NCBI GenBank assembly: GCA_937951485.1
Contig: CALEDJ010000023.1
Span: 1 to 64,000 of the forward strand
Origin: an uncultured bacterium
Lineage (GTDB): Bacteria; Hydrogenedentota; Hydrogenedentia; Hydrogenedentales; CAILVY01
Length of the DNA: 64,000 nt
Direction of reading: 5' to 3'
The notes under the pieces were generated by a model. The model did no database searches, had not been told where the DNA came from, and saw nothing but the letters and a program-made list of their open reading frames with translations. Positions 1-64,000 of this stretch are shown here, piece after piece. Numbering within the stretch: position 1 is the first letter of the stretch; each line of letters opens with the position of its first letter. A program made the translations under genes and the position numbers.

Positions 1-1
1 A

Positions 2-3000
2 GCGGACATGATCATCCCCGGCACAGGCGTGTTTCCAAGAAATAACGAAGGCGCGCCCGTGGACAGTTATTCGCCCAACTTCTTCGGCGGGGAGACCTTG
101 GCCTCCGAGGCGGCATACTCGTCCAGTTTCGGTGTCTGGGACATCACTGGCGCGCCGGTCGGCCCCAATCGGCCTCTGTTTCGCGACGCATGGAACTACA
201 ATCACTTCTTGTATACGCCCCCGTCGGAATTTACACGGCCTCGCTGGAACAAATTCGACCAGTTGATGGACATTGTGTCCGGAGAGTTTCTGCAATTCCG
301 CACCCTGTTGTCCCTGGACACCTGGGTGCCACTTATCGGAATAAATGTCCATTCGACCAAGGCCCTGCATTTCGATCGGTTTGAGCCGGGCCTCGGTCTG
401 AGGGTTATTTCCAGCAAAGATGCGGCGCAATTGCGGGAAGTGAACGTCGTACTAACAGATATCGGCGGTGATCCTTTTGGGCCGCCGGGCAGTGGTGGCT
501 TCAATCCCACCACCGGTTTAAGTCCTTCCACGGATGCATTGTGGGGTGCGCCCGTGGCTGAAAATGAGGCATTTGCCCAGGATGTAACCTTCAACGGCAT
601 CTGGGTATGGCACGACACCAACAACAACGGTATCTTTGATCCGCCGACCATGCGGCCCGAGGGCGGGGTCCAGTTCAACGGCGATTATCCGATGTTTCCG
701 GCCAATATTGGCACTGGGAATCCGGCAATGGGTGATTCCGTGACCGGCGTATGGGAACATATTGCGTTCCCGCCGGGCGGCGGCGATCCCTGGTGGCGCA
801 CCACGATGCGGTTCTACGAAGGCCGGCGCCGGATTGTCGGCGGGGAAGACGATGTTGACGGCTATGTGGAGAAAGTCCCGGATAACCATGGACCTTACGA
901 TGCAAGCAGCAGCCAGTATGCCCATGATTACTTTGTCGTGATCCGCACAGACAGTGGTTTCCAGAACGTTTCCCTTGCTCCGCCCACCGGAAGTGGTCTG
1001 ACCATGGGAGCGGATTTCCGCGCCTTTGTCGAACCACGCCGCGTGGATTCCCGCGGCCGCACGCGCGGCGGCATCTATGTGGACAGCATGATTCCGCCGC
1101 TGGTGAGATTCGGCATCGGCATGACAGAGGCCGGTTGGCAGGACGACGACCGTTGGGGCGCTTCCGAGCCCTGGTGGCCGCAACGCACCGTGAATGCAAT
1201 ATCCACAAAACCGGTCCGTTTCGGACTGGATGTGCATGATCTGGTGCTCACCTACGAATCCGATTCCACCTTCCGGCGTCAAACCAATCTTTTCTTCGGT
1301 GAGGGTTCCGAACTCGGTTTCAGCAGACCGGATTTTGGACCCACTGATTTTGATATATGGATGGACCCCTTGGGCTTGGAGAGGGCCAAGTTCCTCAACA
1401 GACATTCAGTAGGCGTGACGCGCTGGCAGCTCTTCGGCGCATATACCATTCCGTTTGTAGTGGGCGGCACCACGTATAATTTGCAGATTGGCTTTGATGA
1501 CACGCGCGGGTGGGGCCAGTTCGCGTATGAAACCGTTCCCTTCTTCAAGTCGAGCCAGCCCGGAAGCGATCTGCCGCCCGGCGGTCCACGGTCTGCGGCG
1601 TATACTATGCCGCCGGTACAGCCGTATTTGCCGGCGTATGAATCATGGCCGGCCACATTGCTTCCGGGCGAATATCCGCGCGCCAGCGACTGGCGTCCGG
1701 AAGATGTGCAGGCACGGCTGTTGACCCAGAAAGAAGACATAGACAGTTTCCAGATACCCATCCTCGGCCTGAACCTCGCAGGTTCTGCCGATCCGATCGT
1801 AAACAGTCGTAACGCCCTGTCGGTCGCTTCGATTTCTGTGGCGTTCTGGGGACCGGATTTCCATCCCGATGATCTCGCTCCACTGGACCCGCAGGGGCTT
1901 GACATCAATTCCGGGGTGATGCTCTTCGAAGACACCGACCAGAACGGCGTCTTTCTTATCGGGAAACCGTTTGAGCCTTATCTGGATTTCCCTGTCCCCA
2001 TTACCGGTTTCGACGATCCGGTGCGTCTGCGCAACCTGGCGTGGTCCAGCGCAGCGGAATACATTGACTTGGACGGCGATGGCATTCCGGATGATATGAA
2101 TGGAGACGGTGTCGTGGATGACAGGGACAAGGCATGGGTGTTGACCATGGTTCCCGAGCGGCTCTGGGATGTGCCGCAGCAGGATACAGGTTCCGGCGTC
2201 TCCATTGATCTGGACCGTTTCCTCGAATTGAAGAGTGGTGGTGAAGACACCGCTGAACAATCCACGCTGGAAGTGTCCAGTCGTGACACAAATAGCGCCA
2301 AGGCGTTGGACATCACCGTGCCCCAGCCGGGCGATGATCTCTTCATTACGATGCGTTTGTCGGACAAGCCGCGCCGCTTCCAGAAAATCCGCGCCGTCAT
2401 CCCGGCAAGCCTCCCCGAACGTCCGGACGGACAACGGAAGGCCGGCGTCCAGTTCTTCCCGCAAATCAACACCAGCGCGTCGGCGTTCCTGAAAAGCAAT
2501 CCCGATGAAGATGTAGTGCAGGATTTCTACGGCCATGACATGATCGAAGTCAACGTGCCGGTGAAAATCGTGGATATCACCAACCAGGCGCAAATCATCA
2601 CGATTGGCGGCGCTGCGCTGCCCGTGCTCGGCCTGGACATCTCCACCAACCGGGGCACGGCCGTAGGCACGCTGGCCGGCGGCGGCAGCGGCGTGGGCGG
2701 CCCCGATTCCTTCAGTGTCTCCGAGGCGTCGTGGACACCCGGCGCTTTCGCCGGCGACTGGCTGGTGGACAGCCGTTTCGAGACCTATGAGATCGTGGCC
2801 AACACCGCAAACCAGTTGACGCTCTTCAGCGGCCAGCCGCGCGACGGCCAGTGGCGGATCGTGCGCGATCCTACCTTCCTGGAGGAGGTGATTATCGAAT
2901 TCTATAATGAAGGCCAGGATGCGGACTTCAATCCGTTCACCGACCTGCTTCCGCTGGATTTGGACCAGCAGGTCAGCGGCGTGGCGATCTACCGCGACAA

Positions 3001-4306
3001 CGACACCCATCCCAACAACCGCAATGGTGTCTTTGATCCGGACATTGACATCCCGCTGACGCTGGACGCGCCGCCGGTCTTCATCGGCCAGACGTCCGAA
3101 GACATCAAGGTGAAGTTCGTCTTCTCGACACCCGGCACCGACGATGTGCCCATTCCGCGCGCGCAGCAGCCGCGCAACCGCCAGTGGGTGCCCGATACTT
3201 TCGGACGGCAGTCCACCGATCCCTTCTTCGGCCCGGATTTCTTCGTGGTGGTGCGCGCCTCGAACCGCATGAAGCCCAACGCCAACTTCCGCGTCGGCAT
3301 TGTGTCCTGGGGCCCGAATACGCCCACAGAGCCGGACCCCGACACCTGGGCGCGCCTTACCGGCGAGGAACGCAACGACTTCACCAAGTTCCGGGAATTC
3401 CCCTGGGCGCAACGCGGCCTGGGCTTCATCACCTTCTTCAAGGAGCCGCCCACGTACTATTACATGGACGGCTACCGCGCCGGGCAGCGTGAGGATTCCA
3501 GCGGTTTCAACTGGATTCGATCGCACGCCACGAAAAAGCGCCGTTCCGGCGTGATCACTGCGCGCACTGCGCCCGTTTCGCCCACCTCGGTGGTGATTGA
3601 TTCGGCAAGCACCACGCGCTTGCCCGCAGTCACCGCGCCAGGCGGCTTCAACCTCGTCATCTACGGGCAGGGCTTCGGAACGAATCCCTCCGTGGTGCTC
3701 ACGGGCTACACGGTGCGCGTGACCCAGGCCACCGACACGGCCATTCACATCAACATCACCAGCGACGCGGATGATCCGCCCCATGAGCCTATCGTGGTGA
3801 TTGTGCGCAATCCGGACACGGACAAGGAGGCGAGCCGGTCCGATCTCTTCACTCTGATGCCGGGCGCCGGGGTACAACCCATCATAACGCGCGTGAACCC
3901 CTCGCGCGGTACGAAGGACGTGTTTCCGATCACCATTGTGGGACAGAATTTCCCAGACTTGGGCAACACCGAAGCCTATCTCGGCCGCACGCGAATACCG
4001 GTACTCAGCGTTTCCACTGACGGCACGCAGATTCGCGCAGGATTCCCACCGAGCGGCCTGCCGGATGTCGGTCCCCTTGCCGTGAAGGTAAAGAACTTAG
4101 ACAACAACACGGAAGGCGTGCTGATCAACGGCTTCGATTATGTGAATGACGCGGTGCGGAACAAGGTCCGCGGCATCTTCGGCTGCGCGCCTGGAGATCA
4201 GGGCGCTGGTTCCGGCGGCGTGTGGGGTGATTTGGTCCTGATGGCGCTCGTTCTTGTGTCCATGGCCGCGGGATTGAGCAGAAAGAGGATTATCCGGAAA
4301 CCATAG
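2..4306 (+). CDS. Large surface protein with two TIG/IPT domains and C-terminal anchor (5' partial)
   Basis: The reading frame is open to the window edge, and the first ATG (base 8) is not followed by a signal peptide although the rest looks exported, so the true start probably lies upstream. The protein is at least 1432 residues. It is rich in Asp/Asn calcium-loop-like segments (DTNNNGIFDP, DTDQNGVF, DLDGDGIPDDMNGDGVVDD). Two IPT/TIG immunoglobulin-like domains lie near residues 1195-1285 and 1290-1380. The end has a Cys (FGCAPGD), a Gly-rich stretch, one hydrophobic helix (about 1405-1426) and a basic tail SRKR, the architecture of MYXO-CTERM-like sorting signals. The function is unknown; a cell-surface or extracellular structural or adhesion role is inferred. 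The downstream protease gene is co-oriented. Confidence 0.75.
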   Translation, partial: ADMIIPGTGVFPRNNEGAPVDSYSPNFFGGETLASEAAYSSSFGVWDITGAPVGPNRPLFRDAWNYNHFLYTPPSEFTRPRWNKFDQLMDIVSGEFLQFRTLLSLDTWVPLIGINVHSTKALHFDRFEPGLGLRVISSKDAAQLREVNVVLTDIGGDPFGPPGSGGFNPTTGLSPSTDALWGAPVAENEAFAQDVTFNGIWVWHDTNNNGIFDPPTMRPEGGVQFNGDYPMFPANIGTGNPAMGDSVTGVWEHIAFPPGGGDPWWRTTMRFYEGRRRIVGGEDDVDGYVEKVPDNHGPYDASSSQYAHDYFVVIRTDSGFQNVSLAPPTGSGLTMGADFRAFVEPRRVDSRGRTRGGIYVDSMIPPLVRFGIGMTEAGWQDDDRWGASEPWWPQRTVNAISTKPVRFGLDVHDLVLTYESDSTFRRQTNLFFGEGSELGFSRPDFGPTDFDIWMDPLGLERAKFLNRHSVGVTRWQLFGAYTIPFVVGGTTYNLQIGFDDTRGWGQFAYETVPFFKSSQPGSDLPPGGPRSAAYTMPPVQPYLPAYESWPATLLPGEYPRASDWRPEDVQARLLTQKEDIDSFQIPILGLNLAGSADPIVNSRNALSVASISVAFWGPDFHPDDLAPLDPQGLDINSGVMLFEDTDQNGVFLIGKPFEPYLDFPVPITGFDDPVRLRNLAWSSAAEYIDLDGDGIPDDMNGDGVVDDRDKAWVLTMVPERLWDVPQQDTGSGVSIDLDRFLELKSGGEDTAEQSTLEVSSRDTNSAKALDITVPQPGDDLFITMRLSDKPRRFQKIRAVIPASLPERPDGQRKAGVQFFPQINTSASAFLKSNPDEDVVQDFYGHDMIEVNVPVKIVDITNQAQIITIGGAALPVLGLDISTNRGTAVGTLAGGGSGVGGPDSFSVSEASWTPGAFAGDWLVDSRFETYEIVANTANQLTLFSGQPRDGQWRIVRDPTFLEEVIIEFYNEGQDADFNPFTDLLPLDLDQQVSGVAIYRDNDTHPNNRNGVFDPDIDIPLTLDAPPVFIGQTSEDIKVKFVFSTPGTDDVPIPRAQQPRNRQWVPDTFGRQSTDPFFGPDFFVVVRASNRMKPNANFRVGIVSWGPNTPTEPDPDTWARLTGEERNDFTKFREFPWAQRGLGFITFFKEPPTYYYMDGYRAGQREDSSGFNWIRSHATKKRRSGVITARTAPVSPTSVVIDSASTTRLPAVTAPGGFNLVIYGQGFGTNPSVVLTGYTVRVTQATDTAIHINITSDADDPPHEPIVVIVRNPDTDKEASRSDLFTLMPGAGVQPIITRVNPSRGTKDVFPITIVGQNFPDLGNTEAYLGRTRIPVLSVSTDGTQIRAGFPPSGLPDVGPLAVKVKNLDNNTEGVLINGFDYVNDAVRNKVRGIFGCAPGDQGAGSGGVWGDLVLMALVLVSMAAGLSRKRIIRKP

Positions 4307-4316
4307 CACGACAACG

Positions 4317-4353
4317 CGCCGCCGGCGGCCTCCACCGGAGACGGCCGGCGGCG
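4317..4353 (+). terminator. GC-rich hairpin after the TIG protein
   Basis: A perfect 10-bp stem (CGCCGCCGGC at 4317-4326, GCCGGCGGCG at 4344-4353) encloses a smaller CTCC/GGAG stem. It starts 11 bases after the stop codon. There is no T-tract, so this may be a Rho-dependent or pause hairpin rather than a classical intrinsic terminator. Confidence 0.45.
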
Positions 4354-4425
4354 TCCAATTAGAGACACGACAAAGCAGGCGCGCCCCGGGGCGGGGCGTC
4401 CCCAGCCAGGAAAGGAACCCGATTC

Positions 4426-6861
4426 GTGAGCGCGATCATACGACGGATGACAGCGGTCGGCATGACCGTTGCGGCGCTGTTTGGGCTGGCGCAGGAATCC
4501 GGCGCATTTTTCCCCATTGGGGGATTCAACCAGTTCGGACAATTGCGGTATGTCACCTGGCCTTTTCTTGAATTTGACACGAACAACAACGGCCGGATTG
4601 AAACGGGGGAAGGTTTGGAAATCCTCATTGAAGGCGGCGTGAGCGGATTCACGCCGGAGGAAATTCTGGTTGTCCAGGAGGCCTTCCAGGTCTGGCAGGA
4701 TGTGCCAACCAGTTACGCATCCTTCCGTATGGGCGGTATCATCGAGGACCCTCTGCTCACCGGAGTGGAGCCGGACTTCCTCACCGTCGTCGCATTGCAG
4801 GTGACAGAGGCCGCCGATATCAGCGAAACCGTCCGCCCAGACCCCGCCGACGTGATTGTTGCCGAAGTGGCCTATCCCGTGCTCGGCCTGACCACCACCC
4901 TCTATACTATAGAAGATACCTTCCTTGAAATCGCCGGCGAAGGGTACTGGATTGGCGCCGGCACCATCATTGATGCGGACATCATCATTGACGCGGCATC
5001 CGTGCGTCCCGGCATTGTCGGCATTGAACCAGTGGTGGACCTTCATGCGGTGATGGTCCACGAAATCGGGCACCTGCTCGGCCTTGGGCACACCCCCTTG
5101 AACAATCTCCGCGCCGTACGTACGCAGCCGGGGGCCATCGCCGTGGCGGAACTCATCGAAAATGAGGTCTTCTGGTTGACCGGCGCCGATGGATTCGGCC
5201 GCTTCATCGGCGCTACGCCCACCATGTTTCCAATCTATTTCAACGTCGTTACGGACACCGGGCTGCGCAAGCCGGGAACCAGTGATTTGGCGCCCGACGA
5301 CATTTCCGGCGTTTCCTTCCTTTACCCGCGCGGCAGTCAGGCCAATTTCTTCACCATCCGCCATGAAGCGCGTACCCGCACCCGCACCGGGTCCGGATTG
5401 CCGTCCGTCCCGATTCCGGGGGCGCATGTGGTGGCATGGGCCGATGTGGACGATGACCCCAACACGCCCCGCGTGCCGTTGTTCAGCACAATGACCGGCC
5501 TGTATGAATACACCATCAATACGCAGTTGGAAGGCTGGTTCAATCTCCACGGTCTCTGGAAACAATTTGAAGTGCCCGCCGCAGCCGGCGCGCTTTTCAC
5601 GCCGACTTACGCGCTTTCCGTGAACCCGCTCAACGGCACGGGCTTCGATCGTCAGGCGCCTGAGGGACTCCTCCCCGAAGCCTTCGATTCCATTCAGGGG
5701 CCGGCCAGTTTCTCGGCAACGCAGCGCGCTACCTATATCAACGCGTTCGCATCGGAAGTGTTCCATGAAGTGGAAAACCTGCGCGACGTCAGCCGCAAGG
5801 ATGCCGGCACCCCCCTGATATGGAATTTCCAGCGGAACACGGTGGTCAGCGCCGAAACCGGCCGCAGCATCCCCGCAATGCTGCCCAACCGCCGGCCGAT
5901 GTTCGGCGACCCCAACGATGTCTGCCCCCTGAACGTCGTGCAGTTCCCCTCGGGCACGGGCACGACGCCCGTGACCGCCATGCTCGGCCCCAAGTGGTTG
6001 CGTGATTTCCGAGATGACATATTGTTGCAAAGCGCGCTGGGCGCAGCGGCGGTGGACCTGTACTACCAGGCATCCCCCTGGATGGCGCAATACCTGTTGC
6101 GGCATGAAATCGCCATGCGCCTGTTCCGACACGGAGTACACGGCATGTACTGGACCATCATGTATCGAAACGCGATTGCCGCCGGGTTGGCCGCGTTGCT
6201 GTTGCTCGCCGGCGCGCTTGCCGCAGTTCGGCGGCGCAAAGCGCGCGCGGCGGCTGCATTGCTGCTGACGGCGGCGCTTTTCCTCAGCCCCCAGGCCGGG
6301 GCGAGCATCGCCTATCTCACCACGCCCGAGATGGTGGCGGGCGCGGATGAAATCCTCACCGGCGTCATTACGGCCACCCAGAGCCGCTGGGCCTCCGGAG
6401 GCCGCATCTACACCGATGTCACGCTTGAAATCAAAGACACCGTCAAGGGCAGCCTCAACAAGACTTCCGCGGTGACATTTTCCGTGATTGGCGGCCGTAT
6501 CGGCGGCGTGGTCATGAAAACAAGCGAAATCCCCTCTTTTCAGAATGGAGAGGAGGTGCTGCTTTATATGCGCCGCGCGGCCGGCAACCAACTGGTGATC
6601 TATGGCGGCGTTCGCGGCAAATTCCTCATCCAGCGCTCTGCGGTAACGGGCAAGGCATATGTGGTCGGTGCGGGACCGGAAACGGACCTGGCGCTGGATG
6701 AGGACGCCAAGGCCATGACCGATGCGGCACCGGCTTCAAAAGATGCGCCCGACGACCAGACCGAAAAGGGCGGCAGTGAGGAAAACGGCGCGGTTCCCCT
6801 CGATGAATACCTGGCCTATCTTAGAAGCATCGTGCGCGATCAGAAACAACAGGAACGCTGA
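4426..6861 (+). CDS. Matrixin-like zinc metalloprotease fused to a second exported domain
   Basis: GTG start, chosen because AGGAAAGGA lies just upstream. The protein is 811 residues with an N-terminal signal peptide. The zinc signature HEIGHLLGLGH (H212, E213, H216, H222) is the HExxHxxGxxH motif of metzincin/matrixin (M10) peptidases. Around residues 580-625 two hydrophobic helices are separated by the basic loop RRRKARA; the first resembles a C-terminal sorting anchor and the second a signal peptide (ending near SPQAGA). After these comes a separate domain of about 190 residues (starting SIAYLTTPEMV) that I do not recognise. The hairpin topology would place both the protease and the C-terminal domain outside the cytoplasm. 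It looks like an in-frame fusion of two exported proteins. Substrate unknown. Confidence 0.75.
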   Translation: MSAIIRRMTAVGMTVAALFGLAQESGAFFPIGGFNQFGQLRYVTWPFLEFDTNNNGRIETGEGLEILIEGGVSGFTPEEILVVQEAFQVWQDVPTSYASFRMGGIIEDPLLTGVEPDFLTVVALQVTEAADISETVRPDPADVIVAEVAYPVLGLTTTLYTIEDTFLEIAGEGYWIGAGTIIDADIIIDAASVRPGIVGIEPVVDLHAVMVHEIGHLLGLGHTPLNNLRAVRTQPGAIAVAELIENEVFWLTGADGFGRFIGATPTMFPIYFNVVTDTGLRKPGTSDLAPDDISGVSFLYPRGSQANFFTIRHEARTRTRTGSGLPSVPIPGAHVVAWADVDDDPNTPRVPLFSTMTGLYEYTINTQLEGWFNLHGLWKQFEVPAAAGALFTPTYALSVNPLNGTGFDRQAPEGLLPEAFDSIQGPASFSATQRATYINAFASEVFHEVENLRDVSRKDAGTPLIWNFQRNTVVSAETGRSIPAMLPNRRPMFGDPNDVCPLNVVQFPSGTGTTPVTAMLGPKWLRDFRDDILLQSALGAAAVDLYYQASPWMAQYLLRHEIAMRLFRHGVHGMYWTIMYRNAIAAGLAALLLLAGALAAVRRRKARAAAALLLTAALFLSPQAGASIAYLTTPEMVAGADEILTGVITATQSRWASGGRIYTDVTLEIKDTVKGSLNKTSAVTFSVIGGRIGGVVMKTSEIPSFQNGEEVLLYMRRAAGNQLVIYGGVRGKFLIQRSAVTGKAYVVGAGPETDLALDEDAKAMTDAAPASKDAPDDQTEKGGSEENGAVPLDEYLAYLRSIVRDQKQQER

Positions 6862-6988
6862 TTGTCCGACTTGTCATTGCTGGAGATGGACACTACGGAT
6901 ATCCCGGGTTCTGAAACGCCGGGAGGGGGGAGATCGGTGCGCCACAGTACGCCGACGCTACGCGCAGGAAGGGGCTTCGCCCACTCAT

Positions 6989-8179
6989 ATGACCTTTGAC
7001 GAGTTTGAATTGGACCCACGCTGCCTCAGCGTGCTTCATGCAAAAAACATCGCTACGCCGACTCCTGTGCAGGAGCGGGCGATTCCCATCGCTCTGTCCG
7101 GGCGGGACCTGGTCGCCACCGCGCAGACCGGTACGGGCAAAACCCTCGGCTTCACCCTGCCGGCGCTCACCCGACTTGCCCAAAACAAGCCCCGGCGCAA
7201 CCGTATGCTCGTTCTGGTGCCCACGCGTGAACTCTGCATCCAGGTCGAGTCCGTCATCGCGGAATTGGCCAAGGCGCTGGGCATGCGCAGCACCCTGCTC
7301 TATGGCGGCGTCGGCATGCAGCCGCAGTTTGCGCGCCTCAAGCGCGGTTGTGACATCATCGTCGCCACACCCGGTCGCTTGCTGGACCATATGGGCCGGG
7401 GCACCGTGCATTTCCCCGACCTCGAAATCCTGGTGCTGGACGAAGCGGACCGCATGCTCGACATGGGCTTCTTGCCTGACGTGCGCCGCATCCTGGCCAG
7501 ATTGCCCAAGAACCGACAGACCATGATGTTTTCCGCCACCTTCCCCGGTGAATTGCAGCAATTGGCCGCTGAGATGCTCCGGGAACCGGAACACATCGCT
7601 GTGGGCATGGTGGCCAAGCCCGTGGATTCGGTACGGCAACTCCTGTATCCCGTTCGCCAGGAGGACAAATCCCGCCTGCTGGTGGAAATACTGCGTGAAG
7701 AGGGCATTGACAGCGGCCTGATTTTCCTGCGCACCAAGTCCCGTACCGACCGCCTGGGCCGTTTGTTGCACCGGGCCGGTTTTTCGGTGGCCGTAATTCA
7801 TGGAGACCTCTCACAGAAACACCGCCAGCGCGCAATGGAAGAGTTCCGGTCCGGTAAGAAAGCCCTGCTCGTGGCCACCGACGTGGCTGCGCGCGGCCTG
7901 GATATCGAAGGCATCAGCCATGTCATCAATTATGACATCCCGCTCAATCCGGATGATTACATCCATCGTATCGGGCGCACCGCCCGCGCCCAGCGCGAGG
8001 GCGACGCCATTACCTTCGTCTGCCCGACGGAACATGCCGCCTTGGCGGCTATCGAAAAGGCCCTCGGCAGAAACCTGCCCCGCAAGGAACTTCCCGGTGC
8101 GCCGCCGGTCCTGTCCACGTGGCGCCCCGCCGGAGAACGCCGCCGACCTGTGCTGCGCCGGCTGCTCCGGCGGCGATAG
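6989..8179 (+). CDS. rhlE: DEAD-box ATP-dependent RNA helicase, RhlE-like
   Basis: A cytoplasmic RNA helicase that unwinds short duplexes during rRNA maturation or RNA decay (family knowledge). All core motifs are present: Q-motif region (TPVQERAIPIAL), motif I AQTGTGKT (residues 45-52), PTREL, TPGR, DEAD (151-154), SAT (182-184), the ATDVAARGLD motif and HRIGRTAR (from 326). The ATG at 6989 is preceded by AGGAAGGGG; an open frame extends further upstream into the previous gene's 3' end but has no helicase similarity, so I use the shorter start. It is 396 residues with a short basic tail (RRPVLRRLLRRR), as in minimal RhlE proteins. RhlE is the closest assignment; other DEAD paralogues are possible. 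Confidence 0.88.
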   Translation: MTFDEFELDPRCLSVLHAKNIATPTPVQERAIPIALSGRDLVATAQTGTGKTLGFTLPALTRLAQNKPRRNRMLVLVPTRELCIQVESVIAELAKALGMRSTLLYGGVGMQPQFARLKRGCDIIVATPGRLLDHMGRGTVHFPDLEILVLDEADRMLDMGFLPDVRRILARLPKNRQTMMFSATFPGELQQLAAEMLREPEHIAVGMVAKPVDSVRQLLYPVRQEDKSRLLVEILREEGIDSGLIFLRTKSRTDRLGRLLHRAGFSVAVIHGDLSQKHRQRAMEEFRSGKKALLVATDVAARGLDIEGISHVINYDIPLNPDDYIHRIGRTARAQREGDAITFVCPTEHAALAAIEKALGRNLPRKELPGAPPVLSTWRPAGERRRPVLRRLLRRR

Positions 8180-8215
8180 CAGGCGTCGCCTGCAATCGGC
8201 GGTGCGCCGTATTGC
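8179..8215 (+). terminator. Two consecutive hairpins at the helicase stop codon
   Basis: The first hairpin is GCAGGC-GTC-GCCTGC, starting at the last base of the stop codon. The second is GCAATCGGCG-GTG-CGCCGTATTGC (8192-8215, one bulge). No T-run follows, so the termination function is inferred. Confidence 0.35.
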
Positions 8216-8376
8216 GTCTGCAGCGGCCCTGTGCGCTGCGCTTTTCTCAGCACATGAAAAACAACGCAGATGGAACACACCAGAAGCCGCTCTGGCATGC
8301 TCAAAGGCAATTTTTCAGGGCGTCCTTTTCGGAATTGCGAATAAAAACGCGGCAGATTATGTTACGAAAGAAGGGA

Positions 8377-8407
8377 TTGCGTTGTTTTTCCATTCCTGCG
8401 TTATACT
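8377..8407 (+). promoter_or_regulatory. Candidate sigma70-type promoter for the TPP enzyme operon
   Basis: TTGCGT at 8377-8382 and TATACT at 8402-8407 are spaced 19 bases apart (18 if TTATAC is taken). The TATACT box recurs before other genes here (15814, 48492). The gene starts about 70 bases downstream. The rest of 8216-8376 shows no other feature. Confidence 0.4.
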
Positions 8408-8478
8408 ACTGAGCAAGATGATCGCCCGGCGTAATCTGCGCGTTCGGGAAGCGCTGGATGTCAGGAGTAGACAAAGTT

Positions 8479-10233
8479 ATGAGCGTCATTTCTGAGGAAC
8501 ACGTGGAAAGAGCGGTCACGTTTGACTTGAAAGAACTGACCCCGTCCATGAACACGGCGGAACTTTTTGTGAAATGCCTGGAGGCTGAGGGTGTCGAATA
8601 TATTTTCGGGTTGCCCGGTGAAGAAAACGCTCACCTGATGATGGCCCTGGAGAAATCTCCCATCAAGTTTATCCTCACCCGGCATGAGCAGGGGGCGGCC
8701 TTTATGGCTGAAATCTATGGAAAACTTACGGGAAAAGCGGGGGTCTGCCTCGGCACGCTTGGCCCCGGCGCAACCAACCTGGTGACGGGCGTCGCGGAGA
8801 GCAACATGGACCGCGCCCCCGTGGTATGCATCACAGGTCAGGCCGACAGCACGCGCCAGCACAAGGAAAGCCATCAGGCGATGGACGTGGTGGCCATGTT
8901 CCGGCCCATCACCAAGTGGGCGATGCCCGTAATCAACCCGGAAAACGTGCCGGAAGTGGTGCGTAAGGCGTTCCGCTTCGCCCAGCGGGAGAAACCGGGC
9001 GCGTGCCACATTGAATTGGCGGACGACATTGCGGCCATGCCCGCCAAGGGCAAGCCTATCCCCGCGCCCTATGTGCGGCGACCTGTTCCCGACGACAAGA
9101 TTATGAACCAGGCCTGGGAGCAGATTCGCAATGCGAAGCGCCCGGTGATTCTGGCGGGCAACGGCGCCATCCGCACGCGCACGAGCCGGCAACTGCGCCG
9201 CTTTGTCGCCGAGACCGGCATCGGCCTCGTTTGCACGTTTATGGGCAAGGGGTGCATTTCCCGGCACGTCAAGGAATATCTTTTCACCATCGGCGTGCAT
9301 GCGAAAAACCTGGCCGGGTGCGCGGTCTGCTCAGCGGACTGCGTCATTACGCTGGGATATGACCTCGTGGAGTATCCGCCCCGCATGTGGAATCCCAATG
9401 GCGACAAGAAAATCGTCCACATTGATTTCCTGCCCGCAGAAAGCGACTACTGCTATCAACCCACCGTGGAGGTCGTGGGCGATCTCGCACATGCGATCTG
9501 GGCGCTCAACGTGCGCGCCGCGGCCGACCCGGTCCATTTCGACATTGAAGATTACCGCGTCATCCGCGATCAGATGTTGCAGAGTTTCGAAGAATATAAG
9601 GACGATGATTCGGTAGGCTTGATTAAACCGCAGAAAGTGCTTTGGGACCTGCGCCAGGCTATGAAAGAGGATGACATCCTGCTGAGCGATGTCGGGGCGC
9701 ACAAGATGTGGGTGGCGCGCAATTATCACTGCAACGAGCCTAACACCTGCCTGATTCCGAATGGGTTCTGTTCGATGGGGTCCGCGCTTCCCGGGGCCAT
9801 TGCCGCTAAAATGCTCTATCCGAACCGCCGCGTGGTCGCCCTCTGCGGCGACGGCGGATTCCTGATGAATGTCCAGGAATTGGAAACCGCCAAACGGCTC
9901 GGCACGAATATCGTCTGTATGATCTGGCAGGACAACGATTATGGCTTGATTTCCTGGAAACAGCGCCAGCAGTTCGGTCACAGTACGGACCTCAGTTTCG
10001 GCAACCCGGACTTTGTCAAACTCGCGGAATCCTTCGGCTGTCATGGCATACGCGTGGAACGGTCGCGGGATTTGCGCGCGGCGCTGGACGAGGCGTTTGA
10101 AGTGGACCGTCCCTGTCTCCTGGCCATCCCCATTGACTATCGGGAGAACGAGAAACTGGGTGAGCAGTTCCGCAGAGGATTGTGCCCGCTGAAGGGAAAG
10201 ACATGCCAGAAATCACTTACCCCTACTACCTAG
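8479..10233 (+). CDS. Thiamine diphosphate-dependent acetolactate synthase-like enzyme
   Basis: A 584-residue ThDP enzyme with the three domains of the acetohydroxyacid synthase/pyruvate oxidase superfamily. The N-terminal pyrimidine-binding domain contains the ThDP-activating Glu in TRHEQGAA (E70), and the C-terminal domain has the GDGG motif (457-460) followed 24 residues later by QDNDYG. Expected chemistry is decarboxylation of a 2-keto acid and condensation of the hydroxyalkyl-ThDP with a second acceptor; the substrate is not settled by sequence. The ATG at 8479 is favoured by AGGAG upstream; an ATG at 8458 is possible. It overlaps the following aldehyde dehydrogenase gene by 31 bases, so the two are probably co-translated. 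No AHAS regulatory subunit gene (ilvN) is adjacent, which argues against a standard branched-chain role. Confidence 0.8.
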   Translation: MSVISEEHVERAVTFDLKELTPSMNTAELFVKCLEAEGVEYIFGLPGEENAHLMMALEKSPIKFILTRHEQGAAFMAEIYGKLTGKAGVCLGTLGPGATNLVTGVAESNMDRAPVVCITGQADSTRQHKESHQAMDVVAMFRPITKWAMPVINPENVPEVVRKAFRFAQREKPGACHIELADDIAAMPAKGKPIPAPYVRRPVPDDKIMNQAWEQIRNAKRPVILAGNGAIRTRTSRQLRRFVAETGIGLVCTFMGKGCISRHVKEYLFTIGVHAKNLAGCAVCSADCVITLGYDLVEYPPRMWNPNGDKKIVHIDFLPAESDYCYQPTVEVVGDLAHAIWALNVRAAADPVHFDIEDYRVIRDQMLQSFEEYKDDDSVGLIKPQKVLWDLRQAMKEDDILLSDVGAHKMWVARNYHCNEPNTCLIPNGFCSMGSALPGAIAAKMLYPNRRVVALCGDGGFLMNVQELETAKRLGTNIVCMIWQDNDYGLISWKQRQQFGHSTDLSFGNPDFVKLAESFGCHGIRVERSRDLRAALDEAFEVDRPCLLAIPIDYRENEKLGEQFRRGLCPLKGKTCQKSLTPTT

Positions 10234-11642
10234 CCAACCGGCCCGTACAACCGAACGCCGACCTGGAAGTCGCCGACAAGTACACCGGCCAAACGGTTGC
10301 CCGCGTCGCCATGGCGGACGCCGCCGCCATTGACGAAGCCATCGGCATGGCGGTCGAGGCCGCGGCCCCGATGCGGGAAATGCCGGCCTTCGAGCGCCAG
10401 GCGGTGCTCGAACACTGCGTGGCCCGCTTCCGGCAGCGCTTCGATGAACTGGCGTTGAGCCTCTGCATCGAAGGCGGCAAGCCGATCAAAGACAGCCGGG
10501 GCGAAGTAATGCGGCTTATTGACACATTCAAGATCGCTGCGGAAGAGTCAGTGAATCTCCGGGGCGAGGTGTTGCCGCTCGATCGCAGCGTCCGCGCCAA
10601 AGGGTATTGGGGCATGTGGAAGCGCGTGCCCATCGGCCCCTGTTCCTTCATTTCCCCCTTCAATTTCCCGCTCAACCTCGCCGCGCACAAAATCGCGCCC
10701 GCCATCGCGGTCGGCTGTCCGTTCGTGCTTAAGCCCGCCAGTCTCACGCCCCTCGGCGCGCTCATAATCGGCGAAATCCTCGCGGAGACCAACCTGCCCG
10801 AAGGGGCCTTTTCAATTCTTCCCTGCCGCCGCGACGGGGCCGACCTCTTCACCACGGATGAACGCCTCAAACTGCTCAGTTTCACCGGTTCCCCCGAAGT
10901 GGGCTGGGAACTCAAAGCCAAGGCCGGCAAGAAAAAGGTCGTGCTCGAACTCGGCGGCAACGCCGCCGTCATTGTGGACGAAGACGCGGACCTGGATGAC
11001 GCCGCGCAGCGCATCCTCATCGGCGCGTTCTACCAGTCGGGGCAGAGTTGCATCAGCGTGCAGCGTATCCTCATCCACGAACGCATCTACGAGCCGCTCA
11101 AGGAAATGCTGGTGGCCGCGACCCGCGCGATCAAGGCGGGCGACCCGAAGGACGAAGACACCTTCATCGGCCCCGTCATCTCCGACAAGGAGGCCAACCG
11201 CATGGAATCGTGGATTCAATCCGCAGTGGCCAAAGGCGCGAAGATACTCTGCGGCGGCAAACGCGACGGCCGCATGCTCGACGCCACCCTCCTCGAAAAC
11301 GTCCCCCGCGATGAACCCATGTACGCAGAGGAATTCTTCGGACCTGCGGCGCTCCTGGCGCCGTTCAAGCATTTCGACGATGCGCTCGCCGAGGTGAACG
11401 ACAGCCGCTACGGCCTGCAGGCGGGCGTCTTCACCCGCGACATCTACAAGGCCCACAAGGCGTGGGACACGCTCGAAGTCGGCGGGGTGATCATCGGCGA
11501 CGCGCCGTCCTGGCGCGTGGACCACATGCCCTATGGCGGCGTGAAGGACAGCGGCATCGGACGCGAAGGTATCCGCTTCGCCATCGAGGACATGACTGAA
11601 ATCAGGCTCCTCGCTCTGAGGACGCCCCCGGCGCGCACCTGA
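10203..11642 (+). CDS. NAD(P)-dependent aldehyde dehydrogenase (glyceraldehyde/lactaldehyde dehydrogenase-like)
   Basis: A cytoplasmic 479-residue ALDH-superfamily enzyme oxidising an aldehyde to a carboxylate. The general base lies in LELGGN (E249) and the catalytic Cys in GQSCIS (C283). The Asn of the substrate site is in SPFNFPLN. The short GQSC/SVQR form and the C-terminal YGGVKDSGIGREG resemble the lactaldehyde/glyceraldehyde-type ALDH branch. The start overlaps the end of the TPP enzyme gene and has GAAGGGA five bases upstream. Overlap and pairing suggest that this enzyme oxidises or supplies the aldehyde connected with the TPP enzyme. The exact substrate is inferred only at this level. 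Confidence 0.82.
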   Translation: MPEITYPYYLANRPVQPNADLEVADKYTGQTVARVAMADAAAIDEAIGMAVEAAAPMREMPAFERQAVLEHCVARFRQRFDELALSLCIEGGKPIKDSRGEVMRLIDTFKIAAEESVNLRGEVLPLDRSVRAKGYWGMWKRVPIGPCSFISPFNFPLNLAAHKIAPAIAVGCPFVLKPASLTPLGALIIGEILAETNLPEGAFSILPCRRDGADLFTTDERLKLLSFTGSPEVGWELKAKAGKKKVVLELGGNAAVIVDEDADLDDAAQRILIGAFYQSGQSCISVQRILIHERIYEPLKEMLVAATRAIKAGDPKDEDTFIGPVISDKEANRMESWIQSAVAKGAKILCGGKRDGRMLDATLLENVPRDEPMYAEEFFGPAALLAPFKHFDDALAEVNDSRYGLQAGVFTRDIYKAHKAWDTLEVGGVIIGDAPSWRVDHMPYGGVKDSGIGREGIRFAIEDMTEIRLLALRTPPART

Positions 11643-11691
11643 AGCAGAGCGCGCCCGCCGCTGGTCTGATTTCGGGCGATTCTGAAGTATC

Positions 11692-11720
11692 TGTACACAT
11701 GGCCCGCAAGCGGGTACAAT
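11692..11720 (+). promoter_or_regulatory. Candidate promoter for the tandem CNB-like gene
   Basis: TGTACA (11692-11697), a 17-base spacer, and TACAAT (11715-11720). It lies in the 130-base gap after the aldehyde dehydrogenase and about 55 bases before the chosen start codon. Confidence 0.4.
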
Positions 11721-11775
11721 AGTCTCGATGAGGTCAGAAAATATGGGGGCGGCCCGGCAATGGGGAGGAATTGAG

Positions 11776-12630
11776 ATGGAAGCGGCGGAACTGGTTGAAC
11801 AGGCGCTGGGACTGTCAGCAATGGAAGGCACGACCGAAGCATCGCGGCGGCGCATCGCCGGGGTGTTCTGTGATGCGGGTGAAATCGTCCCGTTCTCGGA
11901 CAACGAGCCGCTGATCAAGATGGGCGGGATCGGTGGCGATGCGGGCTATGTGCTGCTGCGGGGGCGGGCCGTGATCGAGCGCGAAGGAGAAGCGCCGATC
12001 ATGGTGTCCGCGCCGGCGCTGCTCGGCGAGATGTCTCAATGGAACCCGCGCGCGGTGCGGGTGGCGTCGGTTACATGTCGCGGCGCGGGGGAGGCGCTGC
12101 GTTTCTCCTGGCGCGAAGCGCACGCCCGTGCGCAGGACCTGCTGGACCCGGCGGACCAGGCGCGGCTGATGGAGGCGGTCGAACGCATCGCCCTGCAGCG
12201 CTTTCAGCGCGAAGACCTCCTGGACCTGCCGCTGCTGCGCGGGCTTCCAGACGAATTGCGCCTGCGCATCTGCATCCTGCTACAGTGGGTGGCGCATCCC
12301 CTGGAATTGGCCGCAGGCGCGCCGCTGTTCGAGGCCGATGCGCTCTGCGACGATACGGGCTATCTGATTCTCCAGGGGGAAATCGCCGTCTCCCGTTCCG
12401 GCGAAGCGCCGCACGTCGTTGCTGCGCCCGACCTGATCGGCATTCATCCCCAATTCGACCCTGAACTGCGCTGGCGGGCCTCGGCCCACGCGCTCACCCC
12501 CGTCGAAGCCCTGCGCTTTGCCTGGCGCGTCTTCCTGAGCCTGCTCGACAAGCGCATGATCGCCGGGGAGCGGAAACGTTTTCAGGCCATCATCCACGCC
12601 GCCGCCGATGATGAACAACTGGCAAAATGA
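11776..12630 (+). CDS. Protein with two tandem cyclic-nucleotide-binding-like domains
   Basis: A 284-residue protein. The start at 11776 has a strong GGGGAGG seven bases upstream; upstream in-frame ATGs at 11728 and 11743 lack one. Two similar halves are visible: GYVLLRGRAVIEREGEAP followed by ALRFSW in the first, and GYLILQGEIAVSRSGEAP followed by ALRFAW in the second. Each reads like the beta-roll of a CNB (CAP_ED) domain. There is no helix-turn-helix, kinase or channel segment, so it is not a CRP-type regulator by itself. The phosphate-binding cassette (usually RxA after GE) is not clear in either half, so ligand binding is uncertain. A signalling or scaffold role is inferred. Confidence 0.6.
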   Translation: MEAAELVEQALGLSAMEGTTEASRRRIAGVFCDAGEIVPFSDNEPLIKMGGIGGDAGYVLLRGRAVIEREGEAPIMVSAPALLGEMSQWNPRAVRVASVTCRGAGEALRFSWREAHARAQDLLDPADQARLMEAVERIALQRFQREDLLDLPLLRGLPDELRLRICILLQWVAHPLELAAGAPLFEADALCDDTGYLILQGEIAVSRSGEAPHVVAAPDLIGIHPQFDPELRWRASAHALTPVEALRFAWRVFLSLLDKRMIAGERKRFQAIIHAAADDEQLAK

Positions 12631-12700
12631 GATGGTTTTTTCAGATCGGGATGTGGGGCTGAGAAAAAGAAGGGGTGTTTTCTGAGGGATGGAAGCCGAT

Positions 12701-12808
12701 GCGACCAACAGGACGAAAAGGATCAACAGGACAAAAAGGATCAACAGGGCTGTCAGGGACGATAGGACTGATAAGACTGATATGACTGACAGGACCGATA
12801 GGACCGAT
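12701..12808 (+). repeat. Twelve-unit tract of a 9-nt repeat (AGGACCGAT-like)
   Basis: Read in fixed 9-base register the units are GCGACCAAC, AGGACGAAA, AGGATCAAC, AGGACAAAA, AGGATCAAC, AGGGCTGTC, AGGGACGAT, AGGACTGAT, AAGACTGAT, ATGACTGAC, AGGACCGAT and AGGACCGAT. The register never slips over 108 bases. Related tracts occur elsewhere in the window. Confidence 0.85.
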
Positions 12809-13020
12809 CGTCAGGACGGGGCTTTGTCGGCGCCATAAGTCTCGCAGGTGTTCACGCTGTGGAATTTTCCCGCAGCATAAGCACAATTCTCAAGTCACCA
12901 GAGGTTCTTGCAAAAGATGCTGTTCTCCAGCGCAGCGCGGGCATCCAGCCCATGTTTCACAGGGGGGCCGATCCTGCCACGGGATCTGCTGCAGGATTCA
13001 AATCTTATGTTACTTTTTTC

Positions 13021-13065
13021 ATATAAGTCATTCAAGTCATATAAGTTCTAGGTCCTACAGGTCCT
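13021..13065 (-). repeat. Reverse-oriented 9-nt repeat tract
   Basis: Units are ATATAAGTC, ATTCAAGTC, ATATAAGTT, CTAGGTCCT and ACAGGTCCT. On the minus strand the last two read AGGACCTGT and AGGACCTAG, i.e. the same AGGAC-type unit as 12701-12808 in opposite orientation. Confidence 0.7.
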
Positions 13066-13212
13066 ATAAAACAACTGCAACGACAATTCCTGCTCTTTTC
13101 TCGCCCCCCGTTTGTAGTTTCCCCCCGCGTGTCTGCATACTCTTTGCCATGCACCGGCGACCAACGATGCCGTGAGCATGATTCCATTTTTTAACAGGGC
13201 AGGACGCAATAC

Positions 13213-15063
13213 ATGTCGGACAGACAAATTCGGGTGATCTTTGAACCGCAGGGGCGCGCGGTGCAGGTGGAGAAGGGGATTCGGTTATTCGAGGCGGCTG
13301 CGCGGGCCGGGCTGACCGTGGACATGCCGTGCGGCGGGCTGGGCAACTGCGGCAAATGCCGTGCGCGGTTGGCGGGCGTTGTACCGGAACCGTCGGACGC
13401 CGAACGGCGCGTGTTCAGCGCTGAGGAATTGCAGGACGGCTGGCGGCTGTCATGTCAGACCAGCCTGCACGAAAAGGCCACGGTATATCTTCCCGAAACC
13501 TCGCTTTTCGGCGGGCGCGTGCAGATTCAGGTGGATGCGGATGTGGCCGGGGCGGGCGAACTCGCGCCGCTGGTGCGTAAAATGTATGTTGAACTGCCGC
13601 CGCCCACCCTCCAGGATGAAGCGGCCGACATGGTGCGGCTGGAACGCGTCATCGGCCCCTTTGATGCGGGGTTGGACGTGTTACGCACGGCGCCGCGCCG
13701 CATGCGCGAGGCGGGTTTTCGCGGGACGATCGTGATGGCGGACCATCGGCTCGTTGACTTTGAACCGGGCGACACCACCGACGCCTGTTACGGCGCGGCA
13801 TTCGACATCGGCACGACGACGCTGGTGGGCGCGCTGCTGCATCTCGGCAGCGGCGAGGAGCGCGCCATAAGTTCCAGCATCAATCCGCAGGTGGTGTACG
13901 GCGATGACGTGCTGTCCCGCATCACAATGACGATGCAGAAAGAAGGGGGCCTCGATTCCCTGCAATCGGTCGTGCGGACGACCGTCAACGACATGTTGAC
14001 CGAACTGTGCCGCGCCGCGGGCGTCTCTCTGGATGTCGTGTACGAGATCACCTTTTCCGGCAACACGACGATGGAGCACCTGCTGTGCGGCATCAGTCCC
14101 GCGCAATTGGGGCAGGCCCCCTTTGCGCCGGTCTTCGGGCGCGCCATCACCTGGCCTGCGCGCACGCTGGGCATCAACATCCACCCGCGGGGACTGGCCT
14201 ACGTGTTTCCAGTCATCGGCGGCTTCGTCGGCGGCGACACCGTGGCGGGGATGCTGTCGACAGGCATTGCCGACGACCCCGCGCCGTCCATCATGGTGGA
14301 TATAGGCACCAATGGCGAGATCGTCATTGCGCGTGAGGGCAAGGTGTGGGCCGCGTCCACCGCGGCGGGGCCTGCCTTTGAAGGAGCGCGTATCTCCTGC
14401 GGCATGCGCGCCACGCGCGGCGCCATTGAAAAGGTGACCATCACGGACGATGTGCATTGCGGTGTCATTGACGGCGGGCCGCCTCTTGGGCTGTGCGGCA
14501 GCGGGCTGATTGACCTCGTGGCGGAGTTGTTGCGGCACGGCGTCGTGGCGCCGGACGGCCGACTGCTGCCGCCTGACCGTTTGCCTCAGGATCTGCCGGA
14601 GGCGTTGCGGCGGCGTGTGACACTGAATGAGGAGGGCGAGGCGCGGTTTGTTCTGGCCGCCGATGAACGCCGGAGGAAACCCGCAGAAGTGGCGTTGACC
14701 CAGCGCGATGTGCGCGAGTTGCAACTGGCCGGCGGCGCCATCCGCGCCGGTATTGCCATTTTGCTGAAATACGCCGGGATTACCATGGATGAGGTCATGC
14801 AGGTGCTCATCGCGGGCGGTTTCGGCAGTTTTATCCGCCGCAGCAACGCCCAGCGTATCGGCCTCTTGCCGCCGGAACTGCCCCACCAGCGCATCCGCTA
14901 TGTCGGCAACGCGTCGCTGAGCGGCGCGCGCTGGGCCCTGCTGTCCACCGCGGCGCGCCGCCGGGCCGAAGAACTTGCCAGACAGACCCGGCATGTGGAA
15001 TTGTCCACCGACCCGGATTTCGCCTTGGAATTCGCCACCGCCATGCGGTTTCCGGAAACATAG
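13213..15063 (+). CDS. RACo-type ASKHA protein, reductive activator of corrinoid proteins ([2Fe-2S])
   Basis: A cytoplasmic 616-residue protein. The N-terminal plant-type ferredoxin domain has the [2Fe-2S] ligands C40, C46 and C49 (CGGLGNCGKC) plus C81 (SCQTSL). The remainder is an ASKHA ATPase-fold domain with the phosphate-loop-like segment FDIGTTTLVGAL and a second VDIGTNGEIVIA. This is the architecture of RACo/RamA-like proteins that reduce the inactive Co(II) corrinoid of methyltransferase systems to Co(I) with ATP. The ATG is preceded by AGGA at about ten bases. The neighbouring minus-strand thioredoxin-like ferredoxin could share its electron chemistry. A possible methyltransferase client is the UroD-like gene at 49034-50272; that link is inference. 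Confidence 0.82.
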   Translation: MSDRQIRVIFEPQGRAVQVEKGIRLFEAAARAGLTVDMPCGGLGNCGKCRARLAGVVPEPSDAERRVFSAEELQDGWRLSCQTSLHEKATVYLPETSLFGGRVQIQVDADVAGAGELAPLVRKMYVELPPPTLQDEAADMVRLERVIGPFDAGLDVLRTAPRRMREAGFRGTIVMADHRLVDFEPGDTTDACYGAAFDIGTTTLVGALLHLGSGEERAISSSINPQVVYGDDVLSRITMTMQKEGGLDSLQSVVRTTVNDMLTELCRAAGVSLDVVYEITFSGNTTMEHLLCGISPAQLGQAPFAPVFGRAITWPARTLGINIHPRGLAYVFPVIGGFVGGDTVAGMLSTGIADDPAPSIMVDIGTNGEIVIAREGKVWAASTAAGPAFEGARISCGMRATRGAIEKVTITDDVHCGVIDGGPPLGLCGSGLIDLVAELLRHGVVAPDGRLLPPDRLPQDLPEALRRRVTLNEEGEARFVLAADERRRKPAEVALTQRDVRELQLAGGAIRAGIAILLKYAGITMDEVMQVLIAGGFGSFIRRSNAQRIGLLPPELPHQRIRYVGNASLSGARWALLSTAARRRAEELARQTRHVELSTDPDFALEFATAMRFPET

Positions 15064-15118
15064 CCCATTGCCGCGCAAGCCGCCGCAAACGCCCCCTCGC
15101 GTCGTCTCCGCCGCTTCC

Positions 15119-15190
15119 GTCATCCTTGTTGTTTCTCGCTATCCTGATGACGCCGTTGCTGTCGTTGTTGTCCTTGCTGTCCTCCTTTAC
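15119..15190 (-). repeat. Reverse-oriented 9-nt repeat tract
   Basis: Eight units in register: GTCATCCTT, GTTGTTTCT, CGCTATCCT, GATGACGCC, GTTGCTGTC, GTTGTTGTC, CTTGCTGTC and CTCCTTTAC. It sits between the convergent stops of the RACo-type gene and the small ferredoxin gene. Confidence 0.7.
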
Positions 15191-15211
15191 CCGATTTCCA
15201 GGCGCAATCCC

Positions 15212-15505
15212 TTACAGCCCGGCGGCGATATCTTCCAGTATCTTCTCCAGGTCTGCCGCCGCCACGCCGCTGTACCAGCGATTGTCCGGAAAGACCATGA
15301 CATTCGGTCCCGAAGCACAACGGTCCAGGCAACCGGACCTGCACACGCGCACCCTCCCGTGCAGCCCCCGATCGCGCACCATCTCCTTCAATTGTGCGTG
15401 CAAGGCCACGCCGTCCCGCCGCGCGCAGCAGGGACGGTCTTCCGTCTCGCGAAGGTTCGTGCAGACAAATACCATTTTCCTGAATGGCGTTTCTTTCGTT
15501 TCCAT
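15212..15505 (-). CDS. Thioredoxin-like [2Fe-2S] ferredoxin
   Basis: A 97-residue cytoplasmic protein. Cysteines at C15, C26/C27, C59 and C63 (the latter in SGCLDRCASGPNV) match the C-x10-12-C ... C-x3-C pattern of the thioredoxin-fold [2Fe-2S] ferredoxin family (2Fe-2S_thioredx). Family members carry electrons for hydrogenases, NuoE-type subunits or cobalamin metabolism. On the minus strand AGGGGG lies seven bases before the ATG. It is convergent with the RACo-type gene, so not co-transcribed with it, but the pairing of two [2Fe-2S] proteins suggests a related redox role. Confidence 0.82.
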   Translation of the reverse strand: METKETPFRKMVFVCTNLRETEDRPCCARRDGVALHAQLKEMVRDRGLHGRVRVCRSGCLDRCASGPNVMVFPDNRWYSGVAAADLEKILEDIAAGL

Positions 15506-15561
15506 ACATACCCCCTGTCGTGTTGGGAATCATGTCAGGTTCTTGGTGGCTTGAACAGGAA

Positions 15562-15606
15562 GGAACGTAAGCGACATAAAGGACATAAAAAACACAAGGG
15601 ACAAAC
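15562..15606 (+). repeat. Forward 9-nt repeat tract
   Basis: Units GGAACGTAA, GCGACATAA, AGGACATAA, AAAACACAA and GGGACAAAC in register. Confidence 0.65.
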
Positions 15607-15683
15607 AACAATATCAACTTCCAGATTTGTTTCCCGGTTTCCGGTTGCCCACAGTCTATTGCGTTGTTTCTACAATCCCGGTG

Positions 15684-15755
15684 GTCTCTCTTGTTCACAT
15701 TGTCCCTTTTGTCTTTTGCTGTCCCTTTTGTCTCTTACCTCCTTTTCGTCCTTTG
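15684..15755 (-). repeat. Reverse-oriented 9-nt repeat tract
   Basis: Units GTCTCTCTT, GTTCACATT, GTCCCTTTT, GTCTTTTGC, TGTCCCTTT, TGTCTCTTA, CCTCCTTTT and CGTCCTTTG, with one single-base phase change. On the minus strand these read AAAGGGAC-like. Confidence 0.65.
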
Positions 15756-15790
15756 GTCAAGCCGCACCACATTGTACCGCATGATGGAAA

Positions 15791-15819
15791 TTGCGGAAAA
15801 GTGACCGTCTGAGTATACT
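15791..15819 (+). promoter_or_regulatory. Promoter candidate for the second aldehyde dehydrogenase
   Basis: TTGCGG (15791-15796), a 17-base spacer, and TATACT (15814-15819), 43 bases before the start codon. Spacing is ideal and both boxes are close to consensus. Confidence 0.55.
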
Positions 15820-15862
15820 GGCCTTTCTTCACCCAACAAGCAGCCTATGGGAGTACTCGATC

Positions 15863-17260
15863 ATGAGCGCTGGAGAACTGAAGGTGATCAACCCCTACAC
15901 GGGCGATCCGTGCATTGTGTTGTCCATGCTGAACGCGGATGACGTGGACAGTGTGGTTGCGCAGGCGCGCGAGGCGTTCGCGCAATGGCGCTGGACATCC
16001 ATCGCTGAACGCAAGGCGTTGTGTGAGCGCTTCATGACGGCTTTTGCGGCCATGGGCAACGAAGTGGCCCGGCAGATCACGATGCAGATGGGCAAGCCGC
16101 TGCGACAGGCGCAGAACGAAGTCAACGGCATGCTGGACCGCGCGCGCTACATGATTGACATTGCGGAGGAAACCCTGCGCGACGAGTATCTTCCGGAAAA
16201 GCCCTGTTTCACACGCTATATCCGGCATGAGCCGAAGGGCGTGGTGCTGGATATCGCGGCGTGGAATTACCCACTGCTGATCGCTGTCAATGTGATTGTG
16301 CCGGCGGTGCTCGCGGGGAATGCGGTTATCATCAAGCACTCCAGCAAGACGCCGCTGTGCGGACGCGCTTTCACCGAGGCGTTCGCCAAGGCCGGCGCGC
16401 CCAAAGGGCTGGTGCAGGACATCATCGCCGACCACGCCGTCACGGAATGCTTCATCCGTCATCCCGGCGTCAACCATGTGTCGTTCACGGGTTCCGTGCG
16501 CGGCGGGCGCGAAGTCTCCGTCGCGGCGGCGGGCCGCTTCATAGATGTTGGCTTGGAGTTGGGCGGCAAGGACCCCGCCTATGTCTGCGCGGATGCGCCG
16601 TTCGATTTTTCGGTGGAAAACTGTGTGGACGGCGCATTCTACAATGCGGGCCAGTCCTGTTGCGCCATCGAGCGCATTTATGTCGAAGAACCGATCTACG
16701 ATCGTTTCGTGGAGGCGGCCGCCGCATTGATTCGCCAATATGTGATGGGGGACCCGATGGCGGACGACGTCACCCTGGGACCGATGGCATCAAAGGGCGC
16801 ACCGGAGTTCCTCGCCGGTCAGGTTCAGGACGCCGTGGCGCGCGGCGGACGGCTGGTGGTGGACCCACGAGAGTTCGCACTGCCGAAACAGGGCTGGTTC
16901 GCCGCGCCGGCGCTGGTGGCGGATTGTCCGCAGGATTGCGCGCTGGTGCAGGAGGAAAGTTTCGGGCCGGTCATCGCCATCCTCCCCGTGTCCGGCGACG
17001 AAGAAGCCGTCCGCCTGATGAACGACAGCGCCTATGGGCTCACGGCGTCCATCTGGACCATGGATGTCGCGCGCGCCATCCGAATCGGCGAGCGGATAGA
17101 AACCGGCACCTTCTACATGAACAGGTGCGACTACCTGGACCCCGCCCTGCCGTGGACCGGCGTCAAGGACACCGGCAAAGGCGCCACCCTCTCGCGCTAC
17201 GGATTGCTCAACCTCACCCAACTCAAGAGCATGCACCTGCGCACGGCGCTGCCGGACTGA
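15863..17260 (+). CDS. Aldehyde dehydrogenase (succinate-semialdehyde/betaine-aldehyde type)
   Basis: A cytoplasmic NAD(P)-dependent dehydrogenase of 465 residues. The catalytic base Glu lies in LELGGKDP (E232) and the nucleophile Cys in GQSCC (C266, with a second Cys at 267). The AWNYPLLIAVN substrate/cofactor segment is present, and YGLTASIWTMD and TGVKDTGKG occur near the C-terminus. The ATG at 15863 has GGGAG upstream and follows a good promoter; an in-frame start at 15791 would fall on the -35 box, so it is rejected. The closest general class is the short succinate-semialdehyde-like ALDH; the substrate cannot be fixed from sequence. It appears monocistronic and is convergent with the DUF1330 gene. 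Confidence 0.8.
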   Translation: MSAGELKVINPYTGDPCIVLSMLNADDVDSVVAQAREAFAQWRWTSIAERKALCERFMTAFAAMGNEVARQITMQMGKPLRQAQNEVNGMLDRARYMIDIAEETLRDEYLPEKPCFTRYIRHEPKGVVLDIAAWNYPLLIAVNVIVPAVLAGNAVIIKHSSKTPLCGRAFTEAFAKAGAPKGLVQDIIADHAVTECFIRHPGVNHVSFTGSVRGGREVSVAAAGRFIDVGLELGGKDPAYVCADAPFDFSVENCVDGAFYNAGQSCCAIERIYVEEPIYDRFVEAAAALIRQYVMGDPMADDVTLGPMASKGAPEFLAGQVQDAVARGGRLVVDPREFALPKQGWFAAPALVADCPQDCALVQEESFGPVIAILPVSGDEEAVRLMNDSAYGLTASIWTMDVARAIRIGERIETGTFYMNRCDYLDPALPWTGVKDTGKGATLSRYGLLNLTQLKSMHLRTALPD

Positions 17261-17269
17261 AGCCGCGCC

Positions 17270-17626
17270 TCACACCAGCCGGCGGCAGTGAATTTGCGCC
17301 GAGCGTGCGATGGCCGATTCCCGCATCGGCGCTACCGCGCGGTAGTGGATGTCCTTCAGAAACTCGTAGTACTGGTCAATGCTCGGCCATTCGATCACGC
17401 AGATATAATCCGGATCGAAATTGCCGCGCAATACCTCCACCGGAAACAACGCCTCCACCCGCCGCGCCCCGTACTTGCCCGCGATGGGGCTGGCCATCTC
17501 CAGGTATTGGCGGTAATGGTCGGCGCCGTTCGGCTGGCGAAACCATACCGCATCCAGCAAATAGGCCTTTTCCGCCGACTCCTTGTCCGGTGATTCCAAC
17601 GACTCTTGAGGCTGTGCGACCGCCAT
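17270..17626 (-). CDS. DUF1330 (dimeric alpha/beta barrel-like) protein
   Basis: A 118-residue protein. The core matches the DUF1330 pattern: AVWFRQPNGADHYRQYLEM, then a segment around PDYICVIEWPS, then YYEFLKDIHYRAVAPMRESA. Members adopt a ferredoxin-like dimeric alpha/beta barrel fold and have no settled reaction. The minus-strand ATG has GGAGG six bases upstream. The N-terminal 25 residues are Gln/Glu-rich and probably disordered. Only nine bases separate its stop from the convergent aldehyde dehydrogenase stop. Confidence 0.75.
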   Translation of the reverse strand: MAVAQPQESLESPDKESAEKAYLLDAVWFRQPNGADHYRQYLEMASPIAGKYGARRVEALFPVEVLRGNFDPDYICVIEWPSIDQYYEFLKDIHYRAVAPMRESAIARSAQIHCRRLV

Positions 17627-18092
17627 GATCCACCTCCGTCCGCTTTTTCATATTATTCATCATCAGCACCCTATTATAGCCCATTCAGCCAGAAAGTCGT
17701 GATCTTTTTCGTTCCCTTTCCGCTTGCTTCAGCCTGAAGGTCCCCCTTCTTTTGAATTTTGTGAAATAGAAACGCCGAATGCGGTGTTCATTATAAACGG
17801 AGGCGATTGAAAGCAACGCGGGAGCGATTGCAACGACGCCATCCCACAATTGAATATCGTCATTGATTCAAGATAGCCGGGTAGCAAACCCCGGCGGACT
17901 TGAATCGGGATTCCGCACTCATAACTTGCACCCAGACAACAGCGGGGTCGTGGCTGGTTCCCCCTCTTATCCCTCCCTCTCCCCTTCCGTTGCCACGGCC
18001 CCGCTCCCTTCCATAAAGCATGGCGACGAAAATCCTTTTTCGATCAAACGTTTTTAGTCTTGCATGACATGACGGCGTGGAGACAACGAGCA
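17627..18092. other. Divergent intergenic region
   Basis: No gene is supported in these 466 bases. It has a minus-strand promoter candidate (17673-17700) for the DUF1330 gene and a small TTCAG/TGAA hairpin near 17729. No convincing plus-strand promoter for the thioredoxin-domain gene was recognised. Confidence 0.5.
17673..17700 (-). promoter_or_regulatory. Promoter candidate for the DUF1330 gene
   Basis: On the minus strand there is a perfect TATAAT (17678 to 17673) with a weak -35 (ACGACT, 17700 to 17695) at 16-base spacing, 46 bases before the ATG. Confidence 0.4.
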
Positions 18093-20198
18093 ATGTCCGG
18101 ACAGGCGCCAAGCCTCGCACCCCCCACAAACCGTCTGATTCATGCTTCCAGCCCCTACCTCAGGCAACACGCGCACAATCCGGTGGATTGGCATCCCTGG
18201 GACGAGGAGGCGATTGCCCGCGCGCGGGCCGAAGACAAACCCATCTTCCTGTCCATCGGCTACGCAGCCTGCCACTGGTGTCATGTCATGGAACGCGAGT
18301 CGTTCATGAACGAGCGTGTTGCGAGGCTTCTAAACGATCATTTCATTTCGATCAAGGTGGACCGGGAGGAACGCCCCGACCTCGACGCAATCTACATGCG
18401 CGCGGTGATGGCAATGAACGGTTCCGGGGGCTGGCCGATGTCGGTGTTCCTGACGCCTGACTTGCGGCCCTTCTACGGCGGCACCTATTTCCCCCCGGAA
18501 GACCGTTACGGGTATCCCGGATTCCCATCCATTCTGCAGGCCATCGCCGCCGCATGGAAAACCCGACGCGAGGATCTGCTGCGCGGGGCCGAAGAACTCA
18601 CGCGCCTGGTCGCGGCACAGCCCGCCCGGCGCGCCAATGCCTTACCCATTTTCGACCCGCATGTTATCCGTAGCGCGGCACGGCAACTTGCCCAAGAGTT
18701 TGACCATCGGCACGGCGGCTGGGGCGGCGCACCGAAATTTCCATCGAGCGGGGCGTTGCTGCTGTTGTTACGGGCGCACCGGCGCGAGGATTCCCAGGAA
18801 GCCCTGGAAATGGCGAAGACCACGCTCGACCGCATGGCCATGGGCGGTATCTTCGACCATCTTGGCGGCGGTTTTCACCGCTACGCCGTGGATGAATCAT
18901 GGCTGATCCCCCATTTCGAGAAGATGCTCTATGACAACGCGCAGTTGGCGCAGACCTATCTGGAAGCGTGGCAATGCACCGGGGACCCGGCATACCAAAG
19001 CGTGGCCCGGCAGACGCTGGACTACCTTCTGCGCGACATGCGGGATCCCTGCGGCGCGTTCCATGCCTCCGAAGATGCGGACAGCGGCGGCGTGGAGGGG
19101 CAATTCTATCTGTGGACACACAAGGAGATAATGTCAATCCTTGGCTTGCCGGACGGAGCGTTGTTCTGCGCCTGTTACAATGTCCGCGAAGAGGGCAATT
19201 TTCCATCGCATGACCACGCACATCAGGACCGAAATATTCTTCATCGCACACGCGGTCCGGCGGAAATCGCCAAGGATTTCGGCATCTCCGTGGATGCCCT
19301 CGAAACGCGCATGGCGGGGATGCGTACGCGCATGCTGGCCGTTCGCAATCGTCGAGAACGCCCCGGCCGTGACGACAAGATTGTCGCCGCTTGGAACGCA
19401 ATGGCAATATCCGCCCTGGCGCGGGCGGCCGGACCACTAAATGAGGCGCGGTATCTGGAAGCGGCGGAGACCGCCGGCAAGTACTTACGCGACGTAATGA
19501 TTCGGGACGACGTGCTGTTGCGCTCCCGCCGGGGCGATACCGGCGAGATTCCGGGCTTTCTCGAGGACTATGCGCTTGTCATCAACGCCTTCACAGATCT
19601 CTACGAGGCGAATTTTGACCCTTCCTGGCTGGAAGCCGCCAACCGTCTCGCGGCGGCCATGGTCCGTCTGTTCTGGGATGAACAGGATGGCGGATTCTTC
19701 CATGCCGCCGAAGCACATCATGGCCCGCTGATTGCGCGCTTGAAACCGATGCACGACGCCTCGGAACCGTCCGGCAATGCGGCCGCCGCGATGGCGCTTT
19801 TACGTTTGGCCCATATCACGGGCAGCGAGGATTACCGGCAGAAGGCCGAAATGGTCGTAGCCTTGAACGTCGGGCGGATGGCCCGCGCGCCCCACGCGAT
19901 GCCGCACATGATTCTCGCCGCTGACGCGCTGGCGCATACGCCCGTGGAAATCGTATTCACGGGTGACCCGAAGACCCCGGCATTCCAGGAATTGCGCCGA
20001 ACCCTGCACGAATGTTACCTGCCCGAGGCTGTGGTCGCGCACCTCCCGGCTTGTCAAGCCCCCCATCCCCTCATCGCGCAATCCCCACTTGTAGCCGGCA
20101 AAAGCGCGGAAAACGGCCCCTCCGTTTTTATTTGCCGCGACCGGGCCTGCGGTCCGCCTGTCCACACGCCGGCCGCCTTTCTGGCCAGGATTCAGTAA
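18093..20198 (+). CDS. Thioredoxin-domain protein of the YyaL/DUF255 (SPATA20) family
   Basis: A 701-residue cytoplasmic protein. It begins with the family hallmark [20 protein letters not shown], followed by a thioredoxin-like domain whose active site is CHWCHVM (CxxC). A long alpha/alpha toroid region follows, with [31 protein letters not shown] and [17 protein letters not shown], as in YyaL. The reaction is not known; a link to N-acylglucosamine epimerase/glycosidase-like folds is known for the C-terminal part. I chose the ATG at 18093 (GGAG ten bases upstream) over TTG 18060 and ATG 18069. It lies directly upstream of the rpmH cluster, where many genomes have dnaA, but that position is probably incidental. 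Confidence 0.85.
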
Positions 20199-20246
20199 GC
20201 GGTTCCGGGGCCATTGCCGCATTCCTGACCGCATCGTATGCCAAAT

Positions 20247-20276
20247 TTGACAAAAGGCGCGAAAAAGCAGTAGAGT
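20247..20276 (+). promoter_or_regulatory. Promoter candidate for the rpmH-rnpA cluster
   Basis: A perfect TTGACA (20247-20252), 18-base spacer and TAGAGT (20271-20276). The predicted transcript would have a leader of about 115 bases before the rpmH GTG. Confidence 0.55.
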
Positions 20277-20295
20277 AAGACGCTTGACTCTGGAA

Positions 20296-20361
20296 GCCCG
20301 GTTCCGGGCCAGGAGCGCCGCAAGAAGCGTTTATCCCCAGTAACTCGGGAGGTTGCGGCGC
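20296..20361 (+). promoter_or_regulatory. Structured 5' leader of rpmH
   Basis: A small hairpin GCCCG-GTTC-CGGGC (20296-20309) is followed by a 9-bp stem (GCGCCGCAA at 20315-20323, TTGCGGCGC at 20353-20361) enclosing 29 bases. It lies wholly between the promoter and rpmH. It matches no riboswitch class I know; a translational or attenuation role is inference. Confidence 0.4.
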
Positions 20362-20400
20362 GTTGGAATGTGCCAGGTTGTTGGAAATGAGGAGCATGCA

Positions 20401-20535
20401 GTGAAGAGGACATTTCAGCCTTCAAATCGCCGGCGGATACGGACGCATGGGTTCCGGGCGCGCATGTCCACACGGGGCGGCCAGGCGGTTTTGAGCAATC
20501 GGCGCCGCAAAGGGCGTAAGCGCCTGTCGGCGTAA
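20401..20535 (+). CDS. rpmH: 50S ribosomal protein L34
   Basis: A 44-residue basic ribosomal protein, full family length. The sequence [20 protein letters not shown] and the end [11 protein letters not shown] are diagnostic of bL34, which binds 23S rRNA in the large subunit. It starts at GTG with GAGGAG seven bases upstream. A longer frame upstream is excluded because it runs into the structured leader. First gene of the conserved rpmH-rnpA-yidD-yidC-jag-mnmE cluster. Confidence 0.97.
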
Positions 20536-20559
20536 CTTACTGGAGGTATTGAGCCTGTT

Positions 20560-20916
20560 GTGTCAGGCCGGAACACCTTTCCGCGCGCGGTTCGTCTTAC
20601 GCGAAAATCCGAGTATGCGCACGTCTTTGAAGACGGCCAGAAGGTGGTGGGGCGCGCGTTTATTTGTTATCTGGCCTGGCGAGATGATCGGGGATCGAGA
20701 CTGGGCATTGCCGTATCGCGCAAAGTTGGCGGGGCGGTGGTGCGCAACGGCATCAAGCGCCGCATTCGCGAGTTTTTTCGCACGCAGCGTCACCGTTTCG
20801 TGAGCGATGTGGATTTGGTGGTGGTGGCGCGGGCCGAGAGCGCGGGGCTTTCCTGCCGGGAAAGCGCCGAGGCGTTGGAACGGCTGCTCAGGCGAGGAGG
20901 CGTGCTGAATGACTGA
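20560..20916 (+). CDS. rnpA: Ribonuclease P protein component
   Basis: A 118-residue basic protein that assists the RNase P RNA in cleaving the 5' leader of pre-tRNA. The signature RNGIKRRIREFFR (the RNR motif) and the N-terminal LTRKSEYAHVFEDG are visible. The start is GTG at 20560; GGAGG lies about 13 bases upstream, a long spacing that may mean weak initiation or a non-standard start. It overlaps yidD by eight bases. The RNase P RNA gene is not in this window. Confidence 0.95.
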   Translation: MSGRNTFPRAVRLTRKSEYAHVFEDGQKVVGRAFICYLAWRDDRGSRLGIAVSRKVGGAVVRNGIKRRIREFFRTQRHRFVSDVDLVVVARAESAGLSCRESAEALERLLRRGGVLND

Positions 20917-21160
20917 AAAGCGCCTGCCGGGTTGGATTGCTGCGGGGATGATAGCCTTCATCCGTCTGTATCAGCGCATCCTGTCGCCTGTGCTGGGCCG
21001 GCATTGCCGATTCCATCCCTCGTGTTCGCAATACGCGATTGACGCCATTCGAGTCCACGGTCCCATCCTGGGTGCTGGATATGCCGTATGGCGGATTTTG
21101 CGCTGCCAACCCTTGTGCGCGGGCGGGAATGACCCGGTACCCGCACCGAAGCGGCATTGA
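20909..21160 (+). CDS. yidD: Membrane protein insertion efficiency factor YidD
   Basis: An 83-residue amphipathic membrane-associated protein that assists YidC-dependent insertion. Family motifs are IRLYQRILSPVLGRHCRFHP, SCSQYAIDAI and the Cys at RCQPLCAGG. GAGGAGG stands eight bases before the ATG, inside the end of rnpA, showing translational coupling. The C-terminal NDPVP is typical. Confidence 0.95.
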   Translation: MTEKRLPGWIAAGMIAFIRLYQRILSPVLGRHCRFHPSCSQYAIDAIRVHGPILGAGYAVWRILRCQPLCAGGNDPVPAPKRH

Positions 21161-21217
21161 AAACACGGTTTCCGATTACGCCAGACAGGCTCATCCGCAA
21201 CCTGGGAGACACAGGGT

Positions 21218-23212
21218 TTGTTGGATGACGATCGAGACAGGAGCCTGCAACACAAGCAACTCATCAGCGTCGTGCTGGTGACGGTGCTCGTGGTGGCATG
21301 GTCGTTCTTTTTCCTGCCCGGACCCACCCCTCCGCCGAGCGCCCCCTCCGATCCTGTCGCCCGGGAAAGTCTGGCCACCGCCCCCGACGCATCGGATTCC
21401 GCCCCTCAGGAATCCAACACCCTGTCTTCGCCCGAACGATCTGCCCCCTCTAATCCCTCTGATCCGACCGATCAGGCCGAACCGACCGATCTCTCCGAGG
21501 CATCGGCCCCGATTGCTCCAGGCGACCAGACCGATCCAGCCGCTGATGACGCCGAAGACAACGAGGTGCGCCTGCGCGGCGCGCAGTTGGATCTCGTTTT
21601 CACGCGGATCGGCGCACGCCTGAAGCGCGCCAACGTCATTCTGGGCGACAACGGCGATGACTCTGTGCAGTTGGTGCCGAGATGGTCAAACACGCCCGAT
21701 GAGGAAGCGGTATATCCGCTGGGACTGCGTTTCCCCGACGATTTTCTCGGAGACGAACTGGACCGGCAACGCTGGGATGTGACGCTGGACGAGGGGGCGA
21801 GTGTGGCAGTCTTCTCCATCACCCTGCCGGGGACGGCGACGGTGAAGAAGGTGTTTCGGCTGCATTCCGACGCACCCATGCTCGACGTGGAAGTTGAATA
21901 TGTCAATTTGGAGGCTGCGCCGCGAACGTTGGGGCGGGATATGGCGGAGCCGGCGTTCTCGTTGAACTGGGGGCCAAACGTCAGTTCTGAGGATGCGAAT
22001 AAGGGGATTCCGCAGGAAGTCATCTGGCGCAGGGATGCCCAAAACGAACACCATCCCACTTCCAAACTCAAGTTGCCCCCCGGGGGGGTGGGCTATTCTG
22101 AACGCAGAAGCGGGGTGGACTGGGCGGCGGTGAAGAGCGCGTATTTTGTGGTGGCGATCAAGCCGGAGTTCGAGGGCGCAATTGGCTGGGTCGCCGGGAT
22201 GCCGTTACATTTCCGGCTGGGCGTGGGCGCGCCGCGCATGGAACTGGCCCCCGGTGAAGCACAGCAGCGGCTCTTCCGCGTGTACCTGGGACCCACGCAG
22301 AAGGCGTCGCTGCGCAAAGCCTGGGCCGACTTGGACAGCGTGATGCAGTTCTTCACGATGTTCGCCTTCATGGACACCTTCGCCAAACTCCTGCTGGGCA
22401 TCCTGAACTGGTTCTACCACAACCTTATCCCGAACTACGGTCTGGCCATCATCTTCCTGACCGTGCTGGTGCGCGTCGTGGTCTTTCCGCTTACCTTGTC
22501 GAGCATGAAGAACATGAAGCGCATGCAGAAACTTGCGCCGGAGATGGAGCGGATCAAGGCGGAAGTGGGGGACAACCAGCAGGAACTGCAAAAGCGGATG
22601 ATGGAGATGTACCGTGAACGCGGCGTCAGCCCGCTTGGCGGATGTTTCCCGCTGCTCCTGCAGATGCCGGTTTTCTTTGCCCTCTACCGCATGCTCTGGA
22701 GCGCCTTCGAATTGCGGCGCGCCCCCTTCATACTGTGGATCAACGATTTGTCGGAGCCGGACAGGCTGTTGGAATTGCCCTTTACCATTCCCATTCCTTT
22801 CACGGGGAGCGGGATTGACAGCCTCAACCTGCTGCCCATCCTCATGGGCGTGGCGATGGTTGCGAGCATGAAACTGACACCGACCTCCGGGCCGATCCAG
22901 AATCCGCAGCAGAAGATGATGATGACGCTTATGCCTGTCCTCTTCAGCGTCATCTGCTACAACATGGCGTCGGGACTGAACTTGTATATTCTGGTCAGCA
23001 CCCTTTTGGGCATCGCCCAGAATTACGCGGTCCACCTCGCCGACATTGACGTGGAACTTAAGAAAAAGAAACCGATCACGCGTCCGAGGCATTTTTACAG
23101 CGCGGCGCAGGCGCGCAAGCGCGAGATTGCCAAAGAAATCCGCAAAGAGAAGAAACTCAAGCGCCTGTCGCCCGAAGCCCGGCAGAAACGTGATCAAGAC
23201 CGGAAACCCTAG
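21218..23212 (+). CDS. yidC: Membrane protein insertase YidC (Oxa1 family)
   Basis: A 664-residue inner-membrane insertase for membrane proteins, with or without SecYEG. It has an N-terminal transmembrane helix (about residues 14-34), a low-complexity Ser/Pro/Asp linker (45-115), a periplasmic beta-sandwich domain and the C-terminal Oxa1 core (LLGILNWFYHNLIPNYG, the Arg-containing VLVRVVVFPLTLSSM, then GCFPLLLQMPVFFALYRML). The tail is basic. The large periplasmic domain is the diderm form. Start: TTG at 21218 with GGGAG upstream; TTG at 21221 is an alternative. Part of the linker (bases 21452-21505) is built from the same 9-base repeat that occurs between genes. Confidence 0.96.
   Translation: MLDDDRDRSLQHKQLISVVLVTVLVVAWSFFFLPGPTPPPSAPSDPVARESLATAPDASDSAPQESNTLSSPERSAPSNPSDPTDQAEPTDLSEASAPIAPGDQTDPAADDAEDNEVRLRGAQLDLVFTRIGARLKRANVILGDNGDDSVQLVPRWSNTPDEEAVYPLGLRFPDDFLGDELDRQRWDVTLDEGASVAVFSITLPGTATVKKVFRLHSDAPMLDVEVEYVNLEAAPRTLGRDMAEPAFSLNWGPNVSSEDANKGIPQEVIWRRDAQNEHHPTSKLKLPPGGVGYSERRSGVDWAAVKSAYFVVAIKPEFEGAIGWVAGMPLHFRLGVGAPRMELAPGEAQQRLFRVYLGPTQKASLRKAWADLDSVMQFFTMFAFMDTFAKLLLGILNWFYHNLIPNYGLAIIFLTVLVRVVVFPLTLSSMKNMKRMQKLAPEMERIKAEVGDNQQELQKRMMEMYRERGVSPLGGCFPLLLQMPVFFALYRMLWSAFELRRAPFILWINDLSEPDRLLELPFTIPIPFTGSGIDSLNLLPILMGVAMVASMKLTPTSGPIQNPQQKMMMTLMPVLFSVICYNMASGLNLYILVSTLLGIAQNYAVHLADIDVELKKKKPITRPRHFYSAAQARKREIAKEIRKEKKLKRLSPEARQKRDQDRKP
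21452..21505 (+). repeat. In-frame 9-nt repeat tract inside yidC
   Basis: Units AATCCCTCT, GATCCGACC, GATCAGGCC, GAACCGACC, GATCTCTCC and GAGGCATCG, each three codons long (NPS, DPT, DQA, EPT, DLS, EAS). It is the coding counterpart of the AGGACCGAT-like intergenic tracts. Confidence 0.6.
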
Positions 23213-23262
23213 ACGACCGCGATGACGGCGTCCGGCGGAGCCGGAGGAGACGAAGAAGCGAT

Positions 23263-24528
23263 ATGAAATCTGTGGAAGCCAGCGCAAAAACGCGCCAAGA
23301 GGCAATACAAAGCGCCCTGGATCAACTGGGCGTGGAAATGTCCGATGTGGACAAGATTGAAATTCTGGATGAGGGCAGCCGGGGCTTTCTCGGCTTGGGC
23401 GCGCGGCCCGTCAAAGTCCGCATCACCGTGGAGGGCCTGCCCGACGACGCGCCCACGCGCCCCGCGAAAGGCGGCCAACGACCGCCCCGGCAGGAACGCC
23501 CCAGACGCGGCGACCGCCCAGACCGCAGCGAACAACGCGATCAGGGACGCCGCTCCGCCCCGCGTGGTGAACAGCGCCAGGAGCGGGAACAACGCGTGGA
23601 ACAACGTCGCGAGCAGCGCGGTGAACAACGCCAGGAAGGCGGAGGCGACCAGAACCGCGAAGCGCGCCGGGATCAAAAGGGAAATCAGCGCGGCGAAGGG
23701 CGTGCTCGTCAGGACAACCGCGACCGGAATGGCGGGCGTCGCGGTCGCGGCGGGCGCGACGCCAAACAGCGGCCCGCTCCATCCGCGCAGACGGACAAGA
23801 CAGAGCGTCCGCCGGACAAAGAAAAGGAACCGTTGCCGGTGCAACCCGACGTGGAACTCGATTCGGAATTGTTGAACGGCGCGGAGTCGGAGGAAGTGCT
23901 TGAAAACGCGGCCCCGGTGGACCGGGCGCATGAGGAGGAATCCTTCGAACCCATTTCCGACGCCCAGGGCACTGAAGCGGCCGCACTGCTGCACGAAGTG
24001 ATCCAGAGGATGGGCATTGAGGCCGAGGTGCAGTTTGCGCGCGCAGAGGACGGCAGCGCACGTCTGAACGTGGTCTCACAAGACGGCGCGATCCTCATCG
24101 GCCGCAAGGGCCGCAACTTGAGTGCGCTGCAATATATCATCAACCGGATGATCTCACGGGGCGATATCGCGGAGAACACGGAACGCCTGGTGGTGGATGT
24201 CGAAGGGTACATTGAACGCCGCCGCGCCGCCCTGGAAGCAATGGCGCGCGGCCTCGCTGACAAGGCGAAAGCGCACCGGCGCAACATGCGGCTCAAGCCG
24301 ATGAGTCCGCAGGAGCGCCGGATTATCCACCTGAGTCTCCGGGATGATCCCGACGTGCGCACCTTCAGCCTGGGCGAGTCGCTGTACCGCAGCGTTGTCA
24401 TCAGCCCCGTGAACGCCCGCCCGGAACGGCCGCGACCGCAGCGCTTCGCAGGCGGCGGGCGCAGGCGCATCGCTGCGCGACCTCGGCGGCAGGAAACGGA
24501 GATGGAGCCGGGCCAGTTCGGAGATTAG
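23263..24528 (+). CDS. jag: Jag/KhpB RNA-binding protein
   Basis: A 421-residue cytoplasmic RNA-binding protein. Domains in order: Jag_N (residues 1-52, ASAKTRQEAIQSALDQLG and SRGFLGLGARPVKV); a very long Arg/Gln/Glu-rich disordered linker (about 65-190, dominated by EQR and RGEQ repeats); a KH domain with the GRKGRNL loop (about 285); and an R3H domain (about 345-390, ending FSLGESLYRSVVISP). KhpB forms a complex with KhpA in other bacteria and influences cell-wall and cell-division mRNAs. The linker is far longer than in Gram-positive Jag. Position after yidC is conserved across bacteria. Confidence 0.92.
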   Translation: MKSVEASAKTRQEAIQSALDQLGVEMSDVDKIEILDEGSRGFLGLGARPVKVRITVEGLPDDAPTRPAKGGQRPPRQERPRRGDRPDRSEQRDQGRRSAPRGEQRQEREQRVEQRREQRGEQRQEGGGDQNREARRDQKGNQRGEGRARQDNRDRNGGRRGRGGRDAKQRPAPSAQTDKTERPPDKEKEPLPVQPDVELDSELLNGAESEEVLENAAPVDRAHEEESFEPISDAQGTEAAALLHEVIQRMGIEAEVQFARAEDGSARLNVVSQDGAILIGRKGRNLSALQYIINRMISRGDIAENTERLVVDVEGYIERRRAALEAMARGLADKAKAHRRNMRLKPMSPQERRIIHLSLRDDPDVRTFSLGESLYRSVVISPVNARPERPRPQRFAGGGRRRIAARPRRQETEMEPGQFGD

Positions 24529-24620
24529 CGCCGGCCGCACCGAGCGATACGGACCGACACCGACCAAAACGGACCAATAGTGGCGCCCTGTGGCGCACGC
24601 GGCCAGGAGATGCGGCGACC

Positions 24621-26003
24621 ATGGAATGGAACGCCGAAGACACGATTGCGGCCATCGCCACGCCACCCGGCGAGGGCGGCGTGGGTATCGTGCGCATGAG
24701 CGGACCCCGATCCCGCGCCATCGCGGCGGAAATATTCATCTCATCGCGCGGGCGCGACATCCGCTCCGCGCGCCAGCGGGTCTATCACGGGCACATTGTG
24801 GATGCGGCGGGGCAGACGATTGATGAAGTCCTGTTGCATGTAATGCGCGCGCCGCACAGTTATACCCGCGAGGATGTCGTGGAGATCAACGCACACGGCG
24901 GTCCTGCCCCACTCAATGCCATACTGCAGGAGGCGCTGCGTCATGGCGCGCGCCTCGCCAGGCCCGGCGAATTCACGCTTCGTGCCTTCCTGAACGGACG
25001 CATAGACCTGGTCCAGGCCGAAGCCGTGATTGACCAGATTCGCGCGCGCACCCGTGCCGGTCTTCAGGCCGCCAACGCCGCCGCATCGGGTGCGCTCTCA
25101 AAGGCAATTTACGCAGTACGCGATGTTTTGCGCGAGGCCCTTGCCCACATCGAGGCGGCGGTGGATTTCCCGGAGGAAGACTTGCCGGACCTGGTCAATA
25201 AATCCCTCTTCGCGCGACTGCGCGGCGCGCATCGCCAAATCCGGGAATTGATGGACACCGCCGACGCCGGACGGATGGTGCGCGAAGGCGCGGTGGCCGT
25301 CATCGCGGGCCGCCCCAACGTCGGCAAATCCAGCCTCTTCAATGCGCTGCTCCGCGACGCCCGCGCCATCGTCTCCGCGCAGCCAGGCACCACGCGCGAC
25401 CGCCTTGAAGAATATATCACCATCGCGGGCGTGCCAGTCAGGCTGATAGATACCGCCGGCATCCGGGAATCAGGCGACGAAGTCGAGCGCATCGGCGTGG
25501 AAATCGCCCGGCAGGCGCTGGACAGCGCCAACCTGGCGCTGCTGGTGCTCGATGCGACCCAGCCGCCTGCCCCGGAGGAAGCGCAAATCGCCGGGGAACT
25601 GCGTGACCGTGAGATTCCCGTTTTACTGGTCATCAACAAGACGGATTGCGCAGCGGTCGCCCCGGAAAATCCCTGGCCCGAGACGCCTCTTGCTGCGGTC
25701 TGCGCCGTTTCCGCCACACACGGCACGGGCATCAGAGAACTGGAGGCGGCTATCGCGGAGATACTGCTCGGCGGCGCGGGCATTGACGCCGCCCAGCCCA
25801 TGATCACCCGCCAGCACCAGAAGGACAGCCTCCGCCGCGCCGAAGAAAGCCTCCAGCGGCTGTTTGATGCCGACGGCGTATCCCCCGAATTTATGGCCCT
25901 CGAACTGCGCGACGCCCTCGCGGCCCTCGGGGAAATCACCGGCGAAACCACCCCGGAAGATATCCTCGACGCCATCTTCGCCAATTTCTGTATCGGGAAA
26001 TGA
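24621..26003 (+). CDS. mnmE: tRNA uridine-5-carboxymethylaminomethyl modification GTPase
   Basis: A 460-residue GTPase that, with MnmG, modifies U34 of certain tRNAs. The N-terminal formyl-THF-binding domain starts DTIAAIATPPGEGGVGIVRM. The G domain has GRPNVGKS (230-237) and DTAG (277-280), and the NKTD specificity motif is present. The C-terminal CIGK box holds the invariant Cys (C457). The full family length is present. The partner mnmG is not in this window. AGGAG lies about 12 bases before the ATG. Confidence 0.96.
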   Translation: MEWNAEDTIAAIATPPGEGGVGIVRMSGPRSRAIAAEIFISSRGRDIRSARQRVYHGHIVDAAGQTIDEVLLHVMRAPHSYTREDVVEINAHGGPAPLNAILQEALRHGARLARPGEFTLRAFLNGRIDLVQAEAVIDQIRARTRAGLQAANAAASGALSKAIYAVRDVLREALAHIEAAVDFPEEDLPDLVNKSLFARLRGAHRQIRELMDTADAGRMVREGAVAVIAGRPNVGKSSLFNALLRDARAIVSAQPGTTRDRLEEYITIAGVPVRLIDTAGIRESGDEVERIGVEIARQALDSANLALLVLDATQPPAPEEAQIAGELRDREIPVLLVINKTDCAAVAPENPWPETPLAAVCAVSATHGTGIRELEAAIAEILLGGAGIDAAQPMITRQHQKDSLRRAEESLQRLFDADGVSPEFMALELRDALAALGEITGETTPEDILDAIFANFCIGK

Positions 26004-26365
26004 GCAGAAGCGCAGCCGTGCCGCTGGCACAAAGGACAGCAAGGACGAGAACAAATGTTCCGGAGTACAGGCTCCAGCCTGCCGTCGTCTTTGTCGCCGC
26101 TACGTAGTCACAGCGAATCGTCTTCGCCGCCACGTGACGAGGATTCAGAGTTGACGGGTAAATTCAAATTGTGGCATTGCCGGGGGAATACGCTTCCTTT
26201 CTTCAGCGAATCGCCGCCGAAGGCGGTGCGGGACTCGCAATGACGGCCTCATGCGCAGTGATTGCTTCAGTCGGCTGAAATGTTACATTTCTTCAAGTGT
26301 GTGTCATGGAGAAACGCCAACGATTCGTGGGAAGAGGGGACTGAAATACAAGGAGGTCAACCCCG
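26004..26365. other. Intergenic region with several dispersed repeats
   Basis: No gene seen in 362 bases. Contents: two 9-nt units (AAGGACAGC, AAGGACGAG, 26032-26049), one copy of the GTTCCGGAGTACAGGCT repeat (26057-26081) and one solo end of the MITE-like family (26232-26286). Confidence 0.6.
26232..26286 (+). repeat. Solo right end of the GTAACATTT MITE-like family
   Basis: It ends in GGCTGAAATGTTAC and shares the preceding GCGCAGTGATT-CTTCAGT segment with the element at 52176-52337. No left end was found within 250 bases. Confidence 0.6.
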
Positions 26366-28957
26366 ATGAAAGCGTACTATGTCATCGTCGTGATCACCGC
26401 GATATTCATGAACTGTTCATCATCGGCGACGATCCTGTCTCCGAACTTTCAAAGAGCGACCATCATTCCCAATCCCGCCTCGACTGATGTGGAGGCCCGG
26501 ATTATCGGATTGCTGCGAGATCGCCTCATTGAAAACGGTGTGGCAACAACCGTCGGGGAGGCGCCGGATACGCGGGGGGGTTCCATTTTCATTGGCATGC
26601 CGGAGCGCCACCCTGCGCTGGCGGCCCTTTGCGAGATGCATCGCATCCCCCCGCCGGACGCGATTGACCCCGGCCCGGAAGGGTTCCGTTTGAAACTGAC
26701 GGGAGACGAAGACGCACCGGCTTTGCTGGCGGTCTGCGCGGATGCGCGCGGCATGCTCTACGCCGTGGGCGAAATCCTGAGGCAAGGCGTCACGCGCGGT
26801 GACGCCGTCGCGTTTCCATCCGGTCTCGACGTGCGCGGCGTGGCGCGCTTCCCCATGCGCGGCCTGATTGTTGACCAGGGCTTCACCATCACCGCGTTGA
26901 CCGGCGCGCGGCAATGGACCGAGGACGAATGGCAACGGGCCGTGCTCGAATATGCGTTGGCCGGCGCCAATACATTTGAATTGGGGCATGTCGCGCCGGA
27001 TGATCCCAGGTTCACCTTCATCAAGTCTTACGGGCTGGACACCATGATCGTGCCGGTCGCCAATATCGGTTCTGGTCCGCCGGAGTGGCAGGCGCTCGAA
27101 GCCATCGGCCGCACCGGCTATCTCTGTCCTTCCATCCCCGAAGCGCGCCAGGCCATCCTGGACCAATACAACAAACGATTTGCCGCCATGGCACCCTTCG
27201 ATTATGTGCACTGGAAGTCCGGCGACGGCGGCGGCTGCGAATGCGACAAATGCCTGCCCTATGGCGGGAAATTTATCCGCCTCTGCGAAGACCTGACCAA
27301 GATCCTTCACAAGTATCACCCCAACACCGTCGTATTTGTGGGCAATCAAAAACTGGACAATGCCGGGGATGCCGCCATCTTCGCGTACCTGCGGGAACAA
27401 CCGCGCGCATGGGTGCGCGGCGTGGTCTATGGTCCCGGCTCGAACGCGATGGGCTGGATGCCGGGCAGAAGACAGGACCACCGGACCGACCTCTTCACGT
27501 ATGCGCGTTTCGGTCAGATTGACGGTTACCTTCGCGAAATGCTGCACCAACTGCCGCCTGATCAATCCATTCTCTTCTTCACCGATCTCACCCATTGGGT
27601 CTATTCCCAGTATGGACTGATGGACCACGAAATCATCGCCGACATCAATCATGCGACCCCGCCCGCCTGGGACCTGTGGCTTTATGAACGCAAACCGGAC
27701 AAGGCGATGCAGGCGGTGTATGACCGGCGCACGTTTCACGCGAGACCGCGCCATTATCACGAAATCTTCCAGCATGTCATGCGCTACGGCATCGGCGACG
27801 TGGCCTATTCGGAAGGCCATCACGATCATCTCAACCAATGGATGTGGCAGCGGCTGATGTGGGACCCATTCCGCAGCGTCGAGGATGTCGTTCATGAGTA
27901 TTGCCGCTACCACTTCGGCGTCGAGGCGGCAGACATCATGCGCGAGGCCATCTTCCACCACGAGGACAACCTGTCCGCGCCCATCGCGGACAACCCCGGC
28001 ATTGACCGCTTCAACGAATTGATTCTGGCCGCCCGCGAGCGTATCCCCGAACATTACATGCGCAAGGACTACCTCTGGCGGCAATACGCGCAAAAGGGCC
28101 TCGTTGACAAATGCATCCAACTCCGGCTGCGCCGGCAGCAGGCGCTGCAGCGCGATGTGATCGCCCTGCTTGGAGAAGCGCTGGACTCCGGCAATCTCGC
28201 CCGTGCATTGGCCGAGGCGCTGAAACGATTTGAGGAACCCATCGAAACCCGGGAAATGGAGGAGATCAAAGCGGAAGCGGACCGGCTGGGCCGCGAAAGC
28301 GACGCCATCTATGGTGTGCGCAATGAGGGGTTGTTCAATCTTGAACAGGATTTTGCAGGCTTGGGCTGGCTTGAACGCGAAATCCAACGGGCCATCGCGA
28401 TGGACGATCCCGCCGCGCAACAACGCGCGGTTCACCGCATCGTTCATTACGAAGACCCCGGCGAAGGCGGTTTTTATGATGACGCCGGGAATCCGGATCG
28501 GTCACCCAACCTTTCCTACGGCCGGCCGTATGGCGACGGCATTTTCTCCGGCGCGAACCGCCCTTCACAGCGCACCATGGCCTTCACCACCCACGAGGAG
28601 CGCGGCGTGACCTTCGATTACTTTGGCCTGGACCCCGAAGCGCAATACCGCGTCCGCATGACCCTCGTGCGGCCCGGATACCTGCCGCGTTTCGCCGTCC
28701 GCCAGCCGCAAACGCGCCAGTCCATTTATGCTGATGACCATCTTCTTGCCGGGGAACTGGAGTTGCCCGAATATGAGGCGGACTTCTTTGAGTTCGACAT
28801 TCCGCGCGCCGCCACCGCCGACGGCGAACTGCGTCTGTGGTTCAAGAAACAGTCCGGCATCGGCGAAGGTCCGCGACCGGAGGTCGCGCTTTGGCGCAAT
28901 ACCGGCGGCTGGGGTACCCTGGTATCCGAAGTCTGGCTGATGAAAATGATTCCGTGA
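26366..28957 (+). CDS. Exported glycoside-hydrolase-like protein (GH20/GH67-type N-domain and TIM-barrel)
   Basis: 863 residues with an N-terminal signal peptide (about 1-22; a Cys follows at IFMNC, but the lipobox is poor). Residues 30-150 form an alpha/beta domain like the non-catalytic N-terminal domains of GH20/GH67/GH84 enzymes (GSIFIGMPERHP, DARGMLYAVGEIL). A probable TIM barrel starts at FPMRGLIVDQGF. Further motifs are HWKSGDGGGCECDKC (which could bind a metal) and a long helical segment with a beta-sandwich near the C-terminus. AGGAGG nine bases upstream supports the start. The substrate and catalytic acids are not identifiable with confidence; extracellular or periplasmic glycan cleavage is inferred. 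DUF4838-like proteins are the nearest relatives I can suggest. Confidence 0.65.
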   Translation: MKAYYVIVVITAIFMNCSSSATILSPNFQRATIIPNPASTDVEARIIGLLRDRLIENGVATTVGEAPDTRGGSIFIGMPERHPALAALCEMHRIPPPDAIDPGPEGFRLKLTGDEDAPALLAVCADARGMLYAVGEILRQGVTRGDAVAFPSGLDVRGVARFPMRGLIVDQGFTITALTGARQWTEDEWQRAVLEYALAGANTFELGHVAPDDPRFTFIKSYGLDTMIVPVANIGSGPPEWQALEAIGRTGYLCPSIPEARQAILDQYNKRFAAMAPFDYVHWKSGDGGGCECDKCLPYGGKFIRLCEDLTKILHKYHPNTVVFVGNQKLDNAGDAAIFAYLREQPRAWVRGVVYGPGSNAMGWMPGRRQDHRTDLFTYARFGQIDGYLREMLHQLPPDQSILFFTDLTHWVYSQYGLMDHEIIADINHATPPAWDLWLYERKPDKAMQAVYDRRTFHARPRHYHEIFQHVMRYGIGDVAYSEGHHDHLNQWMWQRLMWDPFRSVEDVVHEYCRYHFGVEAADIMREAIFHHEDNLSAPIADNPGIDRFNELILAARERIPEHYMRKDYLWRQYAQKGLVDKCIQLRLRRQQALQRDVIALLGEALDSGNLARALAEALKRFEEPIETREMEEIKAEADRLGRESDAIYGVRNEGLFNLEQDFAGLGWLEREIQRAIAMDDPAAQQRAVHRIVHYEDPGEGGFYDDAGNPDRSPNLSYGRPYGDGIFSGANRPSQRTMAFTTHEERGVTFDYFGLDPEAQYRVRMTLVRPGYLPRFAVRQPQTRQSIYADDHLLAGELELPEYEADFFEFDIPRAATADGELRLWFKKQSGIGEGPRPEVALWRNTGGWGTLVSEVWLMKMIP

Positions 28958-28962
28958 GAACT

Positions 28963-28979
28963 GGTTGCATAATGCAACC
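28963..28979. promoter_or_regulatory. 17-base perfect palindrome before the VapBC-like pair (candidate operator)
   Basis: GGTTGCAT-A-ATGCAACC lies 44 bases before the antitoxin ATG. Autoregulatory operators of ribbon-helix-helix antitoxins are typically such palindromes. It begins only six bases after the upstream gene's stop, so a hairpin role is the alternative. Confidence 0.5.
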
Positions 28980-29022
28980 AACTTTTGTAAACTTCAGAAA
29001 AGAAACAGCATGAAGTCTCGAC

Positions 29023-29265
29023 ATGGCCACGTTGCATGTAAGGAATATTCCTGACGATCTGCACGCGCGCCTGCACCGTCTTGCTGCCTCCGATGGCCTG
29101 TCGTTGTCGGCGGCGGTGGTGTCGCTGTTGGAGCAGGCGGTGGCGGAACGCGAGCAACAGGTCAACCAACGCGCGCTGCTTTCCAGCCTGCGCCGACGCC
29201 GCTTTGCGCCGCCCCGGCGCGCCCCTGAGAGCGTGCGACTGCTGCGGGAATCCCGCAAGCGATGA
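29023..29265 (+). CDS. FitA/VapB-like ribbon-helix-helix antitoxin
   Basis: An 80-residue protein. The N-terminal half, ATLHVRNIPDDLHARLHRLA followed by LSLSAAVVSLLEQAV, fits a ribbon-helix-helix (Arc/FitA-like) DNA-binding fold. The basic C-terminal tail (SLRRRRFAPPRRAPE) is the region that usually wraps the toxin's active site. It overlaps the PIN-domain gene by four bases (ATGA), the normal layout of a type II toxin-antitoxin operon. The palindrome just upstream is the likely operator. Confidence 0.82.
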   Translation: MATLHVRNIPDDLHARLHRLAASDGLSLSAAVVSLLEQAVAEREQQVNQRALLSSLRRRRFAPPRRAPESVRLLRESRKR

Positions 29266-29705
29266 AACCGATTCACGCCTGTGTGGTGGATGCGAGCGTC
29301 GGTATCAAGTTGTTTGTCAACGAGCCTTTGTCCGACGTTGCGTTGTCATTCTTCGCTTCGGCGGCGGACGCACCGGCAGTCCGCCGCCATGTTCCCGACC
29401 TGTTCTTCGTGGAATGTGCCAATGTGCTGTGGAAATACGTATCGCGCTACGGACTGAAACCCCGGGCGGCAACACGCTATCTTGCCGATTTGCACGCACT
29501 GCGCTTGGCGGTCATTCCCACGTCCGCGCTGACCCAGGCCGCCTTGAAGATTGCGATGGACCTTTCCATATCGGTTTACGATGCCTTTTATGTGGCCACC
29601 GCCCAATTTCTGAATGTTCCCCTCGTTACGGCAGACAAGCGCCTGGCGCGTCTCCTTGCCGATACGGAATTTCAGGTCATGTATTTGGGCGATTTCAATA
29701 TCTGA
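29262..29705 (+). CDS. VapC-like PIN-domain ribonuclease toxin
   Basis: A 147-residue PIN-domain protein. The four acidic residues expected for metal-dependent RNA cleavage are visible: D10 (VVDASV), E51 (FVECANV), D107 (SVYDAFYVA) and D125 (VTADKRL). No frameshift or stop interrupts it, so the module looks intact, in contrast to hicAB at 60561-60997. VapC toxins generally cleave tRNA or rRNA; the target here is unknown. Translationally coupled to the antitoxin. Confidence 0.87.
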   Translation: MKPIHACVVDASVGIKLFVNEPLSDVALSFFASAADAPAVRRHVPDLFFVECANVLWKYVSRYGLKPRAATRYLADLHALRLAVIPTSALTQAALKIAMDLSISVYDAFYVATAQFLNVPLVTADKRLARLLADTEFQVMYLGDFNI

Positions 29706-29816
29706 TTTTTCTTGCCGCTGTTTCTTTGCCGGCGAAACACCTGCGTCACTGTTTTCAAATCCCCTTCAAAGCATGTATGCTGTCGTGAAGATGCAACACA
29801 ACAGGCGGAGGGACGC

Positions 29817-31193
29817 ATGAGAATCAATCAAAGTCTGCGCGTGAAGGACTTGGCCGACAAACTGGAGCGGTTCTTTGAACTGGCGGCCGCGAAGACGGTC
29901 CGGCTGCACAAGGAATGGGACCCGGCCCAGGGCGCGCCCGTCTTTACCCGGCGCGGCAGGTACACCGCGCGGGGCTGGACGGAATGGACGCAGGGATTTC
30001 TCTATGGCATCCCGCTGCTGATCTTCGACGCGACAGGCGAAAATCACTTCCTGCAGCTGGGCCGCGAAAACACGCTGGCGCGCATGGCCTCGCACCTCAC
30101 GCATATCGGTGTGCACGACCACGGCTTCAACAATATCTCGACCTATGGCAATCTCTGGCGCATGGCGCGCGAGGGCCGCATCGTGGAATCCGAAGACGCG
30201 ATGGCCATGTACGAACTTGCGCTGAAGGTTTCCGGGGCGGTGCAGGCGGCCCGGTGGAGCCGCATCGCCGACGGCAGCGGCTTCATTCATTCCTTTAACG
30301 GGCCACACTCGCTGTTCAGCGACACCATCCGGTCGTGTCGCGTGCTGGTGCTTGCGGACCGACTCGGCCATGCGCTCATGGGCGAAAATGACGTGCGCAT
30401 TTCGCTGCTGGACCGCGCCATGCAGCACATCCGCAACACATTGCGGTACAACGTCTATTACGGCGAGGGCCGCGACGCATACGATGTACCGGGCCGCGTG
30501 GCGCACGAGGGCATCTTCAACATGACCGATGGACGCTACCGCTGCCCCGGTACGCAACAGGGCTACTCGCCGTTCACCACGTGGACGCGAGGTCTGGCGT
30601 GGATTCTGTTGGGCTGCGCCGAACAACTGGAGTTTTTCAGCGCTGTCCCGGAGAACAATCGGGCACCCTTCGACCCGGACAAATCCTTTATCGGTATGAT
30701 CCGGCGCGCCGCGACGGTGACGGCGGAGTTCTACATCCAGAACACCGCCGTTGACGGCATTCCGTTCTGGGACACCGGCGCGCCGGGTCTGGTCCACATG
30801 CCCGATTATCGCGACCGATCCTCGCAGCCGGACAATCCCCATGAGCCGGTGGACAGTTCAGCGGCGGCGATCGCTGCACAGGGCCTGCTGCGGCTGGGCC
30901 GGCATCTGGGCGCATCGGGTAAAGGCCGGAAATTCTGGCAGGCGGGGCTATGCGTCGCCAATACCCTGCTTCGTCCGCCTTATTTGTCGGAGGACATCCG
31001 CCATCATGGCCTGATCCTGCATTCCGTCTATCACAGGCCCAATGGCTGGGACTACGTTCCCAGAGGCAAAAGGGTGCCCTTCGGTGAGTCCTCCATGTGG
31101 GGCGACTATCACATGGCGGAAACCGCGCTTTATCTATTGCGCTCGGTGCGCAGTGAAACGCTCCCCCGGTTCTTTGGCGCTGCCGGAATGTAA
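29817..31193 (+). CDS. GH88/GH105-like unsaturated uronyl hydrolase
   Basis: 458 residues, no signal peptide visible, so probably cytoplasmic. The alpha6/alpha6 barrel signature of GH88 unsaturated glucuronyl hydrolases is seen: HDHGFNNISTYGNLWRMA, QGYSPFTTWTRGLAWILLG, GIPFWDTGAP and the C-terminal FGESSMWGDYHMAETAL. The chemistry, known for the family, is hydration of the unsaturated uronic acid left by polysaccharide lyases, releasing the 5-keto product. GGAGGG is five bases before the ATG. It fits functionally with the heparinase-like lyase at 56327 and the sulfatase at 50394. Confidence 0.8.
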   Translation: MRINQSLRVKDLADKLERFFELAAAKTVRLHKEWDPAQGAPVFTRRGRYTARGWTEWTQGFLYGIPLLIFDATGENHFLQLGRENTLARMASHLTHIGVHDHGFNNISTYGNLWRMAREGRIVESEDAMAMYELALKVSGAVQAARWSRIADGSGFIHSFNGPHSLFSDTIRSCRVLVLADRLGHALMGENDVRISLLDRAMQHIRNTLRYNVYYGEGRDAYDVPGRVAHEGIFNMTDGRYRCPGTQQGYSPFTTWTRGLAWILLGCAEQLEFFSAVPENNRAPFDPDKSFIGMIRRAATVTAEFYIQNTAVDGIPFWDTGAPGLVHMPDYRDRSSQPDNPHEPVDSSAAAIAAQGLLRLGRHLGASGKGRKFWQAGLCVANTLLRPPYLSEDIRHHGLILHSVYHRPNGWDYVPRGKRVPFGESSMWGDYHMAETALYLLRSVRSETLPRFFGAAGM

Positions 31194-31309
31194 TGGCAAG
31201 GTTGAAGTCCGGCGCTGAATGGTTTCGGATGTTGCCGCATCCCGGCCATGCAGCGTGTTATGATGTCGTAGTGGCCAGGGAATCAGGAAAATGCGCGGGA
31301 GAGAGTGCG

Positions 31310-32014
31310 ATGGGCGGGGAAAAGGTTCGGATTGCGCCGGGCGCGCGGTGTATTGTCACGGTCAATACGCTGCGCTACACAGCGGAAGTGGTCGCTTCCG
31401 GGCATGATACGGTGGGAGTGATATGCCGGGGGTCGGAATTCGTCGCGGATGCGGGCGATGATGCGGATTTGGAGTTTCTGGACGCCCGACACCGCGTCGT
31501 TTACCATATGCAGGTCGTGGTGGCGCCCTCTAAGCCGGGCGAAGGGATGATTCTGCAGCGCGCCGCGAGTGCCGCTTACGCCCGGCGAAGGCGTGCGTGG
31601 CGCGTGCCTTTGGAATCACCCGTCGTCATTCACAGGGACGGCGCGTCGCAATCCCGTGAGGGCCGGGTAATCAACTTGAGCACGGAAGGCGCGCTGGTCG
31701 CAGTGGGTGCTCCTGTCGCCGTTGGCGAGATGCTTATCCTGTATCTGTCGCTTCCGGGTGAGCACGAACACGCCATTGCGGCGCGGGTGGTTCGTCACGA
31801 AGAAGGCGATCCGCCGTGTTACGGTGTGCGGTTTGCCACAGTCAGCCCGGAGGCGCGGCAAGCGCTCACGCGCTTCATGTGGGCGCGCCTGCGCGCCCTG
31901 TACCCCGGCGACATCGCGGCGTTGTGGCCCGGCAACAGAAGACGCAGGGTTTCGCAGGAGGTCTGGAACGAGTTGATGCGCCAGGCAGGATTGAATAAAG
32001 AGGAACCGCAATGA
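31310..32014 (+). CDS. PilZ-domain protein
   Basis: 234 residues from the ATG at 31310, chosen for the GGGAGAG box; an ATG at 31193 overlapping the previous stop would add 39 residues. An N-terminal YcgR-like beta-barrel domain is followed by a PilZ domain with the c-di-GMP-binding RRRRAWRVPL motif (RxxxR) and VINLSTEGALV (D/NxSxxG). It should bind cyclic di-GMP and modulate a partner. Its stop overlaps the next oxidoreductase start by four bases (ATGA), so it is co-transcribed with sugar metabolism genes, an unusual pairing. Confidence 0.8.
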   Translation: MGGEKVRIAPGARCIVTVNTLRYTAEVVASGHDTVGVICRGSEFVADAGDDADLEFLDARHRVVYHMQVVVAPSKPGEGMILQRAASAAYARRRRAWRVPLESPVVIHRDGASQSREGRVINLSTEGALVAVGAPVAVGEMLILYLSLPGEHEHAIAARVVRHEEGDPPCYGVRFATVSPEARQALTRFMWARLRALYPGDIAALWPGNRRRRVSQEVWNELMRQAGLNKEEPQ

Positions 32015-33156
32015 AGATTCACAATATCGGCATCATTATGAACGGCGTCACCGGACGCATGGGCACAAACCAGCACTTGATCCGCTCCATTCTGGCGATT
32101 CGCGAACAGGGCGGCATCCGCGTGAGCGACAACGAAGCGATCATGCCACATCCGGTGCTCATGGGACGTAATGAGAACAAATTGCGCGCGCTCTCCGTCG
32201 CTCACGGCGATTTGCCATGGTCCACCGACTTGGATGCGCTGCTCGGCGATGCGCACTACCCCGTCTATTTCGACGCGCAGACCACCCTGCTCCGGTTCGA
32301 CGCCGTCAAAAAGGCCATCGCCGCCGGAAAGCACATCTACGTCGAAAAGCCGGCCGCCGCAAGCGTCGAGGAAGCCATGACACTGGACCGACTGGCTCGG
32401 GAAGCGGGTGTGAAGCATGGCGTCGTCCAGGACAAATTGTGGCTCCCGGGATTCCTCAAACTGAGGTACCTCATTGACACGGGATTTTTCGGCGAAATCC
32501 TCGCCGTGCGCGGCGAATTCGGCTACTGGGTCTTCACCGGCGAAGACCAGCCCGCGCAGCGGCCTTCGTGGAATTACCGCAAGGCCGACGGCGGCGGCAT
32601 CATCGTGGACATGCTGTGCCACTGGCGATATGTCGTGGACAACCTCTTCGGCAACGTCCGTGCCGTGTCCTGTCTCGGAACAACACATATCACGAAACGC
32701 CGGGATGAAACGGGCCGCCCTTATGACGCCGACGCCGATGACGCGGCTTTTGCCACCTTCATCACGGATACCGGCGTGATTTGCCAGTTCAATTCCTCCT
32801 GGGCGACGCGCGTGCGCCGTGATGACCTGCTCACCGTGCAGGTGGACGGAACGAAGGGTTCCGCCGTGGCCGGACTGCGCGAATGCCATATCCAGCCCGA
32901 CGCCGCCACCCCGCGCCCGGTCTGGAACCCCGACATTCCCAGTCCCATTGACTACCGCGCCGGATGGACCCGCATGCCCGACAACCGCGCTTATGACAAC
33001 GCCTTCAAGGCGCAGTGGGAACTCTTCCTGCGGCACGTCGCGATCGACGCGCCATTCCGCTGGGACCTCCGCGAAGGCGCCAAAGGCGTCCAACTCGCCG
33101 AACTGGGCCTCCAAAGTTGGCGCAATCGCGCGTGGGTGGATGTGCCGGAACTCTGA
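32011..33156 (+). CDS. Gfo/Idh/MocA family oxidoreductase
   Basis: A 381-residue cytoplasmic NAD(P)-dependent oxidoreductase. A modified Rossmann start (GIIMNGVTGRMGTNQH) replaces the usual GxGxxG. The EKPAA motif (HIYVEKPAAAS) is the family's conserved Lys region, and a C-terminal alpha/beta domain follows. Typical reactions are oxidation or reduction of sugar and inositol hydroxyls; the substrate is not identified. It is coupled to the PilZ gene by overlap with GAGGAA upstream, and followed by EamA transporter and isomerase genes. Confidence 0.84.
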   Translation: MKIHNIGIIMNGVTGRMGTNQHLIRSILAIREQGGIRVSDNEAIMPHPVLMGRNENKLRALSVAHGDLPWSTDLDALLGDAHYPVYFDAQTTLLRFDAVKKAIAAGKHIYVEKPAAASVEEAMTLDRLAREAGVKHGVVQDKLWLPGFLKLRYLIDTGFFGEILAVRGEFGYWVFTGEDQPAQRPSWNYRKADGGGIIVDMLCHWRYVVDNLFGNVRAVSCLGTTHITKRRDETGRPYDADADDAAFATFITDTGVICQFNSSWATRVRRDDLLTVQVDGTKGSAVAGLRECHIQPDAATPRPVWNPDIPSPIDYRAGWTRMPDNRAYDNAFKAQWELFLRHVAIDAPFRWDLREGAKGVQLAELGLQSWRNRAWVDVPEL

Positions 33157-33174
33157 CCCGGCGCACATAACGTA

Positions 33175-33195
33175 TGTTGTTCATGTTTCAGCATG
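33175..33195 (+). repeat. Short hairpin repeat (copy 1)
   Basis: TGTTGTTCATGTTTCAGCATG; the core CATG-TTTCAG-CATG folds as a hairpin. It is the counterpart of 58818-58838, with base changes in both arms that keep pairing. Confidence 0.5.
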
Positions 33196-33256
33196 TGGTG
33201 AATGCAGAAGCCTGCGTCGGAATACATATTGAGGTTCTCATCACGAGATTTGCCGC

Positions 33257-34213
33257 ATGACAAGTAATCCGACAACCCATTCCGAAGCAGGTGTGTCGTT
33301 TTCGAGAATGGCCTTTGCGGCATTACTGTGCGGTGGTTGCCTGATCGGATTCTCCGCGATATTCGTTCGGATAAGTCCGGTGGGGCCTATCGCGACGGCG
33401 TTTTTCCGGATGTTCATCCCCGTGCCGCTGTTGTGGGGCTATCTACTGGTGAGCGAACACCGGACGGAACTGGGCCGGAGCACGTTTCGTTTTCGCGGTG
33501 CGGCCTTCTGGATCGCTTTGATGGCCCCGGGGCTGTTCTTTGCCTGCGACATTTCCTTCTGGCACCAATCCCTGATGTTCACCACCGTCTCCAATGCCAA
33601 TCTCCTGGGCAATCTTGCGCCGATCTTCGTGACGCTGGTGGCGTGGCGCATGTTCCAGGAGCGCATTTCGGTGCTGTTTGTATTCGGGATGCTTTGTGCG
33701 TTGACCGGCACAATGCTGCTCATGGGCGGCAGCCTGCGCCTTAGCCCGCAGCAGTTCATGGGGGACATGCTGGCTGTGGCGAGCGCCGTGCTTTACGCGG
33801 GCTACCAACTGTCCATCAATCGCCTGCGCCGCCATTTCTCCACAGTCATGTTGATGGGCTGGACATCGCTCGTCGCCGCGCCGCCCTTGTTGCTCCTGAG
33901 CCTCCTGTTTCGGGAACAAATCCTTTGGGGCGGCGATGACCTCTGGCGCGGACTGGCGGTGTTGCTGGGCGTTGGGCTGGGTTGTCAACTCGCCGGACAA
34001 GGACTTATCGTATATGCGATGAAAAAACTGCCCGCTTCGTTCGCATCGGTGACGCTGCTGGTGCAGCCGCTGGTAGCGGCGCTGACTGCCTGGCTGATGC
34101 TCGGCGAACGCCTTGGCCCCCTCGAAGTGGCCGGCGGCGTGGTCGTGCTGACCGGCATTCTGCTGGCCCAGCGCGGCAGTGTTTTGGCCAATGCGAAAAT
34201 ACAAAGGATATGA
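33257..34213 (+). CDS. EamA/DMT-family transporter
   Basis: A 318-residue inner-membrane protein with about ten hydrophobic helices, arranged as two EamA repeats (first from MAFAALLCGGCLIGFSAIFV, second from FMGDMLAVASAVLYAGYQLS). DMT-family members export or import small metabolites; the substrate is unknown. The ATGA overlap with the downstream isomerase gene indicates translational coupling and hints that the transported compound may be a sugar or derivative. Confidence 0.87.
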   Translation: MTSNPTTHSEAGVSFSRMAFAALLCGGCLIGFSAIFVRISPVGPIATAFFRMFIPVPLLWGYLLVSEHRTELGRSTFRFRGAAFWIALMAPGLFFACDISFWHQSLMFTTVSNANLLGNLAPIFVTLVAWRMFQERISVLFVFGMLCALTGTMLLMGGSLRLSPQQFMGDMLAVASAVLYAGYQLSINRLRRHFSTVMLMGWTSLVAAPPLLLLSLLFREQILWGGDDLWRGLAVLLGVGLGCQLAGQGLIVYAMKKLPASFASVTLLVQPLVAALTAWLMLGERLGPLEVAGGVVVLTGILLAQRGSVLANAKIQRI

Positions 34214-35043
34214 AGGCTATGCCGGAGAAACTCAACGACTTTTCGCGCCTCTGCATCCACACCATGACGACAAAGCCGTGGTCGCTGCGGGAGGCGATTG
34301 ACGGCTATGTGGCAGCGGGCGTGCCGGGCATTACCGTGTGGCGGCAGCACCTGGAGCCTTACGGCGCCAGAGAGGCCGGGCGCATGCTGCGCGATTCCGG
34401 GCTGAAGGTCGTCAGTCTCTGCCGGGGCGGCTTCTTCCCCGCGACCGGCGCGGCCGCGCGCGAAAAGGCGCGCGACGACAACCGGCGCGCCATTGATGAA
34501 GCGGCGGCCATCGGCGCGCCGCTGGTCGTGCTGGTCTGCGGGTCCTCCCCAAAGCAGCCGCTCGCGGTGTCCCGGCAACAGATACTCGACGGCATTGCCG
34601 CGGTGCTGCCGCACGCCAAGGAGGCCGGCGTCCGGCTGTCCATCGAGCCGTTGCATCCGATGTACGCCGACACCCGGTCCGCCGTCAACACGCTGGAACA
34701 GGCCAACAACATGGTGACCGCGATTGGGTCGGATTTTCTCGGCGTCACCGTGGATGTGTATCACCTCTGGTGGGACCCCATGCTCGAAGCGGAGATCAAG
34801 CGCGCCGGAAGAACCATCCTGTCATTTCACGTCTGCGATTGGCGCGTACCCACCCGCGACCTGCTCAACGACCGCGGCATGATGGGCGAAGGCTGCATTG
34901 ACATTCCCAAAATTCGCGGCTGGGTCGAACGCGAGGGCTTCAAAGGCCCCATCGAAGTGGAAATCTTCTCCGATGAGTTCTGGGCGCAGGAACAAACCCG
35001 ACTGGTCCGACGCATCAAGAACGCATATCTACAGCACGTCTAG
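34210..35043 (+). CDS. Sugar phosphate isomerase/epimerase (AP endonuclease 2-like TIM barrel)
   Basis: 277 residues. The xylose-isomerase-like TIM barrel shows metal-ligand candidates in VRLSIEPLHPMY (Glu), GVTVDVYHLWWDP (Asp/His), ILSFHVCDWR (His/Asp) and PIEVEIFSD (Glu). Such enzymes isomerise or epimerise keto-sugars, inosose or hydroxypyruvate. The ATG overlaps the stop of the transporter gene (ATGA); an ATG at 34219 is an alternative. With the Gfo/Idh/MocA enzyme upstream it resembles an oxidation-isomerisation module for an uncommon sugar. Confidence 0.84.
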   Translation: MKAMPEKLNDFSRLCIHTMTTKPWSLREAIDGYVAAGVPGITVWRQHLEPYGAREAGRMLRDSGLKVVSLCRGGFFPATGAAAREKARDDNRRAIDEAAAIGAPLVVLVCGSSPKQPLAVSRQQILDGIAAVLPHAKEAGVRLSIEPLHPMYADTRSAVNTLEQANNMVTAIGSDFLGVTVDVYHLWWDPMLEAEIKRAGRTILSFHVCDWRVPTRDLLNDRGMMGEGCIDIPKIRGWVEREGFKGPIEVEIFSDEFWAQEQTRLVRRIKNAYLQHV

Positions 35044-35066
35044 AAAGTGTTACGGAACAAAGTAAG

Positions 35067-35099
35067 GGACGCGGCAAAGCAAGGCGCTTCGCCGCGTCC
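35067..35099. terminator. Strong hairpin between convergent genes
   Basis: A 9-bp perfect stem GGACGCGGC / GCCGCGTCC continues, after one mismatch, with AAGC / GCTT around the loop AAGGC. Because it is symmetrical it can serve both the isomerase gene (+) and the small minus-strand gene. No T-run is present. Confidence 0.5.
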
Positions 35100-35114
35100 A
35101 TGGACAGTTGAAAA

Positions 35115-35249
35115 CTACAGATCGATGGGATCGATGGTGACGTCAATGCCCAGCGCCGCAAGAATGGACACCACGGCGCGAAGAATCGCGTTCACGACCT
35201 CTTCAATCACACTCAGAAACCCGCGCATCATGAATCGTTCCTGGTTCAT
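35115..35249 (-). CDS. Small 44-residue amphipathic protein
   Basis: The reading frame could be drawn longer (to 35357), but the internal ATG at 35249 has an excellent GGAGGA six bases upstream, giving a 44-residue peptide. It starts MNQERFMMRGFLSVIEEV, continues with a hydrophobic helix (VNAILRAVVSILAALG) and ends IDVTIDPIDL. One amphipathic or membrane-seeking helix is predicted; no family recognised. It stands alone on the minus strand facing a strong hairpin. It could be a membrane micro-protein, a small toxin or a secreted peptide. Confidence 0.55.
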   Translation of the reverse strand: MNQERFMMRGFLSVIEEVVNAILRAVVSILAALGIDVTIDPIDL

Positions 35250-35642
35250 ACTCTTTCCTCCATTTTTCGCGGCCTGCCGGCCGGTTCCCGTAAAAACTTT
35301 CCCGCAGCGTCCATTACGCTGTGGTGCATGCGGCAAAACTCGTAACACAATACACATAATTGACTATTGCAGCATAGTATTAAAAATTAAGCAAGTTCCA
35401 ATATATAAAGTGAAGGAATCGGCATATTTTCACCACAACAGTCAACAGTTTTCCGTACCCTTGTTCCCGTTATCACGGGTTCCCGCTGCACTTGAAAAAC
35501 ACCGGAACACCCCTTGGCTTCCATTTACTTTCTACCGTCCAAACCGGAAAATGTTACACAGGTCGCTGTGCCCGCCAAGTCTCTTGGCATGCTTGGCACG
35601 GAACAGAAATGTTCAGGATAAAAAGCGCACAAGGAGGGCAAC
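35250..35642. other. AT-rich divergent intergenic region
   Basis: These 393 bases lie between the divergent small protein gene and the beta-helix gene. The central part (about 35340-35430) is markedly AT-rich for this genome and probably contains the promoters. TTGACT occurs at 35360 but has no well-spaced -10 partner. No gene recognised. Confidence 0.45.
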
Positions 35643-37436
35643 ATGAACATTTTGCTGAAGCAAGCATGCAAGTTCCTGGCGATCCTGTTCGTTGTGGCGG
35701 GATTGACCCTGTCAGGACAGGCGGAGACTGCAATGGAAACGCCAATGATGATTGATGTGACGACAACGGGCGCGGTACCCGATGACGGCCAGGACGACAC
35801 CTTGGCAGTGCTGGCCGCCTTCGAGAAATGCAAGGCGGAAAAGGCCCGGGGGGTTGTGTTTTCCAAGGGGCGCTACGATTTCCACGAAGGGGCGGACCCG
35901 CAGTCGCCGCGCATGAGCCTTCCCGTCAGCGACATGCACGGCATTGTCATTGACGGCCAGGGGTCGAAACTCATCTTCCACGGCATCACCGCGTGCTTCG
36001 GGTTCGGCAACTGTTCTGACCTGACGGTGCAGCATCTGACCATAGACTGGGAACGCCCGCCGTTTTCTGTCGGCGTTATCATCGCTGCGGAGGAGGAATA
36101 CTTCGATGTGGAGGTTTTCCCGGAATATCCGGTCCAAGGCGGCGAAACGGTGCAGGCGTTACTGGATTATGAGCCGGACACACGGCTGCCCTGCCGCCAC
36201 GGCGCCGACGTGTATTGCCTTGACGACCCAATGAAAACCGACTTGATCGCACGGCAGGTGCTGCGGGTGCGCCCGCCATTCAAGATTCACCCCCTGACCG
36301 TGGGAAAATGGGTTGTGCTCCGGCACCAGGTCTATGCCTACAACGCGTTCATGGTGCACCGCTGCCGGAATGTGACATTTCAGGACATCACCGTCCACAC
36401 CTGTCCCGGCATGGTTTTCGTCGGGCTTGACAGCGAAAACATCACCCTGGACCGATGCACAGTACAGCCCACGCCCGGCACGCGCCGTCCTGTCTCCGCC
36501 ACCGCCGATGGCAGCCATTTCGGCGGATGCACCGGCGACATCATCATCCGGAACTGTCTCTTCGACGGCCAGGGCGACGACGCCATCAACCTCAAAAGCG
36601 GCCTGTTTCTCAACATCGAGGAAATAGTGGATGATCGGACCGTTCTAGCGCGCCACAACCTCAACATGGCGTCCATGCCGGACCCCGGCGATATCATGGA
36701 ATTGACGCCACAGGAAACGCTGATCGTCTACGGCACCGTCAAGGTCGCCTCGGTCGCGATGGAACCCGACGGTCACACCCACCGCGTCGTCCTGGAAGAC
36801 CCCATGCCCGACGCGGTCAAACGCGGCGACATGCTCGCGAACGCCTCCAAACTGCCCCGCGCCCGGATCACCAACTGCACCTTCCGGCGCAACCGCGCCC
36901 GGGGTATGCTCATCCAGATCCGCGACGCCGTGGTTGAAGACTGCTCCTTCGAGGACATCACCTCGGCGGGCGTGCTGATTATCACGGAGGCGGTGCATTT
37001 TTATGAAAGTATTCCGGCCCGCAATGTCGTCATCCGCAACAACACCTTTGATCGCTGCAACTACGGCGCGGGCATGGCGCGCGGCGTCATCGCCATTGAA
37101 GGCATCACTCCCGGCTGGAAGGACGCGCCGCTGCCCGGCGTCTTCCGCAACCTCACCATCGAGAACAACACCATCAACCGGTCTGACAATTCCGGCATCT
37201 TCATGACCGGCGTTGACACCGCCGTCATTCGGGGCAACACCATCCGGGGTGTCTGTGACAAGCCCACCCAGGAACGCTGCACCGCCGTCATCCACATCGA
37301 AAGCAGCCGCAACATCACCCTGGAAAACAACCGCGCCGAACAGTCTCTTCAAGGCGCCGAATGCCGGACTGTTCTTCGTCTCGCCGAAAACAACGAACTC
37401 GACACGATCATCGTGAAAGGGAACACAGGCTTCTGA
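35643..37436 (+). CDS. Exported right-handed parallel beta-helix protein (GH110-like candidate)
   Basis: 597 residues with a signal peptide (about 1-28, cut near SGQAET). The body is a right-handed beta-helix: repeated short strands with Asn-rich turns such as VVIRNNTFDRC, LTIENNTINRSD and ITLENNRAE. Asp-rich patches DGSHFGGC and DGQGDDAINLKSG are placed like the catalytic acids of beta-helix glycosidases; GH110 alpha-1,3-galactosidases are the closest family I can suggest, without proof. AGGAGGG five bases upstream supports the start. It is convergent with the GH127 gene. Confidence 0.65.
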   Translation: MNILLKQACKFLAILFVVAGLTLSGQAETAMETPMMIDVTTTGAVPDDGQDDTLAVLAAFEKCKAEKARGVVFSKGRYDFHEGADPQSPRMSLPVSDMHGIVIDGQGSKLIFHGITACFGFGNCSDLTVQHLTIDWERPPFSVGVIIAAEEEYFDVEVFPEYPVQGGETVQALLDYEPDTRLPCRHGADVYCLDDPMKTDLIARQVLRVRPPFKIHPLTVGKWVVLRHQVYAYNAFMVHRCRNVTFQDITVHTCPGMVFVGLDSENITLDRCTVQPTPGTRRPVSATADGSHFGGCTGDIIIRNCLFDGQGDDAINLKSGLFLNIEEIVDDRTVLARHNLNMASMPDPGDIMELTPQETLIVYGTVKVASVAMEPDGHTHRVVLEDPMPDAVKRGDMLANASKLPRARITNCTFRRNRARGMLIQIRDAVVEDCSFEDITSAGVLIITEAVHFYESIPARNVVIRNNTFDRCNYGAGMARGVIAIEGITPGWKDAPLPGVFRNLTIENNTINRSDNSGIFMTGVDTAVIRGNTIRGVCDKPTQERCTAVIHIESSRNITLENNRAEQSLQGAECRTVLRLAENNELDTIIVKGNTGF

Positions 37437-37505
37437 CGGCCGAATGCAACGCGTTGGCCGTGGATGATCGTGGATTTGTCATGGTCGGAAACGCTACGAA
37501 ACGAA

Positions 37506-39311
37506 CTACTGAATTGCCAACTCGTCCTGTACCAGGGCGGGGTCTTCCGGATTGGGCAGATGGAAATAGATCATTTCCCCGTCGGGGTCGGCGAATTCCG
37601 TAAGCGTCAGGGTGTATTCCGGCTTGCCATGCGGATACCAACTGGTGGTTTTCCACGCATCCACGGTGCAGGTCATGTATCCGCCGCTTTCGGGTGTTGC
37701 CGGGAAAGGACCGGCCAACGTTTCCGGCTTGATCGTCACCAAGCGCAGGTCTGCCGCCGCGAGGGCGGGGTTGTGTGCGCGATTCAGCGTAAAGACCTGT
37801 GGTCCATAGACCACAGCGGCGCGGCCCGCCTGGACACCACGGCCTTTGACCAACCGCAACCGCATCGGCAACACGACAGTCAATTCATCGTCCGCCCGCC
37901 ATTCCCGGCGGACTTCATGAAAAATGCCTGAGGTGATGGCGTCGGGAAGCGGTTCCCCATTAATTGTGATTCGCGCATTGTCGCACCACTTTGGAATGCG
38001 CAGGCGCAACGCAAAAGTCGCAGGCTTGTCCGGGGTTACACGAATCAGGATGTTTTCCCCTCGCGGATAGTCGGTTTCCTGCGCGATGCGCAGATTTGTT
38101 CCATCGCGGAGGGTGACCGCGGCCTCTGATGCGGTGTAGAGATTCACGACAAGCCCGTCGTCCGCAGCATAATAGACCATGCCCGGCAGTCTGGACATGA
38201 TGCGCCGGAAATTGCATGGGCAGCAGTAGGTGTCGTCTTTGAAATACTCGCGCTTGCCTTCGAACGGCGTGTAATAGCGGATGCGGCGTCCATCGGGGGA
38301 ATGCGCGGCGAAGAGCGCGTTGTGCACTGTGCGTTCCATCACATCGCCATAGAGCGGGTTGCCCTGGACACGCAGCAACTGGTCCCACAGGAACAACAGA
38401 TAGGCCGTGGCGCAGGTTTCGCCGAGATTCGCCGCGCCGTCCTGGGTATCGTGCCAGCACTCGTGCTGCCCGCACGCGCCGATGACCGTCAGGCCATCCC
38501 CTTTCAGCAGAAAATCCAGCGCCTGCCGGGTGTTCCCGAACAGTTTCGCGTCGCCCGTCATCCGCTGCAAATGCAATTGCGCGAGACACCGTGAGATATA
38601 CGCATAGGCATGGCCTTCTATATCGCCCCAGCGCCCGCGCACGATGCGGCCTTCCCAATCCGCCAAGCCCCGGAAATGGACGCAGAAATCGCGGTATTTG
38701 TCATCGCGTGTGGCGTCGTAGAGCATCAGCAGGGCGGGTTCCAGTCCCGTTACCCCCATGTAGGTGGTGATGTCCCAGTGTCCGATGACGTCTGGTTCGG
38801 CGGTCCATCGGTCAATGATCAGATCGGCGGTTTTACGCGCGGCATCGAGGGAGGCCTGATGCCCGAATAGCCGATGATTCGCGATCAGCCCCTGCATGAT
38901 GTAGGACATTTCATGGATGTCCCATAACGACCGGAATCGGTGTTCCGGTTTCATCATTCCGATGTACCCGTCCGCCTCCTGGACATTCAGCAACCCCTGC
39001 ACCACCCGGTCTTTCAGCGCGATCACATCCGCGTCGCCGGTGCAGGCCGCGAAATGAACGATGGCGTCCAGGGTCATCCCGACGCCGATGAAACCGCCGT
39101 CGGCAGTCTTGCGCTGAAACGGACGCAGGAAATCTTTATCAATGTCCACCACCAGCAGATTGCCCGTGATTGTCGTGTCAATGTGGCGGCCGATAATGCC
39201 GCCGACCTTCACCTGTCGCAGGTCAAGCGGACGAAACATTTCCGTCGTGCCCGGAGCGCAAAGACTCCACAGAATCATCCCGCCAATCATCATCAATGTT
39301 CCATGTATCAT
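37506..39311 (-). CDS. GH127-like beta-L-arabinofuranosidase
   Basis: 601 residues with an N-terminal hydrophobic helix, probably a signal peptide. The alpha/alpha barrel hallmarks of GH127 are present: the Glu/Cys pair in LGETCATAYLL and the double Cys in YCCPCN. Together these form the zinc site known in HypBA1-type enzymes, where a Cys acts as the nucleophile. Further family signatures are GHAYAYISRCLAQL and RTVHNALFAAHSPDG. AGGAGA seven bases before the minus-strand ATG supports the start. It probably removes terminal arabinofuranose or a related sugar. Confidence 0.82.
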   Translation of the reverse strand: MIHGTLMMIGGMILWSLCAPGTTEMFRPLDLRQVKVGGIIGRHIDTTITGNLLVVDIDKDFLRPFQRKTADGGFIGVGMTLDAIVHFAACTGDADVIALKDRVVQGLLNVQEADGYIGMMKPEHRFRSLWDIHEMSYIMQGLIANHRLFGHQASLDAARKTADLIIDRWTAEPDVIGHWDITTYMGVTGLEPALLMLYDATRDDKYRDFCVHFRGLADWEGRIVRGRWGDIEGHAYAYISRCLAQLHLQRMTGDAKLFGNTRQALDFLLKGDGLTVIGACGQHECWHDTQDGAANLGETCATAYLLFLWDQLLRVQGNPLYGDVMERTVHNALFAAHSPDGRRIRYYTPFEGKREYFKDDTYCCPCNFRRIMSRLPGMVYYAADDGLVVNLYTASEAAVTLRDGTNLRIAQETDYPRGENILIRVTPDKPATFALRLRIPKWCDNARITINGEPLPDAITSGIFHEVRREWRADDELTVVLPMRLRLVKGRGVQAGRAAVVYGPQVFTLNRAHNPALAAADLRLVTIKPETLAGPFPATPESGGYMTCTVDAWKTTSWYPHGKPEYTLTLTEFADPDGEMIYFHLPNPEDPALVQDELAIQ

Positions 39312-39440
39312 TGCCGATTCTCCTGCATGTTCTGATTTCTACGACGTATCCAGCGGTAATTATGCGCCCCGGCCGGGAAAACGGCAAGATTCCTGTTTGC
39401 ATCAAGTTGGTTTTGGATCAATTGCTGGAGACAACTGGAA

Positions 39441-39476
39441 TCCTTGTTGTCCCTTGTGTCCCTGCCGCCCTTGATT
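39441..39476 (-). repeat. Reverse-oriented 9-nt repeat tract
   Basis: Units TCCTTGTTG, TCCCTTGTG, TCCCTGCCG and CCCTTGATT in register. Confidence 0.5.
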
Positions 39477-39510
39477 TTTTCCCTCACTACCATTGAAAAT
39501 GCCCGCCCGT

Positions 39511-39516
39511 TATAAT
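39511..39516 (+). promoter_or_regulatory. Perfect -10 box TATAAT
   Basis: TATAAT 39 bases before the start of the truncated oxidoreductase gene. No good -35 lies at standard spacing (TTGAAA at 39493 is only 12 bases away), so confidence is low. Confidence 0.3.
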
Positions 39517-39555
39517 GCCGATAAGACTACTGTCACCAAGACAGGAGCGCAGATC

Positions 39556-40119
39556 ATGAGCGATGCAATCACGCGGAGACGTTTTGTCCAAACGGCGGTG
39601 ACCGCGCTTGGCGGCAGATATGCCGTGGGTGATGACCGCACCATCCCCGACACCATGCAGGCGTGCTTTGAATTCGCGTCCGGCGGACTGATGAACTTAA
39701 GTCAGTTCGAGTCCAGCAACAATCCCATCCTCGCAAAACCGGGAGAAGTGGAACTGCGCGGCACGAACGGCACCATCTACGCGCGGGGTTCCGGCTACGA
39801 GGTGGTCCCGGAACGCGGCGGCCAGTTCCAGGACAGGGCGCCGCGCATGGAACCCATTCAGGAGAAGGCCAAAGGCGGCAATGAAAATCTGATGACGTTA
39901 CACATGCGTAATTGCCTTGATTGCATCAAGAGCCGCGAGAAACCGCATTGCGACGTGGAGGAAGGCCATCGCTCCACCATCTTCGCCCACCTCGCGAATA
40001 TCGCCCTGGAAACGCGATCACGCATCGCATGGGATCCCGTGGCGGAACGCATCACCAGCAACGAAGCGGCAAACGATTTACTGCACCATGAGTACCGACC
40101 GCCGTGGGCATTGGCATGA
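39556..40119 (+). CDS. Truncated Tat-type Gfo/Idh/MocA protein lacking its Rossmann domain
   Basis: 187 residues. The Tat signal start (MSDAITRRRFVQTAVTALGG) passes directly into the C-terminal half of a Gfo/Idh/MocA dehydrogenase. The tail (MRNCLDCIKSREKPHCDVE, then HLANIALETRSRIAWDP) aligns by eye with the tail of the complete protein at 58989-60353 (VRNFIDCVKSRNEPVCPVE, HMVNIAAQTRRVIHWDP). About 200-250 residues, including the nucleotide-binding fold and EKP motif, are missing without a frameshift. Probably an internal-deletion remnant; an expressed fragment is possible because AGGAG and a TATAAT box precede it. Confidence 0.7.
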   Translation: MSDAITRRRFVQTAVTALGGRYAVGDDRTIPDTMQACFEFASGGLMNLSQFESSNNPILAKPGEVELRGTNGTIYARGSGYEVVPERGGQFQDRAPRMEPIQEKAKGGNENLMTLHMRNCLDCIKSREKPHCDVEEGHRSTIFAHLANIALETRSRIAWDPVAERITSNEAANDLLHHEYRPPWALA

Positions 40120-40210
40120 TTGTCATCTGCGGACGTCGTCCCGATCCGTGTCCTCCCGAAGTCGTTGTCGCTCGCATGATATACAATGACAGAAAAATAG
40201 AGAACAATAC

Positions 40211-41113
40211 ATGGCTTTGATGACCAAACGCAGAGAAATCCTGATCAGCCTTGTGTCCGTGAGTTTTGTCTTGTGGCTGACCCTGGGTTATGTCGCATCG
40301 TATTACATCACGCGGCCGACGCCGCGCGATTTTTCGGACCGGGATGAAATCGGCGGCCTTCCAGTTCAGAACCTCGTTCTGCGCGCCGAGGACGGGGTGC
40401 GCACCTCGGCGTGGCATGCGGGGCGCGGCGGCGAACGCGCGGTGATTCTTTTGCACGGCATCACGAACGACCGCCGCCAGGGCTTGCGCCGTGCGGAACT
40501 CTACATGCGCCTGGGCTATGACGTGCTGCTCCCGGACTTTCGCGGCCAGGGACGAAGCGATCCGGCGCTGGTGACGATGGGCTGGAACGAACGCAAGGAT
40601 GCCATCGCGGCATTGCGCTACCTGCGCGATTTGGGCTATCGCCGCATCGGTGTCCACGGCATTTCCCTGGGCGCGGCGGCGGTTGCCTACGCCTTGCAGG
40701 AAGCCCCCGGTTTCGATTTCATCGTTCTGGAATCCTGCTATGACACCCTGGAAAGCGCCCTGAACAACCGCCTGGATCGGTACCGCGTACCCAGGGTTGT
40801 CGCATGGCCCCTGCGCATTTTCTCACAATGGCGGATGGGCGTTTCCGCCCATCGCCTGCAGCCCGTGGAGTATATGCCTTTGTGCACCATGCCCGCCCTG
40901 ATCATCGCAGGCGACAATGAACAGATTCTCAAGGTCGAGGAAACCATGCGGCTCTATGATCAGTGCAGCGCGCCATACAAAAAGGTGCATATTTTCAAAG
41001 GGGCGGGCCATGCCCGGTGCGACCGCGACGCGCCCGAGGACTTCAGGCGCGTGATCACGGAATTCCTGCGCTACGTGGAGGCCGCCTGGAACGACGCCGC
41101 GATAGTCGCGTAG
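40211..41113 (+). CDS. Membrane-anchored alpha/beta hydrolase
   Basis: 300 residues. One N-terminal transmembrane helix (about 9-32) anchors a serine-hydrolase domain facing the periplasm. Nucleophile elbow GISLGA; oxyanion segment LLHGITNDR; Asp candidate in IIAGDNEQIL; His in KGAGHARC. The fold matches the YqkD/BAAT-like peptidase-esterase group. Substrate unknown. The preceding segment has a TATACAAT-like box near 40180 without a clear -35. The repeat nest begins about 110 bases after its stop. Confidence 0.8.
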   Translation: MALMTKRREILISLVSVSFVLWLTLGYVASYYITRPTPRDFSDRDEIGGLPVQNLVLRAEDGVRTSAWHAGRGGERAVILLHGITNDRRQGLRRAELYMRLGYDVLLPDFRGQGRSDPALVTMGWNERKDAIAALRYLRDLGYRRIGVHGISLGAAAVAYALQEAPGFDFIVLESCYDTLESALNNRLDRYRVPRVVAWPLRIFSQWRMGVSAHRLQPVEYMPLCTMPALIIAGDNEQILKVEETMRLYDQCSAPYKKVHIFKGAGHARCDRDAPEDFRRVITEFLRYVEAAWNDAAIVA

Positions 41114-41253
41114 CGCGCCGGTTCATCTATTCGATTGTTGTGTTGCAGCGTAAGCGCAGCGAAGCGCCTCTTCTGCCATCATCCGCTCAAAACACGGACA
41201 TGCCATTCAATGGATTTCGCCAGTGTTGTCCAAAACAGATTGTCAAGAAGATG

Positions 41254-41581
41254 GCAACATTTTAGCCGACTGAAGTAGTCACTGCGCATAGCCCCGTCAT
41301 TGCGAGCGAAGCGCGGCAATCCGGATATAGTGTGCGCCTCAGATTGCGCAAACTGCTGGTCCCCATGCGCGCTATTCGGAATCAGTGGAAAACCCTGCGA
41401 TCCCTTTTGGAAAACCTGTGGGAGAAACCATGAAACCTCTGCTGAAATCGCCTGGAACTCTCTTGACTTTTGATACACGACCTTCGCTCAGCGGCGCTGC
41501 GCGCCGCTTCGCACGCTATGACGAAAAGAATGTGTCATGTGTGTTGATTCCAAAGGTTACGACAGTCGGCTGAAATGTTAC
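41254..41581. mobile_element. MITE-like element, 328 bp
   Basis: The left end GCAACATTTTAGCCGACTG (41254-41272) and right end CAGTCGGCTGAAATGTTAC (41563-41581) are inverted repeats matching at 17 of 19 positions. Inside is an ATTGCGAGCGAAGCGCGGCA-type REP segment (about 41301-41320). No ORF with a transposase motif. Confidence 0.6.
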
Positions 41582-41604
41582 CAAATCTCAAATTTCAAAT
41601 CTGA

Positions 41605-41743
41605 GTTACATTTTAGCGGAGTGGCGTGCAGCGGGGGATGTGTTGCCAATCCCCCCTTTGAAGGGGGTGGCGCGGAGCGCCGGGGGATGCAAAAGGCCGT
41701 ATAGTGTGCCCCTGCGATCTATGCCATTCCACTAAAATGTTAC
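41605..41743. mobile_element. MITE-like element, 139 bp
   Basis: Left end GTTACATTTTAGCGGAGTGG (41605-41624, next base C) and right end 41723-41743 (ending CCACTAAAATGTTAC) are inverted repeats matching at 18 of 21 positions. The interior holds a CCCCCCTTTGAAGGGGG hairpin. Same ATGTTAC terminus as the neighbouring element. Confidence 0.6.
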
Positions 41744-41900
41744 AGAAGATGAAGGACCATGTCCAAAAGCCCTTGGAAACTCCTGTTGAATCAAGATAAT
41801 GTAGCGGGCTTATCCTATATGCAAACCTCTGCGTGGGATTCCTGAGGCATCATTGACGCATGTACCAAGGTGTGCTGTTCTGTTCCCCCTCACCCCACCC

Positions 41901-42135
41901 CTCTCCCGGAGGGAGAGGGAGCGACAGCGTTCGTCAGGTGGCGCGGTAAACGCCCTCTCCCGGAGGGAGAGGGAGCGACAGCGTCCGTCAGGTGGCGCGG
42001 TAAACGCCCTCTCCCGGAGGGAGAGGGAGCGACAGCGTCCGTCAGGTTGCGCGGTAAACGCCCTCTCCCGGAGGGAGAGGGAGCGACAGCGTCCGTCAGG
42101 TTGCGCGGTAAACGCCCTCTCCCGCTGGGAGAGGG
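41901..42135. repeat. 54-bp tandem repeat built on a palindrome (4 full units + partial)
   Basis: The unit starts CTCTCCCGGAGGGAGAGGG and continues with GCGACAGCGTCCGTCAGGT and GCGCGGTAAACGCC. Units start at 41901, 41955, 42009, 42063 and a shorter variant at 42117. The array is flanked by CCCTCACCCCACC and GGGGTGAGGGGG, so the whole block is itself a long inverted structure. Each unit can fold as a hairpin. Confidence 0.85.
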
Positions 42136-42318
42136 ATGGGGTGAGGGGGAAGGCCAATACGATCGAAGGCTATTCACAACGCTAAGCATATTTTGGACAA
42201 CACTGAGATTTCTCCCTGATTTCCTGCCGTGGCGCGTCTCGATATGAACTATCCCCGTGTGGCGCTGTATAGTCTTTGCCAGCGTCAGAGGACAAGTGCG
42301 TATTCTGTGAGGTGAGCG

Positions 42319-43050
42319 ATGGACTCCGCGATGCCACAACCGAAAGGTCGCACGCTTTTCGAGATAGAAAACCTGCGCAAGGATTATCCGATGGGCGAAG
42401 TGACGGTGCACGCACTGCGCGGGGTCTCGCTGCAAATTTATTCGGGCGAATTCCTGGTGATTCTGGGGCCGAGCGGTTCGGGCAAGAGCACGCTGCTGAA
42501 CATCATCGGCGGGCTGGATGCGCCCAGCGGAGGACGGGTGCGCTTCAAGGGACAAAACCTGACGACATACAACGACGCGCAGCGCACGCAATACCGCCGC
42601 CGCAACATCGGTTTCGTCTTCCAGTTCTACAACCTGATGCCCAACCTGACGGCGGAGGAAAACGTGGAACTCGCCACGGAGATCGCGCCTGACCCCATGC
42701 CTGCGCGCGAGGCGCTGGGGTTGGTCGGCCTGCAAGAACGCCGCACGCATTTCCCTTCGCAATTGTCGGGCGGCGAACAGCAGCGCGTGGCGATTGCGCG
42801 GGCCGTGGCGAAGCGCCCGGAAGTGCTGCTGTGCGACGAACCGACCGGCGCGCTTGACATTTCGACGGGCAAACTTGTGTTGCGCGTTCTTGCGGACATC
42901 AACAAACGCCTCGGCGCAACGCTCATCATCATCACCCACAACGCGGTCATCGGCGAAATGGCGGACCGCGTGGTGCGCATGGCGGACGGCACAGCGCGGG
43001 ACATCATCGTCCATGCCACCCGCAGGTCCGTGGAGGAACTCCAGTGGTGA
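42319..43050 (+). CDS. ABC transporter ATPase (MacB/LolD type)
   Basis: 243 residues. Walker A GPSGSGKST, Q-loop FQFYNLMPNLTAEEN, signature LSGGEQQR, Walker B VLLCDEPTGALD and switch His in ITHN are all present. The sequence after the signature is typical of MacB/LolD/FtsE ATPases that work with FtsX-type permeases. The ATG is preceded by GAGGTGA; an ATG at 42331 is possible. The next gene overlaps by seven bases. With the permease and HlyD adaptor it forms a tripartite exporter or mechanotransmission complex. Confidence 0.93.
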   Translation: MDSAMPQPKGRTLFEIENLRKDYPMGEVTVHALRGVSLQIYSGEFLVILGPSGSGKSTLLNIIGGLDAPSGGRVRFKGQNLTTYNDAQRTQYRRRNIGFVFQFYNLMPNLTAEENVELATEIAPDPMPAREALGLVGLQERRTHFPSQLSGGEQQRVAIARAVAKRPEVLLCDEPTGALDISTGKLVLRVLADINKRLGATLIIITHNAVIGEMADRVVRMADGTARDIIVHATRRSVEELQW

Positions 43051-45422
43051 TCGGCGTGCTGCATCGCAAACTCCTGCGCACCATTTTCCGTTCCTGGGGG
43101 CAGTCCCTGGCGGTGATCGCGGTGGTCGTGTGCGGTTCCGCGTGCTATATCACGATTTACTCCGCATATCTCAACCTGCGCCTCACGCGCGACACGTATT
43201 ATGCGCAATGCCACTTTGCCGATTTCGAGATCATGCTGGAACGCGCACCCGCCGCCGCCGTATTCAAAATCGCGGAAATCCCCGGTGTGCGCCATGCGCG
43301 CGCCCGTATCGTGCGCGACGTCAATGTGGATATTGAAGGTGTGGACGAACCGCGCATCGGGCGCATCGTCTCCATGCCCAATCCAAGGGCGCCCGTTTTG
43401 CATGATATCGTGGTGACCGAGGGGCGGTATTTCGAGCCGGGCGCCCAAAGCGAGGTGATCGTAAACGATCGCTTCGCCGAGGCCAACGGTCTCCAACTCG
43501 GCGACCGTATTCATGTGTCCATGGAAGACAAAAAATATCCATTGCGCATTGTGGGGCTGGGACTGTCCGCGGAATACGTGTATATGATCCGCAACGTGCA
43601 GGAACTCGTGCCCAGCCCGGAGCGCTTCGGCATTCTGTGGGTTCCGACGGATTTCGCGGAAACCGCGCTCGACATGCGCGCGGCCTGCAACAATATCCTG
43701 GGGGATGTGGACCGCCCGGAGGAACTCGACCTGATTCTCGATCAGGCCGAGAAACTCCTCAAGCCCTTCGGCGTTTTCGCCAAAGTAAAACGAGAGGACC
43801 AGATATCCAACCGTTTTCTTTCGGATGAGATACACGGACTGGGCGTTTCCGCGCGCATCATCCCGACATTGTTCCTTGGCGTGGCGGCGCTGATTTTGCT
43901 GGTGCTGCTCAACCGCATGGTGCGCATGGAGCGCACGCAAATCGGCCTGCTCAAGGCCTATGGCTACTCCGACTGGACGGTCGCGTTTCACTATGTGGAA
44001 TACGCGCTGATTCTCGCGGTCGCGGGGTGCCTGGGCGGCTTTGCGCTGGGGGCGCGTCTGTCGGTGGGCATTCTTCGGCTGTATGTGGATTTTTACCAGT
44101 TTCCACTGCTGGAGTTTCGTGTTTATCCCGACGTCCTCACGTGGGCGATGGGCCTGTCCATCGGTTTTGCCGTCGCGGGCGCGACCTTTGCGGCGGTGCG
44201 CGCGGCCCGCATTCACCCTGCGGAGTCCATGCGTCCGGAAGCGCCGCGTTTCGCGCACCGCATCTGGCTGGAACGCTTCCCGCGACTATGGCGCGCCGTC
44301 GGTTTCACCTGGAAAATGATCCTCAGAAACATCGGGCGCAACGCATTCCGTGCCTCGCTCAACATTTTCGGCGTGGCCGTATCCACCGGTCTCCTTATCA
44401 TGGGATTCTTTACCATGGACGCCATGTATTACGGCATGGAGTATCAGTTCAACGAAGTGCAGCGGGAGGATGTCAAGATCAGTTTTCAGGGCGAGCGCGG
44501 CAGGGACGCGTTGTATGACATGCAGCGCTTCCGCCATGTGCGCTACGCCGAACCCCTTCTGGAATACCCCTTTGAAGTGCGCGCCGGCTGGCGGAAAAAA
44601 GACATCATTGTCATCGGTCTGCCGCAGGAGGCACAACTCCTGAAACTGATGACCTTCAGAAGGGGGGAAATCTCGATCCCGGAGCGCGGCGTCATTCTCG
44701 GCGATTACCTGGCGGGGGAACTGGGCGTCGTTCCCGGCGATCGCATCCTCATGAAACCCCTCATGGGGCGCGTCACGCGCGAAAGGGAGGTGGTGGTCCA
44801 CGGCATTACGGAGCAGTTTCTCGGCACAACCGCCTACATGGACCTGCACGCGCTCAGCCGCATCCTCGATGAACCCTTCGCCATGAACGCCGCGCTCCTG
44901 CGCATCGAGAAAGGCGCCGAACAGGCCGTGAACCGTGCTTTCAAGGACATCGCAGGCATCGCTTCGGTGGGATTCCGCGAGAAGGCGTATCAATCACTGC
45001 TGGACACCCTGGCCGAAAGCATGCGCATCATGAACGTGACGCTCCTCGCCTTCGCGGGGGTGATCGCCTTCTCGATCATCTACAATGTCACGTCGGTGTC
45101 GCTGGCGGAACGTCAACGGGAACTCGCCTCGCTGCGCGTGCTCGGTTTCACGGCGGGGGAAACGGGATCGATCCTCTATTACGAAAATTTTTTGTTGGGC
45201 GTCATCGGGATGGCCTTTGGCATTCCCGTGGGGATGTTCCTCTCCCGCTTGCTGGTTCGCGCCTATGAAAGCGATTTGTACCGCCTTCCGTTTCACATTG
45301 ATCAAACAACCTATGTAATTTCCATCGCCTTGACGACAGGCTTCGTGGCGCTGGCCAACTGGGCGGTACGGCGCAAGATACATGGCCTTGATCTTGTGGA
45401 AGTGCTCAAAGAACGTGAATAA
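43044..45422 (+). CDS. FtsX-like ABC transporter permease
   Basis: 792 residues, with GTG start six bases after GGAGGA inside the ATPase gene. The first transmembrane helix (about 15-35) is followed by a large periplasmic MacB_PCD-like domain and FtsX helices near residues 270-390. After a second helix near 430-455 there is a second periplasmic domain, then C-terminal FtsX helices from about 650. The duplicated layout is that of the large lipoprotein- or macrolide-export permeases. Its stop overlaps an upstream ATG of the adaptor by one base. Cargo unknown. Confidence 0.9.
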   Translation: MVIGVLHRKLLRTIFRSWGQSLAVIAVVVCGSACYITIYSAYLNLRLTRDTYYAQCHFADFEIMLERAPAAAVFKIAEIPGVRHARARIVRDVNVDIEGVDEPRIGRIVSMPNPRAPVLHDIVVTEGRYFEPGAQSEVIVNDRFAEANGLQLGDRIHVSMEDKKYPLRIVGLGLSAEYVYMIRNVQELVPSPERFGILWVPTDFAETALDMRAACNNILGDVDRPEELDLILDQAEKLLKPFGVFAKVKREDQISNRFLSDEIHGLGVSARIIPTLFLGVAALILLVLLNRMVRMERTQIGLLKAYGYSDWTVAFHYVEYALILAVAGCLGGFALGARLSVGILRLYVDFYQFPLLEFRVYPDVLTWAMGLSIGFAVAGATFAAVRAARIHPAESMRPEAPRFAHRIWLERFPRLWRAVGFTWKMILRNIGRNAFRASLNIFGVAVSTGLLIMGFFTMDAMYYGMEYQFNEVQREDVKISFQGERGRDALYDMQRFRHVRYAEPLLEYPFEVRAGWRKKDIIVIGLPQEAQLLKLMTFRRGEISIPERGVILGDYLAGELGVVPGDRILMKPLMGRVTREREVVVHGITEQFLGTTAYMDLHALSRILDEPFAMNAALLRIEKGAEQAVNRAFKDIAGIASVGFREKAYQSLLDTLAESMRIMNVTLLAFAGVIAFSIIYNVTSVSLAERQRELASLRVLGFTAGETGSILYYENFLLGVIGMAFGIPVGMFLSRLLVRAYESDLYRLPFHIDQTTYVISIALTTGFVALANWAVRRKIHGLDLVEVLKERE

Positions 45423-45448
45423 TGCCGAGGCAAAAGCCAGGAGGCGCT

Positions 45449-46768
45449 ATGAAACGAATTGTCTGGGTGCTGATCGGCGCAATCATGCTTGCTGCCGCCG
45501 CGTACACGCTGCGTCCCCGGCCATTGCCCGTGGCGATGGGCGCCCCGGTGCGCACGACAGTGCGCGAGTACATCGCCGAGGAGGCGAAAACCCGCCTCGA
45601 TGCGGAATATCTGATTGATATGCCCATTGCGGGCACGCTGGAGCGCATCGAATGGAAGGCGGGCGACATGCTGGAAGCGGGCGACGTGATCGCCCGCATC
45701 GAGCCGTTTGAACTCGAACGTCAAATCCGTGGCATGGAGTTTCTGATCGAGCAGGCCCGCGCGCAGGTGGAGGGGGTGGATGTCGGCAAGCCCAAGCCTG
45801 AAGACCTTGCGGCGGCGGCCCTGCGCGTGAAAGAGGCCGCCGACGCGCTGCGCATCGCGGAAAAGGACAAGACGATCGCGGAAATTGATTTTGCCGACGC
45901 GGAGCGCGCCCTGCAACGCGCGCGGACCCTGCGCGCCGAGGGCGTGGTCAGCCAGGCGGAATTCGACGAAGCGGAACGCCGCTACAAAGGGTTGGAACAA
46001 AACATCGCGCGGGTGCGGCTGGCGGCGGAGGCGGCGGCGAAAAATCTTGAAATCGCAACGCTGAACGAGCAGCGCCTGCGCGATTCTGTGGACGACAACG
46101 AATTCCTGCGCACGGTGCATGAGGCGGATATCGCCCGGCTCGAAGCGCAACTGGAAATATTACGCCGCGATCTGGAACGCTGCGTCATCCGCGCCCCGGT
46201 TTCCGGGCCTATCCTGGAAAAATATGTCGAAGACCGGCGTGTGTTGCTCCCCGGCACCCCGATTGTGAAAATGGGCGACATGGCCACCCTGGAAATAGAA
46301 TCTGATGTACTTTCCGAGGAGGTGGTCAAGGTAAAACCCGGGAATCCGGTGGAGATTTCCGGCAGGGCGCTCGGCGAAGCGACGCATACCGGCACGGTGA
46401 AACGCATTTATCCCTCGGCCTTCATGAAGATTTCCGCCCTCGGCATCGAACAGCAGCGTGTAAAGGTAATCATCGCCTTTGACGAACCCGTCCCCGCCCT
46501 GCGTCCCGGTACCCGCCTCGATGTGAAAATCGTCACCGCAGAAAATCAGGATGTGCTCGCTGTGCCCGAACGAGCCACCTTCCGCCGTGAGGGGCAATGG
46601 CATGTGTTCACCGTCGAGAATGGACGCGCCCGAATCACCCCGGTGACCATCGGATTGAAAAACGACGACTGGGCGGAAATCGTGTCGGGCATCGCTCCGG
46701 ACGCGATCGTAGTCACAGAACCGCGCAACGACCTGGAAGACAACGCGCGGGTCACGCCGAAACGTTGA
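45449..46768 (+). CDS. HlyD/RND-type periplasmic adaptor (membrane fusion protein)
   Basis: 439 residues from the ATG preceded by AGGAGG at four bases; an ATG at 45422 is poorer. N-terminal anchor helix (residues 3-20), then barrel-sandwich lipoyl halves (IEWKAGDMLEAGDVIARIEP ... VSGPILEKYVEDRRVLLPG) separated by a long alpha-helical hairpin rich in Ala/Glu/Arg, then beta-barrel and membrane-proximal domains. It should link the ABC permease to an outer-membrane channel, whose gene is not in this window. Same operon as 42319 and 43044. Confidence 0.92.
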   Translation: MKRIVWVLIGAIMLAAAAYTLRPRPLPVAMGAPVRTTVREYIAEEAKTRLDAEYLIDMPIAGTLERIEWKAGDMLEAGDVIARIEPFELERQIRGMEFLIEQARAQVEGVDVGKPKPEDLAAAALRVKEAADALRIAEKDKTIAEIDFADAERALQRARTLRAEGVVSQAEFDEAERRYKGLEQNIARVRLAAEAAAKNLEIATLNEQRLRDSVDDNEFLRTVHEADIARLEAQLEILRRDLERCVIRAPVSGPILEKYVEDRRVLLPGTPIVKMGDMATLEIESDVLSEEVVKVKPGNPVEISGRALGEATHTGTVKRIYPSAFMKISALGIEQQRVKVIIAFDEPVPALRPGTRLDVKIVTAENQDVLAVPERATFRREGQWHVFTVENGRARITPVTIGLKNDDWAEIVSGIAPDAIVVTEPRNDLEDNARVTPKR

Positions 46769-46790
46769 CGACACATATTACGTTTTCTTC

Positions 46791-46890
46791 GTCATTGCGG
46801 GGCTCCCACCTTCTTCCCCGCTGAATTAGGTGGGGGACTCGCGATGGCAGGGTTATGCATAATGGTTGCCTCAGTCGGCCGAAATGTCAC
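46791..46890. repeat. Partial member of the GTAACATTT MITE-like family
   Basis: It begins at GTCATTGCGG, passes a hairpin-forming CTCCCACC/GGTGGGGGA segment and ends TCAGTCGGCCGAAATGTCAC, a diverged form of the family's right end. It sits between the convergent adaptor and protease genes. Confidence 0.5.
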
Positions 46891-46900
46891 AAAAATGGTA

Positions 46901-48214
46901 TCACTTGAGCAGACCGACGCAGAATCCGTCCTCGGTCGGAGGGTCTTCCCCGGGGCAGGCATGGTAGCCGCCGGAATTGAAGAACTGGATCAGGCGCAGC
47001 AATTCTGAAAGGCTGATCACCCAATTCTGGGGGTTGTAATCACTGGCATGGGGCGCGCAGGAGTGATTCGCCCCGGTGCCTGGAATGTACCCGTCTTCTG
47101 TGTCGCCCGGGTTTTCCGCGCAGTGATACGCAGCGGAGTTGAAGAACTGAATGACGCGCAGCAACTCGGACAGGCTGATCTGGTTGTCCTGATCCTGATC
47201 GGCGCTGTGGTAACTGCCGGCAAGGCCGACAAAGCCGATGTCAATCAGGCCGCCGATGTCCACAGGCGCCCATTGACGCCGCATTACGCCCATCGCAATG
47301 GCGTGTTCCATCACCGCCCCGCCCACGATGTGCCCCGTGTTCCAATGGCTGAGGCTGCTGCCCTGCGCCCAGGTCGCGGGCGCATAGACGCCGGGGGCAA
47401 CCCCCTGGCCATAGTGCGCGAACGCCGCCGGCCCCGACCACGCCAGGTCGTTGCTGGTAAGGTCGGCCAGATTCCCCACGAAACTGGGCGGACTGCCGCC
47501 GAACAGCGACACCATACCGGTGCGCCGCGCGACGAACTGGTCCAACACGGAATAGACGTTCGGGGCGATCTGGCTGCCGCCGGTGCTGTTGCTCAACGAG
47601 ACAAAACCCAGTCCATGGGTGATTTCGTGGAGCATGACCGTCATGAAGTCCACCTGGCCCCCGCCGGGCGCGCCGGTGCCGAGGTTCCACGGACGGCCGA
47701 AATCCACCACCACGAAAATCTCTTCGTAGGTGGGGCCGAAAGGCTTTGAACCATGTGTCAGGCGGTACAGGCTCGCGCCCGGCTGAAACCCTGGTGCGCC
47801 GGAGTAGTAAGTGCCTGCATAGGCCAGATACCCCGCGCCGTCCGTTTCCGATTCCATCAACAGCACGTCCAGCGTACCGGGCGTGTTCAGGGTGTCGCCG
47901 ATGTACTGCAGCACCTCTTTCAACCGGTTCTGGGCGTCAGGCCCGCCCGGCGCGTCATTCGCGAATCCGACATGCGTATGGTTGCGAATATCCATGTAAT
48001 ACAGATTGAAGGTCAGGCCGTTCCGCGTCAGCGTGTCGTCCGGCGGTTCCGCCGGCAGGGTTTTTTCCACTCCCAACGCCACCGGAACCGCGCCGGTGGC
48101 CGGACTGAACCGATAAACAGTCTCGGCCGCCGCTGAAAAGGCCGAATCCATTGCCAGCACCGCGATCAATATCGCTTGAATCATGATGCTTTTTCCGCTC
48201 ACGGACTTTGGCAT
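46901..48214 (-). CDS. Secreted zinc metalloprotease with two dockerin-like C-terminal repeats
   Basis: 437 residues, starting at the ATG preceded by AAGGA at nine bases; a longer frame to 48283 is less likely. Signal peptide (about 10-32). The zinc motif is HEITHGLGF (HExxHxxGF), as in metzincin-like proteases of secreted bacterial proteins. The end carries two similar 45-residue repeats, each with an Asp/Asn calcium loop, ISLSELLR-IQFFNS, a Cys-containing YHC or YHAC and a TEDG segment. These look like half-dockerin or EF-hand-type modules for cell-surface attachment. It faces the adaptor gene, with bioY divergent on the other side. Confidence 0.75.
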   Translation of the reverse strand: MPKSVSGKSIMIQAILIAVLAMDSAFSAAAETVYRFSPATGAVPVALGVEKTLPAEPPDDTLTRNGLTFNLYYMDIRNHTHVGFANDAPGGPDAQNRLKEVLQYIGDTLNTPGTLDVLLMESETDGAGYLAYAGTYYSGAPGFQPGASLYRLTHGSKPFGPTYEEIFVVVDFGRPWNLGTGAPGGGQVDFMTVMLHEITHGLGFVSLSNSTGGSQIAPNVYSVLDQFVARRTGMVSLFGGSPPSFVGNLADLTSNDLAWSGPAAFAHYGQGVAPGVYAPATWAQGSSLSHWNTGHIVGGAVMEHAIAMGVMRRQWAPVDIGGLIDIGFVGLAGSYHSADQDQDNQISLSELLRVIQFFNSAAYHCAENPGDTEDGYIPGTGANHSCAPHASDYNPQNWVISLSELLRLIQFFNSGGYHACPGEDPPTEDGFCVGLLK

Positions 48215-48468
48215 ACACTGTTTTCCTTTACTTATGCGTGCGCATTTACGGCCCAACGGAATCTCCTGCCGCCACGCATACAAGTGGTTTCAAACACGAT
48301 CACCCGACGCGAGAATGAATGCCCATTTTAATGAAAGAATCATCACTGCCCTTGACAACATTATTGTAACACGCTTTATGCCTTGGTATTCCCGGAACCC
48401 TCTTCTTTTATCCCGGCAGCGGATTGGACCCCTGAAAAAAGCGCTGTCTTGTGTGTGCCTTTTGCCGG

Positions 48469-48497
48469 TTGCATCCGCCACGGGGCGGCGCTATACT
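48469..48497 (+). promoter_or_regulatory. Promoter of bioY, predicting a leaderless transcript
   Basis: TTGCAT (48469-48474), a 17-base spacer and TATACT (48492-48497). Transcription would start about seven bases later, at the ATG itself (48505). An alternative upstream TTGACA (48352-48357) has only a weak -10 (TTTATG). Confidence 0.5.
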
Positions 48498-48504
48498 GCC
48501 GCCG

Positions 48505-49026
48505 ATGAGCGGGATATCTGAATACATAGTTGCGAATCCTCGCGAGGAATCGCGTGCAAGCGCGGCCCTGGAGATTCTGGGAGTGGCGGGGCTGCTTGCC
48601 TTGGGCGCGTTGCTGCGCGTGCCGTTGCCGTTCTCGCCTGTACCGGTGACGATGCAGACATTCTGCGTGCTGATCGCCCCGTTTCTGACAAGGCCGGGCC
48701 GCGCCGCCGCAGGCATCGGCCTGTATGTTACCCTGGGGCTGGCGGGCGCGCCGCTGTTCGCCGTAACAGGCGGGGCGACGCTGGGGTATCTGGCGGGATT
48801 TGTTGCCGCGCCGTGGATCGTAATGGCGTTTCGCCGCATGGCGTGGGGGATGCTTGCGGCCATGGGCGTCATCTATGCGCTGGGGGCGGTCTGGCTCAGC
48901 GCCTGGCTGGGCGCGTCCCTCCTGCATGCGATCGTGGTGGGCGTGCTCCCGTTCCTGCCGGGCGACCTGCTGAAACTCATCGCCGCGCACCAATGCGTCG
49001 CCCGTTTCTGCAGGTCCGATTTCTGA
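48505..49026 (+). CDS. bioY: Biotin transporter substrate-binding component BioY
   Basis: A 173-residue inner-membrane protein with about six helices. The BioY signature LPFSPVPVTMQTFCVLIAPF and the segments GLYVTLGLAGAPLFA and GGATLGYLAGFVAA are clear. It is the S-component of an ECF-type transporter taking up biotin; the A and T components are not adjacent, as is common for solitary BioY. The ATG at 48505 is preferred because a good promoter lies immediately upstream; the longer frame from 48451 would overlap this promoter. Convergent with the UroD-like gene, eight bases apart. Confidence 0.9.
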   Translation: MSGISEYIVANPREESRASAALEILGVAGLLALGALLRVPLPFSPVPVTMQTFCVLIAPFLTRPGRAAAGIGLYVTLGLAGAPLFAVTGGATLGYLAGFVAAPWIVMAFRRMAWGMLAAMGVIYALGAVWLSAWLGASLLHAIVVGVLPFLPGDLLKLIAAHQCVARFCRSDF

Positions 49027-49033
49027 ACCTCGG

Positions 49034-50272
49034 TCACCCGCAGGCGACCTGCATAGCAATTTCGCCCCATCGTGCAAGGCGTTCGGGCTGATAGCGCACC
49101 GTGCTGATATCTTTCAGGATGAACTCCAGCGGGCAACTGTATTGTTCGCAAATCCTCCTGGTCTCCAGCAAATCCTTGCGCACCAGGTCGGCGTCAAACG
49201 CATCGTAGGCCAGGAATGCCGGATTCGGCTTGCGTGAAAACACAAAATCGCGCCCGATTTCCGCCGCGCCGCGCTCCTGGTTCGCCCACGGGCTCATGGA
49301 CACTTTCCGCACGTTGGGGATCATGCGCACCTCGTTCATCTTGCCGTCCAGCGGGTCGCAGCAACCATAATAGACCAACCCGAAGCGCGCGCAGATGCGT
49401 CCGGCGTAATCCACCTCGAATTCCTTGAACATCTGCGGGGAGACCGTGGAAAACATCTGTGCCAGTCCGAACATCCAGAGGTCTTTTGTGCGCGGGTGTT
49501 CGGGATTGTAGCCCGGAGCGGGCAATTCATCGGTGTATGCGCCGGTGCAATGAATCAGGCTTTGAGGCTGGCACAGCAACCCCTGTTCTTCCAACTGTTC
49601 CAGCATCTTCAGATAGCCGTCGGTCATACGTCCGACCAGCCGATGCATGTAGTCCGGTTTCTCGATGAGCGCGAAGAGCGCGTTTTCCACGCCCATCCAT
49701 GTGCTGATGGGGTCCCACAGAGAGAGATAGGGGTCGTACCCCCATGGTCGCACTTCGAGCAGATCGTCAAAGAGTTCATGGGCGACCGCGATGCGTCGCG
49801 CCGTTTCGGCAGGGTCATGGGTGATGCGCGGCGTCTGAATTTTCTCCAGATCGTCCTCCGTCTGGAATTGGTTGAAATACTTGTGGCCGACAACCGTGTT
49901 TGTCGGGTCGGTCGCGACCGTGGCCTCCTCGACGCACACACCGAAACCTGTATTGTGTATGGCCTTGGGAACCCGCACGAAAGGTTCCACCACCATGTCT
50001 ACGGGGAAATGCTTCCATTGATACAACGTGCGGCGGAAGAACGCTTCGTAGTCGCGGCAATTGGGGTTCGTACAGCGCAGGGCAAGTTCATCGCTGTCCA
50101 TTTCGTTCCAGCAGACCTGATCGATCATCACCATCGGGCGTTCCGGTTGAAGCGCGTTCAACTTGCGCCACAGCGCACGTTTTTCTTCCTGCACCGGCAG
50201 CGCGGCGATTTCCGCCACCTGCGCCGCCAGATCCCGCACGATGTTTCTGTCGTTCTTATGCAATGCACTCAT
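49034..50272 (-). CDS. UroD-like (corrinoid methyltransferase superfamily) protein
   Basis: 412 residues, starting at the ATG with AGGA seven bases upstream; the longer frame to 50389 translates a repeat. It belongs to the uroporphyrinogen decarboxylase/MtaA-like superfamily as seen in LIHCTGAYTDELPAPGYNP, GLVYYGCCDPLDGKMNEVR and VRKVSMSPWANQERGAAEIG. The Cys-rich YYGCCD is compatible with a zinc or corrinoid methyltransferase site, and the typical heme-pathway UroD residues are not evident. Substrate unknown. Functional partner candidates are the RACo-type activator at 13213 and its corrinoid proteins, not seen here. Confidence 0.75.
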   Translation of the reverse strand: MSALHKNDRNIVRDLAAQVAEIAALPVQEEKRALWRKLNALQPERPMVMIDQVCWNEMDSDELALRCTNPNCRDYEAFFRRTLYQWKHFPVDMVVEPFVRVPKAIHNTGFGVCVEEATVATDPTNTVVGHKYFNQFQTEDDLEKIQTPRITHDPAETARRIAVAHELFDDLLEVRPWGYDPYLSLWDPISTWMGVENALFALIEKPDYMHRLVGRMTDGYLKMLEQLEEQGLLCQPQSLIHCTGAYTDELPAPGYNPEHPRTKDLWMFGLAQMFSTVSPQMFKEFEVDYAGRICARFGLVYYGCCDPLDGKMNEVRMIPNVRKVSMSPWANQERGAAEIGRDFVFSRKPNPAFLAYDAFDADLVRKDLLETRRICEQYSCPLEFILKDISTVRYQPERLARWGEIAMQVACG

Positions 50273-50330
50273 ATTAAAATCCTGATCTACTTGTTGATGA
50301 CAGATCATGGTTACCGCCTGCGTTTCTGGA

Positions 50331-50348
50331 TTCCCGCCTGCGCGGGAA
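50331..50348. repeat. REP-like hairpin TTCCCGC-CTGC-GCGGGAA
   Basis: A perfect 7-bp stem with a 4-base loop between the UroD-like and sulfatase genes. Sequences of this form (CTGGATTCCCGCCTGCGCGG) recur as short extragenic repeats in many bacteria. It may act as a terminator for the sulfatase transcript. Confidence 0.55.
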
Positions 50349-50393
50349 AGACGGACAACGCTACGAACATGATTCATTTGCGCTTCCACAAGT

Positions 50394-52136
50394 TCACGAT
50401 CGTATCACCGTAACAAAGCGCGCGCCAGCCGCTTCGCCATTCTGTTCCAGCCGGCATTCGAGGCGGGTGTCGCCGGGTTCCGGGCGCAGGCCCGTAATCC
50501 GGGCGGACGATGCGCCAGGGGCGACCGCGGCATGACCCTCCGTGCCGCCGAATTTGAGATAGACCACGCCCTCCGTCCTGGCCGGCGCGAACGTGATGAC
50601 GGCGTCGTAGTTTCCGGCGCGCTCCACATGCACCTCCCAGTAGCCGGGCGTGTCGGCCATCCAGTTTTCCGCGCCGCGCCAGTCCTGCCGCGTAAGCGTG
50701 ATCGGGTTCTCGTGATCGCTGCCAAGATGAATCCGCACAGGCGCATACCCGCGCGTCGCGCTGACATCGGCGAACCAGGCCTCATACGCGGCCCGCAACT
50801 CTCGCACTGTTTCGGGGTGTTCTGCGGCCACGTCCTTTGTCTCCCCGGGATCGGCAGTCAAGTCATAGAGTTCCTCGCCATTCACCAGTTTCCAGCGCTG
50901 CGTGCGGACGGCGCTGTTCCTGAAGGCTTCTGGGGTGTCGCCGCGATGCCATTGGAAAAACAGCGTTCTGTCAGGCCACTGTCTGGCGGCTTCGCCGTCG
51001 CGCAGCAACGGCGCCAGGCTGACGCCGTCGAATGCGGGGGGCTTCTCCTCCGTCGCACCGCACAGTTCCAGCAGCGTGGGGGCGATATCAATGTGCGCAG
51101 CGATGCGGTCCACATCGCGCCCGCCATCAAGCGCCGCGGGCCAGCGCGCGAAGAAGGGCACGCGGATGCCGCCTTCGTAAACGGTGGTCTTCCAGCCGCG
51201 CATGCCCGCGTTGAAACGGTCTCCGACGCCCAAATCCTGCGCGCCGTTGTCGGTCATGAAGATGACTGCGGTGTGTCGGGTGAGGTCCATTTCGTCCAGC
51301 GCGTCCAGGATGCGCCCGACATTCTGGTCCACGTTGGCGATCATGCCATAGACCTGCGCCGTCTTTTCGTCCAGCCCGGCGGCGCGATACGGCGCGGCGT
51401 ACTCCTCCGCAACCTGCAGCGGCGTATGCGGCGCGTTATATGACACATACGTGAAAAAGGGCGCGTCCCGGTGCGCCGCGATGAAATGCAACGCCGCATC
51501 GGTGAAGATGTCCGTGCAGTACCCGCAACCTTTCACCGCTTTCCCGTTGTGCTGGAGCACAGGATCAAAATAGGTGTTTTCGCGTTCAAAAAATTCCGGG
51601 TCCGACGGCTGTGCGATGCCGCCGCCGTAATGCACGAGCGATTCCTCGAACCCCCGGTCCATGGGGCGCAGCGGATAGTTGTCGCCGAGATGCCATTTGC
51701 CGAAGATGCCGGTCCGGTAGCCCGCCGCCCGCAGCATCTCCGCCAAAGTCCTCTCGCGGGGATGCATCATGGACCGGCCCGCGTAAGTGTCCACCACCCC
51801 CGTCCGGTAGTTGTACCTGCCGGTCATCAGGCTGGCGCGCGTCGGCGAACACACCGGGCTGACGTGGAATTGCGTGAAGCGGACGCTCTCCCGGTGCAGG
51901 CGGTCCTGATGCGGCGTCTTCAGCACCGGGTTGCCATGACATCCCAAGTCGCCATAGCCCTGATCATCCGTGATGATCAGCACGACGTTCGGCCGCCTCC
52001 GCGCCGCGTCCCCGCGCGCCGAACGCAGGGAAACAGCGCCGAGCGCCGATCCGGCGGCCACCCCGAGGGACGCCCTGCCAAGAAAATGCCGCCGATTCAT
52101 TCCTTTCACGGCATGATTTCCACTACTGGTGGCCAT
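50394..52136 (-). CDS. Tat-exported formylglycine-dependent sulfatase
   Basis: 580 residues, type I sulfatase. Twin-arginine signal RRHFLGRASLGVAAGSALGA (RR at 15-16). The active-site motif CSPTRASLMTGR holds C96, the residue converted to formylglycine by an FGE or anaerobic enzyme. Metal-binding motifs ITDDQGYGDLGC and FMTDNGAQ are seen. A beta-rich extension beyond residue 455 may be a carbohydrate-binding or accessory domain. The ATG at 52136 is kept; an ATG at 52100 directly after AAAGGA is too close to its ribosome site. Expected role: removing sulfate esters from polysaccharides outside the cytoplasmic membrane. Confidence 0.88.
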   Translation of the reverse strand: MATSSGNHAVKGMNRRHFLGRASLGVAAGSALGAVSLRSARGDAARRRPNVVLIITDDQGYGDLGCHGNPVLKTPHQDRLHRESVRFTQFHVSPVCSPTRASLMTGRYNYRTGVVDTYAGRSMMHPRERTLAEMLRAAGYRTGIFGKWHLGDNYPLRPMDRGFEESLVHYGGGIAQPSDPEFFERENTYFDPVLQHNGKAVKGCGYCTDIFTDAALHFIAAHRDAPFFTYVSYNAPHTPLQVAEEYAAPYRAAGLDEKTAQVYGMIANVDQNVGRILDALDEMDLTRHTAVIFMTDNGAQDLGVGDRFNAGMRGWKTTVYEGGIRVPFFARWPAALDGGRDVDRIAAHIDIAPTLLELCGATEEKPPAFDGVSLAPLLRDGEAARQWPDRTLFFQWHRGDTPEAFRNSAVRTQRWKLVNGEELYDLTADPGETKDVAAEHPETVRELRAAYEAWFADVSATRGYAPVRIHLGSDHENPITLTRQDWRGAENWMADTPGYWEVHVERAGNYDAVITFAPARTEGVVYLKFGGTEGHAAVAPGASSARITGLRPEPGDTRLECRLEQNGEAAGARFVTVIRS

Positions 52137-52175
52137 ATAAGTTTTTCACCAGGTCCAATCGTTGTTTCCATTTCC

Positions 52176-52337
52176 GTAACATTTCAGCCGCATGGCGACA
52201 GAGGCAGCCGATATCGCACCTCCTCCATACCCGTCACTGCGAGTCCCACACCGCCTTCGCTCAGCGGCGCGGCGCGCCGCACCGCCGGCAATGACGGGAT
52301 TACGCGCAGTGATTCCTTCAGTGGGCTAAAATGTTAC
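52176..52337. mobile_element. MITE-like element (162 bp) forming the 3' end of the sulfotransferase gene
   Basis: The left end GTAACATTTCAGCC (52176-52189) and right end GGCTAAAATGTTAC (52324-52337) are inverted repeats with one mismatch. The interior contains CACTGCGAGTCCCACACCGC and a GGCGCGGCGCGCCGC palindrome-rich stretch. The right end overlaps the last codons and stop of the minus-strand sulfotransferase gene. Confidence 0.65.
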
Positions 52338-53774
52338 GTATCCCAGTATTTGAATCTCATCGGCCAGTTGTTCTTCCACCATGGCGATGAGCGGACCATA
52401 TCGCTCCATGTTCTCGCGCCATCCCTGCACCAGCGCGCGCGGCCTCCCCGTATCCGAATACAGCGACACCTTGATCTGCAGGAACTTCTCCGCGAGTTCA
52501 CAATCCAGATTCAGGAAATCGAATATTTTCCCAAACGCGCTTTGGGGGTCCAGGACAAGGTCCTCATAACGCATCGGCAATATCTCATAGCGATCCGGTA
52601 CTGGTTCCACATACCAGGTGCGCACGTGCTCTTTGAATGCCTCCGCCACAGTCATGCCCTTTTTGTAGCAGGCCCGCCGATACTCGCGGTCAATGGTGCT
52701 GGCGTAGAAGAAGTCCACCTCGTTCAGAAACTCCTCCTGTCGGATGTCCGTTTTTCGATTTACTTCGGCATATTCCAGGAATGAAATCATCACATCCCGG
52801 GGATCCCGCTGCAAACGAATGACCTTTTGCGGCAAGTCAAGCCCCGGCAGAAACCGTCGCCATTCGTCTTCAAGGTATGGGGGGGAGGGGCTGTGCGATT
52901 TGACGGTCAACGTGTACTGCGGTCCCTCCGTAAACTGTCCATAGATGCTTTGGCACCTCAGACCGCTGGAACCCTGAAGCACGGATTGCAGGAAATTGCT
53001 TCCCGCGCGCGGGTATGACAACACGACGGCGGGCAACGGATAGGGCAATTTTGCAGCAGTTTCGCGCGCGCGCGCCACCTGCAGTTTGGAGCGGATCGGC
53101 TGCACCTGCACCGTTTTCACGATTGAGCGATCATCCACCAGAATTCTTTCAAGCAGGGCATCGTCCTGAACAATGTGGTCCAGGGTGCGCTTGTCATTCA
53201 GAATGCGGCGCAAATACGCGATGTTCGACTCATCCCATATGCCGGACTGCGCCAGTTTTTCCGCTACTGCGCGCCGCACCGGAGCCTGTGTGACAATCCA
53301 TGCTGAAAGCGATTCCGATTTCAGCGCCTCTTGAATCAAGCGTTTTGACAGCGCTTCATCGCCCGCCAGGAAGGGCAACGTTTGGGGATTTCGTATAATG
53401 GTTTTCAGTGCGCCTGCAAAGGGTTCCTGCCACAGGGGGCCGGACGACAGTTTTTCAAGCACCTCCCGCTGCACGCGTTTGTCATCAATCACGCGCATTG
53501 TCTGGATCGCTTCCTCCCGATACTGTCCCCGGGACAAAATGTGACATATCATTTTGCGCGCGTCGTCGTCTTCCAGCAGATTCCCCACCAGATGCTCATC
53601 CGCGATAGCGTGGATTACGTCCGGGCATGCAACAATCGGCTTCAAGACATCCGCTTTTGCCGCCAGTTTCTCTTGGATTTCAATTGTATTGCCCAGCGCT
53701 TCGAGTAACGGCTCACTTTTCTTGACGCGACTGATCAGCCATTTCTGGAATCGCCGCCTGATGTCTAATCCCAT
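52326..53774 (-). CDS. PAPS-dependent sulfotransferase with N-terminal helical-repeat region
   Basis: 482 residues. The C-terminal half (about 245-482) is a sulfotransferase domain: 5' phosphosulfate loop SYPRAGSNFLQSVL, 3' phosphate-binding RLQRDPRDVMISF and RYEDLV. The N-terminal 240 residues are helical, with loosely repeated 25-residue units (LVGNLLEDDDARKMICHIL; ILNDKRTLDHIVQDDALLER), and match no domain I know. It precedes no other gene on the minus strand but follows Wzt (48 bases) and Wzm in one operon. The likely role is sulfating the exported polysaccharide or its lipid-linked precursor. Residues VTF and the stop are encoded by the MITE-like terminal repeat. Confidence 0.82.
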   Translation of the reverse strand: MGLDIRRRFQKWLISRVKKSEPLLEALGNTIEIQEKLAAKADVLKPIVACPDVIHAIADEHLVGNLLEDDDARKMICHILSRGQYREEAIQTMRVIDDKRVQREVLEKLSSGPLWQEPFAGALKTIIRNPQTLPFLAGDEALSKRLIQEALKSESLSAWIVTQAPVRRAVAEKLAQSGIWDESNIAYLRRILNDKRTLDHIVQDDALLERILVDDRSIVKTVQVQPIRSKLQVARARETAAKLPYPLPAVVLSYPRAGSNFLQSVLQGSSGLRCQSIYGQFTEGPQYTLTVKSHSPSPPYLEDEWRRFLPGLDLPQKVIRLQRDPRDVMISFLEYAEVNRKTDIRQEEFLNEVDFFYASTIDREYRRACYKKGMTVAEAFKEHVRTWYVEPVPDRYEILPMRYEDLVLDPQSAFGKIFDFLNLDCELAEKFLQIKVSLYSDTGRPRALVQGWRENMERYGPLIAMVEEQLADEIQILGYVTF

Positions 53775-53822
53775 GATGTTGTGTCCCTGATGCGTTGTTG
53801 GATGAAGTTGTTTTCGCTTGTT

Positions 53823-55148
53823 TCAGAGGGGAGTACTGTCAACGTTTTCCCCATCCACAGAAAACGAATATGAATGCTGGATGTGTTTGATGCCCACGCA
53901 ACGGCGCCCGCCGCTCTCTACGAAAAACTCTTTCACAATGTTTCGCCAGAGATAATGCTGCCCATCGGCTATCGGCATCACGATCACATAATGCCCGGGG
54001 CAGAAGTCGAAATCCGGAATGCGTACTTCGTAGGTAACATGACCGCTATGGATGTTGGCGAAACGGTCATCTTCCGCCGTGGCAATGGAGGCAATAAGCA
54101 GACCGTCTTTCCGGAAAAAATTGATCGTCGAAAACAAATGCTGGACATGACGTCGCAATCTGAAGGAAACACGGATAACAACTTCACCGTGGATTCTGAT
54201 CACGTCCGTTTTTCGTCCGTCCACCAATAGTTCACAGTGGATGTCTTCCACGCAGTCACTCTCAGGATGTATCGGGCCATAAAGGGTATTTTCGGATTTC
54301 TCCGTCGTTTCAATCTTCAAGGATTGCTTCTGTTGGTTTTCTGTCGCGCTGGCGCTTTTCGGCGGTTTTTGGCGCGAGAGTTTCTCCTTTTCCTGTGTCT
54401 CCAGAAAACTATTATACGCCTCGACAGCGTCCCGGGACGGGCCGATGGCCATGATGCGGCCTTTATGCAACCAGATCGCCTCCTTGCAGAGTTTGATGAC
54501 TGCGCTTTGGGAATGGGAAACGAAAACAACAGTGACGTTCTGTGATTTCAATTCTTCCAAGCGGGCAAAGCATTTGTTCTGGAAGGCGTAATCGCCGACA
54601 GCGAGAATCTCGTCAATCAGTAGAATTTCGGGTTTCAGATGCGCGGCGACGGCGAAGCCAAGCCTTGCTTTCATGCCGCTGCTGTAGGTTTCGATGGGGC
54701 TGGTGATGAATTCCTCAAGTTCGGAGAAGTCAACAATTTCATCCACGATCGCCTTGGTCTCTTTTCGGTTGAAGCCGTGGAGGGCGGCGGCGTTATAGAT
54801 GTTGTCGAGGCCGGAGAGGGCGGGATTGAAACCCGCGCCGAGATTGATGAGGGCCTGGACGCGGCCGTCCATGACAATGCGGCCGGCGTCGGGCTTGACG
54901 ATGCCGTTCATCATTTTGAGCAGCGTGCTCTTGCCGGAACCGTTGCGCCCGATGAGCGCAAGGGTGTCGCCCTGTTCGAGTTCAAACGAGACGTCGTTGA
55001 CGGCAAAGAACTCATCTTTGCGCAGTTCGAGGGAGGGCTTCCTGCCGAGGATGTGGTCGAAGAGGTCGCGCATGCCGTAGCCGAGGTGGGCGTTGGCGTT
55101 GCGGGAGTATTTCTTGAAGACATTCTGCACCTGGACAATCGGGGCCAT
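53823..55148 (-). CDS. Wzt-like ABC transporter ATPase for surface polysaccharide export
   Basis: 441 residues, starting at the ATG preceded by GGAGAAA. Walker A GRNGSGKST, signature YSSGMKARLGFAVA and Walker B ILLIDEILAVGD belong to the TagH/Wzt/KpsT branch. The C-terminal extension (about 300-441) has the beta-sandwich pattern of Wzt_C (VVIRVSFRLRRHVQH, YVIVMPIADGQHYLWRN), which recognises the modified end of the glycan. One base separates it from the permease stop. Together with Wzm it moves an undecaprenyl-linked polysaccharide across the inner membrane. Confidence 0.9.
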   Translation of the reverse strand: MAPIVQVQNVFKKYSRNANAHLGYGMRDLFDHILGRKPSLELRKDEFFAVNDVSFELEQGDTLALIGRNGSGKSTLLKMMNGIVKPDAGRIVMDGRVQALINLGAGFNPALSGLDNIYNAAALHGFNRKETKAIVDEIVDFSELEEFITSPIETYSSGMKARLGFAVAAHLKPEILLIDEILAVGDYAFQNKCFARLEELKSQNVTVVFVSHSQSAVIKLCKEAIWLHKGRIMAIGPSRDAVEAYNSFLETQEKEKLSRQKPPKSASATENQQKQSLKIETTEKSENTLYGPIHPESDCVEDIHCELLVDGRKTDVIRIHGEVVIRVSFRLRRHVQHLFSTINFFRKDGLLIASIATAEDDRFANIHSGHVTYEVRIPDFDFCPGHYVIVMPIADGQHYLWRNIVKEFFVESGGRRCVGIKHIQHSYSFSVDGENVDSTPL

Positions 55149-55149
55149 G

Positions 55150-56013
55150 CTACGCTTTCTCCGAGAGCACGGTGAGGGATATATGAAATATGAACCATGA
55201 GAAAAGGAATAACAATCCGAAAAGGATGCCGCGTGCAAGGAATTCGGCGGGGTAGTGCATGGCATTTTCCGTGGCGAGGGTGCGCAGGTCAAGGAAGATG
55301 GGGGCGATGGGGCTGGTGGTGTGGAGCCACGCCCAGGCGCCGGTGAGCGGCAAGGGCCACAGCACGGGCGACAGGTAGCGGTAGGGGCCGAGGCCGATAC
55401 GGATCGCGGTGGCCACGTCGGAGTAGATGGCGTTGAGCGGGGCGAAAAAGAGGCCGATGGCCGCTCCCACGAGAATGACGGACGGGAACAGCAGCAGGAA
55501 CTTGATGAACCCGACAGGGGAGAAGGCGCTCAGGCCCTCAGCCAGGGCGCTGCGGCACAGAAGCAGCGAAAAGAACAGCATCGCCAGGAGGCGGAAAAAG
55601 CAGTTGAAGGCGATGCGGAAAATCACCGAGAGGATGAGCGCTTCCGGCGGCAGTTTCAGGTGCGAGAGCAACGGCTTGGATGTTCTCACCAGGGTCACCA
55701 TGCGCATGACGGACTCCACGAAGGTGGCGTACATGAGCAGGCCGTAGATAATGAAAATAGAATAGGGCATGCCGGTTTCGCCGGGGGTGATGACACGGGA
55801 TCGCTTGAGCGCATAGAAAATGAAGCCGAGCACAAGCGGGTCAATGAGTTCCCAGACCATGCCGAATTGGGATTTGGCATAGTCCGATTTGATGTCCCTG
55901 ACCACGAGCCGCAACGCCATGTAACGCGACTGAATCATACCGCGCACCATGGCCCGGATCACGTTCTTCGGGCTATAGGTCTCCGATTGTGGAGTATATA
56001 CCACCCTTGGCAT
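55150..56013 (-). CDS. Wzm/TagG-like ABC-2 polysaccharide export permease
   Basis: 287 residues. The N-terminal amphipathic/RD segment (RLVVRDIKSDYAKSQFGMVW) is followed by about six transmembrane helices; the C-terminal pattern FLARGILFGLLFLFSWFIFH fits the ABC-2 family. Upstream open frame to 56487 is repeats and excluded. The ATG at 56013 has AGAGGA about 14 bases upstream, a weak site. First gene of the Wzm-Wzt-sulfotransferase operon on the minus strand. Confidence 0.87.
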   Translation of the reverse strand: MPRVVYTPQSETYSPKNVIRAMVRGMIQSRYMALRLVVRDIKSDYAKSQFGMVWELIDPLVLGFIFYALKRSRVITPGETGMPYSIFIIYGLLMYATFVESVMRMVTLVRTSKPLLSHLKLPPEALILSVIFRIAFNCFFRLLAMLFFSLLLCRSALAEGLSAFSPVGFIKFLLLFPSVILVGAAIGLFFAPLNAIYSDVATAIRIGLGPYRYLSPVLWPLPLTGAWAWLHTTSPIAPIFLDLRTLATENAMHYPAEFLARGILFGLLFLFSWFIFHISLTVLSEKA

Positions 56014-56326
56014 TACAGGTTGTCTATCCTCTTCCCGGGATTCTTGCCGCTTGGGATATGCCGGGCAATATGCCGTAGTCCCTGCTGAGTGAGAATAAGA
56101 GGACGCGCCGCCAAATGCAAGCGGAATGGCGACAGGTGTCCCGCCCGCCAGGCTGAAGCCTGTACTCCAGAACTTTGCCAGGCGGAAGCCAGTACTCCGG
56201 AACGGCGGGCCTGTCGTGATCGCTCTCCGGTCTTTCAATTTGCGGCATGGCCGGATACAATGGGAAAAAGCACGGGCTGAAGGGCGCGGATAGGCGTTGC
56301 AATCACGGGAAAAAGGAGCATCGGTC
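56014..56326. other. Divergent intergenic region with a direct-repeat pair
   Basis: No gene is supported in 313 bases. It holds two copies of the CAGGCTGAAGCCTG-type repeat (56149-56203). No clear promoter for either divergent gene was recognised. Confidence 0.5.
56149..56203. repeat. Direct repeats of a CAGGCTGAAGCCTG hairpin unit
   Basis: Two 25-base copies 30 bases apart (56149-56173 and 56179-56203), differing at four positions. A third copy in inverted orientation is at 26057-26081. The core CAGGCT-AGCCTG is palindromic in two of the three copies. Confidence 0.65.
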
Positions 56327-58630
56327 ATGCGGAATGCCGGAATTCTATTGCTTGGCGCGTTGTGTTGCGGTATATGCTTCCAAGTGGCGGGCGCGATTAC
56401 CCTGGATGAATCGTCTGCGGAAGCGGAGGCATGGGGCTTTCGTCCCGACGCCGCGCGTCCGCCGGAATTGAATCCGCCGTCGTTCACCTGGCGGCCCGTG
56501 AAAGACGCGGCGGGCTATCGCCTGCAGGTCGCGGCGGATGCCGCGTTTCAGAAAATCGTTCACGAGGCTTCCAGCCCATGGTCGGCGCACTGTCCGGCGG
56601 AACCCCTGCCGCCGGGCGCATACCATTGGCGCTATGCCGCCGTGGACGTTTCCGGCGAACAAAGCGCCTGGAGCGGGATCCGGGCTTTCTCGATGTCAGC
56701 GGACCTGCCTGTGTATCCCAAGCCCACGCGGGCGGCGCTGGCAGCACACATCCCGCGGGGGCATCCGCGCTTGTTCCTGCATCCGGACGAAGTCGCCCGA
56801 TTCCAGGAATTCATCGCCGGGCCGCTGGCGGAGAACTGGGCGGCGCTGCGCCGGGAAGCCGACAAGCACCTGGAAAGTCCGCCGGACACTTCGGAGCCGC
56901 CGTTGTACCCGGAAGGGACGGTGCGCAAGGGCGAGGAATGGCGGAAAATCTGGTGGGGCAACCGGATGCGTTCAGTGGCCGTGGGCGAAGCGGCGGCGAC
57001 CCTCGCGTTGGTCTATCGCCTGAGCGGTGATCGCGTCTATGGCGAGGCCGCGCGCGACCTGGTCATGGCCGCGATGGAATGGGACCCCGCCGGGTCCACC
57101 AACTACCGTTACAACGACGAGGCGGCCATGCCGCTCCTGTATCTCCCCGCGCGCGCCTACACATGGGCGCAGGACTGCTTCACGCCGGAACAGCGCGCGC
57201 GCGTGTACGAGCGGATGGCCGCGCGCGGCGCAGACTGTTACAACTACCTTTTGGCCGCGCGACACCTCTGGCGGCCCTATGACAGCCACTCCAACCGCGC
57301 ATGGCACAAACTCGGCGAATTGTCGCTGGCCTTTTACGGCGAGATACCCCAAGCGGAGGAATGGCTCGATTTCGCGCTTACCGTCTTCTTCACCTGCTAT
57401 CCGGTGTGGGGCGGCAACGACGGCGGCTGGCATGAAGGCGTCTCCTACTGGAACAGTTACATGGTCCGATTTCTGCACTGGGCCGCCGCGTCGCAGCCGA
57501 TTCTCGGCATTGACCCCTTCGAAAAACCGTTCTTCCGCGAAACCGGCTACTACGGCATGTACACCCTGCCGCCCGGCGCGAAAGCCGGCGCCTTCGGCGA
57601 CCTCGCCGCCCAGGCCGACTCGAACCGCATCGCCCCGCTCATGCGCCAACTCGCCGCGGGCGCGCGCAACCCCCACTGGCAATGGTACGCCGACGCGCAC
57701 GACGCATCCATCGGCGGCTACCACGGCCTGATCTGCGCTGTGCGCCTGCATGGCGTCGCCTCGGAAGTCCCTGTGGCGCTGCCGTCATCCCGGGCGTTTC
57801 CGGACGTCGGCCTTGCCGTCATGAACACCAATCTCCTCGACGGCGCGGACAACATCCAGGTGCATTTCAAGAGCAGCCCCTACGGCCGCCAGAGTCACGG
57901 CTACAATTCCAACAACAGTTTTCTCCTTAACATCAATGGCCAATGCGCCCTGATTGCATCGGGACGCCGCGACATCCACGGCAGCCCGCACCATGTGAAA
58001 TGGATGTGGGAGAGCAAATCGGACAACTCCATCCTCGTGGACGGCAAGGGCCAGATCGTGCATTCCGCCAAGGCCACGGGGCGCATCACGCACTTCCAGA
58101 CCACCCCCGAACTGGATTGCGTCGTCGGCGAGGCCGGCGAATCCTATACGAACCTGCACCGGTGGACCCGCCGCATTCTCTTCTTCAAGCCCTACGGCAT
58201 GATCATCCACGACGTGCTCGAAGCCCCGGCGCCGGCGACCTATCAATGGCTGCTTCACGCCCCCGCCCCGGCATTCACGATCGGCGAGAATGCGGCGTCC
58301 TGGGCGGGCGAACCGGGCCGCGTGGATGTGCAATTCCTGCACCCCGCGGGACTGCGCCTCTCGCAATCCGGCGAATTCGACACGCCCCCCCACGATTGGG
58401 CCTCATTCACCCTCGATGAATGGCACCTCCGCGCCGAAACCCGGGAAAAGGCCGAAAAACAACAGTTTGTGACGTGGATTCGCATCAACGACGCGCCGGT
58501 CGCCGCCACATTGCACTCAGAAGACGCAACGCACATCGTCCGCCTGCAACTGCCCGACCGCGAAACAACAATCACCCTGCACCCCGACCAGTTCCGGGTG
58601 GAAGGTTTTGATGCTGTGATGGGCGATTGA
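56327..58630 (+). CDS. Exported heparinase II/III-like polysaccharide lyase
   Basis: 767 residues with a signal peptide (about 1-24). After a fibronectin-like N-terminal part (FTWRPVKDAAGYRLQVAADA) comes an alpha/alpha-toroid (from about 180) with YNDEAAMPLLYLPARAY and HEGVSYWNSYMV. The C-terminal half is the heparinase-type beta-sandwich (HGYNSNNSFLLNINGQ, WESKSDNSILVDGKGQ). AAGGAG stands nine bases before the ATG. Such lyases cleave uronic-acid glycans by beta-elimination; the exact PL family and substrate are undetermined. Products would suit the GH88-like enzyme at 29817. Confidence 0.78.
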   Translation: MRNAGILLLGALCCGICFQVAGAITLDESSAEAEAWGFRPDAARPPELNPPSFTWRPVKDAAGYRLQVAADAAFQKIVHEASSPWSAHCPAEPLPPGAYHWRYAAVDVSGEQSAWSGIRAFSMSADLPVYPKPTRAALAAHIPRGHPRLFLHPDEVARFQEFIAGPLAENWAALRREADKHLESPPDTSEPPLYPEGTVRKGEEWRKIWWGNRMRSVAVGEAAATLALVYRLSGDRVYGEAARDLVMAAMEWDPAGSTNYRYNDEAAMPLLYLPARAYTWAQDCFTPEQRARVYERMAARGADCYNYLLAARHLWRPYDSHSNRAWHKLGELSLAFYGEIPQAEEWLDFALTVFFTCYPVWGGNDGGWHEGVSYWNSYMVRFLHWAAASQPILGIDPFEKPFFRETGYYGMYTLPPGAKAGAFGDLAAQADSNRIAPLMRQLAAGARNPHWQWYADAHDASIGGYHGLICAVRLHGVASEVPVALPSSRAFPDVGLAVMNTNLLDGADNIQVHFKSSPYGRQSHGYNSNNSFLLNINGQCALIASGRRDIHGSPHHVKWMWESKSDNSILVDGKGQIVHSAKATGRITHFQTTPELDCVVGEAGESYTNLHRWTRRILFFKPYGMIIHDVLEAPAPATYQWLLHAPAPAFTIGENAASWAGEPGRVDVQFLHPAGLRLSQSGEFDTPPHDWASFTLDEWHLRAETREKAEKQQFVTWIRINDAPVAATLHSEDATHIVRLQLPDRETTITLHPDQFRVEGFDAVMGD

Positions 58631-58683
58631 GCCAGTGACGGATTCTCCTCGTTACAACGATCCCGCGGTGGAACGCATTACCA

Positions 58684-58741
58684 CGACGCTTCCGCGTCGC
58701 GGGGACATGGCGGCGCGTTTCAGGGGAATACATCGTTCCCC
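58684..58741. terminator. Two hairpins between convergent genes
   Basis: CGACGC-TTCC-GCGTCG (58684-58699) and GGGGAA-TACATCG-TTCCCC (58723-58741). Either could terminate transcription from the lyase gene or the oxidoreductase gene. Neither is followed by a T-run. Confidence 0.4.
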
Positions 58742-58817
58742 GGCATAGAGCGTCTCAGGCATGCATTGCGCCGCAGGCGCGGAGCGACGAGGGGACAAGG
58801 TTCCCGATTCTAAAGTC

Positions 58818-58838
58818 TGTTGTTCACGCTTCAGCGTG
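58818..58838 (+). repeat. Short hairpin repeat (copy 2)
   Basis: TGTTGTTCACGCTTCAGCGTG folds as CACGC-TTCA-GCGTG. Compared with 33175-33195 it has four transitions, with both arms changed together. Confidence 0.5.
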
Positions 58839-58988
58839 CCAAGTTCTTCGTGCGCTGTGGTTCCGGGCTGAAGACCAGAAAGCCACCGCAGCGGTTTCCG
58901 AAAACTCCACCCGGCCGCCCATCCTCGTAACCTTCTGATATACTTCTCCCCCTTTATGTCGCAAGAAGGCCAAGAAGGCCGGTGACAT

Positions 58989-60353
58989 CTACCAGATTTT
59001 CCATGCTTCGCGATAAGGCCGGGTGGTCATGTGCGCGGCTTCTTCGTCGTTGAGGATTTGTTCGCTCTTGGGGTCCCAGTGGATGACCCGGCGGGTCTGC
59101 GCGGCGATGTTTACCATATGCGCGATGGTGTCGCATCGGATGGCCATCTCGACGGGGCATACGGGTTCATTTCTGGATTTGACGCAATCAATAAAATTGC
59201 GGACATGTCCCCTGGATTCATAGACGCGTTCGTCGTCGGGTTTCAGGTTCAATTTCCACAGGTCCTGATTGCCGGCATAGAACGTGCCCATGTTGAAATC
59301 GCCGATCCAGCCTTCGTCGCCGTGGAACACGACGCCGTCGCTGTCCACCCATTTTTGCGGATAGTAGGCCGTCACGACAGGCTTTGCGGTCATCATGTCC
59401 ATCATGTGCAGAGTCACGCCATTCTCGTATTCGCATATGACGTCCCACCGTTCCAGCGTGCGGAATATCCCTTCGGTCGGCACTTTTCCGGCGCCTTCGT
59501 AGCGTATCGGGCTGGTGTGGTCGCTTTTGTTGCCCCATTGCGCGATGCCCAGGGGGTGAATGGCGCATCCCGCCACGAAGCCCAGCGAGGTCTCGGGGCA
59601 ATGGTAGCCGCCCCAGGGCGTGCACCGGTCCACGGTATAAGGAACCATCGGGGAAGGCCCCTGCCACATGTCGAAATCGAGGTCCTCCGGCACGGGAACT
59701 TCTTCCGTCGAGCCATAGGGGGCGACGTGATATTGCTTCGTATCGTTCAAGACATTGCGGGACCAGACATCAATCCGTTGAAGGTTGCCGATATATCCGT
59801 TGCGCACCAGTTCCACCATTCTCGGGAATGACGACTCGGATCGGTACTGGGTGCCGAACTGGAAGATCCGCTTGTTCTCATTTACCGCCGTTCTCAATAT
59901 CTTGGCCTGTTCCAAGTCCAAAGTCAGCGGCTTCTGGCAGTAAATATCCTTACCGTTGCGCGCGGCGGCGATGGCCATGGGCGTGTGCCAGTTGTCGTGC
60001 GCGCCGATGAAAACGGCATCCACGTCCGGGTGCGCCAGGATTTCCCGAAAATCGTCATAGACTTTGGTGACATCGTTCGCGCCGTAATGCGCGTTGAGTT
60101 CCTCCGCCATCGCGATGCGCCGCGACGTATATGCGTCGCACACGGCCACAATCCGCACGTCATTCCATTGTTTGAGCCAGTTCTTGTGGTAGTGGCCGAT
60201 ATTGCCGCAGCCGATAAGCCCCACATGCACGCGGTTGCTCGGCGCATTCGCGCCGAAGGCGCTTCCCGGAATAATCGCCGGCATGCCGAAGGCCGCCGAC
60301 ACCGCGAATCCACGCTTGATGAAACTGCGCCTGCTGATGCCGTTCTTTCGCAT
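58989..60353 (-). CDS. Tat-exported Gfo/Idh/MocA family oxidoreductase
   Basis: 454 residues. The ATG at 60353 has AAGGA seven bases upstream. The N-terminus is a Tat signal (SRRSFIKRGFAVSAAFGMPA). The Rossmann motif is GLIGCGNIGHYH, and the conserved EKP-like motif is CQKPLTL. It ends with the C-terminal domain typical of planctomycete-style periplasmic dehydrogenases (DCVKSRNEPVCPVEMA, RRVIHWDPKSEQI). An NAD(P)-bound oxidoreductase folded before Tat export is expected; the substrate is probably a sugar. The truncated protein at 39556 is a remnant of a similar gene. Confidence 0.86.
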   Translation of the reverse strand: MRKNGISRRSFIKRGFAVSAAFGMPAIIPGSAFGANAPSNRVHVGLIGCGNIGHYHKNWLKQWNDVRIVAVCDAYTSRRIAMAEELNAHYGANDVTKVYDDFREILAHPDVDAVFIGAHDNWHTPMAIAAARNGKDIYCQKPLTLDLEQAKILRTAVNENKRIFQFGTQYRSESSFPRMVELVRNGYIGNLQRIDVWSRNVLNDTKQYHVAPYGSTEEVPVPEDLDFDMWQGPSPMVPYTVDRCTPWGGYHCPETSLGFVAGCAIHPLGIAQWGNKSDHTSPIRYEGAGKVPTEGIFRTLERWDVICEYENGVTLHMMDMMTAKPVVTAYYPQKWVDSDGVVFHGDEGWIGDFNMGTFYAGNQDLWKLNLKPDDERVYESRGHVRNFIDCVKSRNEPVCPVEMAIRCDTIAHMVNIAAQTRRVIHWDPKSEQILNDEEAAHMTTRPYREAWKIW

Positions 60354-60560
60354 TGGTCCATCCTTTTCTTTGTCGCCGCATGGCCGGAGGCGCCGCTGAT
60401 GTGCCGTTACGCCCTCCAACGCCAACACAGAGAATACCGAAGTATCGGAAGCACATCAAACCTGCGCCCGGCCATCTTATGGGGCTTTATGCCGGTGTGT
60501 TCGCGCCTGTGCAATAATCATGACGTCAGAGCATAATAAACATGCACTGGAGAGTTTCTG

Positions 60561-60767
60561 ATGAAGTTTACTGTCACGCTTGACCGTAATGAAGACGGCG
60601 AATGGGTTGTCGAGTGCCCATCCATACCTGGTTGCATCAGCCAGGGGAAAACGCAGGAATAAGCGATTGACAGTATCCGCAAGGCGATTCCCGTCTGTCT
60701 TCAAGTTCGCGCCGAACAGGGGCTTCCATTGACTGTTGAAACCCGCAAGGTTGAGGTCGCTGTCTGA
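60561..60767 (+). pseudogene. hicB: Decayed HicB-like antitoxin with one in-frame stop
   Basis: Starts MKFTVTLDRNEDGEWVVECP and continues SIPGCISQGKTQE, then TAA at 60660-60662 (codon 34), where a HicB would have a Glu (QEEAIDSIRKAI). After the stop the frame resumes as AIDSIRKAIPVCLQVRAE and ends VEVAV. A single GAA-to-TAA change would explain it. HicB neutralises the HicA mRNA interferase. The last base of this frame overlaps the hicA start (TGATG), the natural hicBA gene order. Confidence 0.8.
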
Positions 60768-60997
60768 TGCCACCGCTGCCAGTGCTCACGTATAGAGAGG
60801 TGGTTGCAGCATTTTGACGTATGGGATGACACGTTGCACGTCAAGAAGCCGGTCATATTGTCATGACAAAAGAAGGGCATATTGCGAGGCTGTCAATTCC
60901 TGCGCATAAGGAGATTGCCAGGGGAACATTGCGGGGACTAATCCGCGCGGTGAATGCGATCGTTGCCGGGTTTTGCGAGATTTGTGAAACGCTGTAG
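60767..60997 (+). pseudogene. hicA: Decayed HicA-like toxin with two in-frame stops
   Basis: The frame reads MPPLPVLTYREVVAAF, TGA (60815), RMG, TGA (60827, where a Trp codon is expected), then HVARQEAGHIVMTKEGHIA, RLSIPAHKEIARGTLRGL, ending CEICETL at TAG 60995. This is the complete HicA (YcfA-like) double-stranded-RNA-binding fold, including the functional His region GHIVMTKEG, with no frameshift. Length (76 codons) is normal. Inactivation by point nonsense mutations in both partners points to recent loss of a toxin-antitoxin module. Confidence 0.8.
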
Positions 60998-61215
60998 GGC
61001 GTTTCAGATCGGTCCAGTCAGGGTGAACGCTGAGCAACTGAACTGCCAAGAAAAGGAATATGACTTAAGAGCCGGGCAAAAGGCAGTTGCAGTCTACTCA
61101 TTGCGGGCGGCAAGGGGGCAAGCCTCGGCGCGATGCTCGAGGCCGACTTGCCCGTGCCTGCGGGATTTGCCAAACTACTGACTGCCGACGGCAAGACACG
61201 TCGCGGGGAGGAGAC

Positions 61216-62385
61216 ATGAGACTGATTCATACGGCCGACATTCACCTGGACGCCTCGTTCGCGGGGACGGGAATGCCGGCGTCTTTTGGCAATCGGCGGC
61301 GGCAAAGTCTGCGCGATGTGCTGATGGCGATCTTGCAGCGGGCTGCGGAATGGCCGGCGGATGCGGTGCTGATCGCGGGCGACCTCTTCGACCATGAAAG
61401 GGTCACCCCGGATACGGCGGCGTTATTGCGCAGCGCGTTTGAGCGCATCCGACCTGTGCCGGTCTTCATCGCGCCCGGCAACCACGATCCCTGTGTGCCG
61501 GGTTCGCCCTACGTGACGGATCGTTGGCCGGACAATGTCATCATCTTCGACCGTCCGGAGTGGCGGGCGCACGCCCTGCCGGACGCGCCATTGACGGTGC
61601 ACGGCTTTGGTTTTGACGGGTTTGATATCTCCGCCAATCCCTTTGGCGCGCTGCATCCACCGTCTGACGGGCGCGCGCATGTGGCCGTGGCGCACGGTTC
61701 GGAGCGGGGCCGCCAGCCGTCGGGCAAGACGGCCTATGCGCCGTTCCATGCGGCGGATGCCGCAGACCCGAATCTGCACTATCTCGCGCTGGGGCACTTC
61801 CACCGGCTGACCCCGATCACCGGGCCATTCGCCACCACCATCTATTATTCCGGTGCGCCGGAAGGCCACGGTTTTGACGAAACCGGCATACTGCATTATC
61901 TGGAGGTGGAGATTGACCCGCCGCAGGACGGCCCGCCCATGGTGCGGGTCACGCCGGTGTGCGCCGCGCGCGCCGTGTACGAAGTGCACGAAATCGAATG
62001 TGATGAGCGAAGCCACAGCCAGCAGGTCATTGACGCCATCCGCAACCTGCCCGCGCCGGAGGCCCGCGAACGCATCGCGCGGATTGTGCTGAAAGGCTCA
62101 TGCCCGCCGGCCCTGCAAAGTGCGCTGCCTGCGGTCTATGACGCGGTGACAGAGCAGTTCGCTTTTCTGGACCTGCTGGACGAAACGCATCCTGTCGAGG
62201 ACTATGATGCCTTGGCCGCTTCCGGCACGACGCTGGGCATCTTCATCCAGCGAATCAGTCAGGAGATCGCCGATGCGCCGGACGCGCGCACGCGCGCGAT
62301 GCTGGAGCGGGCGCGGCTGGCGGGACTGAGCGCCTATCGCGGGCGGGAGATGCCGATTCGCGGCCTGGAAAGGGGGAACATGTGA
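61216..62385 (+). CDS. SbcD/YhaO-like metallophosphoesterase
   Basis: 389 residues, starting at the ATG right after GGGGAGGAG. The calcineurin-like phosphoesterase motifs are in order: IHTADIHLD, LIAGDLFDH, APGNHDP, VAVAHGS and ALGHFHR. These bind two metal ions (Mn/Fe). It resembles the nuclease subunit of SbcCD/Mre11-Rad50 and especially the Bacillus YhaO type. Its stop overlaps the start of the partner ATPase gene (GTGA). Role: processing of DNA ends or hairpins. Confidence 0.87.
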   Translation: MRLIHTADIHLDASFAGTGMPASFGNRRRQSLRDVLMAILQRAAEWPADAVLIAGDLFDHERVTPDTAALLRSAFERIRPVPVFIAPGNHDPCVPGSPYVTDRWPDNVIIFDRPEWRAHALPDAPLTVHGFGFDGFDISANPFGALHPPSDGRAHVAVAHGSERGRQPSGKTAYAPFHAADAADPNLHYLALGHFHRLTPITGPFATTIYYSGAPEGHGFDETGILHYLEVEIDPPQDGPPMVRVTPVCAARAVYEVHEIECDERSHSQQVIDAIRNLPAPEARERIARIVLKGSCPPALQSALPAVYDAVTEQFAFLDLLDETHPVEDYDALAASGTTLGIFIQRISQEIADAPDARTRAMLERARLAGLSAYRGREMPIRGLERGNM

Positions 62386-64000
62386 GGATTCAGTCGGCGC
62401 ACATTGCAGGCTATGGCCGCCTGAGCAATAGAACCCTTAAGTTCAACCCTGGACTCCAGGTGATTGTCGGTCCAAACGAGCAGGGGAAATCCACGATCCG
62501 CGCTTTCATCGGAGATATGCTCTACGGCCAGAAACGTCTCACTACGATGCGCGCCTACGAGGAATCGCAGCAGTTGCGCGCGCCGTGGGATGACAACGTA
62601 GAGTATGGCGGTGTGTTGACCTATGAATTGGACGACGGGCGGGTGATCGAGGTGAACCGCGTGTTTGACAGGAGTCGCGAAGCGATTCATCTCTTCGATC
62701 GTACCCATGCGCGGGAGATTACGGGCGATTTCGAGCGTCTGCGCAACCAGGAAGTGGATTTTGCGACGGTGCACCTTGGCGTGACCAGGGAGGTTTTCCT
62801 GAACGTCGCCACGATCAGCCACCTCAGCCTGGAAGGGCTGGGCGATAAGGACGCCCTGAAACGTATCCGCGAAAAAATCCTGTCGCTGGCGGATTCCGGT
62901 GAGGAAACATCTTCTGCGGAGGCCGCCATGAAACGGCTCCAGGCACGCATCGCGGAAATCGGCCAGCCCGCCGCTCGCACCAGGCCCCTGCCCGCCGCGC
63001 GGCAGCGTCGCATGCAATTGGAGACGGAATACGCCCAGGCGCTGGCGCTGCGCGAGGAACTGGCCGGTGTGACCGAACAGCGCCGCGCGCTCGCAGAGGA
63101 AATCGGCGAATTGCACGCGCGCCGCGTACAATTGGAAGAGGAGCAGCGCATCATCGAGGCGCACGATCGCGCCCGCCGGCTTCATGAGGCGGAAACCCTG
63201 ATCGCCCGCATAGATACGGTTACGCAGCACTGCCTGGCGTTGGACGATGCGAAAGATTTTCCACTTGACCGCACCTTGGAGGCACAGCGGGCGGAACACC
63301 GTGCCATAAACGCCCGCGAGCAGTTGGCGCGCACCTGCGAAGAACAACGGCTGTTGGCGCAACAGATCGAAGAAGAACGCCGCAAGACGGGTGAGGTTCC
63401 CGACACCGCGTTCCAGGACCCGCCGGAAGCGCTCGAAGAGCGCCTGGAAACGTGCGCAGCCGCGCTCAACCGCGCCGACATGCAAATCGCCGCCGCGCAG
63501 GAAGCGCTGGAAGAAGCAAAAGCGCGTCTTGAGGAAACACAGGGTGTTCTGGCCGGACTGCCGGATTTCAGCCGCATCGCCCAAGACCCCGTCGAGTGGC
63601 TCACCCAACTCGTCAGTTCCTTTCGCATGATGCTCAAGTCGCGCGATGAGGAATGCGAAGCACGTGATCGCATCCGCGAGGACGTCGCCCGCCGGCGTGC
63701 GGCGATTGCCGCCGACCAGGAATTGTTCCGTGACTGGCCGAGGCTCCCCGAGCAGACCCGCGAGTACGAACTGGGAAAACGCCTGCATGAAGAACAGATC
63801 GAACAACGCAGCAACCGCCTGACCACCTTGGAGGGCGTTTGCGAGGAAACCGCCGACAAACAACCCGGATTCCTCTGGATGTCTGTGCTGTGTGCGTTGG
63901 GGTTGGCCGGCGTTGCCGCAGGTTTCCTCTTCACCGGAAAAATGGCCCTGCTGATCCCCGGCGGCATGCTTCTGCTGGCCATCGGCTGCTTTCTCGCCAT
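62382..64000 (+). CDS. YhaN/SbcC-like SMC-type ATPase (3' partial)
   Basis: The gene starts at GTG 62382, overlapping the previous stop by four bases, with AAGGGGG just upstream, and is open to the window end (at least 539 residues). The N-terminus is a Rad50/RecN-type ATPase half: IAGYGRLSNRTL and Walker A GPNEQGKST. It is followed by a long coiled coil (about residues 200-500, Glu/Arg/Ala-rich). Two hydrophobic helices near the window end (FLWMSVLCALGLAGVAAGFL and MALLIPGGMLLLAIGCFLA) interrupt the coil, as reported for YhaN-type proteins, suggesting a membrane-associated SbcCD-like complex. The second ATPase half lies beyond the window. Confidence 0.85.
   Translation, partial: MRIQSAHIAGYGRLSNRTLKFNPGLQVIVGPNEQGKSTIRAFIGDMLYGQKRLTTMRAYEESQQLRAPWDDNVEYGGVLTYELDDGRVIEVNRVFDRSREAIHLFDRTHAREITGDFERLRNQEVDFATVHLGVTREVFLNVATISHLSLEGLGDKDALKRIREKILSLADSGEETSSAEAAMKRLQARIAEIGQPAARTRPLPAARQRRMQLETEYAQALALREELAGVTEQRRALAEEIGELHARRVQLEEEQRIIEAHDRARRLHEAETLIARIDTVTQHCLALDDAKDFPLDRTLEAQRAEHRAINAREQLARTCEEQRLLAQQIEEERRKTGEVPDTAFQDPPEALEERLETCAAALNRADMQIAAAQEALEEAKARLEETQGVLAGLPDFSRIAQDPVEWLTQLVSSFRMMLKSRDEECEARDRIREDVARRRAAIAADQELFRDWPRLPEQTREYELGKRLHEEQIEQRSNRLTTLEGVCEETADKQPGFLWMSVLCALGLAGVAAGFLFTGKMALLIPGGMLLLAIGCFLA

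Follow-up and report, generated by a model that had tools for sequence, protein, structure and literature searches.

AGGAC nonamer tracts of fixed handedness in a Candidatus Hydrogenedentota genome: possible arms of hairpin-forming intergenic repeats

The STRR heptamers of heterocystous cyanobacteria consist of degenerate tandem units at a fixed period, and in the tRNA-Leu intron of Nostoc heptanucleotide repeats occur on either side of a stem, with variation that arises by slippage. The GGGAATC and GGGGA(C/T)T heptamers of Xanthomonas and Nostoc form approximately 180 arrays per genome, of 2 to 26 units and about 90% intergenic; convergent pairs were found in 70 and 75 cases, and the ORF on the 5′ side of an array is the nearer one (28 versus 160 nt) whatever the orientation of the ORF (Rehm et al., 2015, PMC4692102). 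These arrays have no gene-class preference, differ in length and sequence between relatives, and in Xanthomonas were reported without association to mobile elements; their function remained to be elucidated (PMC4692102). REP dimers are intergenic palindromes too, in convergent arrangement and with variable spacers (PMC3733652).

We have analyzed a stretch of 64,000 nt (hereafter the window; positions 1 to 64,000 of contig CALEDJ010000023.1, assembly GCA_937951485.1) from the 4.55-Mb draft genome (G000) of an uncultured member of Candidatus Hydrogenedentota. In a unit matrix derived from the strong tracts of this genome, AGGAC was conserved at about 90% or more per position and was followed by four variable bases, with a period of 9. 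The constant part of the unit is (A/C/T)AGGAC, AGGACCGAT being only one variant, and the building unit of the tracts is the degenerate nonamer RGGACNNNN. The matrix thus upheld the original prediction, made from the window alone, of an AGGAC-type core and a 9-nt period kept while the unit ends vary. Literature searches with sequence strings of the repeat returned nothing relevant, and none retrieved a paper on repeats in Hydrogenedentota. The tracts and associated features of the window are the following:

12701..12808, + strand: left arm of pair 1, with 11-12 AGGACNNNN units, following the gene 11728-12630 (+); also detected by TRF
12899..13018, no strand assigned: in the spacer of pair 1, a degenerate copy of another dispersed palindromic repeat with AGGCYCTTGCAAAACCT ends
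13021..13065, − strand: weak right arm of pair 1, preceding the gene 13213-15063 (+)
15119..15190, − strand: single tract, flanked by the gene 13213-15063 (+) and the small gene 15212-15505 (−)
15562..15606, + strand: left arm of pair 2, on the upstream side of the small gene 15212-15505 (−); 29.9 bits
15671..15755, − strand: right arm of pair 2; the aldehyde dehydrogenase gene 15791-17260 (+) follows downstream
26033..26050, + strand: two-unit tract just past the gene end at 26003
39436..39471, − strand: single short tract of 4 units inside the spacer 39290-39556; 29.4 bits

Direct reading and a 9-mer weight matrix established as real the tracts proposed at 12701-12808, 15119-15190, 15562-15606, 15684-15755, and 39441. 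The first of them scored 65.5 bits over 11 in-register units (12710-12808, + strand), the second 34.9 bits in its best part (15148-15183, − strand), and the right arm of pair 2 reached 17.6 bits (15671-15715) and 33.4 bits (15717-15752) in its best parts. The opposite-strand tract at 13021-13065 exists as well, although it is weak, with two clear units (12.9 bits) and three degenerate ones; TRF reported period 9 at 13019-13046. The tract placed at 26032 was reduced to its two good units, and the one at 58963 was discarded, scoring below 7 bits, which is chance level. If two units suffice, the chance rate in the window is about 0.8 matches per 64 kb at 14 bits or more. An Rfam search of the window gave no match.

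Enrichment over the whole genome, as the original prediction implied, was found: three exact AGGAC cores at 9-nt spacing occurred in 35 places versus 1 for the reversed pattern, and allowing one mismatch gave 133 matches versus 9 reversed. For the weight matrix, Markov sequences were used as control in place of the reversed sequence, since reversed tracts still resemble the motif; 464 kb of the genome contained 19 tracts of at least 14 bits, and third-order Markov versions contained none. According to gene calls that are approximate, made with a home-made Markov gene finder, 69 of the 75 strong tracts lay outside predicted genes, in a genome with 15% non-coding DNA. The tracts could also be read as coding repeats or chance, and long reading frames in other bacteria do contain AAGGACGGC-type runs: a strict pattern scanned over 85,000 species yielded 110 stretches, and many of these fell within open frames several hundred codons long. 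For the window's genome this reading is refuted by the intergenic location and the Markov controls, and we give it practically no credence. The multiple-of-three unit length, to which a significance had been attached, has no coding meaning here because the tracts are intergenic.

The tracts of the window's genome obeyed a fixed handedness. Twenty spacers had tracts on both strands, and in every one of them AGGAC (+) came first and GTCCT (−) second, with no case of the reverse order, so that the orientation was indeed non-random. For 63 of 71 strong intergenic tracts (p = 1e-11) the nearer gene was on the 5′ side, that is, the tract reads outward, whatever the gene strand, and the median distance to the gene was 58 nt on the 5′ side versus 175 nt. 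Single tracts also read outward (24 of 30), and the rule held at both gene ends, with 34 tracts reading away and 5 toward at 3′ ends, and 31 away and 3 toward at 5′ ends. The arms of pairs were separated by 10 to 234 nt. Only one tract, without a significant partner, was present in 30 of the 50 tract-bearing spacers, and no significant excess of weak second arms was detected in the single-tract spacers (p = 0.14). The handedness, the outward rule, and the link to a mobile element presented below are beyond the observations of the original prediction.

Other genomes were also searched. Among 68 genomes of the phylum Hydrogenedentota, all belonging to one order, four-unit tracts were present in 26. 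The strict scan of 85,000 species also brought up intergenic tracts paired convergently, in Acidobacteria, Verrucomicrobiales, Chlamydiaceae, and Parachlamydiaceae, with the + arm first in 7 of 7, and the genomes behind these cross-phylum matches carried tens to hundreds of copies each (for example, 351 places versus 36 in controls in the acidobacterium G075; 54 versus 2 in the Parachlamydiaceae genome G073). The order was less strict elsewhere, adjacent pairs being 21 convergent and 3 divergent in a related genus (g4), and 12 and 1 in G075. The outward rule was not relied on in foreign genomes, because the gene finder was poorly trained there.

In having a constant core with variable positions at a fixed period, in being mostly intergenic with tens to hundreds of copies per genome, and in forming convergent pairs in which the 5′-side gene is nearer regardless of strand, the nonamers resemble the Xanthomonas heptamers. 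They differ from these in the unit (9 instead of 7) and in the core (AGGAC instead of GGGA). Divergent spacers are under-represented for the heptamers and not for the nonamers; the heptamers have a four-unit optimum and form G-quadruplexes, whereas GGAC offers only two G's in a row; and no mobile elements have been linked to the heptamers, whereas in a relative of the window's genome a MITE carries the nonamer repeat. Since its units are nonamers and have only GG in the core, the repeat is a variant and not a member of the GGGANTN heptamer family, and is best read as the equivalent, at a unit length of 9 nt, of the 7-nt GGGAATC repeats known from Xanthomonas and Nostoc. Nonamer pairs are also like REP/BIME elements (GTAG and CGTC superfamilies) in being intergenic, palindromic, convergent dimers with variable spacers, but REPs are single palindromes of 20-40 bp and nearly constant sequence, whereas the tracts are tandem nonamers. 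Unlike the nonamer tracts, the STRR and Nostoc intron units have 7 bases, and the stem of the intron represents just one RNA locus.

Pairing predictions supported the stem-forming potential that had been suggested for the inverted tracts, more clearly in pair 2, whose arms base-pair in the predicted fold (15545-15765, z = −5.5 versus shuffles), than in pair 1, which only slightly beat its shuffles (z = −1.55). Such pairs might act as bidirectional transcription terminators or insulators, the RNA of each strand reading an A/G-rich arm, a loop, and a C/U-rich arm (GUCCUU). A bidirectional intrinsic terminator requires the A-rich arm to come first and the T-rich arm last, and such a role would account for the fixed order; in addition to the fold of pair 2, far better than shuffles, the elements of G075 are compact, nearly perfect palindromes with loops of about 10 nt that end in T runs (loops in the palindromes of Acidobacteria range from 0 to 26 nt). 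However, the tract-bearing spacers comprised 29 codirectional, 11 divergent, and 10 convergent ones, the same mix as all spacers (86/33/21), so that no terminator-like placement was seen; divergent spacers were as frequent as expected (11/50 versus 33/140), and tracts adjoined 5′ and 3′ gene ends about equally (37 and 34). The expectation that tracts concentrate at 3′ ends and convergent junctions consequently failed. Moreover, single tracts, and pairs with loops as long as 234 nt, are unsuited to termination, the fold of pair 1 is barely above shuffles, and no tracts were seen near orthologous genes in relatives: the genes at 15-17 kb have relatives in G001, G002, G003, and G007, where no tract lay near the matched stretches and synteny was mostly lost. 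We therefore regard terminators or insulators as rather unlikely. On its own, hairpin formation leaves the fixed order unexplained, since arms in the opposite arrangement would pair just as well. The fixed AGGAC...GTCCT order together with the outward reading point to common descent from elements so ordered, or to an unknown constraint.

Units were also compared at their variable positions. Adjacent units showed an identity of 0.54; the value was 0.49 for the remaining units of a tract, 0.48 with the other arm of the locus, and 0.40 with other loci, and within-tract identity was above all 500 shuffles. In another genome (G034), with arrays of 26-32 nearly identical units, neighbouring units showed 0.91 identity versus 0.44, and the unit tails differed from locus to locus; at its locus L231 the two arms keep the core and the period, yet their unit tails differ. 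Arms of the same locus paired slightly better per nt than swapped arms (p = 0.004; raw energy, p = 0.16), and arm-swap tests in the acidobacterium G074 and in genus g4 gave no signal. Judged from such comparisons of units, the resemblance pattern would fit slippage plus some copying between arms; the growth by slippage proposed originally thus gains support from the likeness of adjacent units, as it does from the 9-bp steps between g4 copies given below. A 32-unit array of G034 was missing next to the orthologous gene of G035 and of G036. Four-unit matches numbered 67, 4, 0, and 16 in four genomes of genus g21, 0, 25, 20, and 16 in genus g4, and 27 and 0 in genus g29. Abundance differs strongly among relatives within one genus, and turnover is fast.

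These data also bear on the possibility that the tracts are arrays of sites for a putative DNA- or RNA-binding protein that would recognize RGGAC at 9-nt intervals, with its polarity set by the orientation and outward reading of the tracts. A core that stays constant across many phyla while the other four bases drift would agree with this, and so would the arms of L231, with a common core and period despite different tails, and the outward rule obeyed by single tracts. Nevertheless, no candidate protein was found, gain and loss within genera are fast, the number of units ranges from 2 to over 30, and a 9-bp period is off the DNA helical repeat. Binding by such a protein appears quite improbable.

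The link to mobile elements comes from genus g4, in which 13 loci from genomes G007-G009 have in common an element of 150-180 bp. The element is bounded by 16-bp terminal inverted repeats (TIRs), CCTAAAAACGGCNGTT and its inverse, and many copies are flanked by perfect 5-bp target site duplications (for example TTCAA, TTTAT, ATAAC, ATTAT, TTGAT, or ATAAT); its stem consists of two AGGAC arms about an 18-nt loop. Copy lengths were 154-155, 163-164, 172-173, and 181 bp, that is, steps of one 9-bp unit. Matches to the TIR numbered 48 in G007 versus 1 in the control, about 10 each in G008 and G009, and 1 in G006. The family has many intergenic copies and no coding capacity, and near-identical copies at unrelated sites were observed in genus g4, with a similar situation in G074. 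By its structure, the g4 element is a MITE, matching bacterial MITEs in TIRs, target duplications, and length (154-181 bp), whereas for the pairs of the window's genome no TIR signal was found outside the tracts (p = 0.18), no target duplication was found, and the spacers between arms are mostly unrelated between loci. No transposase could be linked to the g4 element or to the repeats, and no autonomous partner was found. These sequence features show mobility in the relative (genus g4), not in the window's genome.

A different mobilization, by RAYT/IS200-type (Y1) transposases acting on REP-like elements, would be in line with the intergenic, convergent palindrome dimers, whose spacers vary as those of REP dimers do (PMC3733652), and Y1 transposases are encoded in 54 of the 68 Hydrogenedentota genomes. 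In the window's genome, of which about 6% is missing, there were 0 Y1_Tnp (PF01797) matches despite the 133 tract matches; furthermore, no GTAG/CGTC-tagged palindrome of 20-40 bp and constant sequence was found, and the TIRs and 5-bp duplications of the g4 family are unlike Y1 elements. This mobilization is very improbable. CsrA sites have a GGA preceded by A. Every unit contains such a GGA and the window's genome encodes one CsrA, so the tracts might yield GGA-rich RNAs that bind this protein; but the tract carriers G007-G009, G014, G018, and G019 have no PF02599 match, and the second arm carries the motif in antisense, which makes CsrA binding extremely improbable. The absence of Y1_Tnp in the window's genome and the tract carriers devoid of CsrA are what disfavour these two readings.

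The explanation that we prefer, and to which we give about an even chance, is that the tracts are the arms of non-coding, hairpin-forming palindromic intergenic repeats whose turnover occurs through slippage of units and which have spread as MITEs in some lineages. The arrays would start from hairpin-forming insertions or short inverted repeats, and would lengthen and shorten by replication slippage; the likeness of the arms may be maintained via copying across the hairpin (template switching), and arrays would persist where no gene is harmed. Since no TIRs were found there, most arrays in the window's genome would have arisen by the same process and be old or immobile; no function is needed for this, and the data do not require a host function. 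Speaking against the preferred explanation are, in the window's genome, the absence of a TIR signal around the pairs, the mostly unrelated spacers, the failure to link any transposase to the repeats, and the 30 spacers with a lone tract, and in G034 the differing units of the two arms at L231. By analogy with Xanthomonas, where the geometry was reported without mobile elements, transposition is probably not the general cause of this geometry.

The geometry described in 2015 for heptamers recurs here with another unit length, another core, and other phyla, and so is not peculiar to G-quadruplex repeats. As a tentative possibility, outward GGA-core tandem repeats at gene borders could be one general bacterial kind, whose units measure 7, 9, and perhaps more nucleotides and that has arisen or spread across Hydrogenedentota, Acidobacteria, Chlamydiae, Verrucomicrobia, Xanthomonas, and Nostoc; they would follow one handedness rule, relative to borders and not to transcription, that is predicted by no known function or mutational process, and some would be stems of transposable elements. 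At least two independent cases of the handedness rule are now on record, and the rule is testable across all genomes. In the g4 MITE, one family with gains and losses of whole units makes the link between slippage, palindrome, and transposition directly measurable.

The palindromic repeat with AGGCYCTTGCAAAACCT ends is apparently nested inside the spacer of pair 1; the copy at 12899..13018 matched the spacer of locus L011 by BLAST (69% over 120 bp), and other copies of this repeat occur without tracts. Heptamer arrays (GGAATGC) are also present in the window's genome, and they are placed by the same rule as the nonamers.

Divergent order of the arms, contrary to the rule that the AGGAC arm of a tract pair precedes the GTCCT arm, was rare: it was found at the sequence loci L164 (positions 975-1207), L165 (1000-1086) and L192 (956-1056), which belong to the TAGGAC subclass and whose units contain ACCGGT, each unit being itself nearly palindromic. 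The window's genome also carries GGAATGC/GGAACGC heptamer arrays (L147:9369-9441, L155:4265-4359 and L208:1679-1823), located on the minus strand immediately before the right-hand gene; these obey the same rule as the nonamer tracts of reading away from the nearer gene. A short tract of period 10 with CGGACC cores, adjoining a gene end (window 24534-24579), may represent a related repeat class with a different period.

A second kind of palindromic repeat, roughly 100 bp long and with ends AGGCYCTTGCAAAACCT and a GGGCATCCTGCCCATGTTTCATGGGCGAGACGCCCATG-like interior, is dispersed over about 10 sites in this genome (window 12899-13018; loci L385-L398). Most sites lack nonamer tracts, and the repeat sits nested within two nonamer tract pairs. 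Several tract-bearing spacers have in common a further intergenic inverted-repeat family, GTTGTGGCCGGTCTCCAGACCG... (L153:14767-15280, L026, L209 and L215). An intergenic tandem repeat (CCCTCTCCCGGAGGGAGAGGGAGCGACAGCG...) occupies window 41899-42136, with 4.4 copies of a 54-bp unit that are 97% alike.

The gene flanked by the window's two tract pairs (13213-15063) codes for a RACo-like corrinoid activation protein with 2Fe-2S, linker, middle and ASKHA domains.
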